This document shows, piece after piece, positions 1 through 45,416 of a stretch of DNA of 45,416 bases (positions within the stretch are counted from its first letter, which is position 1; the number at the start of each line of letters is the position of its first letter). The notes under the pieces were generated by a model. The model saw only the letters and a program-made list of their open reading frames with translations. It searched no databases and was not told where the DNA came from. This stretch comes from an uncultured Oscillospiraceae bacterium (GTDB lineage Bacteria; Bacillota; Clostridia; Oscillospirales; Oscillospiraceae). The position numbers and the translations under genes were made by a program. The stretch spans positions 1 to 45,416 of the forward strand of contig CANQBC010000017.1 in NCBI GenBank assembly GCA_947589225.1. The letters run 5' to 3'.

Positions 1-92
1 GGAAAGAGTGGGCTTGCTTGGAAAGTGATAGTCCGAGCGTCAGGTATTGATACAGGTTTCGCACGCACCCTGCTAAAATAGGAAGTGATATT

Positions 93-335
93 GTGACTAT
101 TTACCCCGATGCCACCGTTACCCTTGATACGGCAAAAAGTAATTTTTCCAAAATCGCAAAAATAGCCGAGGAGAAAGGTCATGTCACCGTTCTCCAGAAC
201 GGCCATCCAAAGTTGCTCGTCATCGACTTGGACACCGAGCCGCAGATTGAAATGTCAGAGGATGAGAAGTTTGAGTTTGTGGCCGCGCGGATCTTACGCG
301 AGCACCGGGCGGCATTTGAGGAGCTGGCAAAATAA
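93..335 (+). CDS. Phd/YefM-family antitoxin
   Basis: 80-aa protein with the typical Phd/YefM opening: a short strand, then the TAKSNFSKIAKIAEE helix, then VTVLQNGHPKLLVID. This is the dimerising DNA-binding half that normally represses its own operon. The acidic C-terminal part (from about residue 48) is the usual toxin-neutralising tail. The start is GTG, with a weak AGGAAG about 8 bases upstream. No Doc, RelE or YoeB toxin follows; the next gene, 43 bp on, is an HTH protein. It sits on the element side of the tRNA-Pro scar, so it is probably cargo of an integrated element. Family assignment is confident; the toxin partner is unknown. Confidence 0.85.
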   Translation: MTIYPDATVTLDTAKSNFSKIAKIAEEKGHVTVLQNGHPKLLVIDLDTEPQIEMSEDEKFEFVAARILREHRAAFEELAK

Positions 336-378
336 TATAATCTGCATTGTATGATTATTGAGAGAGGAGGTTCCACCC

Positions 379-921
379 TTGCGGGAGCTGACGTTCAAGG
401 GCTTTTTATCTGAATACGTGATGTCTCTCACGGAAGCGGAGCGACGCTCGATAAGGGCGCTGGCGCGGGAGGCTGTGGGGAATGTGCGGCTTCGGGCGCC
501 GCTGTATCTCTACGCGGCGGTCACGGGCAGAGGGGATGTGCTGCTCCGGGAGGCCCGCGGGACGGCGCTTTTTGATGAGTATGCGGAGCTGTCCCGGAAA
601 TTTGATGTTGACGGGTTGCTCACAGCTTTGAGAGAGCAGAGCGCTGATTTGCCCGCAGAATACCTCAAGGTCTGGCGCAGCTACGAGAGCGTCCGGGACG
701 CGCATCTCAGGGACGACAGGATGAAAGCACTGATTTGTGAGAAAGTCCTCCGGCTGCAAGCGGAAAAATCAATCTCCACCTACCGGGTCTGCAAGGACCT
801 GCGGCTTGACAACGCCAATGTCAACGCCTGGCTCAAGAATAACGCCTGCGGCAAGGTGAGCCTCGCCACCGCGAAAAGCGTCCTGCGCTACATGGAGTCC
901 GCTAATCCCTCTTTTAGATAA
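379..921 (+). CDS. HTH-containing protein paired with the Phd antitoxin
   Basis: About 180 aa. I place the start at the TTG at 379 because GAGAGGAGG lies 9 bases upstream; an in-frame TTG at 358 lies before that site and has none of its own. The N-terminal two thirds is helical and unfamiliar. The last 55 residues (EKSISTYRVCKDLRLDNANVNAWLKN, then VSLATAKSVLRYME) read as an XRE-like helix-turn-helix, with a recognition helix around NANVNAWLKN. The pairing with an upstream Phd-type antitoxin suggests one transcriptional unit. It could be a co-regulator or a non-canonical partner of the antitoxin. Function is unproven. Confidence 0.75.
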   Translation: MRELTFKGFLSEYVMSLTEAERRSIRALAREAVGNVRLRAPLYLYAAVTGRGDVLLREARGTALFDEYAELSRKFDVDGLLTALREQSADLPAEYLKVWRSYESVRDAHLRDDRMKALICEKVLRLQAEKSISTYRVCKDLRLDNANVNAWLKNNACGKVSLATAKSVLRYMESANPSFR

Positions 922-936
922 GGCCCTGTAAATATT

Positions 937-964
937 GCGCCCCTTCCGCTTTCGGAAGGGGCGC
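937..964 (+). terminator. 12-bp perfect hairpin after the HTH gene
   Basis: GCGCCCCTTCCG and its exact complement flank the loop CTTT, 15 bases after the stop codon. No T-tract follows, so it may be a weak terminator or an mRNA-stabilising hairpin. Confidence 0.5.
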
Positions 965-1096
965 TGACCACATTACCGACCATAACGGCGTTCGGAGCAC
1001 GCGGAAACAGTGGAGACAAGAGCTCCGAAGAGTAACTGAAACGTAGCGGAAAGGGTCAAAAAGGGCTATTTATCAAGTAAAAAAGTAAACCGCTAC

Positions 1097-1143
1097 GGTT
1101 TGGGATGTCGAGGCCGCGGGTTCGAATCCCGCCACTCCGACCA
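1097..1143 (+). other. 3' fragment of tRNA-Pro(UGG); probable att site
   Basis: The bases read as an anticodon loop TTTGGGA (1099-1105), 3' anticodon stem TGTCG, variable AGGCC, a T arm with stem GCGGG/CCCGC around TTCGAAT (1116-1132), acceptor strand CACTCCG, discriminator A and CCA. The 5' half is missing: the bases before the loop do not pair with TGTCG, and no CGGAGTG acceptor strand lies at the expected distance. Integrases that use tRNA 3' ends leave this kind of displaced fragment at the far end of the element. I infer that the element lies to the left and chromosome to the right, with an intact tRNA-Pro at the unseen left end. Confidence 0.8.
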
Positions 1144-1144
1144 T

Positions 1145-1197
1145 GCGGAGTGTCCTTATAGGATTTGAGTATCCTATCAGGGACACTCCGCATTTTT
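1145..1197 (+). terminator. terminator of the displaced tRNA-Pro
   Basis: Arms GCGGAGTGTCC (1145-1155) and GGACACTCCGC (1181-1191) enclose a second stem ATAGGAT/ATCCTAT, followed by ATTTTTAT. It starts 2 bases after the tRNA CCA. The first arm contains CGGAGTG, which can also pair with the acceptor strand CACTCCG of the tRNA fragment, so two hairpins compete here. Confidence 0.75.
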
Positions 1198-1208
1198 ATA
1201 GTCAAATT

Positions 1209-2141
1209 TCATACCGCGATTTGTGTGGGGGTGTAGCTGACGGCTACACCCTTTCGCGTTTTCATGGTAATCTCCGCCGATTGGATCTTCCGGCGGTCAG
1301 GTACTTCAAACGCGCCGATGCAGTTGTAGTGAATGACGATCCGCTGGGTCTTGCCCATAGCGTCCTGCTCCGCATGGTACACGTCAATGTGGTCTATCAG
1401 TTCCGTTACCATGCGCTGGGTGATCGCCGTCACGTTGGTATAGCGCCGGACGGTTTCAAGGAATTGGTCAACGTCCATTTGGCGGCCCTCGGCCTTTTTC
1501 AGTTCCAGCCGCAGGGCCTTGATCCTCTTGGCGTTCTCCCCTTGCTCCTGCTCATACCGCTTGGACATTTTCGCAAAACGGGCATCGTCGATCTTGCCGG
1601 ACACGTTGTCCTCATAGAGCCGTTCAAAGAGCCGGTCAAGCTCCTTGTCGCGGGCCAGCAGCCCGTCCAGCTCCCGCTGTTTCCGGGCCCGGTCATTCTC
1701 CACCACCTTGGCCGAGCTGCCCATCATAGCCTTGATGAAGTCCCCTTCGTACTCGTTAGCGAAGCTGGCCAGCCGGTTCACCTCATAGAGCACCACCCGC
1801 TCCAGAAAGTCCAGCCGTATATAATGGGTCTTTGAGCACTTCCGCAGGCCGCAGTTATGATTTTGGCAACTGAAAAACTTTATATCGGGGTTGGTCTGGC
1901 TAAAGTGGAAGTTCAGATTGCCGCCGCACTCCGGGCATTTCAGCTTGCCGGAGAACACGCTGGGCTCCTGGGTGACGGTTGGCCGCTTGCGCCGGGTGCC
2001 CGCTTTCATGGACTGCACCTTTTCCCAGGTAGCCCGGTCTATGATAGTCTTGTGAACATTGAGGAAGATCGCCCGGTTTTCCGTTGGGTTCTCTATCCGC
2101 CGCTTCACCTTGTAAGACTTGGAGAACGATTTGAAGTTTAA
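1209..2141 (-). pseudogene. truncated large serine recombinase (C-terminal part)
   Basis: The remaining ~300 codons hold the recombinase zinc-ribbon region (CPECGGNL, then CQNHNCGLRKC) and a long coiled coil rich in E, K and R. This is the C-terminal half of Tn4451/TndX-type large serine recombinases. Recognisable sequence begins at LNFKSFSKSYKVKRR, where the family normally reads as part of a longer zinc/recombinase domain. Immediately upstream is an in-frame TAG (2142-2144), and no catalytic resolvase domain with its serine follows. The gene therefore lacks its active site. It is probably a relic of an insertion that used the same tRNA neighbourhood. Confidence 0.88.
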
Positions 2142-2242
2142 CTATTGGAACATTCTCTTTAATTGACTCTGACGTCAGAATAACGCCTAAATCACCGCGA
2201 AATTTCCAACAAAAGATTGGAAGGTGCGCCAAATGGCAGACG

Positions 2243-2271
2243 TTGACACCGGCAGACCGCTGTGCTAAAAT
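2243..2271 (+). promoter_or_regulatory. sigma-A promoter of the ATP-grasp operon
   Basis: TTGACA at 2243, a 17-bp spacer, and TAAAAT at 2266 preceded by TGC (extended -10). The predicted start is near 2278. A 12-bp palindrome TCTGACGTCAGA at 2168-2179, about 65 bp upstream, could be an operator; that is speculative. Confidence 0.8.
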
Positions 2272-2279
2272 CTTTATAT

Positions 2280-2315
2280 AGGCAAGGGAGCTTTTCCCCT
2301 GCCTTTTTCTTTTTT
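2280..2315 (+). terminator. terminator-like hairpin at the operon's 5' end
   Basis: AGGCAAGGG pairs with CCCCTGCCT (one A-C mismatch) around a 7-base loop, followed by TTTTTCTTTTTT. It falls between the predicted transcription start (about 2278) and the ATG at 2330. It is either an attenuator-like leader element or the end of an upstream transcript whose gene has been lost. Confidence 0.6.
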
Positions 2316-2329
2316 CAGGTGGTGGTCAT

Positions 2330-3643
2330 ATGCACGACATTTGTAAGGAGGCCGACGCCATCAACGAGCAGCTGGCCAGATACGGTGTAAAGTTTGGCAT
2401 TTACAAGAACGGTGAGTTTCGGGAACAGCTCTTCCCATTTGACGCGATCCCCCGCGTCATTGACGCGGAGGAGTTCGAGTATCTGGAAAAGGGCCTCAAG
2501 CAGAGGGTGACGGCGCTTAATTGCTTTCTCCGGGATATCTATACGGACAAGCGGATCGTCAAGGACGGGGTCATTCCTCCGGAGTTTGTTTACGCCTCCT
2601 CCGGGTATCTGCCCCAATGCGAGGGCGTGATGGCGCCAAAGGGCGTGGCAAGCCACATCTCCGGCATTGACCTGGTACAGGCCAGGGACGGAACCTGGTA
2701 CATCCTGGAGGACAATCTGCGGGTGCCCTCCGGGGCGTCGTACCCCCTCATCGCCCGCGGCCTGTGCCGGAAGGCTTCTCCCGAAACCTTTCGGGAACGG
2801 AAAATCGTGGATAACCGGGACTATGCCCAGCTGCTCCGGCGCACCATGGATCATGTAAACACCGGCGGGGACAATGTGATCCTGACGCCGGGGCGCTATA
2901 ACGCGGCTTTTTTTGAGCACTCGTACCTGGCGGAGCTGACGGATTCGGTGCTGGTCACCGGCAGCGATCTCTTTGTGGAGAACGATCTGCTGTACTACAC
3001 CGACATGGGTGGCGAGAAGCGCCGCGTCGGCGCGGTGTATCGCCGGATCTCCGACGAATACCTGGATCCCATGAGCTTTCTACCTGAGTCGGTGATCGGC
3101 GTCCCGCACATCTTTGACGTCTACAAAAAAGGGAATGTGGCCATCATCAACGCCCCCGGCAACGGAGTGGCGGACGACAAGGGGATCTACTACTTTGTGC
3201 CCAAAATGGTGAAGTATTATCTGGGCGAGGAGTGCATCACCCACAATGCCCCCACCTATCTGCCCTATTACCCGGAGGACATGAAATACGTCCTTGATAA
3301 GTTCGACGAGATCGTCATTAAGGACGTGGCCGAAGCCGGCGGCTACGGGGTGGTCTTTGGCAATAAGCTCACAAAGGAGCAAAAAGCGGATATGCTCGCG
3401 CTCATCAAGGCCCAGCCCCGGCGGTTCATCGCTCAGGATGTCATTGACTTCATTGATATCGACATCATGGAAAACGGGAAGCGGGTTCCCCGGAAGGCCG
3501 ACCTGCGGGCCTTCGTCCTCACAGGGGAGGACGTGACCGTATGGAAAAGCGGGCTCACGCGGTTTTCACGAAATCCCGATTCCTTCATCGTCAATTCATC
3601 TCAGGGAGGAGGCTTCAAAGACACATGGGTGCTATCACGGTAG
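2330..3643 (+). CDS. circularly permuted ATP-grasp protein
   Basis: 437 aa of the circularly permuted ATP-grasp family (formerly DUF404/407). Diagnostic stretches are the opening DAIPRVIDAEEF, GLKQRVTALNCFLRDIY, the ISGIDLVQARDGTWYILEDNLR region (about 110-131), and late nucleotide-binding parts such as DEIVIKDVAEAGGYGVVFG (about 326-345) and FIAQDVIDF. Known ATP-grasp enzymes join a carboxylate to an amine or thiol through an acylphosphate; these permuted versions are predicted amidoligases. The next four genes overlap or nearly abut it, the alpha-E gene by 19 bp. The substrate cannot be read from the sequence. Confidence 0.9.
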   Translation: MHDICKEADAINEQLARYGVKFGIYKNGEFREQLFPFDAIPRVIDAEEFEYLEKGLKQRVTALNCFLRDIYTDKRIVKDGVIPPEFVYASSGYLPQCEGVMAPKGVASHISGIDLVQARDGTWYILEDNLRVPSGASYPLIARGLCRKASPETFRERKIVDNRDYAQLLRRTMDHVNTGGDNVILTPGRYNAAFFEHSYLAELTDSVLVTGSDLFVENDLLYYTDMGGEKRRVGAVYRRISDEYLDPMSFLPESVIGVPHIFDVYKKGNVAIINAPGNGVADDKGIYYFVPKMVKYYLGEECITHNAPTYLPYYPEDMKYVLDKFDEIVIKDVAEAGGYGVVFGNKLTKEQKADMLALIKAQPRRFIAQDVIDFIDIDIMENGKRVPRKADLRAFVLTGEDVTVWKSGLTRFSRNPDSFIVNSSQGGGFKDTWVLSR

Positions 3644-4293
3644 ACAAAGCTGACCATCTCTACTGGCTGGGCCGGTATTCGGAGCGGGTGTACACCACAC
3701 TGAAGCTCTATTGCGACGGGTACGACAGTATGCTGGACGCGGACGAGGAATTCTATAAGGCGCTCTGCGTGATGCTGGACATTCCCAACATCTACACCTC
3801 CAGAGAGGATTTTCTCCAGCGTTACGGCTATGACAGGCAGGACTGCAACTCCATCATATCCAACCTCACCCGCGCCTATGACAACGCCATCGTCATGCGT
3901 GATGAGATCGGCACGGAGACGCTGGGGTACATACAGATGGCGGTGTACAGCATGGACGCGGCCGCCGCGTCCGACGCCCCCGTGATCCTGCTTCAAAAGG
4001 TGGTGGATCACCTTTTGGCCTTCTGGGGGTGCGTGGATGACCAGATAGACGGCTACTGCATCCGGGGTATCATGAAGTTCGGAAAGCGGGTGGAGCGGCT
4101 TGACCTATATCTCAGATTTCACATGGACCCCCACGAGGTCCGGCGAATCTACCACCGGATGATACCAAGGGCGCGGGAGAGTCAGCTCCCCATAAATCAG
4201 GCTTCCATGGACGCCCTTGAGGGGTATATGTCCGCCCCGGAGATCGACTACGACGGCGCGCTTGGCGCCCTGATGGGGATATTGAATGTCTGA
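3625..4293 (+). CDS. alpha-E domain protein (DUF403)
   Basis: 222 aa, all-helical alpha-E family. The N-terminus ADHLYWLGRYSERVYTTLKL is the family signature, and the C-terminus carries the usual late helices. I choose the ATG at 3625 because GGGAGGAGG lies at 3604-3612; an upstream in-frame ATG at 3541 is buried in the ATP-grasp gene with no site. The family almost always accompanies permuted ATP-grasp enzymes, sometimes fused to them, and is thought to be an accessory or substrate-recognition subunit. It overlaps the previous gene by 19 bp and the next by 8 bp, which suggests translational coupling. Confidence 0.9.
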   Translation: MGAITVDKADHLYWLGRYSERVYTTLKLYCDGYDSMLDADEEFYKALCVMLDIPNIYTSREDFLQRYGYDRQDCNSIISNLTRAYDNAIVMRDEIGTETLGYIQMAVYSMDAAAASDAPVILLQKVVDHLLAFWGCVDDQIDGYCIRGIMKFGKRVERLDLYLRFHMDPHEVRRIYHRMIPRARESQLPINQASMDALEGYMSAPEIDYDGALGALMGILNV

Positions 4294-5062
4294 GCTTGCC
4301 TTTGAGTATACGATGCGCTCGGTATTTGACCGGGAGATATTTGCCCACGCCTTCAGACTCATGCTCCTGCCGCCGAATACGGACAGGCAGAAGATCCTGA
4401 GCCTGGAGGCGGAGATCCTACCGAAAAGCTGGATATCCCAGGGCCGTGACGCCTTTGGAAACAGCTACCTCTACGGAACGGCGGCGGAGGGACACAGAAC
4501 CTTCACCGCCCGCATCCGCGGGCGGGTGCTGACGGGATCGGGAGATCCTGAGAGCGGCGCGGAACCGAAACTCTATTCAATACAAACCCCGGCAACGGCG
4601 CCGGGGCCTTGTGCTGTTGAGCTTTATAAGAGTCTGACCCCCCCTGATGGCGGCGACGCCCTGACACGGGCGGAGGTTCTGATGGCCGCTCTGCGTCGGC
4701 TTTTACGGTATGTACCCGGCGTCACGGACACCACCAGCACCTCGGAGGCCGCCCTCCGCCAGCGGTCAGGCGTCTGTCAGGACTTCGCCCAGTCCCTGCT
4801 CACCCTCTGCCGGATGGACGGCATACCGGCCCGCTATGTGGCGGGGATGGTCACCGGAGAGGGGCAGACCCACGCCTGGGCGGAGGTGTGGAGCGACGGC
4901 GGCTGGTACGGTCTGGATCCCACCTGGGGCGTGCGCGTGAACGGGGACTATATCAAGCTCTGCCACGGCCGGGACTGCCGGGACTGCCTCCTGAACCGGG
5001 GCGTCTACTCCGGCCCCGCCGTTGAAGATCAAACGATTACAGTGAGTGTGAAAAAAGTATGA
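4286..5062 (+). CDS. transglutaminase-like cysteine protease
   Basis: 258 aa. The transglutaminase-like core shows the full triad: Cys164 in RSGVCQDFA, His196 in GQTHAWAEVW and Asp211 in YGLDPTWG. The N-terminal ~130 residues form the beta-rich region seen in the bacterial transglutaminase family that travels with alpha-E and ATP-grasp genes. Enzymes of this fold in bacteria are usually peptidases or amidases, so it may cleave or transfer the amide product made upstream. There is no signal peptide, so it is cytoplasmic. ATGTCTGA links it to the alpha-E gene and ATGA to the next gene. An Arg/Cys-rich patch HGRDCRDCLLNRG lies near the C-terminus. Confidence 0.9.
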   Translation: MSELAFEYTMRSVFDREIFAHAFRLMLLPPNTDRQKILSLEAEILPKSWISQGRDAFGNSYLYGTAAEGHRTFTARIRGRVLTGSGDPESGAEPKLYSIQTPATAPGPCAVELYKSLTPPDGGDALTRAEVLMAALRRLLRYVPGVTDTTSTSEAALRQRSGVCQDFAQSLLTLCRMDGIPARYVAGMVTGEGQTHAWAEVWSDGGWYGLDPTWGVRVNGDYIKLCHGRDCRDCLLNRGVYSGPAVEDQTITVSVKKV

Positions 5063-5976
5063 TCAAGACTGTCACAAAGATCGACCTCCCCGTTGACGAG
5101 GAACTGTCCATCCTGAAAAACCGTATCTCCTCCGGCGAGGGGCCGCGCGTATCCGTGGTCACAGGAACCCACGGCGACGAGCTGGAGGGGCAGGCGGTGT
5201 GCTTTGAGGTAAACCGCCGCATCGAGGAGCACCCGGAATATTTACGCGGCACCGTGGACTTATACCCGGCGCTGAACCCCCTGGGGATCGACTCCATCAC
5301 ACGGGGCATCCCCGGCTTCGACCTGGACATGAACCGTATTTTCCCCGGCGCGGAGGACGGCGTCATGACCGAGTACATCGCCGCTAAGATCGTAAACGAC
5401 ATCCGGGGCAGTGATGTGTGCGTGGATATCCACGCCAGCAACATTTTTCTCCGGGAGATTCCCCAGATCCGCATCAACACCGTCACGGCGGACGCTCTGG
5501 TGCCCCTGGCCATGCACATGAACGTGGACTTTATCTGGGTTCACGCCGCGTCCACGGTTCTGGAGTCCACCCTGGCCTACGCCCTGAACGACCTGGGTAC
5601 TCCGTGTCTGGTGGCGGAGATGGGTGTGGGGATGCGCATAACGCCCGAGTACACCCGACAGCTCGCCGATGGGATATTCTGCCTTATGCACAAGCTTGGC
5701 GCGTGGACGGGGCCGGTCATCGTGCCAAGAGCGCCCATCGTCTCCGCCGACGGAAAGGTGAGCTTTATAAACGCCGGGGCCTCCGGAATATTCATGCCCC
5801 AGGTGGAGCACACGAGACGTGTCATGCCCGGGGATTGGATAGGGGATATCGTGGATCCGCTGACTGGGAAGGTGTCGGAGCGCGTCTATTCCCCCTGCGC
5901 GGGGATGGTGTTCACCCTCCGGGAGTACCCGGTGGTGGACGAGGGCTCGCTGATCGCCAGGATATTGGAGGTGTGA
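5059..5976 (+). CDS. succinylglutamate desuccinylase/aspartoacylase-family hydrolase
   Basis: 305 aa, M14-type zinc hydrolase of the AstE/AspA family, which cleaves N-acyl amide bonds of amino acids or related compounds. All landmarks are present: GTHGDELEG (His38, Glu41), NPLGIDSITR (Arg82), DMNRIFPG (Asn92, Arg93), DIHAS (His125, third zinc ligand) and VAEMGVG (Glu187, candidate catalytic acid). The C-terminal ~80 residues form the usual beta domain. The start overlaps the transglutaminase stop by ATGA. In an amidoligase operon it probably hydrolyses or recycles an amide product. It is an intact enzyme by sequence. Confidence 0.9.
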   Translation: MIKTVTKIDLPVDEELSILKNRISSGEGPRVSVVTGTHGDELEGQAVCFEVNRRIEEHPEYLRGTVDLYPALNPLGIDSITRGIPGFDLDMNRIFPGAEDGVMTEYIAAKIVNDIRGSDVCVDIHASNIFLREIPQIRINTVTADALVPLAMHMNVDFIWVHAASTVLESTLAYALNDLGTPCLVAEMGVGMRITPEYTRQLADGIFCLMHKLGAWTGPVIVPRAPIVSADGKVSFINAGASGIFMPQVEHTRRVMPGDWIGDIVDPLTGKVSERVYSPCAGMVFTLREYPVVDEGSLIARILEV

Positions 5977-5979
5977 GAG

Positions 5980-6909
5980 ATGGAGAAAAAGACGATATTT
6001 CAGCTCAAATCCCTCTACCGGGATCCTCTGAGGGTGACAGGCTTCACTTTTGGTTCCGGTGAAAGATCCGCCTGCGTGGTGGGGGCGCTCAGGGGTAACG
6101 AGGTCCAGCAGCTCTACACATGCTCACAGCTTGTGAAGGCGTTGAAGGAAATCGAGGCCGAGGGGAAGCTCGTCCCCGGCAAGTCCATTCTGGTAGTCCC
6201 CTGCGTCAACTCCGCCTCCATGAATATAAGGAAACGCTTCTGGCCCACGGACAACACGGATATAAACCGTATGTTCCCCGGCTACGATCTGGGAGAGACC
6301 ACCCAGCGCATTGCCGCCGGACTTTTTGAGGAGATCAAAGGCTACAAAAACGGCATCCAGTTTGCCAGCTTCTATGTCCCCGGCGTGTTTGTACCCCACG
6401 TTCGCATCATGAAGACGGGCTGGGAAAACGCGGAAAAGGCCAGAGAGTTCGGCCTGCCCTATATCCTCCTGCGCCAGCCCCGCCCATACGACACCACGAC
6501 CCTCAACTACAACTGGCAGGTCTGGGAGTCCGACGCCTTCTCCGTCTACGCCGGAACCACCGACACCATCGATCGCAAGGATGTGACCCTGGCTGTAAAC
6601 GCGGTCCTGAATTTTCTCCGCAAGGAGAACATCATCACCGGCTCTAAGCACATCCACGAGGGGTATATCTCCGAGGTTATTGACGAGGGGGATCTTCTGA
6701 GCGTCCAATCCCGTACCTCCGGCATTATTGACTCATTCCTGTCCCCCGGCGCCAATGTGGCGAGAGGGCAGACGCTGGCGCAGGTGCTGGATCCCTACGA
6801 CGGCTCTGTCCGCGAGCGGCTCACCGCCCCCATGGACGGCGTCATATTCTTCGCCCAGGAGGATCCGCTGACCTACGCCGGCTCCTGCGTATACAAGCTT
6901 ATACGGTAA
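5980..6909 (+). CDS. AstE/aspartoacylase-like protein lacking zinc ligands
   Basis: 309 aa, clearly a paralogue of the preceding hydrolase, with the family fold markers DTDINRMFPG (Asn96, Arg97) and the C-terminal beta domain. Key residues differ: the HGxE motif reads GALRGNE, so the first zinc His is Arg38 while Glu41 remains; DIHAS is replaced by GIQFAS, so the third ligand is Gln127; and the VAEMG-type glutamate is absent (LLRQPRPYD). The protein is otherwise full length and has a good ribosome binding site (GGAGG at about 5967), 3 bp after the previous stop. I infer a catalytically inactive regulatory or structural partner of the first enzyme. An altered activity cannot be excluded. Confidence 0.85.
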   Translation: MEKKTIFQLKSLYRDPLRVTGFTFGSGERSACVVGALRGNEVQQLYTCSQLVKALKEIEAEGKLVPGKSILVVPCVNSASMNIRKRFWPTDNTDINRMFPGYDLGETTQRIAAGLFEEIKGYKNGIQFASFYVPGVFVPHVRIMKTGWENAEKAREFGLPYILLRQPRPYDTTTLNYNWQVWESDAFSVYAGTTDTIDRKDVTLAVNAVLNFLRKENIITGSKHIHEGYISEVIDEGDLLSVQSRTSGIIDSFLSPGANVARGQTLAQVLDPYDGSVRERLTAPMDGVIFFAQEDPLTYAGSCVYKLIR

Positions 6910-7356
6910 TAATTGTTGAGCAAAGTACATCCCCACACGCCCCGAGCGCCCTATAACCCGGAAAACAGCCGAAAATGCCTGCGCCGCAAGGCCTTTTGAA
7001 AAACAGGATTTTTAACCACTTATGCCAAAAGCCCAACTGAGAAGCGCTTCTCAGTTGGGCTTTTTTGGCTAAGGAGGGGTAAATAACATTCACTGCGTTT
7101 ATAATCGTCCTTTAAGGAACTCGCCTTCGACGGTTTACTGCCTGATTGCGGAGGTGCGCCCTGCGTTTTCGCTTGAGTATTTTTTGCAATAATCAAATAC
7201 TAAAGAACGTTTCGGCACAAGATCGCTTTCGGGCGGGAGGCGCGTTGGAGAAGCCCCCGTCCCCGCTTTCGGACGTAAAGCTGTACCGGATGGCGCGGAA
7301 AGCCGAGACATACCTATCCGTACAGCCGCCCCACGCGCCGGCGCTGCGGCCGCCGG
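6910..7356. other. 447-bp intergenic region
   Basis: Between the convergent ATP-grasp and lipid operons. Apart from the palindromic terminator at 7027-7064 I see no gene; short frames here have no ribosome binding site and no recognisable product. Confidence 0.6.
7027..7066 (+). terminator. perfect 19-bp palindromic terminator
   Basis: The left arm at 7027-7045 (core GCCCAACTGAGAAGC) and its exact complement at 7046-7064 run into a T-tract. The A-run before the left arm makes it usable in both directions, which fits its place between convergent operons. Confidence 0.85.
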
Positions 7357-8064
7357 TCAGGGGCTGCTTTGTTCCTGTTCCCTGCGCGGGGCTTCTTTCT
7401 CTCGCGGTCTCTTTTTGCCATATGCGAATATGTATGCAACGAGGCAGACCGGCAGCGCCGCAAGAACGTCAAGCAGGGAGTGCTGTTTAATGAAAACCGT
7501 GGAAACGGAGATCAGGAACGCGGTCGCGCCAAAGGCGGCCCGCCACCATGGCGTTTTGAATCGCTCGCTGTCCCAGGCGGCGAACATGACCGCCACGGAG
7601 CCGATCACGTGAATAGACGGGCACACGTTCGTGTTGGTGTCAAACTGATAAAACCCTGCGATAAAGCGGGTCAGGATGTTGTCCCTCTCAAAGGTCAGAG
7701 GGCGGAGCTCCTGGCAGTTGGGAAAGAGTACGTAGATCAGCATGGTCAGGGAATAGGAGACGATAATGAATTTCATCAGCCCCTTGAAGGTCTCCGGCTC
7801 AAAGAGGAGCGTATAGAGGATCATCCCCACCAGAAAGATGAACCAGAAAAGGTACGGGATCAGGAAATACTCGCAAAAAGGAATGACATCGTCCAAGGCG
7901 CAATGGATCGGCGTATAGCTGCCCCGGATCCAAAATCTTTCCAACGTCATAAACGCCAGCCCGTAAAGCGGCCAAAAAATCAGATATTTCAGGTGCTCAA
8001 ACTCCGGCGTATTTAATTTGCTGAACCGGAACTTACGGTAATCTACCATATTTATTTTTTTCAT
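7357..8064 (-). CDS. PAP2-family membrane phosphatase
   Basis: 235 aa with about six membrane segments. Two PAP2 motifs are visible: CPSIHV (148-153, the PSGH-type histidine motif) and KQHSLLD (193-199, histidine and aspartate). The first KxxxxxxRP motif is not obvious, although ELRP (119-122) followed by TFER may correspond. The family removes phosphate from phosphatidic acid, phosphatidylglycerophosphate or prenyl phosphates, and some members transfer headgroups. It is the last gene of the lipid operon, 6 bp after the glycosyltransferase, which suggests that it supplies diacylglycerol or resolves a phospholipid intermediate. It ends in a charged Lys/Arg/Glu tail. Confidence 0.85.
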   Translation of the reverse strand: MKKINMVDYRKFRFSKLNTPEFEHLKYLIFWPLYGLAFMTLERFWIRGSYTPIHCALDDVIPFCEYFLIPYLFWFIFLVGMILYTLLFEPETFKGLMKFIIVSYSLTMLIYVLFPNCQELRPLTFERDNILTRFIAGFYQFDTNTNVCPSIHVIGSVAVMFAAWDSERFKTPWWRAAFGATAFLISVSTVFIKQHSLLDVLAALPVCLVAYIFAYGKKRPREKEAPRREQEQSSP

Positions 8065-8070
8065 GATCGA

Positions 8071-9186
8071 TCAATTTCCTTTACTAAGCTCGTCATAGAT
8101 CCTCTCAGCTCCGTTGGGCTGGTTATACTCCCGGAGCGCGCGCCGCATTTGCTCAAGCTCCCGGTCAGAGGACAAAAGCTGAATACATTTTTGGGCCAGA
8201 CGGGTAATGGAGGGGTCGGTAACAGCCGCCCCCAGGCCGGTAAAAAAGTCCATGTTGTATTTCTCGCAACCCGATACGGCGTCTACAAACGCCATTGGAA
8301 GCTCCTTCGCCGCCGCCTCCGTCACGCTGATCCCTCCGGGCTTTGTCAGATAGAGGTCGGCGGAATCCATATAGAGGGAGATATCATCCGTGTAGCCGAC
8401 GATATGTACCCGGTCGTTTTGCTCATATTGGCTTGTCAGCCTTTCCCGGAGCTTTTCATTTGTCCCGCAGATCGCGGTCACCTCCAGGTCGGCGGGAAAA
8501 TTGCCCGTGACCTGGCGCAGGAGCTCTGTGATAGGCCCGCAGCCCATACTGCCGCACATCATAAGAAGGTGCCTGTTGTTCGCGCCGATATGGAGCGTAT
8601 TCTTCGCCGCCTCCTTTTCGCGGCGGATCCAGAACGCCCTTCGGACGGGTATGCCCGTAACGACCGCGCGATCCCGAAATGCCGCGCTGCTTTGATAGAC
8701 GCCGCCCGGCGAGGCGCACGGAAGGAAATACCTGTAAAGGCCGCAGGACTCCGTACCGGGACAGCAGGTATAATCCGTGGCGACAAGGGCTGTCCGGACA
8801 GGCATGGGATCCCGCTCCAATAGCCGTGTCAGGGCAATGGCCGGAAAAACGTGGGTGCATATGACGGTGTCATATCCCCCCTTCAGAATAGCTTCGCGCA
8901 GGCGTCCCGCGCCGCTTGTCAGGATCCTGTACATGGGCGAACCCTTTTGAAGGAGGGCCGGGTGGCACTCATTAAAGTGGTAACCCCACCGGAAAAGGCC
9001 GGGGATGTGTAGATACATGAAGCTGTGGCCCCAAGACATAAGTCTCGAAAAAAGCGGAGATACAAAGGCAAGGGAATCACAGATATCGCACCTTACGCCC
9101 TTTTCCTCAAAAACTTCCCTGATGGCCTCGGCGCAGGAGTTATGACCTTGTCCCGTATTGCCGCTCAAGATGATCGCATTTTTCAT
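8071..9186 (-). CDS. MGDG synthase/UgtP-type diacylglycerol glycosyltransferase
   Basis: 371 aa from the ATG at 9186; an in-frame GTG at 9192 is the alternative. The N-terminal domain opens AIILSGNTGQGHNSCAEAI, the MGDG-synthase signature with the GxGH loop. The C-terminal GT-B domain has YLTKPGGISVTEAAAKELP, the sugar-nucleotide site of GT28 enzymes. These membrane-associated proteins add glucose or galactose to diacylglycerol and set membrane glycolipid levels. It lies between acyltransferase and phosphatase genes, and its 5' end overlaps the acyltransferase gene by about 47 bp. Assignment to GT28 is strong; the sugar is unknown. Confidence 0.9.
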   Translation of the reverse strand: MKNAIILSGNTGQGHNSCAEAIREVFEEKGVRCDICDSLAFVSPLFSRLMSWGHSFMYLHIPGLFRWGYHFNECHPALLQKGSPMYRILTSGAGRLREAILKGGYDTVICTHVFPAIALTRLLERDPMPVRTALVATDYTCCPGTESCGLYRYFLPCASPGGVYQSSAAFRDRAVVTGIPVRRAFWIRREKEAAKNTLHIGANNRHLLMMCGSMGCGPITELLRQVTGNFPADLEVTAICGTNEKLRERLTSQYEQNDRVHIVGYTDDISLYMDSADLYLTKPGGISVTEAAAKELPMAFVDAVSGCEKYNMDFFTGLGAAVTDPSITRLAQKCIQLLSSDRELEQMRRALREYNQPNGAERIYDELSKGN

Positions 9187-9670
9187 AAGCACTCTCTTTT
9201 TCCCGAACTCTTTGAAGGATCCTCATAAGCTTCGGTCTGTTGTATCGTTGAATGATGATATCCGGAAGATTTCCAAGCAGGTAAAGGACAGAGACGATCC
9301 AGCCCCAAACGCCTTTCCATATAAAGACGCATCCAAAGCCAAGGGCGCATAAAAGGCCGTGTATCCATTCGGCGACGCAGGTCTCCTGAACCATCAGCTC
9401 AAGCCCCGCCGCGGTGACGTCCTTCGGCATCTTTTTGGAGGGCATCAGCTTTGGGAGGATGACGCTCATATCCGGCACCTTTTCCTTCCACCAGCGGATG
9501 CCGAGCCGGTTATAAACGGCCCCCTGCTTTTCCCATCGAAACGGGCGGAAGGGAAAACGGTCGCCGTGGAACACGCTTTTGGGCATTATCCGCCCCAGCA
9601 TGAACCCGGACACCCCGATAAACACATAATATAGGATGCAATATAGAATACACTTTATCGGATCGCTCAT
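9140..9670 (-). CDS. CrtO-like glycosyl-carotenoid/glycolipid acyltransferase
   Basis: 176 aa with an N-terminal membrane segment (CILYCILYYVFIGVSGFMLG) and another pair near 105-140. Motifs WEKQGAVYNRLGIRWWKEKVPD and LLGNLPDIIIQRYNRPKL match the glycosyl-4,4'-diaponeurosporenoate acyltransferase family, whose founding member acylates a sugar on staphyloxanthin. No carotenoid genes are nearby, while a glycolipid synthase is directly downstream, so acylation of a glycolipid headgroup is the more likely role here (inference). ATG overlaps the upstream stop as ATGA, so translation is probably coupled. Confidence 0.8.
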   Translation of the reverse strand: MSDPIKCILYCILYYVFIGVSGFMLGRIMPKSVFHGDRFPFRPFRWEKQGAVYNRLGIRWWKEKVPDMSVILPKLMPSKKMPKDVTAAGLELMVQETCVAEWIHGLLCALGFGCVFIWKGVWGWIVSVLYLLGNLPDIIIQRYNRPKLMRILQRVREKESAYEKCDHLERQYGTRS

Positions 9671-10932
9671 TGCGTTACCTCAGATTTACTTGTGGTTTTC
9701 TGCGCTTTTTTTCGGTGTATATGCCTGTAAACAGCGACGGAGATGAGGGTGGCGGCGATCTCCAGAGCCACGGAAATGATAAACTCCGGCGAGGTGGGCC
9801 GGGTGATGCTCTTGCCGGTGATGGGGAGAAGCACCGCCGTGATAAGGAGCCCCAAAGCGCCTCCAAGAAGGTAGGGTACGTATTTAAGACCCGCCGCGCC
9901 CATGTAAATGCTGACCAGGTCGATGGGCAAGAGGTTGATGATGTGTACAAGAAACGAAAACATGAAGTCACCGCTGCTCTCAAAGTCTTTCATAAACGCC
10001 GCCTTGGGGTATTTCTCATGGATGTGTGTGAGCGCCCGCTTTCCCATAAGTCGCCCAAGGAAAAACGGGATAGTGAGCATGATGACGGTTCCAATAAGGT
10101 TGACAAGGATGGCGATGGGCAGGGGGAACAGGATACCGCTGGTAATGTAGAGGATACCCGAGTAAAGGACGATGCTGATGCTCTTGACGGCAAACAGCGC
10201 CAGCATCATAAGGATGGACAGGGCCATATTCTCCGGGGATCCGTTTATGATATTGTCCACCGTAAAGGAGTCGCGGTTAAAAAAGAACACGAGAATAATG
10301 GCTGCCCAGAGCGCGATGGACAGGCCCAGCGCGATCCTTGAGGCCCACTTGCTCTCCAGCAGCTTGTGTGCGACGCCGTGCAGCGCCTTCATGTAAAAAC
10401 GCACATAGAGGATGAAAGCAGCGAGGATGGCAAAAAAGCAAAGGCAGATGAGCACATCCGCGGCCGCCGCCGGTATATTCGGGAACAATATCAGGAGCAG
10501 CATGCTCCCCTCAAGCAGGGCCGTGGCCGCCTTGCCGTACCAGCGGGCGCTGTTCACAGTGTCCGTGTAGTGGAGCGTCAAACACCCCAAGGTGAGCATG
10601 ACGATCTCCTTTGCCGCGAACACGAAAAGCACCGGCCGGAGCTTCGTATATCGAAAGCACAGGCAGAGCATAACGGCGCCCTGGGTCAGCTTGTCGGCCA
10701 CCGGGTCAAGGAGCTTCCCAAGGTCGGACACCATGTTGAAGCGCCTGGCCACAAACCCGTCCAGAATGTCCGTTGCACCCGACGCCAAAACCAGAACGGC
10801 CGCCAAGGCGTAGTCTTTCCTGAAAGCATACACATAGACAATGGCCGGAATAAGGAGGAGCCGGACAAGGCTCATTGCGTTGGGGATGGTAAGAACGTCT
10901 TTTTTCGTAAGTCTCTTAGTTATCTTGTTCAT
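9667..10932 (-). CDS. CDP-alcohol phosphatidyltransferase fused to a VTT/DedA-type domain
   Basis: 421 aa from the ATG at 10932, which has GGAG 7 bases upstream; an in-frame start at 10947 precedes that site. Residues 15-190 are a PgsA-like CDP-alcohol phosphotransferase with every residue of the signature D(x)2DG(x)2AR(x)8G(x)3D(x)3D (Asp55 to Asp80). Residues about 235-405 form a TVP38/TMEM64-like VTT membrane domain with short hydrophobic re-entrant stretches (ILYITSGILFPLPIAIL, GALGLLITAVLLPITG). VTT/DedA proteins are lipid scramblase-like transporters. The fusion suggests that phospholipid synthesis and translocation are linked. It is the first gene of the lipid operon and begins 4 bp after the stop of the dnaK relic. 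Confidence 0.87.
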   Translation of the reverse strand: MNKITKRLTKKDVLTIPNAMSLVRLLLIPAIVYVYAFRKDYALAAVLVLASGATDILDGFVARRFNMVSDLGKLLDPVADKLTQGAVMLCLCFRYTKLRPVLFVFAAKEIVMLTLGCLTLHYTDTVNSARWYGKAATALLEGSMLLLILFPNIPAAAADVLICLCFFAILAAFILYVRFYMKALHGVAHKLLESKWASRIALGLSIALWAAIILVFFFNRDSFTVDNIINGSPENMALSILMMLALFAVKSISIVLYSGILYITSGILFPLPIAILVNLIGTVIMLTIPFFLGRLMGKRALTHIHEKYPKAAFMKDFESSGDFMFSFLVHIINLLPIDLVSIYMGAAGLKYVPYLLGGALGLLITAVLLPITGKSITRPTSPEFIISVALEIAATLISVAVYRHIHRKKAQKTTSKSEVTQ

Positions 10933-10936
10933 GATC

Positions 10937-11528
10937 TCACTCCACATAAGCCGCGCATCGAGCCGCCGTATCGCGCAGACGGGCCGCGGCGTCCTTTATG
11001 TGGACAACATCGCTCTCCCCCGTCCCGGCTGGCTTCTCCCCCGCCGGGAGCTTTTCAAGACTGGAGATCTCTACTTTCAACATCTTTCTATCCTCCCTGG
11101 GGAGCTTCTTTTTTGTCTTTTCAAGTATCTGCCGGACCTCCGCCGGCGTACGGTTAGCCTCGGCGTTGGCTCCAAAAGGGCTCAGGCGGACACCGTCCCG
11201 GGCGGCATAACGCCGGGAATCGCGGATGGCGGCGTCGATCCCCCCGCCGGTCTGGTAAGGCGCGGCGGTGGAAAATACCCTCCCATAGTGACCGGAAGGA
11301 TGGTGCGCTCCGTCAGATGGCGCGTGAGCCCGTTAATGCTCGTCCGTCACCACCTCGTCAAAGTCGTCGCCGCCCCGGTGGCAAGCGCCTCAATGACGCC
11401 TCCGCCGATCTCTATAATGGACACACGAAGGTTCGCCGCCCAAGTCGTACGCCATGACTTTCCGGGATTCCCCGTCGTCCAGCCCGTATGCCGGCTCGAC
11501 GCTGACGGGCTCGCACTCCACAGTGTCC
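10937..11528 (-). pseudogene. decayed dnaK (Hsp70) copy
   Basis: Read on the minus strand across three frames, this is recognisable DnaK: YGLDDGESRKVMAYDLGG, then VSIIEIGGGVIEALATG, then GGDDFDEVVTDE, then LTERTILPVTMGG, then VFSTAAPYQTGGG, then a helical lid-like stretch (RQILEKTKKKLPREDRKM) to a TGA at 10937. The order matches the ATPase phosphate-2 loop through the start of the substrate domain, then the lid. Frameshifts separate the blocks, the ATPase domain is mostly missing and most of the substrate-binding beta domain is deleted. The last open block (about 11270-10937) is uninterrupted and ends 4 bp before the next gene, so a truncated peptide might still be made. Confidence 0.8.
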
Positions 11529-11572
11529 AAAGGGGGGCAATACATTTCCCCGACGTATTATGACCTGAGTCA

Positions 11573-11601
11573 AGTATACCACTTCTCTCCCTCCATGTCC
11601 A
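11573..11601 (-). promoter_or_regulatory. possible promoter reading into the dnaK relic and lipid operon
   Basis: On the minus strand TGGACA, a 17-bp spacer and TATACT. No better promoter is visible between here and the first lipid gene. The same bases lie in a short open frame, so this is tentative. Confidence 0.4.
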
Positions 11602-11699
11602 GCCCCGGATTTCCATATGACAACGCGGCGATGAAAAATTTCTTTGAGATGTCCGCTATTTTCAGGTATGTTGACATTTCTATAACAGTCCCTGGTATC

Positions 11700-11734
11700 A
11701 TACTAATACCCAATTAAAACATGGGTATTAGTAT
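11700..11734. repeat. 35-bp ATACTAATA inverted repeat
   Basis: ATACTAATACCC (11700-11711) and its exact complement (11723-11734) flank 11 AT-rich bases. The end ATACTAATA and the following AATTAAAAC resemble the termini of the 161-bp element at 30321-30481, so this may be a deletion derivative. It abuts the IS3 relic. A terminator role is also possible, as CAGTTTTT follows. Confidence 0.55.
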
Positions 11735-11737
11735 CAG

Positions 11738-11868
11738 TTTTTCAACTACGAACGCGTCAACATGAAAACCGGCCTCACCCCGTTTGAAATTCGGAGCAAG
11801 GCCGCGTAATTCTTCGATATTCTGCGACTGGCGGTTTATCTTTGCGTCTGTTGGGTCGGGGGCAGTCC
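11738..11868 (+). mobile_element. IS3-family transposase 3' relic
   Basis: The plus strand encodes a 23-residue tail, FFNYERVNMKTGLTPFEIRSK followed by AA and a stop at 11807, which matches the end of IS3-family OrfB transposases (NYER then a TPFEIRSKAA-like end). About 40 bases further, GTCTGTTGGGTCGGGGGCAG looks like an IS3 terminal inverted repeat. The rest of the element is absent. Confidence 0.6.
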
Positions 11869-11952
11869 GGTATTGCTCTTACCGATTCAAAACGTCGCCC
11901 ACAAGCCGCGTAAATCAAGGCTCGTTTTGCTCTTATGCCGTGACACGGGCAT

Positions 11953-11991
11953 GAAAAAAACGCCGCAGACTTTTTTCAAAATCTGCGGCGT
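11953..11991 (-). terminator. probable rpmE terminator
   Basis: Arms ACGCCGCAGA and TCTGCGGCGT (11960-11991) with a T7 run on the minus strand just beyond. It lies about 170 bases after the rpmE stop. A second hairpin, GCGAAAAGGGATG with CATCCCTTTTTCGC, sits between them at 12000-12040. Confidence 0.7.
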
Positions 11992-11999
11992 CGGCATAA

Positions 12000-12040
12000 G
12001 CGAAAAGGGATGCAGCCTTTCGGTAACATCCCTTTTTCGC
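12000..12040. repeat. inverted repeat downstream of rpmE
   Basis: A 13-14 base stem of GCGAAAAGGGATG and CATCCCTTTTTCGC with one bulged T and a 14-base loop. It resembles in style the hairpin after the LtaS-like gene at 23359-23391 (arms with GAAAAAGGGC). Confidence 0.5.
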
Positions 12041-12158
12041 TCGGTTATTCAATTTTGGCTTGCTAACCTGTTTGCCCTCTGCCCATAAAGCATTGATTTT
12101 ACTGGATTTTTGCTTGTTTTCTTATGTCAGAGGGGCATTTGCCGCGCGCTTTTTTGAC

Positions 12159-12359
12159 TCACTTAAGGCCAAACTTCTTATTGAACTTATCCACACGACC
12201 GCTGGTATCAACAAGCTTCTGCTTGCCGGTATAAAAGGGGTGACACTTGGAGCAAATTTCGACCTTGATGTCACTCTTTGTACTGCCGGTCTCAATGACC
12301 TCGCCGCAGGCGCACCGGATCGTGGTCTGCTCGTACTTGGGATGGATGCCCTCCTTCAT
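12159..12359 (-). CDS. rpmE: 50S ribosomal protein L31
   Basis: 66 aa from the ATG at 12359 ([19 protein letters not shown]), with GAGGTG 6 bases upstream; a longer frame begins at 12401 but has no site. This is the zinc-containing type of L31: Cys16 and Cys18 in RCACG and Cys36 and Cys39 in CSKCHP bind zinc. The tail [22 protein letters not shown] is typical. It sits on the large-subunit side of the intersubunit bridge. It has its own promoter, although addA read-through is possible. Confidence 0.97.
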
Positions 12360-12406
12360 CGCGTTCACCTCTTTCGTTTTTTTCGTTCGCTTTTCACGCA
12401 AAGGCT

Positions 12407-12435
12407 ATTCTACCACAAGGGGCTTTGGTTGTCAA
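12407..12435 (-). promoter_or_regulatory. rpmE promoter
   Basis: Minus-strand TTGACA (12435-12430), 17-bp spacer, TAGAAT (12412-12407). The transcript would start about 12400, giving a leader of some 40 bases. Confidence 0.85.
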
Positions 12436-12474
12436 CCGCTTTTTAGAGAAAAAAATCTGTAAAACTCCACGGGA

Positions 12475-15400
12475 TCAAAGCTCCACAAATTTACCGGCGG
12501 TCAAAAAGCAGAGGATCTTTCTCTCCACCGGAAGGCCGAACATACGCCGGAGGGCCACGGCGTAGACCTCCAGCTGGCCGGCGTAATAGGCGCTTCTCTC
12601 CCCGATGGACGCGTCGGTGACGTGGTCGGTCTTGAAGTCGATGACCGTCAGCCTGCCGTTTTTCTCCACACAACAGTCCACAACGCCCTGCATCAGCACC
12701 TTCTCCCCCGCGTCGAAGCCGGGGATCTCCCCGGAATCCACGAGTATGGAGAATTTAAGCTCGCGGTGGATCCTGTCGGCATGGAGCATCAAACGGCCCG
12801 GACTTGATTTGAACAGCCTCGCGATGAGCTCCGGCTTTACCGTCTCCGCCTGTTCACGGGTGAGAATGTTCTTTTTATAGAGCCTGTCTATCTCATCCCT
12901 CACCCCCTGAAGGGTAACGCACTTTGCGTAGTCGGCAAACTGCATCACCATATGCGCGGCGATCCCCTTTTCGGCCGGTGTGAGCCCCCGGCTCCCACCC
13001 ATGAAGGCGGGTTTCTCCGGCTGGCTTACAGGCCGTTGGGAAGGCTCCCCCGCCCCTGTCGGCCCTCCGGGCGGCGTCAGTGCCGCCGCCTCGTCGGCGG
13101 CGGCGTCGGTGGTATGCGTGCCCTTCAGCTCCGTTGCCGTGACCTTCGAGGGCATTTTAAGCGCCCGGGCAAAGGGGTAGACGTACTCCAGCCTGGCGGC
13201 GAGCTCCGGATCCACAGGCGCCGGGGCCCGCTCCTCCGGGCATTCGCGCGTATCCTCCCTCTCCGGCCTCCGGAACCAGTCGGGGCCTATGAGTCGCACC
13301 TCCCAGGGCGTGCCGTCGATCGGGCACGGGTCGTTTGGAAGGTCAAAGCGCACGCTGTCACATTCCGGACGTCTAAGCGCCGCCGAAAGGAGCCACTCCG
13401 CCGGAGACTGCATGGCGCAAAGCAGCTCTGCGGACACGGGAAGGGGCAGGTTGCACACCTTCTTCACGCCCTTGTAGGCGTCGGCGTAGGAGCAGAGCAT
13501 AATAAGCCGCTCCTTCGCCCGCGTCATGGCCACATAGAGGATGCGCAGCTCCTCGGACAGCATCTCCCGGCGAAGGCGCTCGCTGACCGCTCGGCGGGCG
13601 ATGGTGTTGTACTCGATGCGCCGCCGGAGGTCGGTCAGCTTCGGCCCGGGGCCGAGCTCCGGGTGGATGACCAGCCGCGCCCTGGCGTCCTCGTTGTTGA
13701 ACCGGCGGGTAAGTCCGGCGAGAATGACCACCGGGAACTCAAGGCCCTTTGACTTGTGGGTGCTCATCAAAGTCACACAGTTATCCGAACTTCCCGGCGC
13801 GGTCTCCGGCCCGTCGCCCCGCTCACGCAGACGGCGCACCCAGGTCATAAAGCCGAACAGGCCCCGATACCCCGCGCTCTCGCAGTCATGCGCCAGCTCC
13901 AAAAGAAGCATCAGGTTCTCCCGCCGCTCCTGTCCCGAGGGCATGGCGCTGACAACGGCGAAAAGGCGCGTCTTTGTGTACACGGCCCAGAGAAGCTCGT
14001 CAGCCGTCATATCCGGGGCGAGAGCCCGGAAAGAGTTCAGCTCCTCAACAAACCCCGCGCACTTGTCAATCTTCTCCGCGGCCTTTACAAGGGCGCTCCA
14101 GAAGTCGCCCGTCCTGTCGAAAAGCCGGATATTGGCAAGCTCGTCGGCGGTGAAGCCGTATACCGGGCAGCGCAGGACGGTAATAAGCGGTATGTCCTGA
14201 CGGGGGTTGTCGATTATCGACAGCATAGAGAGAGCCAGGGACACCTCATGCTCGGAGAAGAAATCCGAGGGCTGGGAGGCGGCAAGGGGCACGCCCTCCT
14301 CCGCGAACACCCGCTGCCACACGTCCTGAACGGGCCGGGGCGAGCGCATGAGGACGGCGATATCCCCATAGCCGGCGGGACGCTGCGCGCCGTTTTCACC
14401 GGTGACCGTTTCGTGTCCCACAAGCTCCTTTATACGCCTCGCGGCAAAGAGCGCCTCAAGGGCGGCCTTATCGGGGCTCTCGTCCTCCTCGTCGGAGGAA
14501 GCAGCCTTCTTGCCGGCCTTTTTAGCGGCCGGATCGGGTATCTCCGGCTCTTTGACGCTGATAATGTCAAGCTCCACCCGTTTTTTTCCGTCCGACCCAA
14601 CCCCGTCCGGCGGGTAAAGCCGTTCGCCGGGGCCGTAGTCCAGATCCCCAAGCCGCCGGCTCATGAGATTGCCAAAGACAAAGTTCACCGCCTCCAGGAT
14701 CTCCGGTTTTGAACGGAAGTTCCGGGAGAGGACGACCTTCCCCGGCTCCCCGTCCGCCCCCTCCGACACGTCCCTGAATTCCCTGTAATGGCGCAGGAAT
14801 ATGGTGGGGTCGGCGAGGCGGAAACGGTAGATGGACTGCTTCACGTCTCCCACGGTGAAGATGTTTCTCCCGTCCTTTGATACGGCGTTAAAGATGGTTT
14901 CCTGGATCTCGTTTACATCCTGATATTCGTCAACCATGATCTCCGTGAAGCGGGTGGACAGCTCCCTGGCGATCTCGGTGGGCGCTCCGGACTCCGGGTC
15001 TGTCAGGAGCTTCAGCGCCATGTGCTCCTGGTCGTTGAAATCAAGGACGCCCCTCTTGCGCTTGAGCTCGGAGAACCGCCGGTCAAATTTCAGCACGGTG
15101 GAAAGAAGCGAGCGCGTCACCGGGGCCATGGTCCTCATGTCCGCCAGGGCCTTTTCCGAGTCGTCCCAATAAAGGCCGGGCAGTTTTTTCACAAACTCCT
15201 TGCATGCGTTGCGCAGTCTGATCTCCCGTTCAAAGCCCGGCGCCGCCGAGGCGCGGGGAAATTGAATATCGGCAATGGCCGCTCTCGTCTCGTCCCAGCC
15301 GGTTTTGAGCGCCTTTTCAAGCTCCTCAAGGCCGGAAAGGGTCACGGCGATGGAGCGTCCGTAGCCCTTCATGAATTTTCCGTCCCCGCCGCACTCCGAA

Positions 15401-16095
15401 AGGATATCGCGGAGGGCGGCGATCCACCAGCTCACGGAGGCCAGGGTGCCGTCCATCAGATCCCGCCCCCAAACCGTCCGGGAGGCGTCTTTGATCCTGT
15501 CAAGCTCCAGGGCCTCAAGCTGACGCTCCACCCACTTCTCCGGCGATGGGTGGCTCAAAAGCTTTACGTGGGTGTCGAGGATCACCTTCACAAGGCCGGA
15601 GTCGTCCCGGCCGGCGCCCATAATATCCGCCAGGGCGTTGAAGTCCGGGTCGTCCCGGGCATAAAGCTCGTCCAGAAGGTCGTTCAGGGCCGATTCCTTC
15701 AGGATGCCTGTCTCCTTCTCATCCGCCACACGGAAGTCCGGCGGCAGGCGGAGGGTGTGGGCGTTCTCCCGGATCACACCCGAGCAGAAGCCGTGAATCG
15801 TCTCAATATGGGCCCTTCCAAGAAGTCCGGCCTGGGCGCGAAGGCGGCGGTTGGCCGGGTCGGCGGCCACCCGGTCGAATATGGCGTCCATGATCCGCTC
15901 TCTGAGCTCCGCCGCGGCGGCGTTGGTGAAGGTAATGATAAGGAACCTGTCCACGTCCTCTCCCGCGTCAACGTACCTCAAAAGCCGCTCCACCAGCACC
16001 TTCGTCTTGCCGCTTCCGGCGGCTGCGGAGACAAGAAGGCGTCTGCCGCCGTTTTCGATCGCCGCTCTTTGTTCCGGCGTGGGTATAAAGGCCAT
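12475..16095 (-). CDS. addA: AddA helicase/nuclease subunit
   Basis: 1206 aa, the RecBCD-equivalent AddA. Motif I SAAAGSGKT sits near residues 24-32, UvrD-type motifs include EIMVDEYQDVNEIQ and LYVAMTRAKERLI, and the C-terminal ~200 residues are a RecB-type nuclease with GVVDCCVEKNGRLTVIDFKTD. AddAB unwinds and resects double-strand breaks and loads RecA. The start is the ATG at 16095, overlapping the addB stop in TGATG; a GTG at 16098 is also in frame. A low-complexity linker rich in A, P and T precedes the nuclease domain. Length matches the family. Confidence 0.97.
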   Translation of the reverse strand: MAFIPTPEQRAAIENGGRRLLVSAAAGSGKTKVLVERLLRYVDAGEDVDRFLIITFTNAAAAELRERIMDAIFDRVAADPANRRLRAQAGLLGRAHIETIHGFCSGVIRENAHTLRLPPDFRVADEKETGILKESALNDLLDELYARDDPDFNALADIMGAGRDDSGLVKVILDTHVKLLSHPSPEKWVERQLEALELDRIKDASRTVWGRDLMDGTLASVSWWIAALRDILSECGGDGKFMKGYGRSIAVTLSGLEELEKALKTGWDETRAAIADIQFPRASAAPGFEREIRLRNACKEFVKKLPGLYWDDSEKALADMRTMAPVTRSLLSTVLKFDRRFSELKRKRGVLDFNDQEHMALKLLTDPESGAPTEIARELSTRFTEIMVDEYQDVNEIQETIFNAVSKDGRNIFTVGDVKQSIYRFRLADPTIFLRHYREFRDVSEGADGEPGKVVLSRNFRSKPEILEAVNFVFGNLMSRRLGDLDYGPGERLYPPDGVGSDGKKRVELDIISVKEPEIPDPAAKKAGKKAASSDEEDESPDKAALEALFAARRIKELVGHETVTGENGAQRPAGYGDIAVLMRSPRPVQDVWQRVFAEEGVPLAASQPSDFFSEHEVSLALSMLSIIDNPRQDIPLITVLRCPVYGFTADELANIRLFDRTGDFWSALVKAAEKIDKCAGFVEELNSFRALAPDMTADELLWAVYTKTRLFAVVSAMPSGQERRENLMLLLELAHDCESAGYRGLFGFMTWVRRLRERGDGPETAPGSSDNCVTLMSTHKSKGLEFPVVILAGLTRRFNNEDARARLVIHPELGPGPKLTDLRRRIEYNTIARRAVSERLRREMLSEELRILYVAMTRAKERLIMLCSYADAYKGVKKVCNLPLPVSAELLCAMQSPAEWLLSAALRRPECDSVRFDLPNDPCPIDGTPWEVRLIGPDWFRRPEREDTRECPEERAPAPVDPELAARLEYVYPFARALKMPSKVTATELKGTHTTDAAADEAAALTPPGGPTGAGEPSQRPVSQPEKPAFMGGSRGLTPAEKGIAAHMVMQFADYAKCVTLQGVRDEIDRLYKKNILTREQAETVKPELIARLFKSSPGRLMLHADRIHRELKFSILVDSGEIPGFDAGEKVLMQGVVDCCVEKNGRLTVIDFKTDHVTDASIGERSAYYAGQLEVYAVALRRMFGLPVERKILCFLTAGKFVEL

Positions 16096-19000
16096 CACAT
16101 CGTCCCCCCTTCGTCATTTTCCGTCTTATCGGGATACCGCTCGTCCAGAAGCTTCCAGACCTCCGCGTCCTTCAGCCGGGAAAAGCGCCTGAAGCTCTCC
16201 CCCGCCGCGCCGTCGGCGAAGCGGCACGCGTCGTAAAATTTGCAGAAAGTACACGCCGTCTCAAGCTTATCACGCATAAACGGGTTCGCGGTTATGGAGC
16301 CCCGGCGTATCTCCTCGGCCATGTCCGCGATCAGCTTATCCACGGTCCTTCCGAGCTTTCCGAGTTGTTCCGCGCTGGCAAGGCCGCCCACGAGTTCCCC
16401 GGTCTTGGACTCGACGGCGACCGGCAGACGTTTCTTCTCACCGCTCTCCATGGCCTCGATGACCTCCGGATCCAGGAGCACAAGTCCGGAGTATCTGAGA
16501 AGCTTCGCCCGCTCGATCTCCAGCTCCCCGTCGTCCATGTCGGTCTTATTGCTGACGATGGCGTCCCTGGCCGGGGAATAGAGGACACCGGCAGGCCGGA
16601 TCTCCATGCCCCTGTAACGCCCGCTCCCCTCCCGCTCCAGGGCGAAAAGGTATATGAGCATCTGGAGCCCCACGCCGTAGAGGACATCTCTCAGCTCCAT
16701 GGTCTTTTTCCCGGTCTTGTAGTCCACCACCCGAAGGTAGAGCTTCCCGTCGTGCTCCCAGCCGTCCACACGGTCGACCGCTCCCACGACACGATCCCCC
16801 GCGGGGGTCCTCACCGGCGGCAGATCTCCGTCGTCGGCAAAGCGCAGCTCGAAGTCCAGGGGCTTGAAGTCAGACCTGGACAGCTCCTCCCGCATACCGA
16901 GCGCCACCTGCGTGGCCGTCTCCGTGAGGCGCCGGAAGAGGTATATGAACCTTCCGCTCTTGTTCTCAAGGCCCCCGAGGCGCTCGGCGACGTACTCGTT
17001 GACGGCGTTGTCCACTACGCCCCGGACAAAGTCCTCCGTGACCTCCGGCGACTTGAAGCCGCCGTCCACCTCGCTCGCGGCACGGGCGACCCGCTCCAGT
17101 ATGAAGTGTGTGAACGTGCCCGCCTCCGGAGCGTCCAGCGCGGCCTCTCCCCGAGGCTTGGCGCGGAGCCCGTATTGGAGGAAATAGGCATACCGGCAGG
17201 AGTAAAATCTGTCTATCTGGGATGCCGACATCTGGAGCTTCTCCCCGTACAGCCTCTTTGCCGTCAGCGCCGTGAGGCTTCCGCGCCTTGCCTCGGCGGC
17301 CAGACGCAGGGAATCCAGCTGACGGCTCCATTCCGGCCGGTTCTCAAAATACCTCGCGGCGCGTCTCTCCTCCTCCCCGCCGCCGGAAGCGGCAAACTCG
17401 AAGCAGGGCTCCACCGCCGCGGTCCAGACCTCCGCGCCGGGAGAAATCTCCCGGACACCAAAAAGCTTCTCCACGCGGGAGACGACGTAGGAGCGGCGGC
17501 CGGTCACGGGATAGGTGAAGGTGAGACTGCGGGTGGGTACGGTAAGGGACGCGTACACGCCCGAAAGCTCCCGGGCGAGGGCGTCCTCCCTGTCGTCCAG
17601 CGTGTCGATACCGAGGGCGCGAAGCTCCTCCCTCTCAAGGTCTGAAAAGACCCCTCCGGCGCCGGCGCTCACGGGCAGCGCGCCGTCCACGGCTCCCAGG
17701 ACGATGAGGTGCCGGATCCCACGGGCGCGAAGGCGTGTCATGTCGCCGGCACGGACGTTGTCCACGGACGAGGGGATGACGCCCACCCGGTATTGGCTCA
17801 GCACCAGCTTCAGAAGCCTTATGAACTCGTCCCTGTCGATCTCCGTCTCCCCCATGATCGCCGCGAACTGCGAAAGCGCCTGCACCATCCTGTCCCAGAG
17901 CTGCCTGTACTCCTGGGCCAGCTCGGCGCGGCCCAGGGCCTTCAACTCTCCGGCTTTCTCCTCAAGCTTCATGTAAAGACCGGTATCCTCCAGAAAGCTA
18001 TACACCGCCCGGATTTTGCCCAGGGCAGGATCGTTGGCGTCAAGGGCCTCGGAGAGTTTCAATATGGGCTCCGAGACCGTGAGGCGGTACACATTCATCC
18101 TTCCGACGGTTTCCCGGTCCGAATCCGACAGCCCGTCGGAGTACCCGCCCGGGGCCATGTCCCATTCCCGTTTCCAGGCGCTCTCCCCGTGGATGTTCCA
18201 CTTGAGGACATAGTTCTCCAATTCGTCCCGCTCCTCAAACGTAAGGCCGGTCAGGCCGGTTTTCAGATATTTGAAAACGCTCTGGTAGTCCCAGCCGTTC
18301 ATGACGATGTCCAACGCCCCCAGAAGCATCGCCATCGCGGGCTTTTCAAGTATGTCGCTTTTCTCCGTGCTCGTCACAGGCACGCCGTATTTGGCGAATA
18401 CGCCCTCTAATATAGGCGCGTAAGAGGAGAAGGCCGGGGATACCACGGCGATGTCCCGGTATCTGGCCCCCGCCCTGACAAGCTCGAGGACCTTTGCCGC
18501 CGCGACCGCGCACTCCTCCGACATACTCCCCGCGGCCCAGACCTGGATGGATCCGCACTCGCCGTCATATGGCGGGGCGGAGTAATCGAAAAGCGCGCCC
18601 TCCATGTACGCGAGAGCGGGGTCGTGATCTTTCCCTTTGGGAAAATGGAGTATCTCCCCCTGTACATGGCGGCTTTTCGCCATCTCCAGAAGCGTATACG
18701 CCGTCCTGGCGGGCATACGGAAGGTCAGCTCATCGGTGGTAAGATCGTCCACTCCCAGGCAGACCGTCAAATCCGCGCCCTTCCGCAAAAGCTCGTCGAT
18801 GACCCGAAGCTCCTGGTGGGTAAAGTCGGTGAAACCGTCGATCCACACGCCGCCCTCATCCCCGACGGAGCTCTCCCCGATCTGGTCGGCAAGGCGCTCA
18901 AGGTTGTCCCGGGCGTCCGCGCCGCTTTTTTCCTTCTCCGCCTCAAAGCGTTCAAAAATGAGGGCCAGGTCAGACAGCTTTCCGGCCAGTGTCCCCGTGG

Positions 19001-19427
19001 CTTTGTCGGCCGCTTCGGATATGGCGTCGACGCCGGCCCGGGCGCTTTTCAGCTCGTCATAGGCCGTCAGGAGCGTTTTTACGAAATCCGGCCTCCGGCC
19101 GCCCACGTCGTATACCTTCAGGGAGGAGCTGACGGACATGTACGCAAGGCTCATGGCCAGCGTCCTTCCGCCGGCGTCCAGCGCCGGGCGGGCAAGGCCG
19201 CCCGTCTCGGCAAAGACCCGCTGGGCCAGACGCGTGAAGCTCAGCACCTCCGCCCCCAGGCACACACTGTCCCCGTAGGCGGCAAGGGCGCGCTCGCAGT
19301 CATGGGAATACTGCTCCGGCACGATGAGGATGCCGCCGCGTCCCCCGGCCTTTGCCCTGTCCGATATTTCCCTGAGTATGTATGAAGTCTTGCCGCTGCC
19401 GGCCCGTCCAAGATATAATCTGAGCAT
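16095..19427 (-). CDS. addB: AddB nuclease subunit
   Basis: 1110 aa from the ATG at 19427, which has GGAGA 5 bases upstream; an open frame extends back to 19601 without a site. The protein begins MLRLYLGRAGSGKTSYIL, the Walker A motif of Firmicute AddB. The C-terminal nuclease carries LRVVDYKTGKK, and four cysteines (FYSCRYAYF and CTFCKFYDAC) match the iron-sulfur cluster that staples this domain. It pairs with AddA to process broken ends. The operon order addB-addA and the TGATG junction are usual for Firmicutes. Confidence 0.97.
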   Translation of the reverse strand: MLRLYLGRAGSGKTSYILREISDRAKAGGRGGILIVPEQYSHDCERALAAYGDSVCLGAEVLSFTRLAQRVFAETGGLARPALDAGGRTLAMSLAYMSVSSSLKVYDVGGRRPDFVKTLLTAYDELKSARAGVDAISEAADKATGTLAGKLSDLALIFERFEAEKEKSGADARDNLERLADQIGESSVGDEGGVWIDGFTDFTHQELRVIDELLRKGADLTVCLGVDDLTTDELTFRMPARTAYTLLEMAKSRHVQGEILHFPKGKDHDPALAYMEGALFDYSAPPYDGECGSIQVWAAGSMSEECAVAAAKVLELVRAGARYRDIAVVSPAFSSYAPILEGVFAKYGVPVTSTEKSDILEKPAMAMLLGALDIVMNGWDYQSVFKYLKTGLTGLTFEERDELENYVLKWNIHGESAWKREWDMAPGGYSDGLSDSDRETVGRMNVYRLTVSEPILKLSEALDANDPALGKIRAVYSFLEDTGLYMKLEEKAGELKALGRAELAQEYRQLWDRMVQALSQFAAIMGETEIDRDEFIRLLKLVLSQYRVGVIPSSVDNVRAGDMTRLRARGIRHLIVLGAVDGALPVSAGAGGVFSDLEREELRALGIDTLDDREDALARELSGVYASLTVPTRSLTFTYPVTGRRSYVVSRVEKLFGVREISPGAEVWTAAVEPCFEFAASGGGEEERRAARYFENRPEWSRQLDSLRLAAEARRGSLTALTAKRLYGEKLQMSASQIDRFYSCRYAYFLQYGLRAKPRGEAALDAPEAGTFTHFILERVARAASEVDGGFKSPEVTEDFVRGVVDNAVNEYVAERLGGLENKSGRFIYLFRRLTETATQVALGMREELSRSDFKPLDFELRFADDGDLPPVRTPAGDRVVGAVDRVDGWEHDGKLYLRVVDYKTGKKTMELRDVLYGVGLQMLIYLFALEREGSGRYRGMEIRPAGVLYSPARDAIVSNKTDMDDGELEIERAKLLRYSGLVLLDPEVIEAMESGEKKRLPVAVESKTGELVGGLASAEQLGKLGRTVDKLIADMAEEIRRGSITANPFMRDKLETACTFCKFYDACRFADGAAGESFRRFSRLKDAEVWKLLDERYPDKTENDEGGTM

Positions 19428-19623
19428 ATTGTTCTCCGATCTCCTGATTTTTAAGGAAACTGTGCTTCTTTGATGCAATGGGCGGGTATAATCCTTTTTG
19501 TCCAAACGAATCAGGCCGCCCCGGCTGAATACCCGATCGGTAAATTCGCCATGTTTTTCGGTTCCCGGCGAAGCCGGGGGAGAAAAACGGCTGAAAGTCA
19601 AATAAAATGTCCGTGCAACGGAT

Positions 19624-19651
19624 ATTATAACACATAAGTCTAAATTTGTAA
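19624..19651 (-). promoter_or_regulatory. addB promoter
   Basis: Minus-strand TTACAA (19651-19646), 16-bp spacer and TATAAT (19629-19624). Confidence 0.6.
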
Positions 19652-19672
19652 CTTTTTTTAATTGGTTAGTTA

Positions 19673-19701
19673 TTTCTTTTTGTCGAACGATGTTATATAA
19701 T
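19673..19701 (+). promoter_or_regulatory. promoter of the deacetylase lipoprotein
   Basis: TATAAT at 19696-19701 is consensus, but the -35 at 17 bp (TTTCTT) is poor. An activator or alternative spacing may apply. Confidence 0.5.
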
Positions 19702-19734
19702 AGCGTTATTGTAAACTATTGGAGGTAAGAGCGG

Positions 19735-21072
19735 ATGTTGAACAGAAAAAATCTGAGATTTCTGACGATTACCCTTATTATACTGCTGACGCTGTCCCTT
19801 TTATTGACCTCCTGCAAAAAATACGGGCGCGGGACAAATGGAGACGTCAGCCAGGGCGGCGGTGGCAAGGGCGGCCAGCAGCAGGGCGAGGTCACCCCTC
19901 CCCCCGGCGGTGAAACCCCCGGCGGAGGGGATGAAGACGGCGATGGACAGGACGGCGAGGACGGAACCGGTGGAAGCGTCGGGGGGAAGGACGGCGGATC
20001 CGGGTATGTCTACGAACCCTATGTCTGGCCGGAGGATCAGCTTGTGGACTATAACGGCATCGTGGAGCACCTGTTCTTCCATCAGATGATCGCCTACCCC
20101 GAGCTCGCCTTTGACGGCGACGTGCAGGAGAAGGGCTTTGACGACTGGATGGTCACCGTCAGTGAGTTTAACAAGATCATGGACAGCCTCTACGAAAAGG
20201 GCTACATCCTTGTGGACATGAACGACGTGTGGGTCGAGCAGACCGACGCGAACGGCGTCGCCCGCATGGTCAAAAACACCCTGCGCATCCCCCAGGGCAA
20301 AAAGCCCCTGGTCATTTCCATTGACGACACCTGCTACTACCAGAGCTACATGGGCAACGGCTTCATGGAAAAGCTCGTTATTGGGGACGACGGCGAGATC
20401 TGGGCCTGGGGCCATGACCCCCAGGGCAACGAGGTGATGACCCAGGAGCTGGACATCATCCCCGCCATTGACACTTTTGTCAAGAAGCACCCGGATTTCT
20501 CCCTGAACGGTGCCAAGGCGTGCCTCTCCCTCACCGGCTACGAGGGCATCTTCGGCTACCGCACCAACACCGACTCCCACGGCCTGACTCCCGAACAGGA
20601 GGCGTTCCGCCAGTCCGAGATTGAGGCGGTGAAGCCCATCGTGGAGCAGCTCAAAAAGACCGGCTGGTACTTCGGCTGCCACACCTGGGGCCACATACGG
20701 CTTGACAGCTCCCGCTACGGCGTCACCGGCGTGGCCGCGGATCTGGCCCGCTGGCAGAGCGACGTGGGCGATATTGTCGGCCCCACAAAGCTCTTCTTCT
20801 ACCCCCACGGCGGACGGCCCGACGGGGATGACTGGCACAAGACCGGTGAGGTTTTCAAGTACATCCAGAGCCTTGGCTTCCGCGTGTTTGCCTCAGTGGG
20901 CACAGAATCCTTCAGCTATATAAAGAAGGATATTTCCGCCGTCATCTGCGACAGGCTCCACCCGGATGGGACGACCCTGCGCCACGCGCGGGATCAATAC
21001 CTGCAGTTCTTTGACGCCAAAGACGTTTTCGACTACCAGTGGCGGCCTGAGAAATACGGAATGGATTTCTGA
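19735..21072 (+). CDS. polysaccharide deacetylase-like lipoprotein
   Basis: 445 aa. A lipoprotein signal ends in LLLTSC with the lipidated Cys27, so it is tethered outside the membrane. Residues 35-90 are a Gly/Asp/Pro-rich linker. From about 100 on is a NodB-like fold: ISIDDT (Asp197, Asp198), then HTWGH (His316, His320) as the metal HxxxH, and FFYPHGG. These match metal-dependent carbohydrate deacetylases, although the long segment between motifs is atypical. GGAGG at 19721 supports the start. The LtaS-like gene follows after 59 bp, which points to cell-envelope polymer work. The substrate is unknown. Confidence 0.82.
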   Translation: MLNRKNLRFLTITLIILLTLSLLLTSCKKYGRGTNGDVSQGGGGKGGQQQGEVTPPPGGETPGGGDEDGDGQDGEDGTGGSVGGKDGGSGYVYEPYVWPEDQLVDYNGIVEHLFFHQMIAYPELAFDGDVQEKGFDDWMVTVSEFNKIMDSLYEKGYILVDMNDVWVEQTDANGVARMVKNTLRIPQGKKPLVISIDDTCYYQSYMGNGFMEKLVIGDDGEIWAWGHDPQGNEVMTQELDIIPAIDTFVKKHPDFSLNGAKACLSLTGYEGIFGYRTNTDSHGLTPEQEAFRQSEIEAVKPIVEQLKKTGWYFGCHTWGHIRLDSSRYGVTGVAADLARWQSDVGDIVGPTKLFFYPHGGRPDGDDWHKTGEVFKYIQSLGFRVFASVGTESFSYIKKDISAVICDRLHPDGTTLRHARDQYLQFFDAKDVFDYQWRPEKYGMDF

Positions 21073-21120
21073 CCCGCGCCGAGGCGTGACTGCGCCGGGC
21101 TTTTCGGCGTAAAGGAGCGT

Positions 21121-21135
21121 ATGATCTTCTCATGA
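21121..21135 (+). CDS. possible 4-codon leader ORF (MIFS)
   Basis: ATG ATC TTC TCA TGA overlaps the LtaS-like start by ATGA. AAAGGAG (21111-21117) is spaced well for this ATG (3 to 4 bases after the G) but about 14 bases from the ATG at 21132. It may couple translation of the large gene. Conservation is the only real test. Confidence 0.35.
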   Translation: MIFS

Positions 21136-23330
21136 AAAAAACTGGTTACTCCGGCAAACACCGTCCCCGCTACATGAGCGGCGGAGAGCTTGCGCTTTCC
21201 GTCGCCTGGTTTCCCTGCGCGCTTTTGTATCACGAGCTGCTTCTGCGGGCATTCGACGGCGACGTCCGCTTTTTCTCCCCCGCTCTTGCGAAGATTTTCC
21301 TCTTCTCCGCCGCGGCGGGGCTGCTGCTCTACCTCGTCTGCGACCTCATCCCTTTGAAAGGCGTCTCAAAGCTCCTCGCGGGCGCGCTGAGCCTCGTCTA
21401 TATCGTGATCCTGTGCGTTGAACGCGGCATCAAGGGCATGTTCTCCTTCTACTACGGCGTCCTGGCGGCCGCCGATACCGCCGGCGCGGCCGTGGGCAAC
21501 TTCACCGGCAGCGCCCTCACCGCCGTCCGGAATACGATCCCCTTCGCGCTCCTTGCCCTGATCCCCTTTGTCCTCTATCTTGTTCTCCGAAACCTGATCA
21601 TCCCCGACGCGGGCAGGAGACGCCCCTGGACGGCCCGTACCGCCGTCGCGGCCGCCCTCGTCCTTTTTCAGCTCGCCGGATCCCTGCTCTCCGGCGCGGG
21701 ACAGAGCGCCCCCGTCTACACCTATGATTTTACCACCAACAACGCCATCCCCGAGTTCGGCCTTCTCACAAGCGTGAGGCTGGAGCTTCAGTACGCCGTC
21801 TTTGGAATGCCGGAGGCGGACATCGGCGAGTTTATAGAGCAGGGCGGCTCCTCCGGGGAGAGCGATCCCACCGCCGTGGGCGGCTCCACAGGCGAGACTG
21901 TGGGCAACACGGACGGGGAGACCGCCGAGCCCTCCGGCGAGACCGGTGGGGAGACGACGGTTCCCGCCGTCCCCGTGGAGTACGGCTACAACGCGCTCGA
22001 CATCGACTTTGACGGCCTTGCGGCCGCCTCCTCCGGCACCGTCGCGGATATGCACCGGTATTTCGGGGCCCTGACCCCCTCAAAGCAGAACGAGTACACG
22101 GGGCTTTTCAAGGGAAAAAATCTCATTCTCCTGTGCGCCGAGTCCTTCTGCTCCTACGCCGTGGATCCGGATCTGACGCCCACCCTCTACCGCCTGACCC
22201 AGGAGGAGGGCTTCGTGTTCACGAACTTCTACCAGCCCGACTGGACGCTCTCCACGTGCGGCGGGGAGTTTTCGGTGCTGACGGGCATCATCCCCAACTG
22301 GTTCGGCCGCTCCGACTCCTCCCGCAAGGCCATCGGGAAGGATATGTCCGTGACCCTGGGGAACATGTTCCGCGACCTGGGCTACCAGACCCTCGCCTAC
22401 CACAACGGGGAGTACACCTTTTATAACCGCGACGAGTATTTGCCCGTCTTTGGCTACGACTACAAGGCCGAGGACGGCGGTGGGCTCGACCTGCCCACCG
22501 ACCGGTGGCCCCGCTCGGATTACGAGATGATCCAGTACACGTGCGACCAGTATATCAACGAGTATGTGGAGAACGGCACGCCCTTCCACACCTTCTATAT
22601 GACCATCACCGGCCACGGCCCGTGGAGCTTCTACTCCGACGAGCGCTCTAAGGAATACCAGCGTCTTGTCCAGGAGAAATTCCCAGACCTGAGCCGGCCC
22701 TGTCAGGCGTACATCGCCAGCAACATGGATCTGGATCGGGCGCTGGAGCTGCTCGTCAGCAAGCTGGAGGACGCAGGCATCGCCGATGACACCCTCATCG
22801 TCATGGCCGCCGACCACTACCCCTACTTCCTGGCCACCGGCAACAGCCACGAGGGCTCCTACGATTACTACAACGACATGAACCGCTATTTCGGCCATCC
22901 GGAGGACTCCGAGAAGCTCACCTCCCGCTACCACAGCACCCTTCTCATGTGGTCCGGCAACATCGAAAAGACCGTGGTGGACGCGCCCTGCTACTCCTGC
23001 GACATCGTGCCGACCGTCGCCAACCTCTTCGGCCTCCCCTACGATTCGCGCCTCTACTCCGGGCGGGACATCCTCGACTCCGACTACGACCCCGCGGCCT
23101 ACTCCAGCTCCATGCCCCTCGTCATCTTCGCCAATAACCGCGGCCAGGGCGTCAGCTGGATCACCGCCGCCGGCACCTACGAGGCGTCCCAGCGGAAGTT
23201 CATCCCCAACAAGGGCGTGACCGTGCCGGAGGACTACGTCTCCAACGTGCAAAACCTTGTGAACGGCAAGCTGCAAAACTCCAAGCTCGTCATCAGCCAG
23301 GACTACTTCGCCACGATCTTCAAGGAGTAA
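21132..23330 (+). CDS. LtaS-like sulfatase-family membrane enzyme
   Basis: 732 aa. Five membrane segments in residues 20-190 are followed by a Gly/Ser/Thr/Glu-rich linker (238-280) and an extracellular sulfatase-fold domain. Metal and catalytic residues are visible: Glu337 in CAES, the nucleophile Thr375 in STCGGEF, His495 in TGHGPW and Asp561-His562 in AADHYPY. LtaS-type enzymes move glycerol phosphate from phosphatidylglycerol to a polymer; relatives transfer phosphoglycerol or phosphoethanolamine to other glycans. It probably shares a transcript with the upstream deacetylase lipoprotein. The linker is longer than in typical LtaS. Confidence 0.9.
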   Translation: MKKTGYSGKHRPRYMSGGELALSVAWFPCALLYHELLLRAFDGDVRFFSPALAKIFLFSAAAGLLLYLVCDLIPLKGVSKLLAGALSLVYIVILCVERGIKGMFSFYYGVLAAADTAGAAVGNFTGSALTAVRNTIPFALLALIPFVLYLVLRNLIIPDAGRRRPWTARTAVAAALVLFQLAGSLLSGAGQSAPVYTYDFTTNNAIPEFGLLTSVRLELQYAVFGMPEADIGEFIEQGGSSGESDPTAVGGSTGETVGNTDGETAEPSGETGGETTVPAVPVEYGYNALDIDFDGLAAASSGTVADMHRYFGALTPSKQNEYTGLFKGKNLILLCAESFCSYAVDPDLTPTLYRLTQEEGFVFTNFYQPDWTLSTCGGEFSVLTGIIPNWFGRSDSSRKAIGKDMSVTLGNMFRDLGYQTLAYHNGEYTFYNRDEYLPVFGYDYKAEDGGGLDLPTDRWPRSDYEMIQYTCDQYINEYVENGTPFHTFYMTITGHGPWSFYSDERSKEYQRLVQEKFPDLSRPCQAYIASNMDLDRALELLVSKLEDAGIADDTLIVMAADHYPYFLATGNSHEGSYDYYNDMNRYFGHPEDSEKLTSRYHSTLLMWSGNIEKTVVDAPCYSCDIVPTVANLFGLPYDSRLYSGRDILDSDYDPAAYSSSMPLVIFANNRGQGVSWITAAGTYEASQRKFIPNKGVTVPEDYVSNVQNLVNGKLQNSKLVISQDYFATIFKE

Positions 23331-23358
23331 AAAATGCTCCGGCGGATAAACCGCCAAA

Positions 23359-23391
23359 TTGTCGAAAAAGGGCAATGCCCTTTTTCGACAA
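23359..23391. repeat. perfect 15-bp hairpin after the LtaS-like gene
   Basis: TTGTCGAAAAAGGGC, loop AAT, and the exact complement. It has no clear T-tract beyond the arm. It is the first of three hairpins before 23540. Confidence 0.6.
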
Positions 23392-23408
23392 GAGGGAACC
23401 GCGCGGAA

Positions 23409-23442
23409 GAAACCCCTGAATTTTGCGAAATTCAGGGGTTTC
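23409..23442 (+). terminator. terminator hairpin
   Basis: AGAAACCCCTGAATT, loop TTGC-rich, and complement AATTCAGGGGTTTCT. It could act in either direction. Confidence 0.65.
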
Positions 23443-23499
23443 TTCCTGCTGTCACGCTGCGCGCGCCGCTCATAGCGGCACACTCGCATGACATATGGG

Positions 23500-23532
23500 C
23501 TTTTTTCCAAGGCGCATGTCCTTGGAAAAAAG
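23500..23532. terminator. CTTTTTTCCAAG hairpin
   Basis: 12-bp arms CTTTTTTCCAAG and CTTGGAAAAAAG with a 9-base loop. On the minus strand it ends in a T-run in the arm and lies about 55 bases past the spoIIR stop, so it may end that transcript. Confidence 0.55.
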
Positions 23533-23585
23533 ATTGAATTAAGTTTTTTGACAGATTGACTCTACAAAAGTGTTCGTATTTAAGT

Positions 23586-24194
23586 TCAGCGGTCAAAGAA
23601 ATCCAGGAGAGAATTCAGCCACTCCATGACCCGGAATTTCACCACGTAACCCGGAGAATCAGCGGTAATGAGGCGCGCCTCGTCGTCTGTAAGGCCGATA
23701 GCGGCGGCTGTCTCGGCGTCTATCTCCCCCGCGTCGCAGATGGGCGGAAAAACGACACACCACCAGTTGTGCCCCGCCGCCGCGCCGATCTTCACCCGCA
23801 ATGACAGGTATTCCCCCGCCGGGAGGGCGAAATTCTCATATTCCGTGGTGGGAAAGCCCTCCCGGCAGAGGGTGGCGGCGACAGAGTAGGCGCGGCCCTC
23901 GCTCTCAATGACCTTCCGGGCGGCGGACTCGATATCGGGAAGGCTGTTCCCGATCACCTCCCGGGCCTCACCGGCGTCGGAGACGCCCTCAAGCCTCCCA
24001 CGCAAAAGCTCCAGGACGGCGTCGCGCACCCGCAGCTTCAATTCCTGATCGGCATCGGTGTCGGAGTTTGCCACCACATGCAGGCGGACGAGCTTTTCGG
24101 AAAGCTCCCCGGCCTCCCGGCGAACGGAAAAGCCGCAGACAAAGACGGAGAGACAGGCAAAAATCAGGGCGATCTCCCAACGTTTAAGCTTCAT
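23586..24194 (-). CDS. spoIIR: stage II sporulation protein R
   Basis: 202 aa from the ATG at 24194 (MKLKRWEIALIFACL); the frame continues upstream without a site. An N-terminal hydrophobic segment for export is followed by the SpoIIR signature LVRLHVVANSDTDADQELKLRVRDAVL. Known role: made in the forespore, secreted into the intermembrane space, where it triggers SpoIIGA to cleave pro-sigma-E in the mother cell. This marks the host as a spore former. A sigma-F promoter would be expected in the 80 bp upstream, but I cannot place one with confidence. Confidence 0.93.
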   Translation of the reverse strand: MKLKRWEIALIFACLSVFVCGFSVRREAGELSEKLVRLHVVANSDTDADQELKLRVRDAVLELLRGRLEGVSDAGEAREVIGNSLPDIESAARKVIESEGRAYSVAATLCREGFPTTEYENFALPAGEYLSLRVKIGAAAGHNWWCVVFPPICDAGEIDAETAAAIGLTDDEARLITADSPGYVVKFRVMEWLNSLLDFFDR

Positions 24195-24214
24195 TTTAAA
24201 AACCTCGAAAATGC

Positions 24215-24258
24215 AAATCGGGCAGTGTATGCCGCGTGTGCATATCATTGCCCGATTT
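24215..24258. terminator. hairpin between ispE and spoIIR
   Basis: AAATCGGGCA (24215-24224) pairs with TGCCCGATTT (24249-24258), with an inner TATGC/GCATA stem. On the minus strand it follows the ispE stop by about 20 bases; the T-run after it is weak. It separates spoIIR expression from ispE. Confidence 0.6.
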
Positions 24259-24276
24259 TTATGTAATTATACACTT

Positions 24277-25146
24277 TTAAAGCTTTTTCGTCGGGGATAC
24301 CATCATGATCCGTCCAAAACGGTCAAAATCGGCATCGCGGGCGCCCTCATGGGCCGGGAAAACCCCAAAGACCACACTTCCCGTGCCGGTCATAGCGGCC
24401 CCGAGAGCGCCGGCGTCCAGAAGGGCCGATCTGATATCTTCCACCGTCCGTCTCCCGCTCTCCGGCAGAGCGTTTTCAAATACATTTACCATATTGCCGC
24501 AAAGCGCTTTCAGATCCCCGCGGCGCAGGGCTTCCACCGCCCCGGCGGTGTCGGGTCTATCCGCGACCGGCGTGTTATCCAGCGCGGCAAAAAGCGCCGG
24601 AGTGGAGACGGAGAAGTCAGGCTTCACCAGGACAATGTCGCACTCCGGCATGGGAGGAAGGTCGGTGAGAATCTCCCCTCTGCCCCGGGCCAACGCCGTT
24701 CCGCCGCGCAGGCAGAAGGGCACGTCAGAACCGACGGAAAGGCACAGGCGGTACATCTCCTCGTCGGTCATGCGTGTGTCAAGGAGCCTTGCAAGAGCGC
24801 GTATCACCGCCGCCGCGTCGGAGGAGCCCCCCGCCATGCCGGCCTTGTCCGGTATTCTCTTTGTTATGTAAACTGATACGCCGATCCCCCGTCTGCCCGT
24901 ATACTCAAGAAACGCGTTGGCGGCCTTTCCGGCCAGGTTATGGAGATCCGTTGGCAGATCGTCCCGGTTTGAGGCGACCTCGATTTTCTTTTCCCTCTCG
25001 TCCGATATGGTTATGTCAACCACATCATACAACGACACGGACTGCATCACCATCTCCATGTTATGGTAACCATCCGGCCTTTTCTCCCTCACATCCAGTG
25101 TCAGGTTGAGCTTGGCAAAGGCAAGCTCCCGTGTGACGCGCTCCAT
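24277..25146 (-). CDS. ispE: 4-(cytidine 5'-diphospho)-2-C-methyl-D-erythritol kinase
   Basis: 289 aa GHMP kinase of the MEP isoprenoid pathway; it phosphorylates CDP-methylerythritol at the 2-hydroxyl using ATP. Visible: FAKLNLTL (Lys12), PDGYHNMEMVMQSV, the glycine-rich ATP loop GMAGGSSDAAA (103-113) and SDVPFCLRGGTALARGRGE with Asp141, equivalent to the E. coli catalytic pair. The start overlaps the aminotransferase stop in TGATG, with AGGAG close upstream. The C-terminal MTGTGSVVFGVF is the usual motif III. Confidence 0.96.
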   Translation of the reverse strand: MERVTRELAFAKLNLTLDVREKRPDGYHNMEMVMQSVSLYDVVDITISDEREKKIEVASNRDDLPTDLHNLAGKAANAFLEYTGRRGIGVSVYITKRIPDKAGMAGGSSDAAAVIRALARLLDTRMTDEEMYRLCLSVGSDVPFCLRGGTALARGRGEILTDLPPMPECDIVLVKPDFSVSTPALFAALDNTPVADRPDTAGAVEALRRGDLKALCGNMVNVFENALPESGRRTVEDIRSALLDAGALGAAMTGTGSVVFGVFPAHEGARDADFDRFGRIMMVSPTKKL

Positions 25147-26315
25147 CAGCTCCTGAGCCTCTCCAGAAACGCGCCCAGCCTTGATATGGCCGTCTCGATA
25201 TTCTCAACGGAGGATGCGTAGCAGATGCGGGTGAAGCCCTCTCCCCCCGGGCCGAAGGCCGTGCCGGGGATGATGGCCACCTTCTCCTCCTGCAAAAAGC
25301 GGGTGCAGAACTCCTCGGAGGTAAGGCCGAATCCGCCGATCTGCGGGAACATATAGAAAGCCCCTCTGGGCTCAAAGCAGGTGAGGCCCAGGTTCCGTAG
25401 GCCCTTCAGCATCAGCTTCCGGCGCTTGTCGTAGCTGTCCCTCATCATTTCGATGTCCCCGTCCCCGTTGCGGAGAGCCTCAATGGCGGCGTATTGGCTG
25501 GTGGTGGGGGCGGACATGATGCCGTACTGGTGGATCTTCAGCATCTGCTTCATGATCCGCTCCGGCCCGCACACGTACCCCAGACGCCAGCCGGTCATGG
25601 CGAATGCCTTGGAGAAGCCGTTGACCAGCAGGGTTCGCTCAGAAAGCTCCGGGATGTTGCAGGGGGAGACGTGCTTTTGTCCGTAAGTAAGCTCGGCGTA
25701 GATCTCGTCGGAGAGGATCATGACGTCCGTACCGCGCAGGACCTCCGCGACGGCCTCCAGATCCGCCCTCTCCATAATGGCCCCGGTGGGGTTGTTGGGA
25801 TATGGCAGAACCAGGAGCTTTGTGCGCGGGGTGATGGCGCCGCGCAGCTCATCGGCTGTCAGGCGAAACTCGTTCTCCGCCTTTGTCTCCACGTAAACGG
25901 GTACGCCGCCCGCCATTGTGACAAGCGGCCCGTAGCAGACGAAGCTGGGTACCGGGATAACGACCTCGTCCCCCGGATTGAGCATCGCCCGCACGCAAAG
26001 GTCGATGGCCTCCGAGCCGCCCACGGTGATGAAGATCTCCGAGGGCTTGTAGTCGATGTCAAACCGGCGTTTGAGGTATTCGGACGCGGCGGCGCGCAGC
26101 CGGGAGAGGCCCGCGTTGGAGGTGTATTTGGTGTAGCCCTGCTCAAGGGAGTAGACGCCCGCCTCCCGGATGTGCCAGGGGGTCACGAAGTCCGGCTCGC
26201 CGATCCCCAGGGAGATTGCCCCCTGCATGGTGTCCAAAATATCAAAAAATTTTCTTATCCCGGAGGGTTGAAGCGATTTGACCCGCCGGGACATTATCCT
26301 TTCATAGTCCATCAT
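25146..26315 (-). CDS. class I/II PLP-dependent aminotransferase
   Basis: 389 aa, fold type I. The PLP lysine is Lys236 in VNGFSKAFAMTGWRLGY; PYPNNPTGA (171-179) and SDEIYAELTYG (202-212) are typical of aspartate- and aromatic-type aminotransferases (PatA/AspC group). The start overlaps the Lrp regulator stop as ATGA, so the regulator probably controls it and senses an amino acid. The exact substrate cannot be decided. Confidence 0.93.
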   Translation of the reverse strand: MMDYERIMSRRVKSLQPSGIRKFFDILDTMQGAISLGIGEPDFVTPWHIREAGVYSLEQGYTKYTSNAGLSRLRAAASEYLKRRFDIDYKPSEIFITVGGSEAIDLCVRAMLNPGDEVVIPVPSFVCYGPLVTMAGGVPVYVETKAENEFRLTADELRGAITPRTKLLVLPYPNNPTGAIMERADLEAVAEVLRGTDVMILSDEIYAELTYGQKHVSPCNIPELSERTLLVNGFSKAFAMTGWRLGYVCGPERIMKQMLKIHQYGIMSAPTTSQYAAIEALRNGDGDIEMMRDSYDKRRKLMLKGLRNLGLTCFEPRGAFYMFPQIGGFGLTSEEFCTRFLQEEKVAIIPGTAFGPGGEGFTRICYASSVENIETAISRLGAFLERLRS

Positions 26316-26791
26316 ATGAACAGCGTCCGCTCCTCCTGCTCCGGCTCCACAAGGAAGGCCCTGTGCTTGTCCTTGTAGCGCTTCATGATAAAATGCGTGG
26401 CGGTGCTGGTGACCCCCTCGATGGGCGCCAGCTTTTCGGAGACAAAGCGGCTGACCTCCCGGAGGGACTTACCCGTCACAATGACGGAGAAGTCGAAGCT
26501 TCCGCTCATAAGGTAGAGGCTCTCCACCTCGTCGTATTGGTAGATCCTGCGGGCGATTCGGTCGTACCCGTCGTCCCGCTGGGGGGTGATCTTCACCTCG
26601 ATGAAGGCCGTCACGGCCTCCTCGCTGGTGCGGTCCCAGTCCACCAGGGTCGTATACCCGTTTATAATGTGCTCCTCCTCGCACCTTTTGACGGTGTCCC
26701 GGACGTACTGCTCGTCCTTGCCGGTCATGGCCGCGATCTGGGCGGGCGTGTAGCGGCTGTCCTCTTCCAGGAGCTTCAAAATCTCATTCAT
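26312..26791 (-). CDS. Lrp/AsnC-family regulator
   Basis: 159 aa. Residues 1-55 form the winged helix-turn-helix (ILKLLEEDSRYTPAQIAAMTGKDEQYVRDTVKRCEEE). Residues 65-145 form the RAM ligand-binding domain (AFIEVKITP, VESLYLMSGSFDFSVIVTG). It is likely autoregulatory and, being first in the operon, coupled by ATGA to the aminotransferase. GGAGGT precedes the ATG. The last 20 residues are a charged extension. Confidence 0.9.
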   Translation of the reverse strand: MNEILKLLEEDSRYTPAQIAAMTGKDEQYVRDTVKRCEEEHIINGYTTLVDWDRTSEEAVTAFIEVKITPQRDDGYDRIARRIYQYDEVESLYLMSGSFDFSVIVTGKSLREVSRFVSEKLAPIEGVTSTATHFIMKRYKDKHRAFLVEPEQEERTLFI

Positions 26792-26941
26792 GGGCGTACC
26801 TCCAAACTGTTTTGCGAATTAAAAGTCAGTATAACACATTCCGGCCTCTTTGGGAATAGCCCAACGGAAAAAATTTAAATTTTGCCCAATAAGGCTTGGC
26901 CGCCCCCGTGCGGGGGAGCGCATAAAAAGTAAAAATACCTC

Positions 26942-26979
26942 TTGACACATGATACTATGTGTTATATAGTATCATGTGT
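26942..26979 (+). promoter_or_regulatory. PadR promoter with overlapping operator
   Basis: TTGACA (26942-26947), exact 17-bp spacer, TATAGT (26965-26970). Over it lies a perfect 13-bp inverted repeat, ACACATGATACTA (26945-26957) and its complement (26967-26979), which carries the ATGT/ACAT cores bound by PadR proteins. Repressor binding would block both promoter elements, so negative autoregulation is likely. Confidence 0.88.
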
Positions 26980-26993
26980 AAGGAGGTGTTGTG

Positions 26994-27326
26994 ATGGACG
27001 CTCAACTGAGGCGCGGGATATTGGAGGTGTGCGTGCTCAAGGCGCTCACGGAGGGCGAGTCCTACGGCTATCAGATCATCAAGGACATTTCGCCCTATGT
27101 CGCCATGAGCGAGTCGACGCTCTATCCCATATTGAAGCGTCTGGAGGCGTCCGGGGCGCTGACGGCGGTCAGCCGTGAGCACAACGGGAGGCTCCGGAGG
27201 TACTATGCCATCACCGGCGAAGGTCTTTCCCGGATCGGCGCGTTTCTCACCGAGTGGGAGGACGTGACGCGGGCATACGAATTTATAAAGGGGGTCAAAA
27301 ACCATGAGCAAAGCCGAATTTCTTGA
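26994..27326 (+). CDS. PadR-family transcriptional regulator
   Basis: 110 aa from the ATG at 26994, with AGGAGG 7 bases upstream (a GTG at 26991 is also in frame). QLRRGILEVCVLKAL, SYGYQIIKDIS and SESTLYPILKRLEASGAL form the PadR winged helix; GRLRRYYAITGEG is the wing, followed by a short dimerisation helix. It overlaps the HAAS/DUF4097 gene by 23 bp, the standard PadR-plus-target arrangement of Firmicutes responding to envelope or drug stress. Confidence 0.93.
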   Translation: MDAQLRRGILEVCVLKALTEGESYGYQIIKDISPYVAMSESTLYPILKRLEASGALTAVSREHNGRLRRYYAITGEGLSRIGAFLTEWEDVTRAYEFIKGVKNHEQSRIS

Positions 27327-28467
27327 CAAACTGTGTCAGGGTCTACGCTTTCAGACCGACCCTGACGAGATAAGGAAGGTCGTCTCCTTCTACGACCAGT
27401 CCATTGAGGACCGGATGGAGGACGGCATGAGCGAGGAGGACGCCGTGGCGGCGCTGGGGCCGATCGACAGCATCATCCGGGAGATCCGGGAGGTCTGGGC
27501 GCAGGAGGCCGCGGGCCGAACCAGGGACAGCCGGGAGGCCGCGGGCGGTGGGGAGGAGTCGGAGACCGTGCGGTGGGACTTTGACCCGGCCGTAGCCCGA
27601 AGGTTCGAGATCTTTGACATCTCTGCCGATGTGCGCCTGTCCCCCTCCCCCGACGGGCTCGTCCACCTGGAATATGAGGAAAGCGGCAGATGGAGCTGCG
27701 AGGTCACGGACGGGAGCGTCGTCACCATCCGGCGCGGCCCAGGGGCCCGCGGACAGGGCCGGTTTGATTTTGACATTTTCGGGATGAAATTCACCCTCCC
27801 TAAACCCGATCTCGACGGGCTTCTGCGCAAGGGCGCGTGCGTGAGTCTCCTGCTCCCGGCCTTCTCCCCCGTGGAGGTGGGGGTGAACACCCCCTTCGGG
27901 GATCTGACGGCGGAGCGCGTCAAGCTTACGTCCCTCTCCGTGAAGCTTGCCAACGGCGGCGTCCAGCTGCGAGAGATCGACGCGGAGGAGAAGATCGGCG
28001 CGGCGACCGCCAACGGAGACGTGAGCGTCGAGCGCGTGAGCGCCGCGGACATTGTCCTTAGCGCCGCCAGCGGCGACGTGGAGCTGCGGGAGGTCAGCGC
28101 CGGGGGGATCTGCCTGAACATCGCCAGCGGCGACGTGGATGCCCGTACCATTAGCTGTGTCTCCTTCGATGTCAAGACCGCCAGCGGCGACGTGGACGTA
28201 GAGGACGTCGATATTTCCGAAAAACTCTCCGTCATCACGGTCAGCGGAGACATGGATCTGAAGCTGCGCCACCCCTGCCGTTGCGTTGAGCTGGACACCA
28301 CCAGCGGCGACGTGGATCTGGAACTCCCCGGCCCCGGCAGTCTCTACACCGTCGTCACCCGCACCTACACCGGCCGGACGAACGTGGAGGGGAACGCCTC
28401 CGGCGGCCCCGATCTTGTGCGGGTCAAGACCCTCTCGGGCGACGTGGACGTGAGTTTCCGGGGGTGA
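27304..28467 (+). CDS. HAAS (DUF1700) plus DUF4097 beta-repeat protein
   Basis: 387 aa. Residues 1-65 are the HAAS helical domain (FLDKLCQGL, DPDEIRKVVSFYDQSIEDRMEDGMSEEDAVAALG), normally partnered by PadR. Residues 95-387 form a DUF4097 beta-helix with ASGDVEL-, ASGDVDA-, ASGDVDV- and TSGDVDL-type turns. Unlike many relatives there is no membrane segment. At DNA level the turns reuse the 17-mer GCCAGCGGCGACGTGGA (28069, 28123, 28180; one mismatch at 28300). AAGGGGG precedes the ATG. Confidence 0.9.
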   Translation: MSKAEFLDKLCQGLRFQTDPDEIRKVVSFYDQSIEDRMEDGMSEEDAVAALGPIDSIIREIREVWAQEAAGRTRDSREAAGGGEESETVRWDFDPAVARRFEIFDISADVRLSPSPDGLVHLEYEESGRWSCEVTDGSVVTIRRGPGARGQGRFDFDIFGMKFTLPKPDLDGLLRKGACVSLLLPAFSPVEVGVNTPFGDLTAERVKLTSLSVKLANGGVQLREIDAEEKIGAATANGDVSVERVSAADIVLSAASGDVELREVSAGGICLNIASGDVDARTISCVSFDVKTASGDVDVEDVDISEKLSVITVSGDMDLKLRHPCRCVELDTTSGDVDLELPGPGSLYTVVTRTYTGRTNVEGNASGGPDLVRVKTLSGDVDVSFRG

Positions 28468-28625
28468 CGGCGTGTGCGCGCCGGGAACTGGTCGGCCGGT
28501 CATAAGGCGGCCAGGATCGTATGGTACAAATCGGGACTGATGAACGCTTGTCGGGCACAGGCGGACGAGATCGTGAAGTTTGAGCTTGTCTACATCTGAC
28601 GCAAACAAGCCGGGACAGCGGACAG
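28468..28625. other. intergenic stretch after the DUF4097 gene
   Basis: A plus-strand frame reads AGHKAARIVWYKSGLMNACR and ends with a stop near 28600, but it lacks a start and ribosome binding site. It may be a gene fragment; I do not recognise it. Confidence 0.4.
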
Positions 28626-28662
28626 AAACGCTCCGGACAGACATAAATCGCCGGAGCGTTTT
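28626..28662 (+). terminator. terminator of the PadR operon
   Basis: AAACGCTCCGG and CCGGAGCGTTTT with a 14-base loop. Confidence 0.75.
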
Positions 28663-28691
28663 CATTGTAATGCAGATTTTTACATGATCTC

Positions 28692-28743
28692 TTGACAAAA
28701 ACGAAAACGTATGATATTCTATTTATGCTCCAGCTAGAGCATA
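28692..28743 (+). promoter_or_regulatory. promoter and operator of the RHH gene
   Basis: TTGACA (28692), 17-bp spacer, TATTCT (28715). Just downstream, TATGCTC-CAGCTA-GAGCATA (28724-28743) is an inverted repeat at the expected transcription start, a likely operator for the encoded ribbon-helix-helix protein. Confidence 0.8.
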
Positions 28744-28765
28744 TTATAAACAGGAGGGTATATTC

Positions 28766-29158
28766 ATGGAAACAAGTGAAAAGGTGTCCGTCAACATGAA
28801 CATCGCAACACTATCTCAAATTGACCTGCTGGTCGATAAGGGGTATTATTCCAACCGAAGCGATTTTATCAATCAGGCTGTAAGGCAAGCGCTTAATGAG
28901 AAGAAATCGGTCGTCGAAGAGACGAGCAAGCAGCAAAACGATCTGGATTTCAGATGGTTTATTGGAGTGATGTCTCTTGAAAAAGAAGAACTGCTGAAAG
29001 CAAAAGAAAACCATATCAAGATAAAAATTAAGGGCTATGGACTTTTGGGTATCGACAGCGAACTTGATGACCTTGTGATTGAAAATGTTGAAAGCATCGC
29101 CGTTAAAGGAAAAGTCATATGTTCCGACAGGATTAAGAAATATTTTAAGATACGGTGA
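28766..29158 (+). CDS. ribbon-helix-helix (CopG-type) regulator
   Basis: 130 aa. Residues 6-46 fit RHH: a beta strand (VSVNMNIATLSQIDLLV), then YYSNRSDFINQAVRQALNE. A Lys/Glu-rich linker leads to a C-terminal beta-rich domain (KIKIKGYGLLGIDSELDDLVIENVESIAVKGK), possibly ligand-binding or oligomerising; I do not recognise it. Base composition is AT-richer than the flanking genes, suggesting transfer. AGGAGGG precedes the ATG. Autoregulation through the inverted repeat at its promoter is likely. Confidence 0.82.
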   Translation: METSEKVSVNMNIATLSQIDLLVDKGYYSNRSDFINQAVRQALNEKKSVVEETSKQQNDLDFRWFIGVMSLEKEELLKAKENHIKIKIKGYGLLGIDSELDDLVIENVESIAVKGKVICSDRIKKYFKIR

Positions 29159-29401
29159 AAAACCCTTCAGGAACGAAAGGGCGCGCTTCTATACATAGTC
29201 TCCGGGCCTTATATCGTGCGCTCGGAAGGCCTCTGGCAGCAGGAAGCCACTCCAGAGGGTTCGTCGCTTCGCTTTGTCAAGGGGAATACACCCCATTGCG
29301 CCGCTAAAGCGGCTATTTCCAGTGTACTTGCCGAACAGAAAAATGCGCTTCGCGTCTTTACCTTTTCAACAGGTCTGAATCTGCCCTATGGAGAGATGTT
29401 T
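29159..29401. other. 243-bp region before the GNAT-like gene
   Basis: The frame of the next gene stays open here, but no start has a ribosome binding site before 29402, and the composition is GC-rich unlike the gene. A CCGCT/AGCGG hairpin lies near 29300. No feature recognised. Confidence 0.4.
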
Positions 29402-30118
29402 ATGATAACAATCGAACTTCAAAATAATAACCGCTACGAAATATTTGACTCGGGCAAAAGTATAGGATTTATTTCTGTAAGTTGCAACTCATTTCACACT
29501 CAAAATAGCTATTTGAAGTTGGAACTCACGCAATACGATATGTCAAATGCAGAAGAAATGTTTGCATTACTCCGATCAAAACTGTCGCGTCCGTTGCAGG
29601 TCATGCTCTACTCACGAGAATGTGAAAAATGCGATTTTCTCATTTCTGGTGGTTTTCAGAGAAAGCGTCAATGCTATGAACTGGAAGTAAGCGCGAAAGA
29701 ACTTACAGCACCTGTAAAAGAATCTGTTCCGATAACAGAGAGTGAGCGTGGCGAATCCTCTTACAAAGTTTGTTGTGAACTTTTATATCAAAGTTATGCC
29801 AAAACCCATAATGCAATTAACCCATTAACAGCGGATATGGATTCATTTTGTCAGGATCTACCGAATAAGGTTCTGCTCTGCCAAGAAAACGGTACAATTA
29901 AACATTTTGCCTTTATTGATGAAAATGAGATTGCCTATATAGGAACGGTTAGTCAATTGGATTATTATTGCTTTGCTCAGACATTACTTTCCAGAATGTT
30001 GGCTCAATACAGTAGTATTTCATTCGAGTGTGACAACTGTGACCCGGCAGCAATGGAATTGAAAGCATTTTTCCGCACATCAGGCATAGATTCTTATGAT
30101 ACCTATATCCTCGATTGA
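29402..30118 (+). CDS. GNAT-like N-acetyltransferase (probable)
   Basis: 238 aa from the ATG at 29402, with GGAG 8 bases upstream. The first ~95 residues resemble a degenerate GNAT fold ending in DFLISGGFQRKRQCYELEVS, the GF-x(n)-CYE end of many Firmicute acetyltransferases. After a linker, YKVCCELLYQSYAKTHNAINPLTADMDSF and the C-terminus look like a second related half. No clear acetyl-CoA loop (QxxGxG/A) is visible, so activity is doubtful. It is markedly AT-rich and belongs to the foreign-looking patch. Confidence 0.55.
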   Translation: MITIELQNNNRYEIFDSGKSIGFISVSCNSFHTQNSYLKLELTQYDMSNAEEMFALLRSKLSRPLQVMLYSRECEKCDFLISGGFQRKRQCYELEVSAKELTAPVKESVPITESERGESSYKVCCELLYQSYAKTHNAINPLTADMDSFCQDLPNKVLLCQENGTIKHFAFIDENEIAYIGTVSQLDYYCFAQTLLSRMLAQYSSISFECDNCDPAAMELKAFFRTSGIDSYDTYILD

Positions 30119-30186
30119 CAAATTACTTGAGATAAAGGCATAAACCAACTTGCTATCCAATGCAATACAACTGAACACCAAAAATC

Positions 30187-30235
30187 AGACCGCCCCTCAC
30201 CGGCTCCCCGGTGAAAAAGCCGGCGGTCTTTTTTT
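30187..30235 (+). terminator. terminator with nested hairpin
   Basis: AGACCGCC (30187) pairs with GGCGGTCT (30222), enclosing CACCGG/CCGGTG, then T7. Confidence 0.85.
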
Positions 30236-30263
30236 ATTCAAAAATCAAAAAGGAGGTTACACA

Positions 30264-30338
30264 ATGGCAAAGACAGTCGAACAGCTCCAAGCGGAGATTG
30301 AGGAAAAGAACGCCCGGCTTATACTAATATTTGATTAA
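30264..30338 (+). pseudogene. 5' fragment of a DUF3847-type mobilisation-module gene
   Basis: AGGAGG 7 bases upstream of ATG, then MAKTVEQLQAEIEEKNARL, which resembles the start of small coiled-coil proteins next to MobA/MobL relaxases. After Leu19 the reading frame enters the inverted-repeat element and stops at 30336. The rest of the gene is gone. Confidence 0.6.
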
Positions 30339-30481
30339 ACGCTTTAACCGAGCGGCGAGGATTTTTCGCGTCAGGCGAGGAAAACGGCGCGGGGAATACT
30401 GTATGTATTGCCAAACCGTTTGACGAAGCATGACGCGAAAATGACCGTCGTGAATTAAATGGTTTAGTCAAATATTAGTAT
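30321..30481. mobile_element. 161-bp MITE-like element
   Basis: Terminal inverted repeats ATACTAATATTTGATTAAAC (30321-30340) and, reversed, ATACTAATATTTGACTAAAC match at 19 of 20 positions. Inner repeats TTTTCGCGTCA (about 30364) and TGACGCGAAAA (30431) give a long fold. It carries no ORF. It sits exactly at the junction between two unrelated mobilisation gene fragments. Confidence 0.7.
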
Positions 30482-30482
30482 T

Positions 30483-30605
30483 GCATACAGCTTTGACATT
30501 GCCTTGCAGAACGAGTTTTCCCTTGAGGATAATTTCGCCCTTGCAAGGCGGTTTTTGTCGGAGCGGTTTGTCAGCCGGGGCATGATCTGCGACTTTGCCG
30601 GCGAC
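30483..30605 (+). pseudogene. MobA/MobL relaxase fragment
   Basis: In frame: IAYSFDIALQNEFSLEDNFA then LARRFLSERFVSRGMICDFAG. The AYSFDIALQNEF and FVSRGMICD blocks are typical of the N-terminal relaxase domain of MobA/MobL proteins, here only about 41 residues with both ends lost. Confidence 0.7.
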
Positions 30606-30814
30606 AGGCGCGTTTTGCCTCATTAATGGTCACGCGAATGGGCCAGAAGCGTAGATCGTCGCTTTCAAACTTCTTATCTGTGTGCCACAGCTTCAAAAAG
30701 CGCCTCCTGCATGGCGTCCTCCGCGTCCTCACGGGAGAGCGTGACACTGAGAACCATCCGAAAAAGCGTGCCGGCGTACTTCTCCACCAACCCGCTGAAT
30801 TCCTCTCCTGTCAA
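30600..30814 (-). pseudogene. frameshifted, truncated ECF sigma factor
   Basis: Minus strand, TTG start at 30814 with GGGAGGTGGG upstream: TGEEFSGLVEKYAGTLFRMV then SREDAEDAMQEALF, the region-2 helices of an ECF sigma factor. One extra base near 30690 shifts the frame; the next frame continues FLKLWHTDKKFESDDLRFWP then IRVTINEAKRACRR, again classic sigma region 2. The gene stops at the junction with the relaxase fragment, and region 4 is missing. Confidence 0.75.
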
Positions 30815-30930
30815 TTTCCCACCTCCCGTGTTTTGAAAGGGCCTTTCACCTTAAAAATCCATTTTAGCGTTAAATAATCTCACCGGCGGGGAGAATAATT
30901 TTTCCCGCCTTCTCTCCCCTCATTTTGCAA

Positions 30931-30959
30931 TTGATTTCACCCGAAACCGATGCTATAAT
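30931..30959 (+). promoter_or_regulatory. promoter of the DUF3737 gene
   Basis: TTGATT, 17-bp spacer, and TATAAT preceded by TGC (extended -10). Confidence 0.85.
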
Positions 30960-31004
30960 ATTTATTTAGTCAGAAAAGACCCACGAAAGGAATTACGAGA
31001 CGAT

Positions 31005-31847
31005 ATGAGCGAAGACATACGGGCAAAGAGGCTTACGGGCGAGAGGGCGCTTTTCATGAGCCGGGGACTTCGGATCTTCGACACCATCTTTGACGATGGG
31101 GAGTCGCCCCTCAAGGAGAGCCGGGACATCGAGCTTACCAACTGCATGTTCAAGTGGAAATATCCCCTTTGGTACTGCCGCGACGTGAAGGTTACGGACT
31201 GCCAGTGGTTTGAGATGGCCAGGGCCGGGGTGTGGTACACCGAGGACATGAGCGTGGAGCGGGCCGTCATCGAAGCGCCCAAGAATTTCCGGCGGTGCCG
31301 GAGGCTCCTCCTCAAGGACGTGGATATGCCCAACGCCGCAGAGACGCTTTGGAGCTGCGACGGCGTGACGCTGGAAAACGTCAGCGCCAGGGGCGACTAC
31401 TTCGCTATGAACTCGGAAAACATGGAGGTGCGCAATTTGCGCCTCGTGGGGAACTACTCCTTCGACGGGGCCAGGAACGTCACCGTTGAAAACTCCCGCC
31501 TTCTCTCCAAGGACGCTTTCTGGAACGGGGAGAACGTCACGGTGCGGGACTCCTTCATCTCCGGGGAATACCTGGGCTGGAACGGGAAGAACCTCACCTT
31601 TGAAAACTGCACCATCGAGAGCCTCCAGGGGCTGTGCTACATCGAAAATCTGACCATGCGAAACTGTAAGCTCCTGAACACCACCCTGGCCTTTGAGTAT
31701 TCCAGCGTGGAGGCGGACATCGACGGGCGCATCGACTCCGTCATCAACCCCTCCTCCGGGATCATCAGGGCCGACGCCATCGGGGAGCTCATTTTGGAAA
31801 AGGATAAAATAGACCCCACGAGGACGAAGATAATCCTCCGGGCATAA
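31005..31847 (+). CDS. DUF3737 beta-helix protein
   Basis: 280 aa. The opening LTGERALFMSRGLRIFDTIF then DDGESPLKES is the DUF3737 signature. The rest is a regular series of ~20-residue beta-helix turns (ENVSARGDYFAMNSENMEVR, VTVRDSFISGEYLGWNG, LTFENCTIESLQG). No signal peptide, so it is cytoplasmic. The family is widespread in gut Firmicutes and has no known activity; the fold resembles pectin lyase-like helices without their catalytic residues. It is first in a unit with the next two genes. Confidence 0.88.
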   Translation: MSEDIRAKRLTGERALFMSRGLRIFDTIFDDGESPLKESRDIELTNCMFKWKYPLWYCRDVKVTDCQWFEMARAGVWYTEDMSVERAVIEAPKNFRRCRRLLLKDVDMPNAAETLWSCDGVTLENVSARGDYFAMNSENMEVRNLRLVGNYSFDGARNVTVENSRLLSKDAFWNGENVTVRDSFISGEYLGWNGKNLTFENCTIESLQGLCYIENLTMRNCKLLNTTLAFEYSSVEADIDGRIDSVINPSSGIIRADAIGELILEKDKIDPTRTKIILRA

Positions 31848-31860
31848 TTGAGGTATTGAA

Positions 31861-32550
31861 ATGGGAATGACTTATAGTTGGTATTATGTGAAAAATTCCG
31901 GCCAGACGCCGGAGTTTATTCGATCCTGGCTCTCCGCCGTCTTAAAGAGGCAGTCGGACTTTATCTTAAAGATGCAGTCGGATCTTATGGAGAATATTCG
32001 CGGCATGGCTGCCGAGTGGCTGGATCGCCTGCCCCCGGAACAGCGGGAGATATTCGCCTCGATGCCGTCGATGTCGAGCCCCCGGCCCTCCGACCTTGCC
32101 TACGCGGCGTACAAGCCGGACGCGGCCTTCTTCCCCGTGTTCGCGGCAAGCATATGCGACGGCTATAACGCCTCCTCCCGAGACTGCGCGGAGCTGTCCG
32201 AGTTCTTCCACGCCCCGGTCTTTGCCCTCTCGGTCTTTGACAGCGACGTGGCCTTTGCCTCCTTCCACGGCGGCGAGTCGGGCGGTCACGGGGACTACGT
32301 CCGGGCCCCGGAGGGATACGAGGAGTACGACGAGGAGCTCTATTCCCCCGATTTCCCAGAATTCCTGCTTAAGCTATGCCCCCCGGAGAGTCAGGAAAAG
32401 GTTCGATCCATATGGGAAAACCCCGACTATGTCTTCGCCGACGACAAGGTCGCGCAGATCACCGAAATAATTGGCCTTCCGCAGCTTCTGTCTGAATACC
32501 CGGATCGTGGTTTGCGCCTTGAGGGCTGGGAGATCATAGACTCGGAATGA
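31861..32550 (+). CDS. hypothetical protein
   Basis: 229 aa, not recognised. It has GAGGT before the ATG and 13 bp to the DUF3737 gene. The N-terminal half is helical (FIRSWLSAVLKRQSDFILKM); the C-terminal half is acidic, with aromatic residues (GYEEYDEELYSPDFPEFLLKL). There is no signal peptide, membrane segment or cysteine motif. The middle HAPVFALSVFDSDVAFASFH looks like a beta pair. It is probably co-transcribed with the MalY-type gene 21 bp downstream. Confidence 0.75.
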   Translation: MGMTYSWYYVKNSGQTPEFIRSWLSAVLKRQSDFILKMQSDLMENIRGMAAEWLDRLPPEQREIFASMPSMSSPRPSDLAYAAYKPDAAFFPVFAASICDGYNASSRDCAELSEFFHAPVFALSVFDSDVAFASFHGGESGGHGDYVRAPEGYEEYDEELYSPDFPEFLLKLCPPESQEKVRSIWENPDYVFADDKVAQITEIIGLPQLLSEYPDRGLRLEGWEIIDSE

Positions 32551-32571
32551 CCATTGATTTGGAGTGCTGAC

Positions 32572-33741
32572 ATGAAATACGATTTTGACGCTGTTCCCTC
32601 CCGGATCGGAACCGGATCCCTCAAATGGGACGAGCGGGAGCGGGAGGACGAGCTGCCCATGTGGGTGGCGGATATGGACTTCCCCGCCGCGCCGGAGATC
32701 CGAAGGGCCATCGAGGAGCGGGCCGCCCACGGGGTCTTTGGCTACAACATCATCCCCGACGGGTGGTATGACGCATATATCGGCTGGTGGCGGGACCGCC
32801 ACGGGTTCACCATGGAGCGCGACTGGCTCATCTTCTGCACGGGGGTGGTGCCCGCCATCTCCTCCTGCGTGCGCAAGCTGACGACGCCCGCGGAGAAGGT
32901 GATCCTCCAGACGCCGGTGTACAACATCTTCTTCAACTCCATCCTCAACAACGGCCGCGTCCCCCTGGAGGCGCCCCTTATCCGGAGCGGGAACCGCTAC
33001 TCCATTGATTTTCAGGCCCTTGAGGCGGCCATGTCCGACCCCCAGGCGACGCTCATGATCCTCTGCAACCCCCACAACCCCGTGGGACGCATCTGGACGC
33101 ACAGGGAGCTTGCGAAAATCGGGCAGCTGGCGAAAAAGCACGGCGTCACGGTGATCTCCGACGAGATCCACTGTGACCTCACAGATCCCGGGAAGCTGTA
33201 CGTCCCCTTCGCCTCCGTCTCCGACACGTGCAGGGAGGTCTCCGTCACGTGTCTGGCCCCCACCAAATGCTTCAACCTGGCCGGACTCCAGACGGCGGCG
33301 GTATCCGTGCCCGATCCCATACTGCGCCACAAGGTCTGGCGGGCCTTGAACACCGACGAGGTGGCCGAGCCCAACTCCTTCGCCGTGTGCGCCGCCGAGG
33401 CGGCTTTCACAAAGGGCGGGCCGTGGCTGGACGAGCTGCGGGAAACTATCTACCGGAACAAGCTCACGGCTATCGGCTTTCTTAAAAAGCGCCTTCCGAA
33501 AATTGCCGTCACGTCCTCCGACGCCACGTATCTTTTGTGGCTGGACTGCTCGAAAATAACGGATGACACGGACGTGCTGTGCGCCTTTATCCGGGAGAAA
33601 ACCGGCCTGCGCCTCTCCCCCGGCGCTCAGTTCGGCGCGGACGGCAAGTACTTTATCCGGCTGAACCTTGCCACCACCAACGCGATTTTGCGCGATGGAC
33701 TTGAGAGATTCGCGAAGGGCATCGAGGAACTTATAAAATGA
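32572..33741 (+). CDS. MalY/PatB-family C-S lyase/aminotransferase
   Basis: 389 aa from the ATG at 32572, which has GGAG 7 bases upstream; the frame opens at 32554. The N-terminus YDFDAVPSRIGTGSLKWDE then LPMWVADMDFP is the MalY/PatB signature. The PLP lysine is Lys232 in APTKCFNLAGLQTA; CNPHNPVGR and VISDEIHCDL complete the active site. Family members cleave cystathionine and related cysteine conjugates to pyruvate, ammonia and thiol; MalY also modulates maltose genes in E. coli. The terminator at 33746 ends the unit. Confidence 0.93.
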   Translation: MKYDFDAVPSRIGTGSLKWDEREREDELPMWVADMDFPAAPEIRRAIEERAAHGVFGYNIIPDGWYDAYIGWWRDRHGFTMERDWLIFCTGVVPAISSCVRKLTTPAEKVILQTPVYNIFFNSILNNGRVPLEAPLIRSGNRYSIDFQALEAAMSDPQATLMILCNPHNPVGRIWTHRELAKIGQLAKKHGVTVISDEIHCDLTDPGKLYVPFASVSDTCREVSVTCLAPTKCFNLAGLQTAAVSVPDPILRHKVWRALNTDEVAEPNSFAVCAAEAAFTKGGPWLDELRETIYRNKLTAIGFLKKRLPKIAVTSSDATYLLWLDCSKITDDTDVLCAFIREKTGLRLSPGAQFGADGKYFIRLNLATTNAILRDGLERFAKGIEELIK

Positions 33742-33745
33742 CGGA

Positions 33746-33775
33746 AAGCGCCCCGCCGAAAACGGCGGGGCGCTT
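33746..33775 (+). terminator. 13-bp perfect hairpin
   Basis: AAGCGCCCCGCCG, loop AAAA, exact complement. It begins 5 bases after the MalY-type stop. Its T-tract is poor. Confidence 0.7.
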
Positions 33776-33871
33776 CAACACACGGGGCAGGTCGGTCATT
33801 CAATGGCGCCGCGTTGCATAAAACATGGCTTACCCGCTTTTTTTAATATTCGAAAATTTTCCAAAATACGC

Positions 33872-33900
33872 TTGAAGTCATAATAGGCGTGTTATATAAT
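33872..33900 (+). promoter_or_regulatory. promoter of the YbjN gene
   Basis: TTGAAG (33872), 17-bp spacer, consensus TATAAT (33895). Confidence 0.8.
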
Positions 33901-33956
33901 AACCTTATTGATCCCGGATCCCGGTGGAAAACGATAATGAAAAGGAGTGCATTATA

Positions 33957-34448
33957 TTGGCGATCACAATGTACGACGCGGTAAACGCGGTCGAGAATCT
34001 GTTCACCTCCAACAACTATCACTACAACTTTGATTCGGAGAGGAACATATTCACCTGTCAGTTCAACCTGTCCAGGACAAAGCTGGGCAGCGTCCGCATC
34101 ACCATTATCGTCCATCCCACCAAGGACGATAATACCCTTTGCCAAAGGCTCACCTCCTATGGCAATGTAAGCATTAAGGCCGATTCCTCCAACATGGCCG
34201 AGGTCTGCGAGTTCCTGACCCGCGCCAACTACGGCCTTGCCATTGGAAATTTTGAGCTTGACCACAGCGACGGCGAGATCCGCTACAAGGTTTGTATGGA
34301 CTGCCAGGATGCCCTCCCCGGCTACAACGCCCTTGACGATATGCTGGGCATCCCCGTTGCAATGTTCAACCGCTACGGCGACGGTCTGCTCACCGTTATC
34401 ATGGGTATGACCACCCCCGAGGCCGCTATCAAAAAAGTCGACAGCTGA
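33957..34448 (+). CDS. YbjN-domain protein
   Basis: 163 aa from the TTG at 33957, which has AAGGAG 9 bases upstream; a GTG at 33924 lies before that site. The fold is YbjN/SecB-like: alternating strands and helices with VENLFTSNNYHYNFDSERN and VCEFLTRANYGLAIGNFELDH. YbjN proteins are cytoplasmic stress-linked factors of unclear mechanism, possibly chaperone-like or RNA-degradosome-linked. A single-gene transcript with its own promoter and terminator. Confidence 0.8.
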   Translation: MAITMYDAVNAVENLFTSNNYHYNFDSERNIFTCQFNLSRTKLGSVRITIIVHPTKDDNTLCQRLTSYGNVSIKADSSNMAEVCEFLTRANYGLAIGNFELDHSDGEIRYKVCMDCQDALPGYNALDDMLGIPVAMFNRYGDGLLTVIMGMTTPEAAIKKVDS

Positions 34449-34485
34449 AACGCGAAAGCGGAAAACCGCGGCGCCCAAACTGCAG

Positions 34486-34515
34486 AAGATCCCCCGGCGA
34501 TCGCCGGGGGATCTT
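34486..34515. terminator. perfect 30-bp palindromic bidirectional terminator
   Basis: AAGATCCCCCGGCGA and its exact complement meet with no loop, followed by TTCC. It serves both the YbjN gene and the convergent antiporter gene. Confidence 0.8.
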
Positions 34516-34519
34516 TCCT

Positions 34520-35821
34520 TTATTGTGTCTTGTGATGCCCGAGATGGAAGATGTCCACGGGGGCGTTTCGACGGCGGGCATTGGTGCGGCCCTCCGCCTT
34601 GATCTCACCGGCGGCGGTAAGGGCGCGCTTGGTGAGCGCGGGGCCTACCATCTCATACACCAGCACTGAAAAGAGCACCACGTTCCGCACTATGGCGCCG
34701 CCGGAAAGCTGCTGGGCCGTCAGCGCCATTCCCAGAGCCACACCGGCCTGTGGGAGCAGCGTGATGCCCAGATACTTTGTAATGTGGCTGTCGCAGCGGG
34801 TCATGGCGCAGCTGGTGAAGGCGCCAAAGTACTTGCCCAGGGAACGGAATACTATGTAAACCACTCCGACCAGCAGCACCAGGGGATTTGCCAGTATGCG
34901 CAGATCCAGCTCGGCGCCCGAGAGGACAAAAAACAGGACGAACATGGGCGCCGTCCAGTCGTCCACACGGCCCATTAGCTCCTCGGAGAAGTCGCAGATG
35001 TTGCAAAAGACCGTGCCGGCCATCATGCACACCAGCAGGAGGCTGAAGCCGATCTTCACCCCGCCCAGCTCGAACTCCGCCATGGAGATGCCCACCATGA
35101 GGAACACGCAGGCAATGGAAAGCGTCAGACGCTTGGAGCGGGAAAAAAAATACTTCTCAACGCGGTGAAGAAGCCACCCGGCCACCCCGCCCAGAAGCAG
35201 GGAAAGTACGATCTCGATAACCGGCTCCAAAAGGATGGTCTTGAGGCTTATGATCCCCTTCTCCAGAGCCATGGCTACGCCGAAGGAGGCGGAGAAAAGC
35301 ATGAGTCCCACCGCGTCGTCAATGGCGACCACCAGGAGCAGCAGTTTCGTCAGCGGCCCGTTGGCCTTGTACTGTCTCACGACCATGAGGGTTGCCGCGG
35401 GGGCGGTGGCGGAGGCGATCGCGCCCAGGGTTATTGCCGAGGAAATGGAGATGAGCCTGGGGGCGATGAAATGCAGGGTGATAAGACTGACATCCACGAC
35501 CACGGAGGTGATCACCGCCTGAAGTATACCCACGGTGATGGCCTGACGGCCCATATGCTTGAGCTGTTCCAGGCGAAACTCGTTGCCGATGGTAAACGCG
35601 ATAAAGCCCAGGGCCGTCTGTGAAATGATGTCCAGCGACTTGATGTCGTCCAGCGAGGAAAACCCCAGTCCAGGGATCTTGAGAGCGCCCACACAGAACG
35701 GCCCCAGCAGCACTCCCGCCACAAGGTACGCCGTGACCGCCGGGAGCTTCATCTTCTTGGCAAGGCGTGACATCAGAAGGCCGCCGAACATGGCCACAGA
35801 CAATTCGATCAGAATAAGCAT
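34520..35821 (-). CDS. CPA2-type cation:proton antiporter
   Basis: 433 aa from the ATG at 35821 (MLILIELSVAMFGGLLMSR); an upstream frame lacks a site. It has about 12 membrane segments. The CPA2 core is visible: LPAVTAYLVAGVLLGPF, QTALGFIAFTIGNEFRLEQL, ATAPAATLMVVRQY and VVAIDDAVGLMLFS with a double Asp. No TrkA-N domain follows. It exchanges Na+ or K+ for protons. Its ribosome binding site lies in the arm of a 13-bp hairpin, suggesting control of translation. Confidence 0.9.
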   Translation of the reverse strand: MLILIELSVAMFGGLLMSRLAKKMKLPAVTAYLVAGVLLGPFCVGALKIPGLGFSSLDDIKSLDIISQTALGFIAFTIGNEFRLEQLKHMGRQAITVGILQAVITSVVVDVSLITLHFIAPRLISISSAITLGAIASATAPAATLMVVRQYKANGPLTKLLLLVVAIDDAVGLMLFSASFGVAMALEKGIISLKTILLEPVIEIVLSLLLGGVAGWLLHRVEKYFFSRSKRLTLSIACVFLMVGISMAEFELGGVKIGFSLLLVCMMAGTVFCNICDFSEELMGRVDDWTAPMFVLFFVLSGAELDLRILANPLVLLVGVVYIVFRSLGKYFGAFTSCAMTRCDSHITKYLGITLLPQAGVALGMALTAQQLSGGAIVRNVVLFSVLVYEMVGPALTKRALTAAGEIKAEGRTNARRRNAPVDIFHLGHHKTQ

Positions 35822-35830
35822 AAAAATAAC

Positions 35831-35870
35831 TCTCCCTTCAGGGGTACACATTTTACACCCTGAAGGGAGA
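35831..35870 (-). promoter_or_regulatory. leader hairpin covering the antiporter ribosome binding site
   Basis: On the mRNA, TCTCCCTTCAGGG and CCCTGAAGGGAGA form 13 perfect pairs around a 14-base loop; the second arm contains the AAGGGAGA ribosome binding site, 10 bases before ATG. Opening the hairpin would be needed for initiation. Confidence 0.75.
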
Positions 35871-35885
35871 AAAAACAATCTTCAA

Positions 35886-35914
35886 ATTATCCGGTGTTGC
35901 GCGAAGTTTTTCAA
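35886..35914 (-). promoter_or_regulatory. antiporter promoter
   Basis: Minus-strand TTGAAA (35914-35909), 17-bp spacer, GATAAT (35891-35886). The transcript would start about 35879, so the leader hairpin begins near +9. Confidence 0.7.
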
Positions 35915-36026
35915 AAAAATTGTATATTTTGCGACCTTTGTCCACCACCCGCAACGCCGCGCCCGCTTCCCCGCCGCGCGGCTATCCCGAACGGATTCGT
36001 GCCGCCGGTCTCCCCGCCCCGGAGGT

Positions 36027-37169
36027 TCAGCGGTATTCCGACAGCGCCCCCAGCGCCGGGAGAGCGTTCCCGTCATAGTCAAAGAGCGCCTGGTTGGCCC
36101 ATTCGTTCCCGCCGGGGCCGCGCTCGTGTATGTACTCCAGCGCCGCCGGACTGGCCCAATGGCTGCCGGGTACGGGTATCCACGCCGGCTCCCACCACAC
36201 CAGGCCCTGTCCCAGACCGCCGGGCACACTCCCGATGGTCTGTATCATCTCCCGCAGATAATCGCGCTGGCCCTCGGGGGTCATGGGCCATGGAAGGGAA
36301 CTGGCGAGCTCCTCCCTGGCCGCCATGCCCCGGCGCTGCCCGTCGGTCAGGCCTTCCTTGTCCTTGTAGTCCGTCAGGGAGAAGCCCATGGACGTCTCCA
36401 CCACGATGAGCGGCTTGCCGTACCGGCCGGCAATGTCCACCATGTTCGCTCCAAGGCCGGACATGGGGCCGTGCCAGAAGGGATAGTAGCTCAGGCCGAT
36501 GAAGTCAAAGTCCTCCCCTCCCCGGGCTAGGTAGCTGTCGAACCACTCCCGGTAGAGCTTGTTGTCGCCGCCGTTGTCCAGGTGGATCATCACTCTCGTC
36601 TCCGGCGACACCTCCCGCACCGCGCGAATGCCGGCGCTGATGAAGCGGGTGATGTTGTCATAGTCCGGTCTCCTGCCCAACGGCCAGAGAAGCCCGTTGG
36701 ACACCTCGTTTCCCACCGCCGTCACAGAGGGCGCGATGCCCCCGGCAATAAGCGCCTCCAATACATCGCGGGTGTATCCATATACCGCCCGCTCCGTCTC
36801 GTCCGCGTCAAAGCCCGTCCACGCCTTGGGCGGTATCTGTTTTCCGGGATCCGCCCAAAAGTCGGAGTAGTGGAGATCCAGCATCCAGGGGATGCCCAGC
36901 TTCACCGCCCGGCCGGCAAGGTGCATGACGGTGTCAATGTCGCAGTTTCCCGCCCCGTACGGCTCGCCGGTCTCGGAGCGCGGGTCGTTCCAGAGGCGCA
37001 GGCGCAGAAGGTTCATCCCATAGCGCTTTAAGATCGCCATGGCGTCCTCCGCGCCGCCGCCGTCGTAAAATTTCCCTCCGCACTTCTCCACCTCCCGCAG
37101 GGTGGACAGATCCATCCCCCGTATGGGGAAGCTCAGCGGCAACGGCCCTTTTGTGCTTTCAGTCCTCAA
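36027..37169 (-). CDS. GH53 arabinogalactan endo-beta-1,4-galactanase
   Basis: 380 aa TIM barrel of family GH53, which cleaves beta-1,4-galactan of pectin. MDLSTLREVEKCGGKFYD, LLRLRLWNDP and LDLHYSDFWADPGKQ are family markers; the acid/base is Glu155 in VGNEVSNGLLWP and the nucleophile Glu258 in VVETSMG. There is no signal peptide, so it acts in the cytoplasm on imported galacto-oligosaccharides. The start is taken as the TTG at 37169, with AGAGAGG about 12 bases upstream; it overlaps the zinc-ribbon gene by 11 bp. A later start is possible. Confidence 0.9.
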   Translation of the reverse strand: MRTESTKGPLPLSFPIRGMDLSTLREVEKCGGKFYDGGGAEDAMAILKRYGMNLLRLRLWNDPRSETGEPYGAGNCDIDTVMHLAGRAVKLGIPWMLDLHYSDFWADPGKQIPPKAWTGFDADETERAVYGYTRDVLEALIAGGIAPSVTAVGNEVSNGLLWPLGRRPDYDNITRFISAGIRAVREVSPETRVMIHLDNGGDNKLYREWFDSYLARGGEDFDFIGLSYYPFWHGPMSGLGANMVDIAGRYGKPLIVVETSMGFSLTDYKDKEGLTDGQRRGMAAREELASSLPWPMTPEGQRDYLREMIQTIGSVPGGLGQGLVWWEPAWIPVPGSHWASPAALEYIHERGPGGNEWANQALFDYDGNALPALGALSEYR

Positions 37170-37374
37170 AGTCCGTGATCCTCTCTCTCATTCTGCCGTA
37201 CTTCCACCGGAGCTGTTCGTTCAGTTCCAGGATCCTCTTCTCATCGCCGTGGAATTGGCAACGGAGGCAGTAATACTCGTTCTTTTCCTCGTCAAAGAAC
37301 ATGTCGATGTCCAGATCCCGCATGAAGCAGGCGGGACAGCGGTAATTCAGTCTGCCCTTCTTAGCTTGAGCCAT
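37159..37374 (-). CDS. small zinc-ribbon protein
   Basis: 71 aa with two CxxC pairs, CPAC (Cys13, Cys16) and CLRC (Cys36, Cys39), spaced 19 residues apart: a zinc ribbon. The rest is charged helix (EKRILELNEQLRWKYGRMRERI). AAGGAGGT lies 9 bases before ATG. It overlaps both neighbours (28 bp and 11 bp) inside a carbohydrate operon, so it is probably translated. It might bind nucleic acid or a partner; function is unknown. Confidence 0.75.
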   Translation of the reverse strand: MAQAKKGRLNYRCPACFMRDLDIDMFFDEEKNEYYCLRCQFHGDEKRILELNEQLRWKYGRMRERITDFED

Positions 37375-39191
37375 GTGGTAAAGACCTCCTTTTCACATAA
37401 TGTGCCGGTATAGCCAAGGGTAAACATGGGACTGAACGCATAGCCCTCCCGGACAAAGCCGGCCTTGTCCCGGCCCTCGGCCTCCAGGGAGACAAGAGTT
37501 TTTATGGGCGGAAGGGTGCAGCTGACGCTGGCGGCGTTATCGGCCGACGCCTCGCGGCACTTGTATTCATAGGGAATCTCCGCTGAATCCTCCCCAGCGT
37601 CCACCCTGAGCGTCAGTCCCGTCATATCCTCCGGGTACTCGGTGGTACCGTAACAGCCCACCATGTACTCCTGGATAGTGATCCTGGCGTCGGGATCCGA
37701 AACGGAGAGGATGTTCCGGTCTATCCGTATGTCCCCCGTCCCCTCCGGGAAGGTCAACACGGTCTGCAGCGTCACCTTCGTGTCGTCCGCAAAGACGATC
37801 TCCACCGGGTCAAGGGTCAGGATCCGGTCTGAGCCGTTCTGAGAGAAATGCGCCTTTGTGCGGCAGAGGCACAGATCGACCTCCTCGCCGTTGTAGCAGA
37901 CCTTGGCCGAGCGTATGGTCCCCTCCCCGGCGTAGTGGGTGAAATAGCCGGCCCGGTACTTTTCCTGAATGAGGAAAGGATAGCTGGCGTCCTGCACATG
38001 GGGCGTTCCGATGCCCACCGGCCACTCAAGCTTGGCCGCGTAGGGCCTGAGATCGACTATCGCGCCGCCCTGATCCATGTTGACACAGGCGCGGAGGAAG
38101 GGGTCGCAGTACCAGAAGAGCTGTTTCTCCGAGCCGTATAAAATGTCCCGCCACAGGGCGCACTCAGGCTCGGTATAGGTTTTCTTTGCCCGGTAGTAGT
38201 CGGCAAACTCGCTCATGGTCATGTCCGTGAGCTTGCCCTCGCGTTTAAGCTTGCCGTAATAGGCGCAGCCGTCCTCGTAGGACTTCAAAAGCAGCTCATA
38301 GGGGGCCTCCCAGCGGCCCATCTTGTTCATCCAGCCGGGGCCCACGAACATCATGTTGTAGGCGTAGCCGTTGTTGTACCTGGCCAGATGTCTGTACTGG
38401 TCGATGAGATTATACAGGTAGGGGTACTCCCAGGTCTCTGTATCGTAGATCATGCCCCGCAGCACGTTCTGGGGGTGGGTGCCGAAGTTGGAGCCGTTGC
38501 CGTCGTAACACGCCAGCAGGTCGCGGCTCAGGTGCGGGATAGCCACGATCCCGGAGTCCTCCTCCTCGTTGGCCGCCGGGGCGTGCGTGTTGACCTTGCT
38601 GGGGATCCAGGGCGCCCAGGGGCCGCCGTCCATAAAGGTGTACCAGGAGTTGTTGCAGGTGTGGTATGCCTTGGGCCCCTCCTCCCAGCAGGTGGCGACG
38701 GCGCACTTGACGGAGGGGTATTCCGCCTTTATGAAATTGATCAGCTCCGCGTCCATGTAGTAGGAGCCGGTGGACTCCGGGTAGAAACCGAACCGCTCAT
38801 GGAATTTTTCGAACACGTCCCGGACAATGGCCTTTTTGTCCTCCATGGAGAACATCCAGATGCAGAAGTCCTTGGTCTTGTACTTCTCCCGGAATTCCTT
38901 GCAGGGAAGTCCCAGAAGGGTCAGCGCGATCTCGTCCCCGTACTTTTCATGATGCTCCTTTGCCAGAGACACGGCCTCGTCATTGAAAAGGGAGGCGTAG
39001 GTCATCTGGATGGTGGTCTTGAGGCCGTTTTCATGGGCGCAGCGCTGCTGGGTCTTGAAGATGTCAAGGCTCTCGGTAAGCAGCGCTTTTCGTCCCAGAT
39101 CCTCGGTCTTGCCGTGCCCCGTTACCTTCTCGGCGTACTCCGGCACCATCTCCGGCCGGTGGATGATGGTCACCGCAAATTGGTCTGTCAT
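37347..39191 (-). CDS. large carbohydrate-linked protein, possibly GH57/deacetylase-like
   Basis: 614 aa from the ATG at 39191, with AAAGGAG close upstream. It has no signal peptide. The first ~350 residues read like a (beta/alpha) barrel: VTIIHRPEMV, TTIQMTYASLFNDEAVSLAK, DEIALTLLGLP, STGSYYMDAELINFIKAEYP and IPHLSRDLLACYDGNGSN. The last ~240 are beta-sandwich-like. The layout is reminiscent of GH57/GH38 or NodB-type proteins, but no catalytic pair can be assigned. It heads an operon with a zinc ribbon and a GH53 enzyme, so action on plant galactan-derived sugars is plausible (inference). Confidence 0.8.
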   Translation of the reverse strand: MTDQFAVTIIHRPEMVPEYAEKVTGHGKTEDLGRKALLTESLDIFKTQQRCAHENGLKTTIQMTYASLFNDEAVSLAKEHHEKYGDEIALTLLGLPCKEFREKYKTKDFCIWMFSMEDKKAIVRDVFEKFHERFGFYPESTGSYYMDAELINFIKAEYPSVKCAVATCWEEGPKAYHTCNNSWYTFMDGGPWAPWIPSKVNTHAPAANEEEDSGIVAIPHLSRDLLACYDGNGSNFGTHPQNVLRGMIYDTETWEYPYLYNLIDQYRHLARYNNGYAYNMMFVGPGWMNKMGRWEAPYELLLKSYEDGCAYYGKLKREGKLTDMTMSEFADYYRAKKTYTEPECALWRDILYGSEKQLFWYCDPFLRACVNMDQGGAIVDLRPYAAKLEWPVGIGTPHVQDASYPFLIQEKYRAGYFTHYAGEGTIRSAKVCYNGEEVDLCLCRTKAHFSQNGSDRILTLDPVEIVFADDTKVTLQTVLTFPEGTGDIRIDRNILSVSDPDARITIQEYMVGCYGTTEYPEDMTGLTLRVDAGEDSAEIPYEYKCREASADNAASVSCTLPPIKTLVSLEAEGRDKAGFVREGYAFSPMFTLGYTGTLCEKEVFTTWLKLRRAD

Positions 39192-39282
39192 TTTTTCTCC
39201 TTTCAAAAAAGATCAGTATGAAATACCGGGGACGGCGCGGGTCCAGGAGGAAAGCCGCCCTTGCGTATTTGTCGTTGTGGAT

Positions 39283-39311
39283 ATAGTACCACGGCTCCGT
39301 CCGTTTTTCAA
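39283..39311 (-). promoter_or_regulatory. promoter of the GH53 operon
   Basis: Minus-strand TTGAAA (39311-39306), 17-bp spacer, TACTAT (39288-39283). Leader about 85 bases. Confidence 0.75.
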
Positions 39312-39357
39312 CTTAATTTATCGCTTATCTCTCCTTTAGTTTGCTCTTTATGCAGGC

Positions 39358-39401
39358 AGGCACACAGCGGCGCGTAAGCGGGCTGTGTGCCTGTTTTTTT
39401 T
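39358..39401 (+). terminator. plus-oriented terminator without an upstream plus gene
   Basis: AGGCACACAGC pairs with GCTGTGTGCCT, then T8. The T-tract is on the plus strand, although both flanking genes are on the minus strand. Confidence 0.7.
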
Positions 39402-39464
39402 GAGGCGGACGGGTCAGGCAATCGCCCCCGCCGTCTCTCCTGTTAAATTATCCGCCCGATCCCC

Positions 39465-42400
39465 TCAATCCATTACTTCTCCGGGGTTTTTGGCCGAGTT
39501 GGCATCGGACCACATCTTCTCGAACGCGGCCCAGTCCCGTACCGGCAGCAGCGTCCGCCACTTCTCGTACACCGTGACGCCGCCATCCTCCGGGATCTCC
39601 AGGCTCATTTCATAATCGTGGGAATTCGTGGCCTCCTGGATCTGCTCATAGTACCAGGCTCTCTCATCCAGGTTGTCGCTCCACTTGATCATGTCGTCAA
39701 GCAGTCCCTCCTCGTGGGGCTTACGGCCAAGCACCCGGTTGATGATCGTCATGGCCTCGGCGCGGGTGATATAGCTGTCGGGATGGAATGTACCGTCCGG
39801 GTAGCCCTCCACCAGGCCCAGCGCCTGAGCCGCGCCGATATATTTCTCCGCCCAGTGGCCGGAGGTGTCGCTGAAGGAGCCGCTCTGATCCACGTAGTCG
39901 AAGAATTTCACCGAGATCTTCACCAGCTCGGCCCTCGTGATGCTGTTGTCGGGGCCAAAGGTGCCGTCGGGATACCCGTTCAATATGCCCATGTTGGTCA
40001 TTGTGGAAATAGCGTTGTTGAACCACGCTTTCTCCCCCACGTCCGAATACGGATTGGTGGTGCTCCAGTACTGGTTCCTGACCTCGTCGTTCAAAAGGCG
40101 GAAGAAGATCGTCGCGACCTCCGCGCGGCTGATGTTGCCCTGCGGCAGCACCAGATGGAGCCCATCCGGGCCGACCGTGGGATAACCGATGATATACGCG
40201 AAGTGATCCTTTGTGTTCAGCGCCGGAGGTGTGGGGGGCGTGGGAGGCGTGGGAGGTGCCGCCGTTTTCTCGTCGGTCACAACGACCGTGTTTATCAGGC
40301 CGAAGAGCGCGTCAAGGTCGATATCGGCCAGCTCCTCAATATGTCCGGTCTCCGTGTGGTGCTCGTCAGGGGTCACGTTTTGGGTCTGCCGGGGCATGAC
40401 CCGGATATAGTCGTCCTCGGCCGTGAAGAAATAGTCCGCGTTCTCGTCATGCGTTCCGTACTGGCCGATCCGGCTCTTGACGTTCTCCCCGTAGTGCAGC
40501 ATTATACTCTTGCCCGTGCCTGTAAACGCGCTGGCGATATTGCTCCAGTCCAGCTCCTCGGCCGTCTGCTCATTGATGGTGATGTACCGGAGGGTCTGAT
40601 CCACGTCGTTGCCCACTGCGTATTTCACCAGGGTCTGAGACAGCATGCCCAGCTCCGCACGGACCTGGACGCCGTCCTCCTCCGTGAGCTCCTCCGGACT
40701 GCCGGAGTCAGAGTCATAGGCGTACCCCGTGGCGTTGGCGTAGATGGCCTGGTCGCCCACCTCGATCTTCACCAGGCTTTCATTGGCCTTATACCCCGAC
40801 GGGGCGGAGATCTCCTTCAGCCAATAGATGGTGTCGTCGGTATCGCCCGTCCCGTCGGAGTGCGCGGAGGGCCAATTCTCCTTCATCGTGGCGTAACCGG
40901 CTTTCCCGCTGTCGGCCTTTGACCGGAACACCAGCATACCGTTGGCGTCCGTGGTGCCGTAGGCCAGCACACCGGTCGAGGTGGTGCTTGTGGCGCTGTC
41001 CGCGTGCCCGGCGGTGTCAAAGATGGCAAATACGGCCCCACGGACGTTGTTGCCGTCAGGATCCACCTTATGCACCAGCAGCTCACGCTGCTCGTTGGGG
41101 ATGAAAAGCACGGTCCCGTATTGGCGCCGGAAGTGGCTGTCGGTAGACAGGAGCTTGATGGCCTGCGTGACGTTGTCAAGCTTCTCTTTGGCGGCCGCCT
41201 CGTCCGCGACGCCGCTGAGCACCCGCTTCAAGGCATTGAAGCGCGCGTCGTCGTCCGCGTATGTCCCGGTCAGCCCCAGCTCCTTGAGCACATCCTCCGA
41301 CAGGAACAGGGACACGAGCCTGAGGTCGCCGTCAGGATCGTTCACCGTATACCTGGTGGCGTCGCCGGGAAGGCTTTGCATGACGCCCTCCAGATGGCCT
41401 TTCTCCTCCACCCAGTTCAGATACCAGTCCCGGTCGTCGTCGCTGGCGATCTGAAGGAAGGCCGCGATCGCCGCCGCGTGCTCAAAATCGTCGTAATCAC
41501 CCACGTTTACCGTATGCCAGCCGTAGGTGTTGGAACCGTACATGGGCAGCCATCCGTCGCTCTCCGTCTTGAGCACCGGCACCACGACCGAGAGGCCGTT
41601 ACGCAGCTCAGGGGTACTCGCTTTTTGGCTGTCCTCGGTGAAGCTCCCGCTCTGATTGTCAAATATCGCGAAGCTGATCTCCCCCTGGCCCAGCTGCTCC
41701 CACCTGGCGATGAAGCTGGCGTAGGCGCCCGTCTCATACTTGTTCACCACCGTCAACGTGACGCTGCCGTTGTCATTTTCGTGGCGCTGCAGCACGATGG
41801 GCGGATTGGCCCGGAAGCCGTCGGGAGTCACGGTCTCCTCCAGGATGAAATACTCCTGGGTGTAGTCGGCGAAGATCACGTCCTCGCCAAGGGAGTCGAC
41901 AATATTGGCATAACCTTCCGCGGTGGACGTGACGGTGGCGAGGACGGTGCCGTCCACCTTCTCGAATTCGTCGGAGGTATGCCAGGTGTTCCCTCCGTTA
42001 TAAGTCCCGGACGTTGTCGCCTCGTACAGCTTAAACTCGGCGCCCGCCAGCGCCTCGCCGTCCTGATCCACCTTGTGGATGACGTCGGGCAGGGGCTCCA
42101 TCAGGTTCGTCTTGATAAAAAGGTTGGAATCCGTGTTTCCTCTCTCCAGCCAGAACATCTTCAGCGTGTGGACGGTGCCGTCGGCAAAGGTCGTCTCACC
42201 GGTGTTCCATGCCTCGTTCACGCCGGCTGTGTCATACCGGGATTTGAGAGTATCCGAGGTGTAGCCGCGCGATCCATCCTCATGCCACTCGCCGCCGTAG
42301 AGGAGGGACATGCCGGGATTCACCGTGCAATTCTCGGTCTGGGTCCCCGCAGCGACCGAGCTGTTGTCCTTCGTCCCGTTCCCAAAAATAGCGTATAAAC

Positions 42401-44417
42401 CAGATTGATTAGTCAGACTGCTTCTCAAAATATTGGCGGGAACATCGTAGTAGTAATACCCGGTTTCGGGATCCAGCGTCATCGGCTGGCCCGGCCAGGT
42501 GTTGTTTAAATTTCCGGATCCGGCCCAGACATAGCAGTACGGGGTCGCCCAGTCCGGACGGGCGACAGAGTCAAAGTAGAGGCGCGTCCTGGGAACCGCC
42601 TGGCCGAGGGTGGTTCCCTCCATCGTCACAGTCTGTCCGGGCTCTACGTAAAATCCCCTCGTGTTCGTGTTGGAGCTGCCGGAATGGAGTCTCAAATACG
42701 TACTGTATTCCCCAACGTCCTCAGCGGAAAGAATACAGGTATACATACCGTCGCTGAGCCGGGTCCACTTCGGGGTAAGCTCTTCATAATAAGACGGGGA
42801 AGAAAAGTTGTTGTAGTCGCTCGTCTGCACGGTCAGGCTTTCATCGTACAGGGCCTCGGGGACGAGGATCGTGATCTCGCCGCTGTGGTTGAGGCCGAAC
42901 TTGTCATTATAGCCCGCCCGGCTGGCCTCGGAGGTGACGACCTCGCCGTTGGAAAAGTCGATCCTGCCGTACCAGGCGTCATGCACGCCGCCCAGATCCA
43001 GCACCAGCGCGCCGTCAATGAACACCCACACATCGTCGTCGCCGGCGAACTCGAAGGTCATGGGGGTATCGTCGGTGAGGAGGCCGTCCCCGGGCTGCTG
43101 GAACTGGATCTCAAGGCTCATGCCCATGGCGTGGTTCATGACCGCGGAGTCGGCGTCGAGCCCCAGGAAATTTGTGTTCGGCGAGTCGCCGCCCGTCACG
43201 GGCGCGGAGGCTCGCTTAAGCACTCCGCTGCTCTCGGTAAACACGGCGGGGTATGTAACACCGTCATAGGTATACCGGAACCCGGGGTTGTTGAAGGGGA
43301 AAAACTGTCCCGAGGGGGAGTTGCCGCCGGACACCACGCCCGGGGTGTCGTAGAGGACAAACCTGTTGTTCGCCTCGTCATACCAGGCGTAGTTGTCCGA
43401 GCTGGAGTAGTAATAGTAGCCCTGGTCGTCAAGCCGGAAAAGCCCCTTGACATCCTCGTAGGAGGCTTTGCCCTCATGTTCGGTGCTGGGGTCGAAGAGA
43501 TAGGCCAGAGACTCGTTGGCGTCATCGCCGTCGGTGTCGTCATACGCGGTGTGTGAGCCGCTCAAATCGTTCAGCGCCGGGAACCCGTCGCCGCCCAGCT
43601 TGCTTTTTACGATATCGGTCTGATGGTAAGGATCCCCGACCCGGTTATAGTTCCATGAGCCGGCGGCGTTTTCGTAATTATAGCTCACGCCGGGATCGGC
43701 ATTGGTAATATAGAACTTCAGGTGGTGACCATAGTTGATGCCGCCCTTGGAGACATTGTCCTCGCTGTTTCTGGCGCCGCCATACTTGTCTCCGACCCAC
43801 GGATCCCCCTCGAGGTATTGCGCCTCGTCCATACCGGGGCCCTTGTCCCTGGGCGCCTCGGAGTCGTCGGTGAGATTATATCCCGTCCAGTAGTCAAACA
43901 GATTGAGGGTATAATTCCCAGGCTCCGCCGCGTCAACGTGGTGGTTGGGGAACCTGTCCGCGCCGCTGCCGGAATCGGACGCGTTGATGGGATTGGGAGC
44001 CGCTACACTGGATTTTGTCACATTCCATTTGCCGCCGCTCTGGCCGCTCAGCTCGTAGACATAGTCGTCATACTGGATACCGGAGATATCATTCGTCTGC
44101 GGTTTGTCTTGACCGGCGTCAAAAATCATTTGCGCCCCGCTGCTGATATCGGCCGGCACATAGCAGCCATAGATCTGGTTCTCCTTATCCACCAGCATCA
44201 TCTTAACGCCGGGCCAAGTGGTATTCACCCCATTGTCTCCGGTATTAAACAGATGAATATACACATCCGCCCAGTTCTGGTTGTTCCTGAAGAAAATTAC
44301 CTTGCCCTTGCCGGCCTGAGCCGCATTTGCCGTGGTGATCACCCCCAGATTGCCCAGAAGCGATACGACCATGAGAAATGCCATCAAAAATGCCAATGGT
44401 TTTCTGATTGTTTTCAT
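39465..44417 (-). CDS. giant SLH-anchored surface protein with CBM26-like, fibro-slime and SpaA-like domains
   Basis: 1650 aa. Signal peptide 1-32 (cut after ANA). About 38-135 is a CBM26-like starch-binding module (VIFFRNNQNWADVYIHLF, TTWPGVKM). About 400-500 is a fibro-slime/PA14-type region with DDDVWVFIDGALVLDLGGVH. About 610-700 is a second CBM26-like module (YCYVWAGSGNLNNTWPG). SpaA/Cna-B-like pilin folds lie near 777-880 (IHKVDQDGEALAGAEFKLYE) and 1114-1230 (LLVHKVDPDGNNVRGAVFAI). A PPTPPTPPTPP linker leads to three SLH repeats (about 1397-1580; ITRAELVK, ITRAEAMT). It is a wall-bound adhesin, probably binding starch-like glycans. GGAGG precedes the ATG. Confidence 0.9.
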   Translation of the reverse strand: MKTIRKPLAFLMAFLMVVSLLGNLGVITTANAAQAGKGKVIFFRNNQNWADVYIHLFNTGDNGVNTTWPGVKMMLVDKENQIYGCYVPADISSGAQMIFDAGQDKPQTNDISGIQYDDYVYELSGQSGGKWNVTKSSVAAPNPINASDSGSGADRFPNHHVDAAEPGNYTLNLFDYWTGYNLTDDSEAPRDKGPGMDEAQYLEGDPWVGDKYGGARNSEDNVSKGGINYGHHLKFYITNADPGVSYNYENAAGSWNYNRVGDPYHQTDIVKSKLGGDGFPALNDLSGSHTAYDDTDGDDANESLAYLFDPSTEHEGKASYEDVKGLFRLDDQGYYYYSSSDNYAWYDEANNRFVLYDTPGVVSGGNSPSGQFFPFNNPGFRYTYDGVTYPAVFTESSGVLKRASAPVTGGDSPNTNFLGLDADSAVMNHAMGMSLEIQFQQPGDGLLTDDTPMTFEFAGDDDVWVFIDGALVLDLGGVHDAWYGRIDFSNGEVVTSEASRAGYNDKFGLNHSGEITILVPEALYDESLTVQTSDYNNFSSPSYYEELTPKWTRLSDGMYTCILSAEDVGEYSTYLRLHSGSSNTNTRGFYVEPGQTVTMEGTTLGQAVPRTRLYFDSVARPDWATPYCYVWAGSGNLNNTWPGQPMTLDPETGYYYYDVPANILRSSLTNQSGLYAIFGNGTKDNSSVAAGTQTENCTVNPGMSLLYGGEWHEDGSRGYTSDTLKSRYDTAGVNEAWNTGETTFADGTVHTLKMFWLERGNTDSNLFIKTNLMEPLPDVIHKVDQDGEALAGAEFKLYEATTSGTYNGGNTWHTSDEFEKVDGTVLATVTSTAEGYANIVDSLGEDVIFADYTQEYFILEETVTPDGFRANPPIVLQRHENDNGSVTLTVVNKYETGAYASFIARWEQLGQGEISFAIFDNQSGSFTEDSQKASTPELRNGLSVVVPVLKTESDGWLPMYGSNTYGWHTVNVGDYDDFEHAAAIAAFLQIASDDDRDWYLNWVEEKGHLEGVMQSLPGDATRYTVNDPDGDLRLVSLFLSEDVLKELGLTGTYADDDARFNALKRVLSGVADEAAAKEKLDNVTQAIKLLSTDSHFRRQYGTVLFIPNEQRELLVHKVDPDGNNVRGAVFAIFDTAGHADSATSTTSTGVLAYGTTDANGMLVFRSKADSGKAGYATMKENWPSAHSDGTGDTDDTIYWLKEISAPSGYKANESLVKIEVGDQAIYANATGYAYDSDSGSPEELTEEDGVQVRAELGMLSQTLVKYAVGNDVDQTLRYITINEQTAEELDWSNIASAFTGTGKSIMLHYGENVKSRIGQYGTHDENADYFFTAEDDYIRVMPRQTQNVTPDEHHTETGHIEELADIDLDALFGLINTVVVTDEKTAAPPTPPTPPTPPALNTKDHFAYIIGYPTVGPDGLHLVLPQGNISRAEVATIFFRLLNDEVRNQYWSTTNPYSDVGEKAWFNNAISTMTNMGILNGYPDGTFGPDNSITRAELVKISVKFFDYVDQSGSFSDTSGHWAEKYIGAAQALGLVEGYPDGTFHPDSYITRAEAMTIINRVLGRKPHEEGLLDDMIKWSDNLDERAWYYEQIQEATNSHDYEMSLEIPEDGGVTVYEKWRTLLPVRDWAAFEKMWSDANSAKNPGEVMD

Positions 44418-44466
44418 GTTCTGCCTCCATTCAAAAAAATTATTTATATTTATATGTAAAACCGGC

Positions 44467-44492
44467 CGCCATAATGGCGGCTCGTTTTTTTG
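44467..44492. repeat. GCCGCC hairpin upstream of the surface-protein gene
   Basis: GCCGCC-ATAAT-GGCGGC followed on the plus strand by TCGTTTTTTT. Read on the minus strand it would sit in the leader of the surface-protein mRNA; read on the plus strand it is terminator-like with no gene upstream. Confidence 0.55.
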
Positions 44493-44622
44493 ACCGTCGT
44501 CTCTTTTTTTAATATAGATGTATCGCGAAAAAATTAGTATATGTCCTAATCGGATTTTTGAATCATTTTATCACGTTTAAATTGGGAATACAATACCTTT
44601 GAGAGAAAGAGGTGAAAAAAAT

Positions 44623-44970
44623 ATGGATCTCGACTATGCAACGATCGGAATGAGGATCCGCCGTTTTCGAAAAGAGCGTGGGCTTACCCAGCAGAGTCTG
44701 GCAGAGCTTTCCGATCAGGAGCCCTCCAATATATCACATATAGAACGAGGCGCGACAAAGCTGAGCCTACATACGCTTGTCAACATAGCAAACGCTCTTG
44801 GCGTGACGACGGACGATATACTTTGTGACAGCCTGACCTCCGCCTCCGCCATCTATGAGCGGGATATGGGCATACTGCTGGCTGACTGCAATCACAGTGA
44901 AATGATGATCATTACAGAGACGTTACGGTCGCTGAAGGAAAATTTGAGGAAAGCATCGGCAAACAGATAG
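44623..44970 (+). CDS. XRE-family transcriptional regulator
   Basis: 115 aa from the ATG at 44623, with AGAGGTG 8 bases upstream; the frame opens at 44599. Residues 6-65 are a Cro/C1-type HTH (IGMRIRRFRKERGLTQQSLA, SNISHIERGATKLSLHTLVN, ALGVTTDDIL). The helical tail may dimerise. It is divergent from the surface-protein gene across about 200 bp, so it might control that gene; no operator is obvious. Confidence 0.9.
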   Translation: MDLDYATIGMRIRRFRKERGLTQQSLAELSDQEPSNISHIERGATKLSLHTLVNIANALGVTTDDILCDSLTSASAIYERDMGILLADCNHSEMMIITETLRSLKENLRKASANR

Positions 44971-44972
44971 GT

Positions 44973-45006
44973 TATTACTCCGGCGATCAAATTATCGCCG
45001 GTGTAA
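44973..45006 (+). terminator. terminator of the XRE gene
   Basis: CCGGCGAT and ATCGCCGG around CAAATT, extended by outer A/T pairs, then TTT; it begins a few bases after the stop. Confidence 0.7.
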
Positions 45007-45159
45007 TTTGGCCGGGTTTTGCGGTTGCCGCGTTGCGGCGAGCAAAACGGCCTTTTGATTTTTTATTAAATCGGCATTATTTATAATGTATAATATAATG
45101 CCGTTTTAAAAATAAATGAAAACCATCCGCCTCCCCGTCCAACGCGGGGACGCGCCGAG

Positions 45160-45207
45160 AAACGGGACCACGGCAAAAACAGGGGTTTGTGCTGTGGTCC
45201 CGTTTTT
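45160..45207 (+). terminator. 15-bp hairpin with T-tract
   Basis: AAACGGGACCACGGC pairs with GCTGTGGTCCCGTTT (one mismatch) around 16 bases, then TTTTT. No upstream ORF explains it. Confidence 0.7.
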
Positions 45208-45225
45208 ATATGTTATAACATATAA
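45206..45225. promoter_or_regulatory. 20-bp perfect palindrome
   Basis: TTATATGTTATAACATATAA, without a spacer, 50 bp before a promoter. It is a plausible dimer-binding operator. Confidence 0.5.
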
Positions 45226-45274
45226 TAAGTGATCGGTCTGAGGCGCGGCGTGGGAAAATCGTGTAAAAAACACG

Positions 45275-45325
45275 TTGCGCTCAATGGCATAAATGTGGTA
45301 TAATAACCGTAAAGCGGTTATTATA
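45275..45325 (+). promoter_or_regulatory. promoter with inverted repeat across the -10
   Basis: TTGCGC (45275), 18-bp spacer, TATAAT (45299). TATAATAACCG (45299-45309), loop TAAAG and CGGTTATTATA (45315-45325) form an 11-bp inverted repeat that includes the -10, so a bound protein would block initiation. No ORF follows before the window ends. Confidence 0.65.
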
Positions 45326-45416
45326 TTTGATTTCATGCCGTTTCGCTCCCGCCCGGTGGGCGGAACCGCGAAACATGGCGAATATACCATCCCCGCTTCG
45401 CGGGTATGGTATAATA

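Follow-up and report, generated by a model that had tools for sequence, protein, structure and literature searches.

A conserved five-gene unit joining an ATP-grasp, alpha-E and transglutaminase-like triad to a predicted AstE-type amidohydrolase and an apparent pseudoenzyme

The Anbu operon, reportedly set out in Iyer 2009, is said to contain genes for a circularly permuted ATP-grasp, an alpha-E protein, a transglutaminase-like protein and Anbu. In the accessible parts of two papers, peptide or amino-acid tagging of proteins is proposed for this operon (PMC6376114, PMC5666114). The accessible part of a study of the Y. bercovieri operon states that interactions between the operon proteins, and peptidase activity of Anbu, went undetected. 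In RimK/RimB and RloABC an ATP-grasp gene also lies next to a hydrolase gene; RloB has an inactive transglutaminase domain, and the Rlo proteases have signal peptides, according to the part of the source available (PMC12239564). CphZ is described, in the accessible text, as the beta-Asp-Arg dipeptide hydrolase of cyanophycin breakdown (PMC12661447). A further source, likewise in partial text, deals with a different metallopeptidase-like family and with a sugar cluster that has an ATP-grasp gene (PMC4000134).

The locus described here lies in a contig of an uncultured Oscillospiraceae bacterium; the window is the whole stretch of 45,416 nucleotides that was analysed. Five collinear genes, all on the + strand, encode an ATP-grasp, an alpha-E protein, a transglutaminase-like protein (TG; these three are the triad below) and two AstE-type proteins, AstE1 and AstE2. 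The features are as follows.

2243..2271, + strand: sigma-70-type promoter, TTGACA-17-TAAAAT, with TG preceding the second hexamer; 11 of 12 consensus bases
2280..2316, + strand: short GC hairpin then T-run, between promoter and start codon
2330..3643, + strand: circularly permuted ATP-grasp ligase, 437 aa (PF14403/PF04174; PDB 3n6x)
3625..4293, + strand: alpha-E protein, short form, 222 aa, all helical (PF04168; AlphaFold2 pLDDT 93)
4286..5062, + strand: transglutaminase-like protein, 258 aa (PF01841 and PF08379; Cys164-His196-Asp211 triad)
5059..5976, + strand: AstE1, predicted AstE/AspA-type zinc amidohydrolase, 305 aa (PF24827; H38, E41, H125 and E187 intact)
5980..6909, + strand: AstE2, same fold as AstE1, 309 aa (PF24827; first zinc His replaced by Arg, no second His, no catalytic Glu)
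7024..7069, + strand: strong hairpin and T-run, predicted terminator (-32.2 kcal/mol, z -6.7)

The serial overlaps and tight coupling given in the preliminary description are borne out: ATP-grasp and alpha-E overlap by 19 bp, alpha-E and TG by 8 bp, TG and AstE1 by 4 bp (ATGA), and AstE1 and AstE2 are separated by 3 bp. In a mechanical list of open reading frames alpha-E begins at 3541. We prefer 3625, because the 19-nt overlap that it gives equals the median and both quartiles in 105 complete loci; between AstE1 and AstE2 the median overlap is 4 nt (105 loci). All five proteins score above the Pfam gathering cut-offs (PF14403, 446 bits for the ATP-grasp; PF04168, 73 for alpha-E; PF01841, 70 for TG; PF24827, 71 for AstE1 and 41 for AstE2). 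The N-termini of all five, read by eye, have no visible signal peptide, so the cassette is probably cytoplasmic.

Both promoter hexamers are found again in two cassettes of the same genus. The hairpin at 2280..2316, identical in the same number of same-genus cassettes, is a putative, unproven 5' stabiliser or attenuator with a folding z-score of just -0.70. The hairpin at 7024..7069 is read as the terminator at the operon end; it is absent from the 12 sites of a consensus scan, and the same-genus locus L206 has, by eye, a different hairpin at the equivalent place. The five genes apparently form one unit, with a single strong promoter ahead and a single strong terminator hairpin behind. Separate transcription of the genes, which the preliminary description named as a way for its reading to fail, finds no support at the level of sequence features, namely promoter, coupling and terminator.

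The five genes are a conserved, co-inherited unit across several phyla. Among the best 80 named loci, which were found via the ATP-grasp alone, 69 could be judged and 11 were left unjudged (one of these, L053, because its AstE pair is on the opposite strand). All five genes occur in order in 57 of the 69, counting L064, which has a partial AstE1 only, so the concern that the AstE pair might adjoin the triad only in this genome falls away. Five loci, all from Campylobacterota, lack only TG, and 7 lack the AstE pair, including all three judgeable loci from Actinomycetota. Of 8 other genomes in a phylum sample, 3 are likewise without the pair. Across the 391 genomes of a class sample, all 12 with a full ATP-grasp also carry an AstE2 orthologue (Fisher p 2e-20, for genomes that are not independent). 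The pair is also present at L016 and L017, which represent a distant ATP-grasp lineage whose alpha-E is full-length. Gene-to-gene distance correlations over 97 loci are 0.69-0.89, against a permuted maximum of 0.17. Two genomes of the same genus, with ATP-grasps 97% identical, have only the five-gene block in common with the window and differ in its surroundings. Across the 101 loci examined, no neighbouring family from outside the cassette recurs in over 15.

The proteins of the triad carry the residues expected of their families. In the ATP-grasp, E127, D128, N129, R131, K331 and G337 are kept in 132 of 132 sequences. The alpha-E protein reaches 72.9 bits against a PF04168 cut-off of 20.8 and has the ER motif; W14, R17, R21 and E157 are present in 131 of 131 sequences and E20 in 125 of 131. 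Its match to the 294-position profile stops at position 164, while in five more distant loci the match reaches position 293 or 294. TG has the Cys-His-Asp triad of the transglutaminase superfamily (C in 126 of 126, H in 125, D in 124), and dN/dS values of 0.34 and 0.41; its N-terminal half is fast-evolving.

In AstE1 the zinc and catalytic residues (HxxE, distant His, catalytic Glu) are intact in all 117 triad-linked loci, and AstE1 is predicted to be an active amidohydrolase. AstE2 matches the same family by Pfam and by fold (model pLDDT 90; Foldseek matches DoeB 6twm and 3cdx) yet lacks the zinc ligands and catalytic residue of AstE/AspA: the first His, second His and catalytic Glu are found at their aligned columns in 0 of 168 AstE2 rows, although one row, L191, has a Glu within 2 columns of the lost one. 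Instead there is a fixed alternative set, with Arg at the first His column (163/168) and Tyr at the Glu column (161/168). AstE2 is thus apparently a pseudoenzyme, dead as an enzyme and retained as a partner. The earlier view of an intact AstE with a paralogue holds for AstE1 and not for the residues of AstE2, and what were taken as two hydrolase-type proteins become one predicted active amidohydrolase and one pseudoenzyme. Open reading frames with an internal stop were excluded (4 in one search, 8 in a residue comparison). The second AstE of L016 and L017, which keeps the zinc ligands and has lost the catalytic Glu, scored closer to AstE1 and was excluded from the AstE2 counts.

As compared with the Anbu operon, the cassette has the same first three genes in the same order, with the expected families and conserved residues, but alpha-E is of the short form, and an AstE-type enzyme and pseudoenzyme stand in the hydrolase position where the classic operon has an Ntn-hydrolase. 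A search with the proteasome-fold profile PF00227, which covers Anbu, gave no match in the bacterium's own genome. None of 15 genomes with triad and pair has a proteasome-fold gene in the operon; five of them have a PF00227 match outside it, one below cut-off. By sequence, the PDB relatives of AstE1 are 2qj8, 3cdx and 6twl (DoeB), and DoeB/EutE, the N-acetyl-diaminobutyrate deacetylase, is among the closest solved relatives of both AstE1 (by sequence) and the AstE2 model (by fold). The cassette differs in that AstE1 is paired with a pseudoenzyme and an ATP-grasp system and lies far under the DoeB equivalog cut-off (TIGR02994, 402.7 bits; AstE1 53.9, AstE2 43.2). For the AstE equivalog of arginine catabolism (TIGR03242, cut-off 305.65 bits), AstE2 scores 14.6 and no match is listed for AstE1.

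CphA is an ATP-grasp enzyme, and CphZ offers a precedent for a hydrolase of AstE fold downstream of an amide-forming enzyme. The AstE2 model has the same overall fold as CphZ (8eip/8ein, TM 0.74-0.78), but at 13-15% identity, and the five genes include no cyanophycin synthase; we know of no pseudoenzyme partner of CphZ. The RimK/Rlo ATP-grasp belongs to a different family from that of the cassette, and none of the five proteins has a RimK-type Pfam match. As far as the available text goes, RimK/RimB and RloABC share with the cassette an ATP-grasp gene and an adjoining hydrolase gene, but their peptidase is aspartic and retropepsin-like (PMC12239564). Against the anti-phage defence models of PADLOC-DB, all five proteins matched 0 families. 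In the accessible parts of the open-access literature (including PMC7701253, PMC8407117, PMC3597751 and PMC10318531), no link of alpha-E or circularly permuted ATP-grasp with the AstE pair was found; Iyer 2009, outside that scope, may already note one.

The AstE pair is found away from the triad as well: in a sample from Lachnospiraceae this is so in 44 of 97 places, 8 being unjudged. The 44 include L172, where AstE2 has no matching AstE1, and L204, where fragments of an ATP-grasp and of AstE2 lie side by side. AstE1 and AstE2 are adjacent in 94 of the 97. Since these 44 places are triad-free, and 7/69 and 3/8 in the samples above are pair-free, neither triad nor pair strictly needs the other. 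In the AstE1 tree, triad-linked and standalone sequences are nearly separate (4 changes of label, where shuffling gives a mean of 37), and standalone pairs mostly form a separate branch; each tree leaves out 10 rows, taken from a list of twelve loci with cut contigs or otherwise unfit for judgement, where these carry no triad. Of 12 genomes with two copies, 11 hold one triad-linked and one standalone copy. Of 42 standalone AstE1 proteins, 18 have an altered active-site set (8 without the first zinc His, 1 with Asp for E41, 9 differing only at R93). All 42 still have the second His and catalytic Glu, and about 8 changes on the tree, not 18, account for the altered state, so this decay is incomplete and may reflect a shift in function.

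The locus is best read as a form of the known ATP-grasp/alpha-E/TG system that lacks Anbu and has, as its hydrolase, a zinc amidohydrolase paired with a pseudoenzyme. Whether it is a self-contained cassette that makes and cleaves an amide (or isopeptide) is an even call, the five steps being inferred from the families. The ATP-grasp would convert a carboxylate to an acyl phosphate that is then joined to an amine, and alpha-E would be its constant helical partner, perhaps holding substrate or target. The Cys-His-Asp enzyme TG would move or trim an acyl group on a host-variable target, in keeping with the rapid change of its N-terminal half; as five Campylobacterota loci have no TG, the scheme does not depend on it. 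AstE1, of the DoeB/AstE/CphZ fold, in which DoeB and CphZ are hydrolase precedents, would hydrolyse the product, an amide of the N-acyl amino acid or isodipeptide type. AstE2, co-translated with AstE1, would act as a dedicated but non-catalytic partner that shapes the substrate pocket of AstE1 or its control, most simply in a heteromer. The pair would thereby fill the slot of Anbu; that it replaces Anbu is a positional reading, because three triad-only genomes also have no Anbu-like gene in the operon. A more specific form of this is rather doubtful: a previously undescribed write-and-erase amide cassette of Clostridia, Bacteroidales and TG-less Campylobacterota, the eraser being an obligate enzyme-pseudoenzyme pair in which a fixed Arg/Tyr site of AstE2, taking the place of the zinc site, would grip the ATP-grasp-made tag by its acyl or carboxylate end, so that AstE1 would cleave only that product, as an Anbu-independent branch of peptide tagging.

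DoeB/AstE enzymes deacylate N-acylated amino acids, and this known activity of AstE1's relatives makes one-way biosynthesis conceivable, if somewhat improbable: AstE1, with AstE2, would be the final deprotecting step, taking the acyl group off an N-acylated intermediate to give the product. The full active-site set of AstE1 is kept only with the triad, as expected for a required pathway step, but no conserved acylating partner is seen among the neighbours, and in three genomes the pair is present alone, with neither alpha-E nor such an ATP-grasp above cut-off. It is unlikely that the triad tags proteins with a short peptide or an amino acid, for the pair to take off again. Such tagging would agree with the fastest evolution being in the half of TG that could meet a target, but the characterised enzymes of AstE fold considered here use small N-acyl amino acids or dipeptides, and to our knowledge the triad has no established tag or target. 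The Anbu literature proposes tagging for the same three genes, and the undetected interactions and activity in the Y. bercovieri study count against it, both as far as the available text goes. It is very unlikely that the pair is an old housekeeping pair that merely adjoins the triad in some lineages: purL does lie within 0.3 kb downstream in 21 of 45 standalone loci (27 of 45 within 3.7 kb), and 2.6 and 1.8 kb downstream of triad loci L121 and L122, but the association spans three phyla with strict order and coupling, complete residue retention comes only with the triad on a near-separate branch, and the two same-genus genomes match the window in this block only.

For the three-gene amide-forming module, the accessible Anbu literature leaves the physiological role unconfirmed and describes Anbu as without detectable activity. 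A compact form that lacks Anbu and contains a classic zinc amidohydrolase, the fold of which is assayable, is a practical handle on the module, since the substrate of the AstE1 hydrolase would reveal the product of the ligase. The conserved enzyme-pseudoenzyme pair, together with the natural contrast offered by genomes that hold both a triad-linked and a standalone copy, makes the question testable in commensal isolates; Butyrivibrio sp. X503 (L023) and Ruminococcus flavefaciens FD-1 (L088) are two such carriers of the cassette. The host is a gut bacterium, and the same five genes travel jointly in many other bacteria.

The five genes stand in the window as open frames, each with a Pfam family match above the curated cut-off, between a promoter-like site and a hairpin:

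2243-2271, + strand: strong promoter-like site, 11 of 12 consensus positions matched, upstream of the cassette
2330-3643, + strand: ATP-grasp
3625-4293, + strand: alpha-E
4286-5062, + strand: TG (transglutaminase-like)
5059-5976, + strand: AstE1
5980-6909, + strand: AstE2
7024-7069, + strand: strong hairpin with T-run, downstream of the cassette (-32.2 kcal/mol, z -6.7)

The frames lie where the preliminary description had placed them and are coupled as it said, all on one strand: the first four overlap in series by 19, 8 and 4 bp, and 3 bp separate AstE1 from AstE2. Elsewhere in the region the consensus scan gave three promoter-like sites, each matching 9 of 12 positions; shuffled sequence averages 2.2 sites. 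The downstream hairpin is not listed by the terminator consensus scan, which returned 12 other sites (4.4 expected), several of them within genes. Both promoter hexamers are present again in the two cassettes from the window's own genus (L206 and L207), and visual inspection shows a different hairpin in the corresponding downstream position of the nearer one, L206. With the promoter upstream, the hairpin downstream and this recurrence within the genus, the five genes read as one putative transcription unit. Another hairpin with T-run is found between the promoter and the ATP-grasp start codon (2278-2330); on its own, its folding is not above that of shuffled sequence (z -0.70). Some hairpin with T-run lies upstream of ATP-grasp, at most 110 nt from the start codon, in 61 of 134 fetched loci, counted for this gene only.

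The ATP-grasp gene is uncommon, and genomes that have it mostly carry the AstE pair downstream. Contigs of named genomes were scanned with an ATP-grasp alignment and the best 80 of at least 591 relatives were used; 11 of these were left unjudged, and the counts rest on 69. All five genes occur in order in 57 of these loci (in one, L064, the AstE1 match is partial), four genes without TG in five, all Campylobacterota, the triad (ATP-grasp, alpha-E and TG) only in six, and ATP-grasp with alpha-E only in one. The five-gene combination noted earlier is hence not confined to the window's genome. Sorted by the NCBI phylum of their record titles, 46 of the five-gene loci belong to Bacillota, 9 to Bacteroidota and one each to Thermoplasmatota and Chloroflexota; these two single loci sit with Clostridia in the ATP-grasp tree and could be products of misbinning. 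In the phylum sample 9 of 398 genomes have the ATP-grasp gene, and in the eight others the pair is downstream of TG in five and absent in three. In five of those eight, alpha-E was missed by tblastn and found full-length by Pfam, once fused to TG. In the class sample the gene is present in 13 of 391 genomes, one copy being a fragment, and each of the 12 whose ATP-grasp is complete also carries an AstE2 orthologue, in one case with the unit divided between two contig ends (L108, L109). AstE2 orthologues were found in 15 class genomes, with five further weak matches (E 1e-6 to 5e-4); the remaining three of the 15 have the pair and neither alpha-E nor any ATP-grasp that passes the family cut-off. 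Two Sulfurimonas contigs (L096, L097) have a second, divergent ATP-grasp/transglutaminase locus adjoining the first on the opposite strand, which in L096 includes a 1133-aa protein with transglutaminase similarity.

Among 105 complete collinear loci, which include some redundancy between samples, 19 nt is the median and both quartiles of the ATP-grasp/alpha-E overlap, and the AstE1/AstE2 junction has a median of -4 nt, overlapping in 70. In 97 loci, left from 102 with all five proteins after thinning on ATP-grasp identity, the pairwise distances of any two of the proteins correlate at 0.69-0.89; across 200 permutations for each pair no value was above 0.17. In the ATP-grasp tree, a quick tree with long branches flagged, the rows of Bacteroidota, those of Campylobacterota and those of Actinomycetota can each be split from the rest by a single branch. 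On these grounds the link to the AstE pair seems to be old in this subfamily and to have been lost in places, e.g. in the three Actinomycetota rows.

The AstE pair is also an independent unit. Among 378 sampled Lachnospiraceae genomes, 85 carry AstE2, at 97 places in all, with AstE1 immediately before it in 94. The triad adjoins the pair at 45 of the 97 places and is absent at 44 with room to show it (including two atypical ones, L172 and L204), the other eight being too short. Twelve genomes have two copies of the pair, and in 11 exactly one copy is triad-linked; in the twelfth (G1120), a contig end truncates one copy immediately upstream of its TG. Triad-linked and standalone pairs are nearly separate on the trees, with 4 label changes over 159 labelled rows for AstE1 (shuffled mean 37.1) and 7 over 158 for AstE2 (shuffled 38.0).

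The preliminary description had called AstE1 intact, and this holds well beyond the window: H38, E41, H125 and E187, which we take from the AstE/aspartoacylase family to be the zinc-ligand and catalytic Glu positions, are present with N92/R93 in all 117 triad-linked rows. The set is changed in 18 of the 42 standalone rows, through about 8 changes on the tree; eight rows have no first zinc His, one has Asp for E41, and nine differ only at R93. No standalone row has lost the second His or the catalytic Glu (42 of 42). Thus the AstE1 site is strictly kept with the amide-forming genes and often altered without them, and this contrast is the best evidence here that the AstE1 reaction is tied to that of the triad.

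Around the standalone pairs, a purL-like gene lies downstream on the same strand within 0.3 kb in 21 of 45 loci and within 3.7 kb in 27 of 45 (L112-L204 of the Lachnospiraceae sample and L098; one neighbour checked by Pfam). L098 has a class III aminotransferase, and apparent amino-acid ABC transporter genes upstream. At L204:7084-8699 a fragment of ATP-grasp is directly continuous with one of AstE2, apparently through an internal cassette deletion or an assembly error. Two faecal records labelled phage and UNVERIFIED (L209, MT835471.1; L210, MT835514.1) carry the AstE1-AstE2 pair, with no triad match within the fetched stretch, and may be mislabelled bacterial contigs.

The second AstE protein did not bear out the earlier view of two hydrolase-type proteins in the unit. 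First His, second His and Glu are retained in 0 of 168 AstE2 rows. Arg occupies the first-His position in 163 rows, and Tyr the Glu position, where the alignment is less certain, in 161; in a single row (L191) a Glu stands no more than two columns from the lost one. The N-R pair is retained in most rows, and mean column identity is 51% (50 rows). The AstE2 model, of good confidence overall (mean pLDDT 90; 58-66 over residues 81-110, containing the N-R loop), matches the AstE-fold hydrolase DoeB and related enzymes (6twm, 3cdx; E about 1e-22, TM about 0.78), and also CphZ (8eip, 8ein). Loss of the site in a well-conserved protein with a same-fold model makes AstE2, at the level of sequence, a conserved pseudoenzyme. 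At two distant loci (L016, L017) the second AstE has the zinc ligands without the catalytic Glu, a less advanced state of loss.

In the triad, key ATP-grasp residues are invariant in 131 or 132 of 132 rows, the exceptions being gaps, the TG Cys/His/Asp triad is retained in 126, 125 and 124 of 126, and alpha-E W14, R17, R21 and E157 are invariant (131 rows). The alpha-E model is all-helical and of high confidence (pLDDT 93), and Foldseek gave no significant hit to any PDB entry. Against the two same-genus loci TG has dN/dS of 0.34 and 0.41, about 4 to 11 times that of the other four genes (0.036-0.091); its changes against L206 are concentrated in the N-terminal half, also the least conserved in the 126-row alignment. 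L013, a distant triad that lacks the AstE pair, encodes alpha-E and transglutaminase as a single fused protein of 633 aa (6564-8462, - strand), which supports the two acting together.

Within the window's genus, 3 of 25 sampled genomes have the ATP-grasp gene, including the window's, and 22 do not. The window shares DNA of about 90% identity with the L206 and L207 stretches from 2173 to 7028 or 6908, and the first 20,000 bases of the window gave no match beyond that block in the two fetched stretches. The cassette is therefore a discrete block in differing surroundings within one genus. The L206 flanks occur many times over in the genus. The window's own flanks contain:

1083-1142, - strand: tRNA 3'-end-like sequence, ending CCA, read by eye
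1209-2108, - strand: apparent truncated serine recombinase (PF13408 and PF14287 above cut-off, PF07508 just below)
within 7357-10947, - strand: PAP2 family protein
within 7357-10947, - strand: MGDG/diglucosyl-diacylglycerol-synthase-like glycosyltransferase
within 7357-10947, - strand: CrtO-like acyltransferase
within 7357-10947, - strand: CDP-alcohol-phosphatidyltransferase-type protein

ARAGORN found no whole tRNA in the window. The first two features look like the remnant of a decayed integrated element immediately upstream of the operon. The other four belong to a lipid-related gene run to its right.

ATP-grasp ligases make amides through an acyl phosphate, and AstE-fold enzymes cleave N-acyl amino-acid amides. 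CphZ cleaves the beta-Asp-Arg dipeptide in cyanophycin breakdown (PMC12661447). The triad itself is already known, and was proposed, together with the proteasome-fold Ntn-hydrolase Anbu, as a peptide synthesis or tagging system. For a Yersinia ATP-grasp relative from an Anbu operon, one study reports phosphate release from ATP, and neither interaction among the operon proteins nor Anbu peptidase activity (PMC6376114). We found no paper joining the triad to the AstE pair in the open-access literature searched, the operon's founding paper being outside its scope. The five-gene unit exists across many genomes, and most likely, as we infer for chemistry, direction and heteromer alike, the triad would make an amide or isopeptide that the AstE pair would break, with AstE2 as the non-catalytic partner of AstE1.
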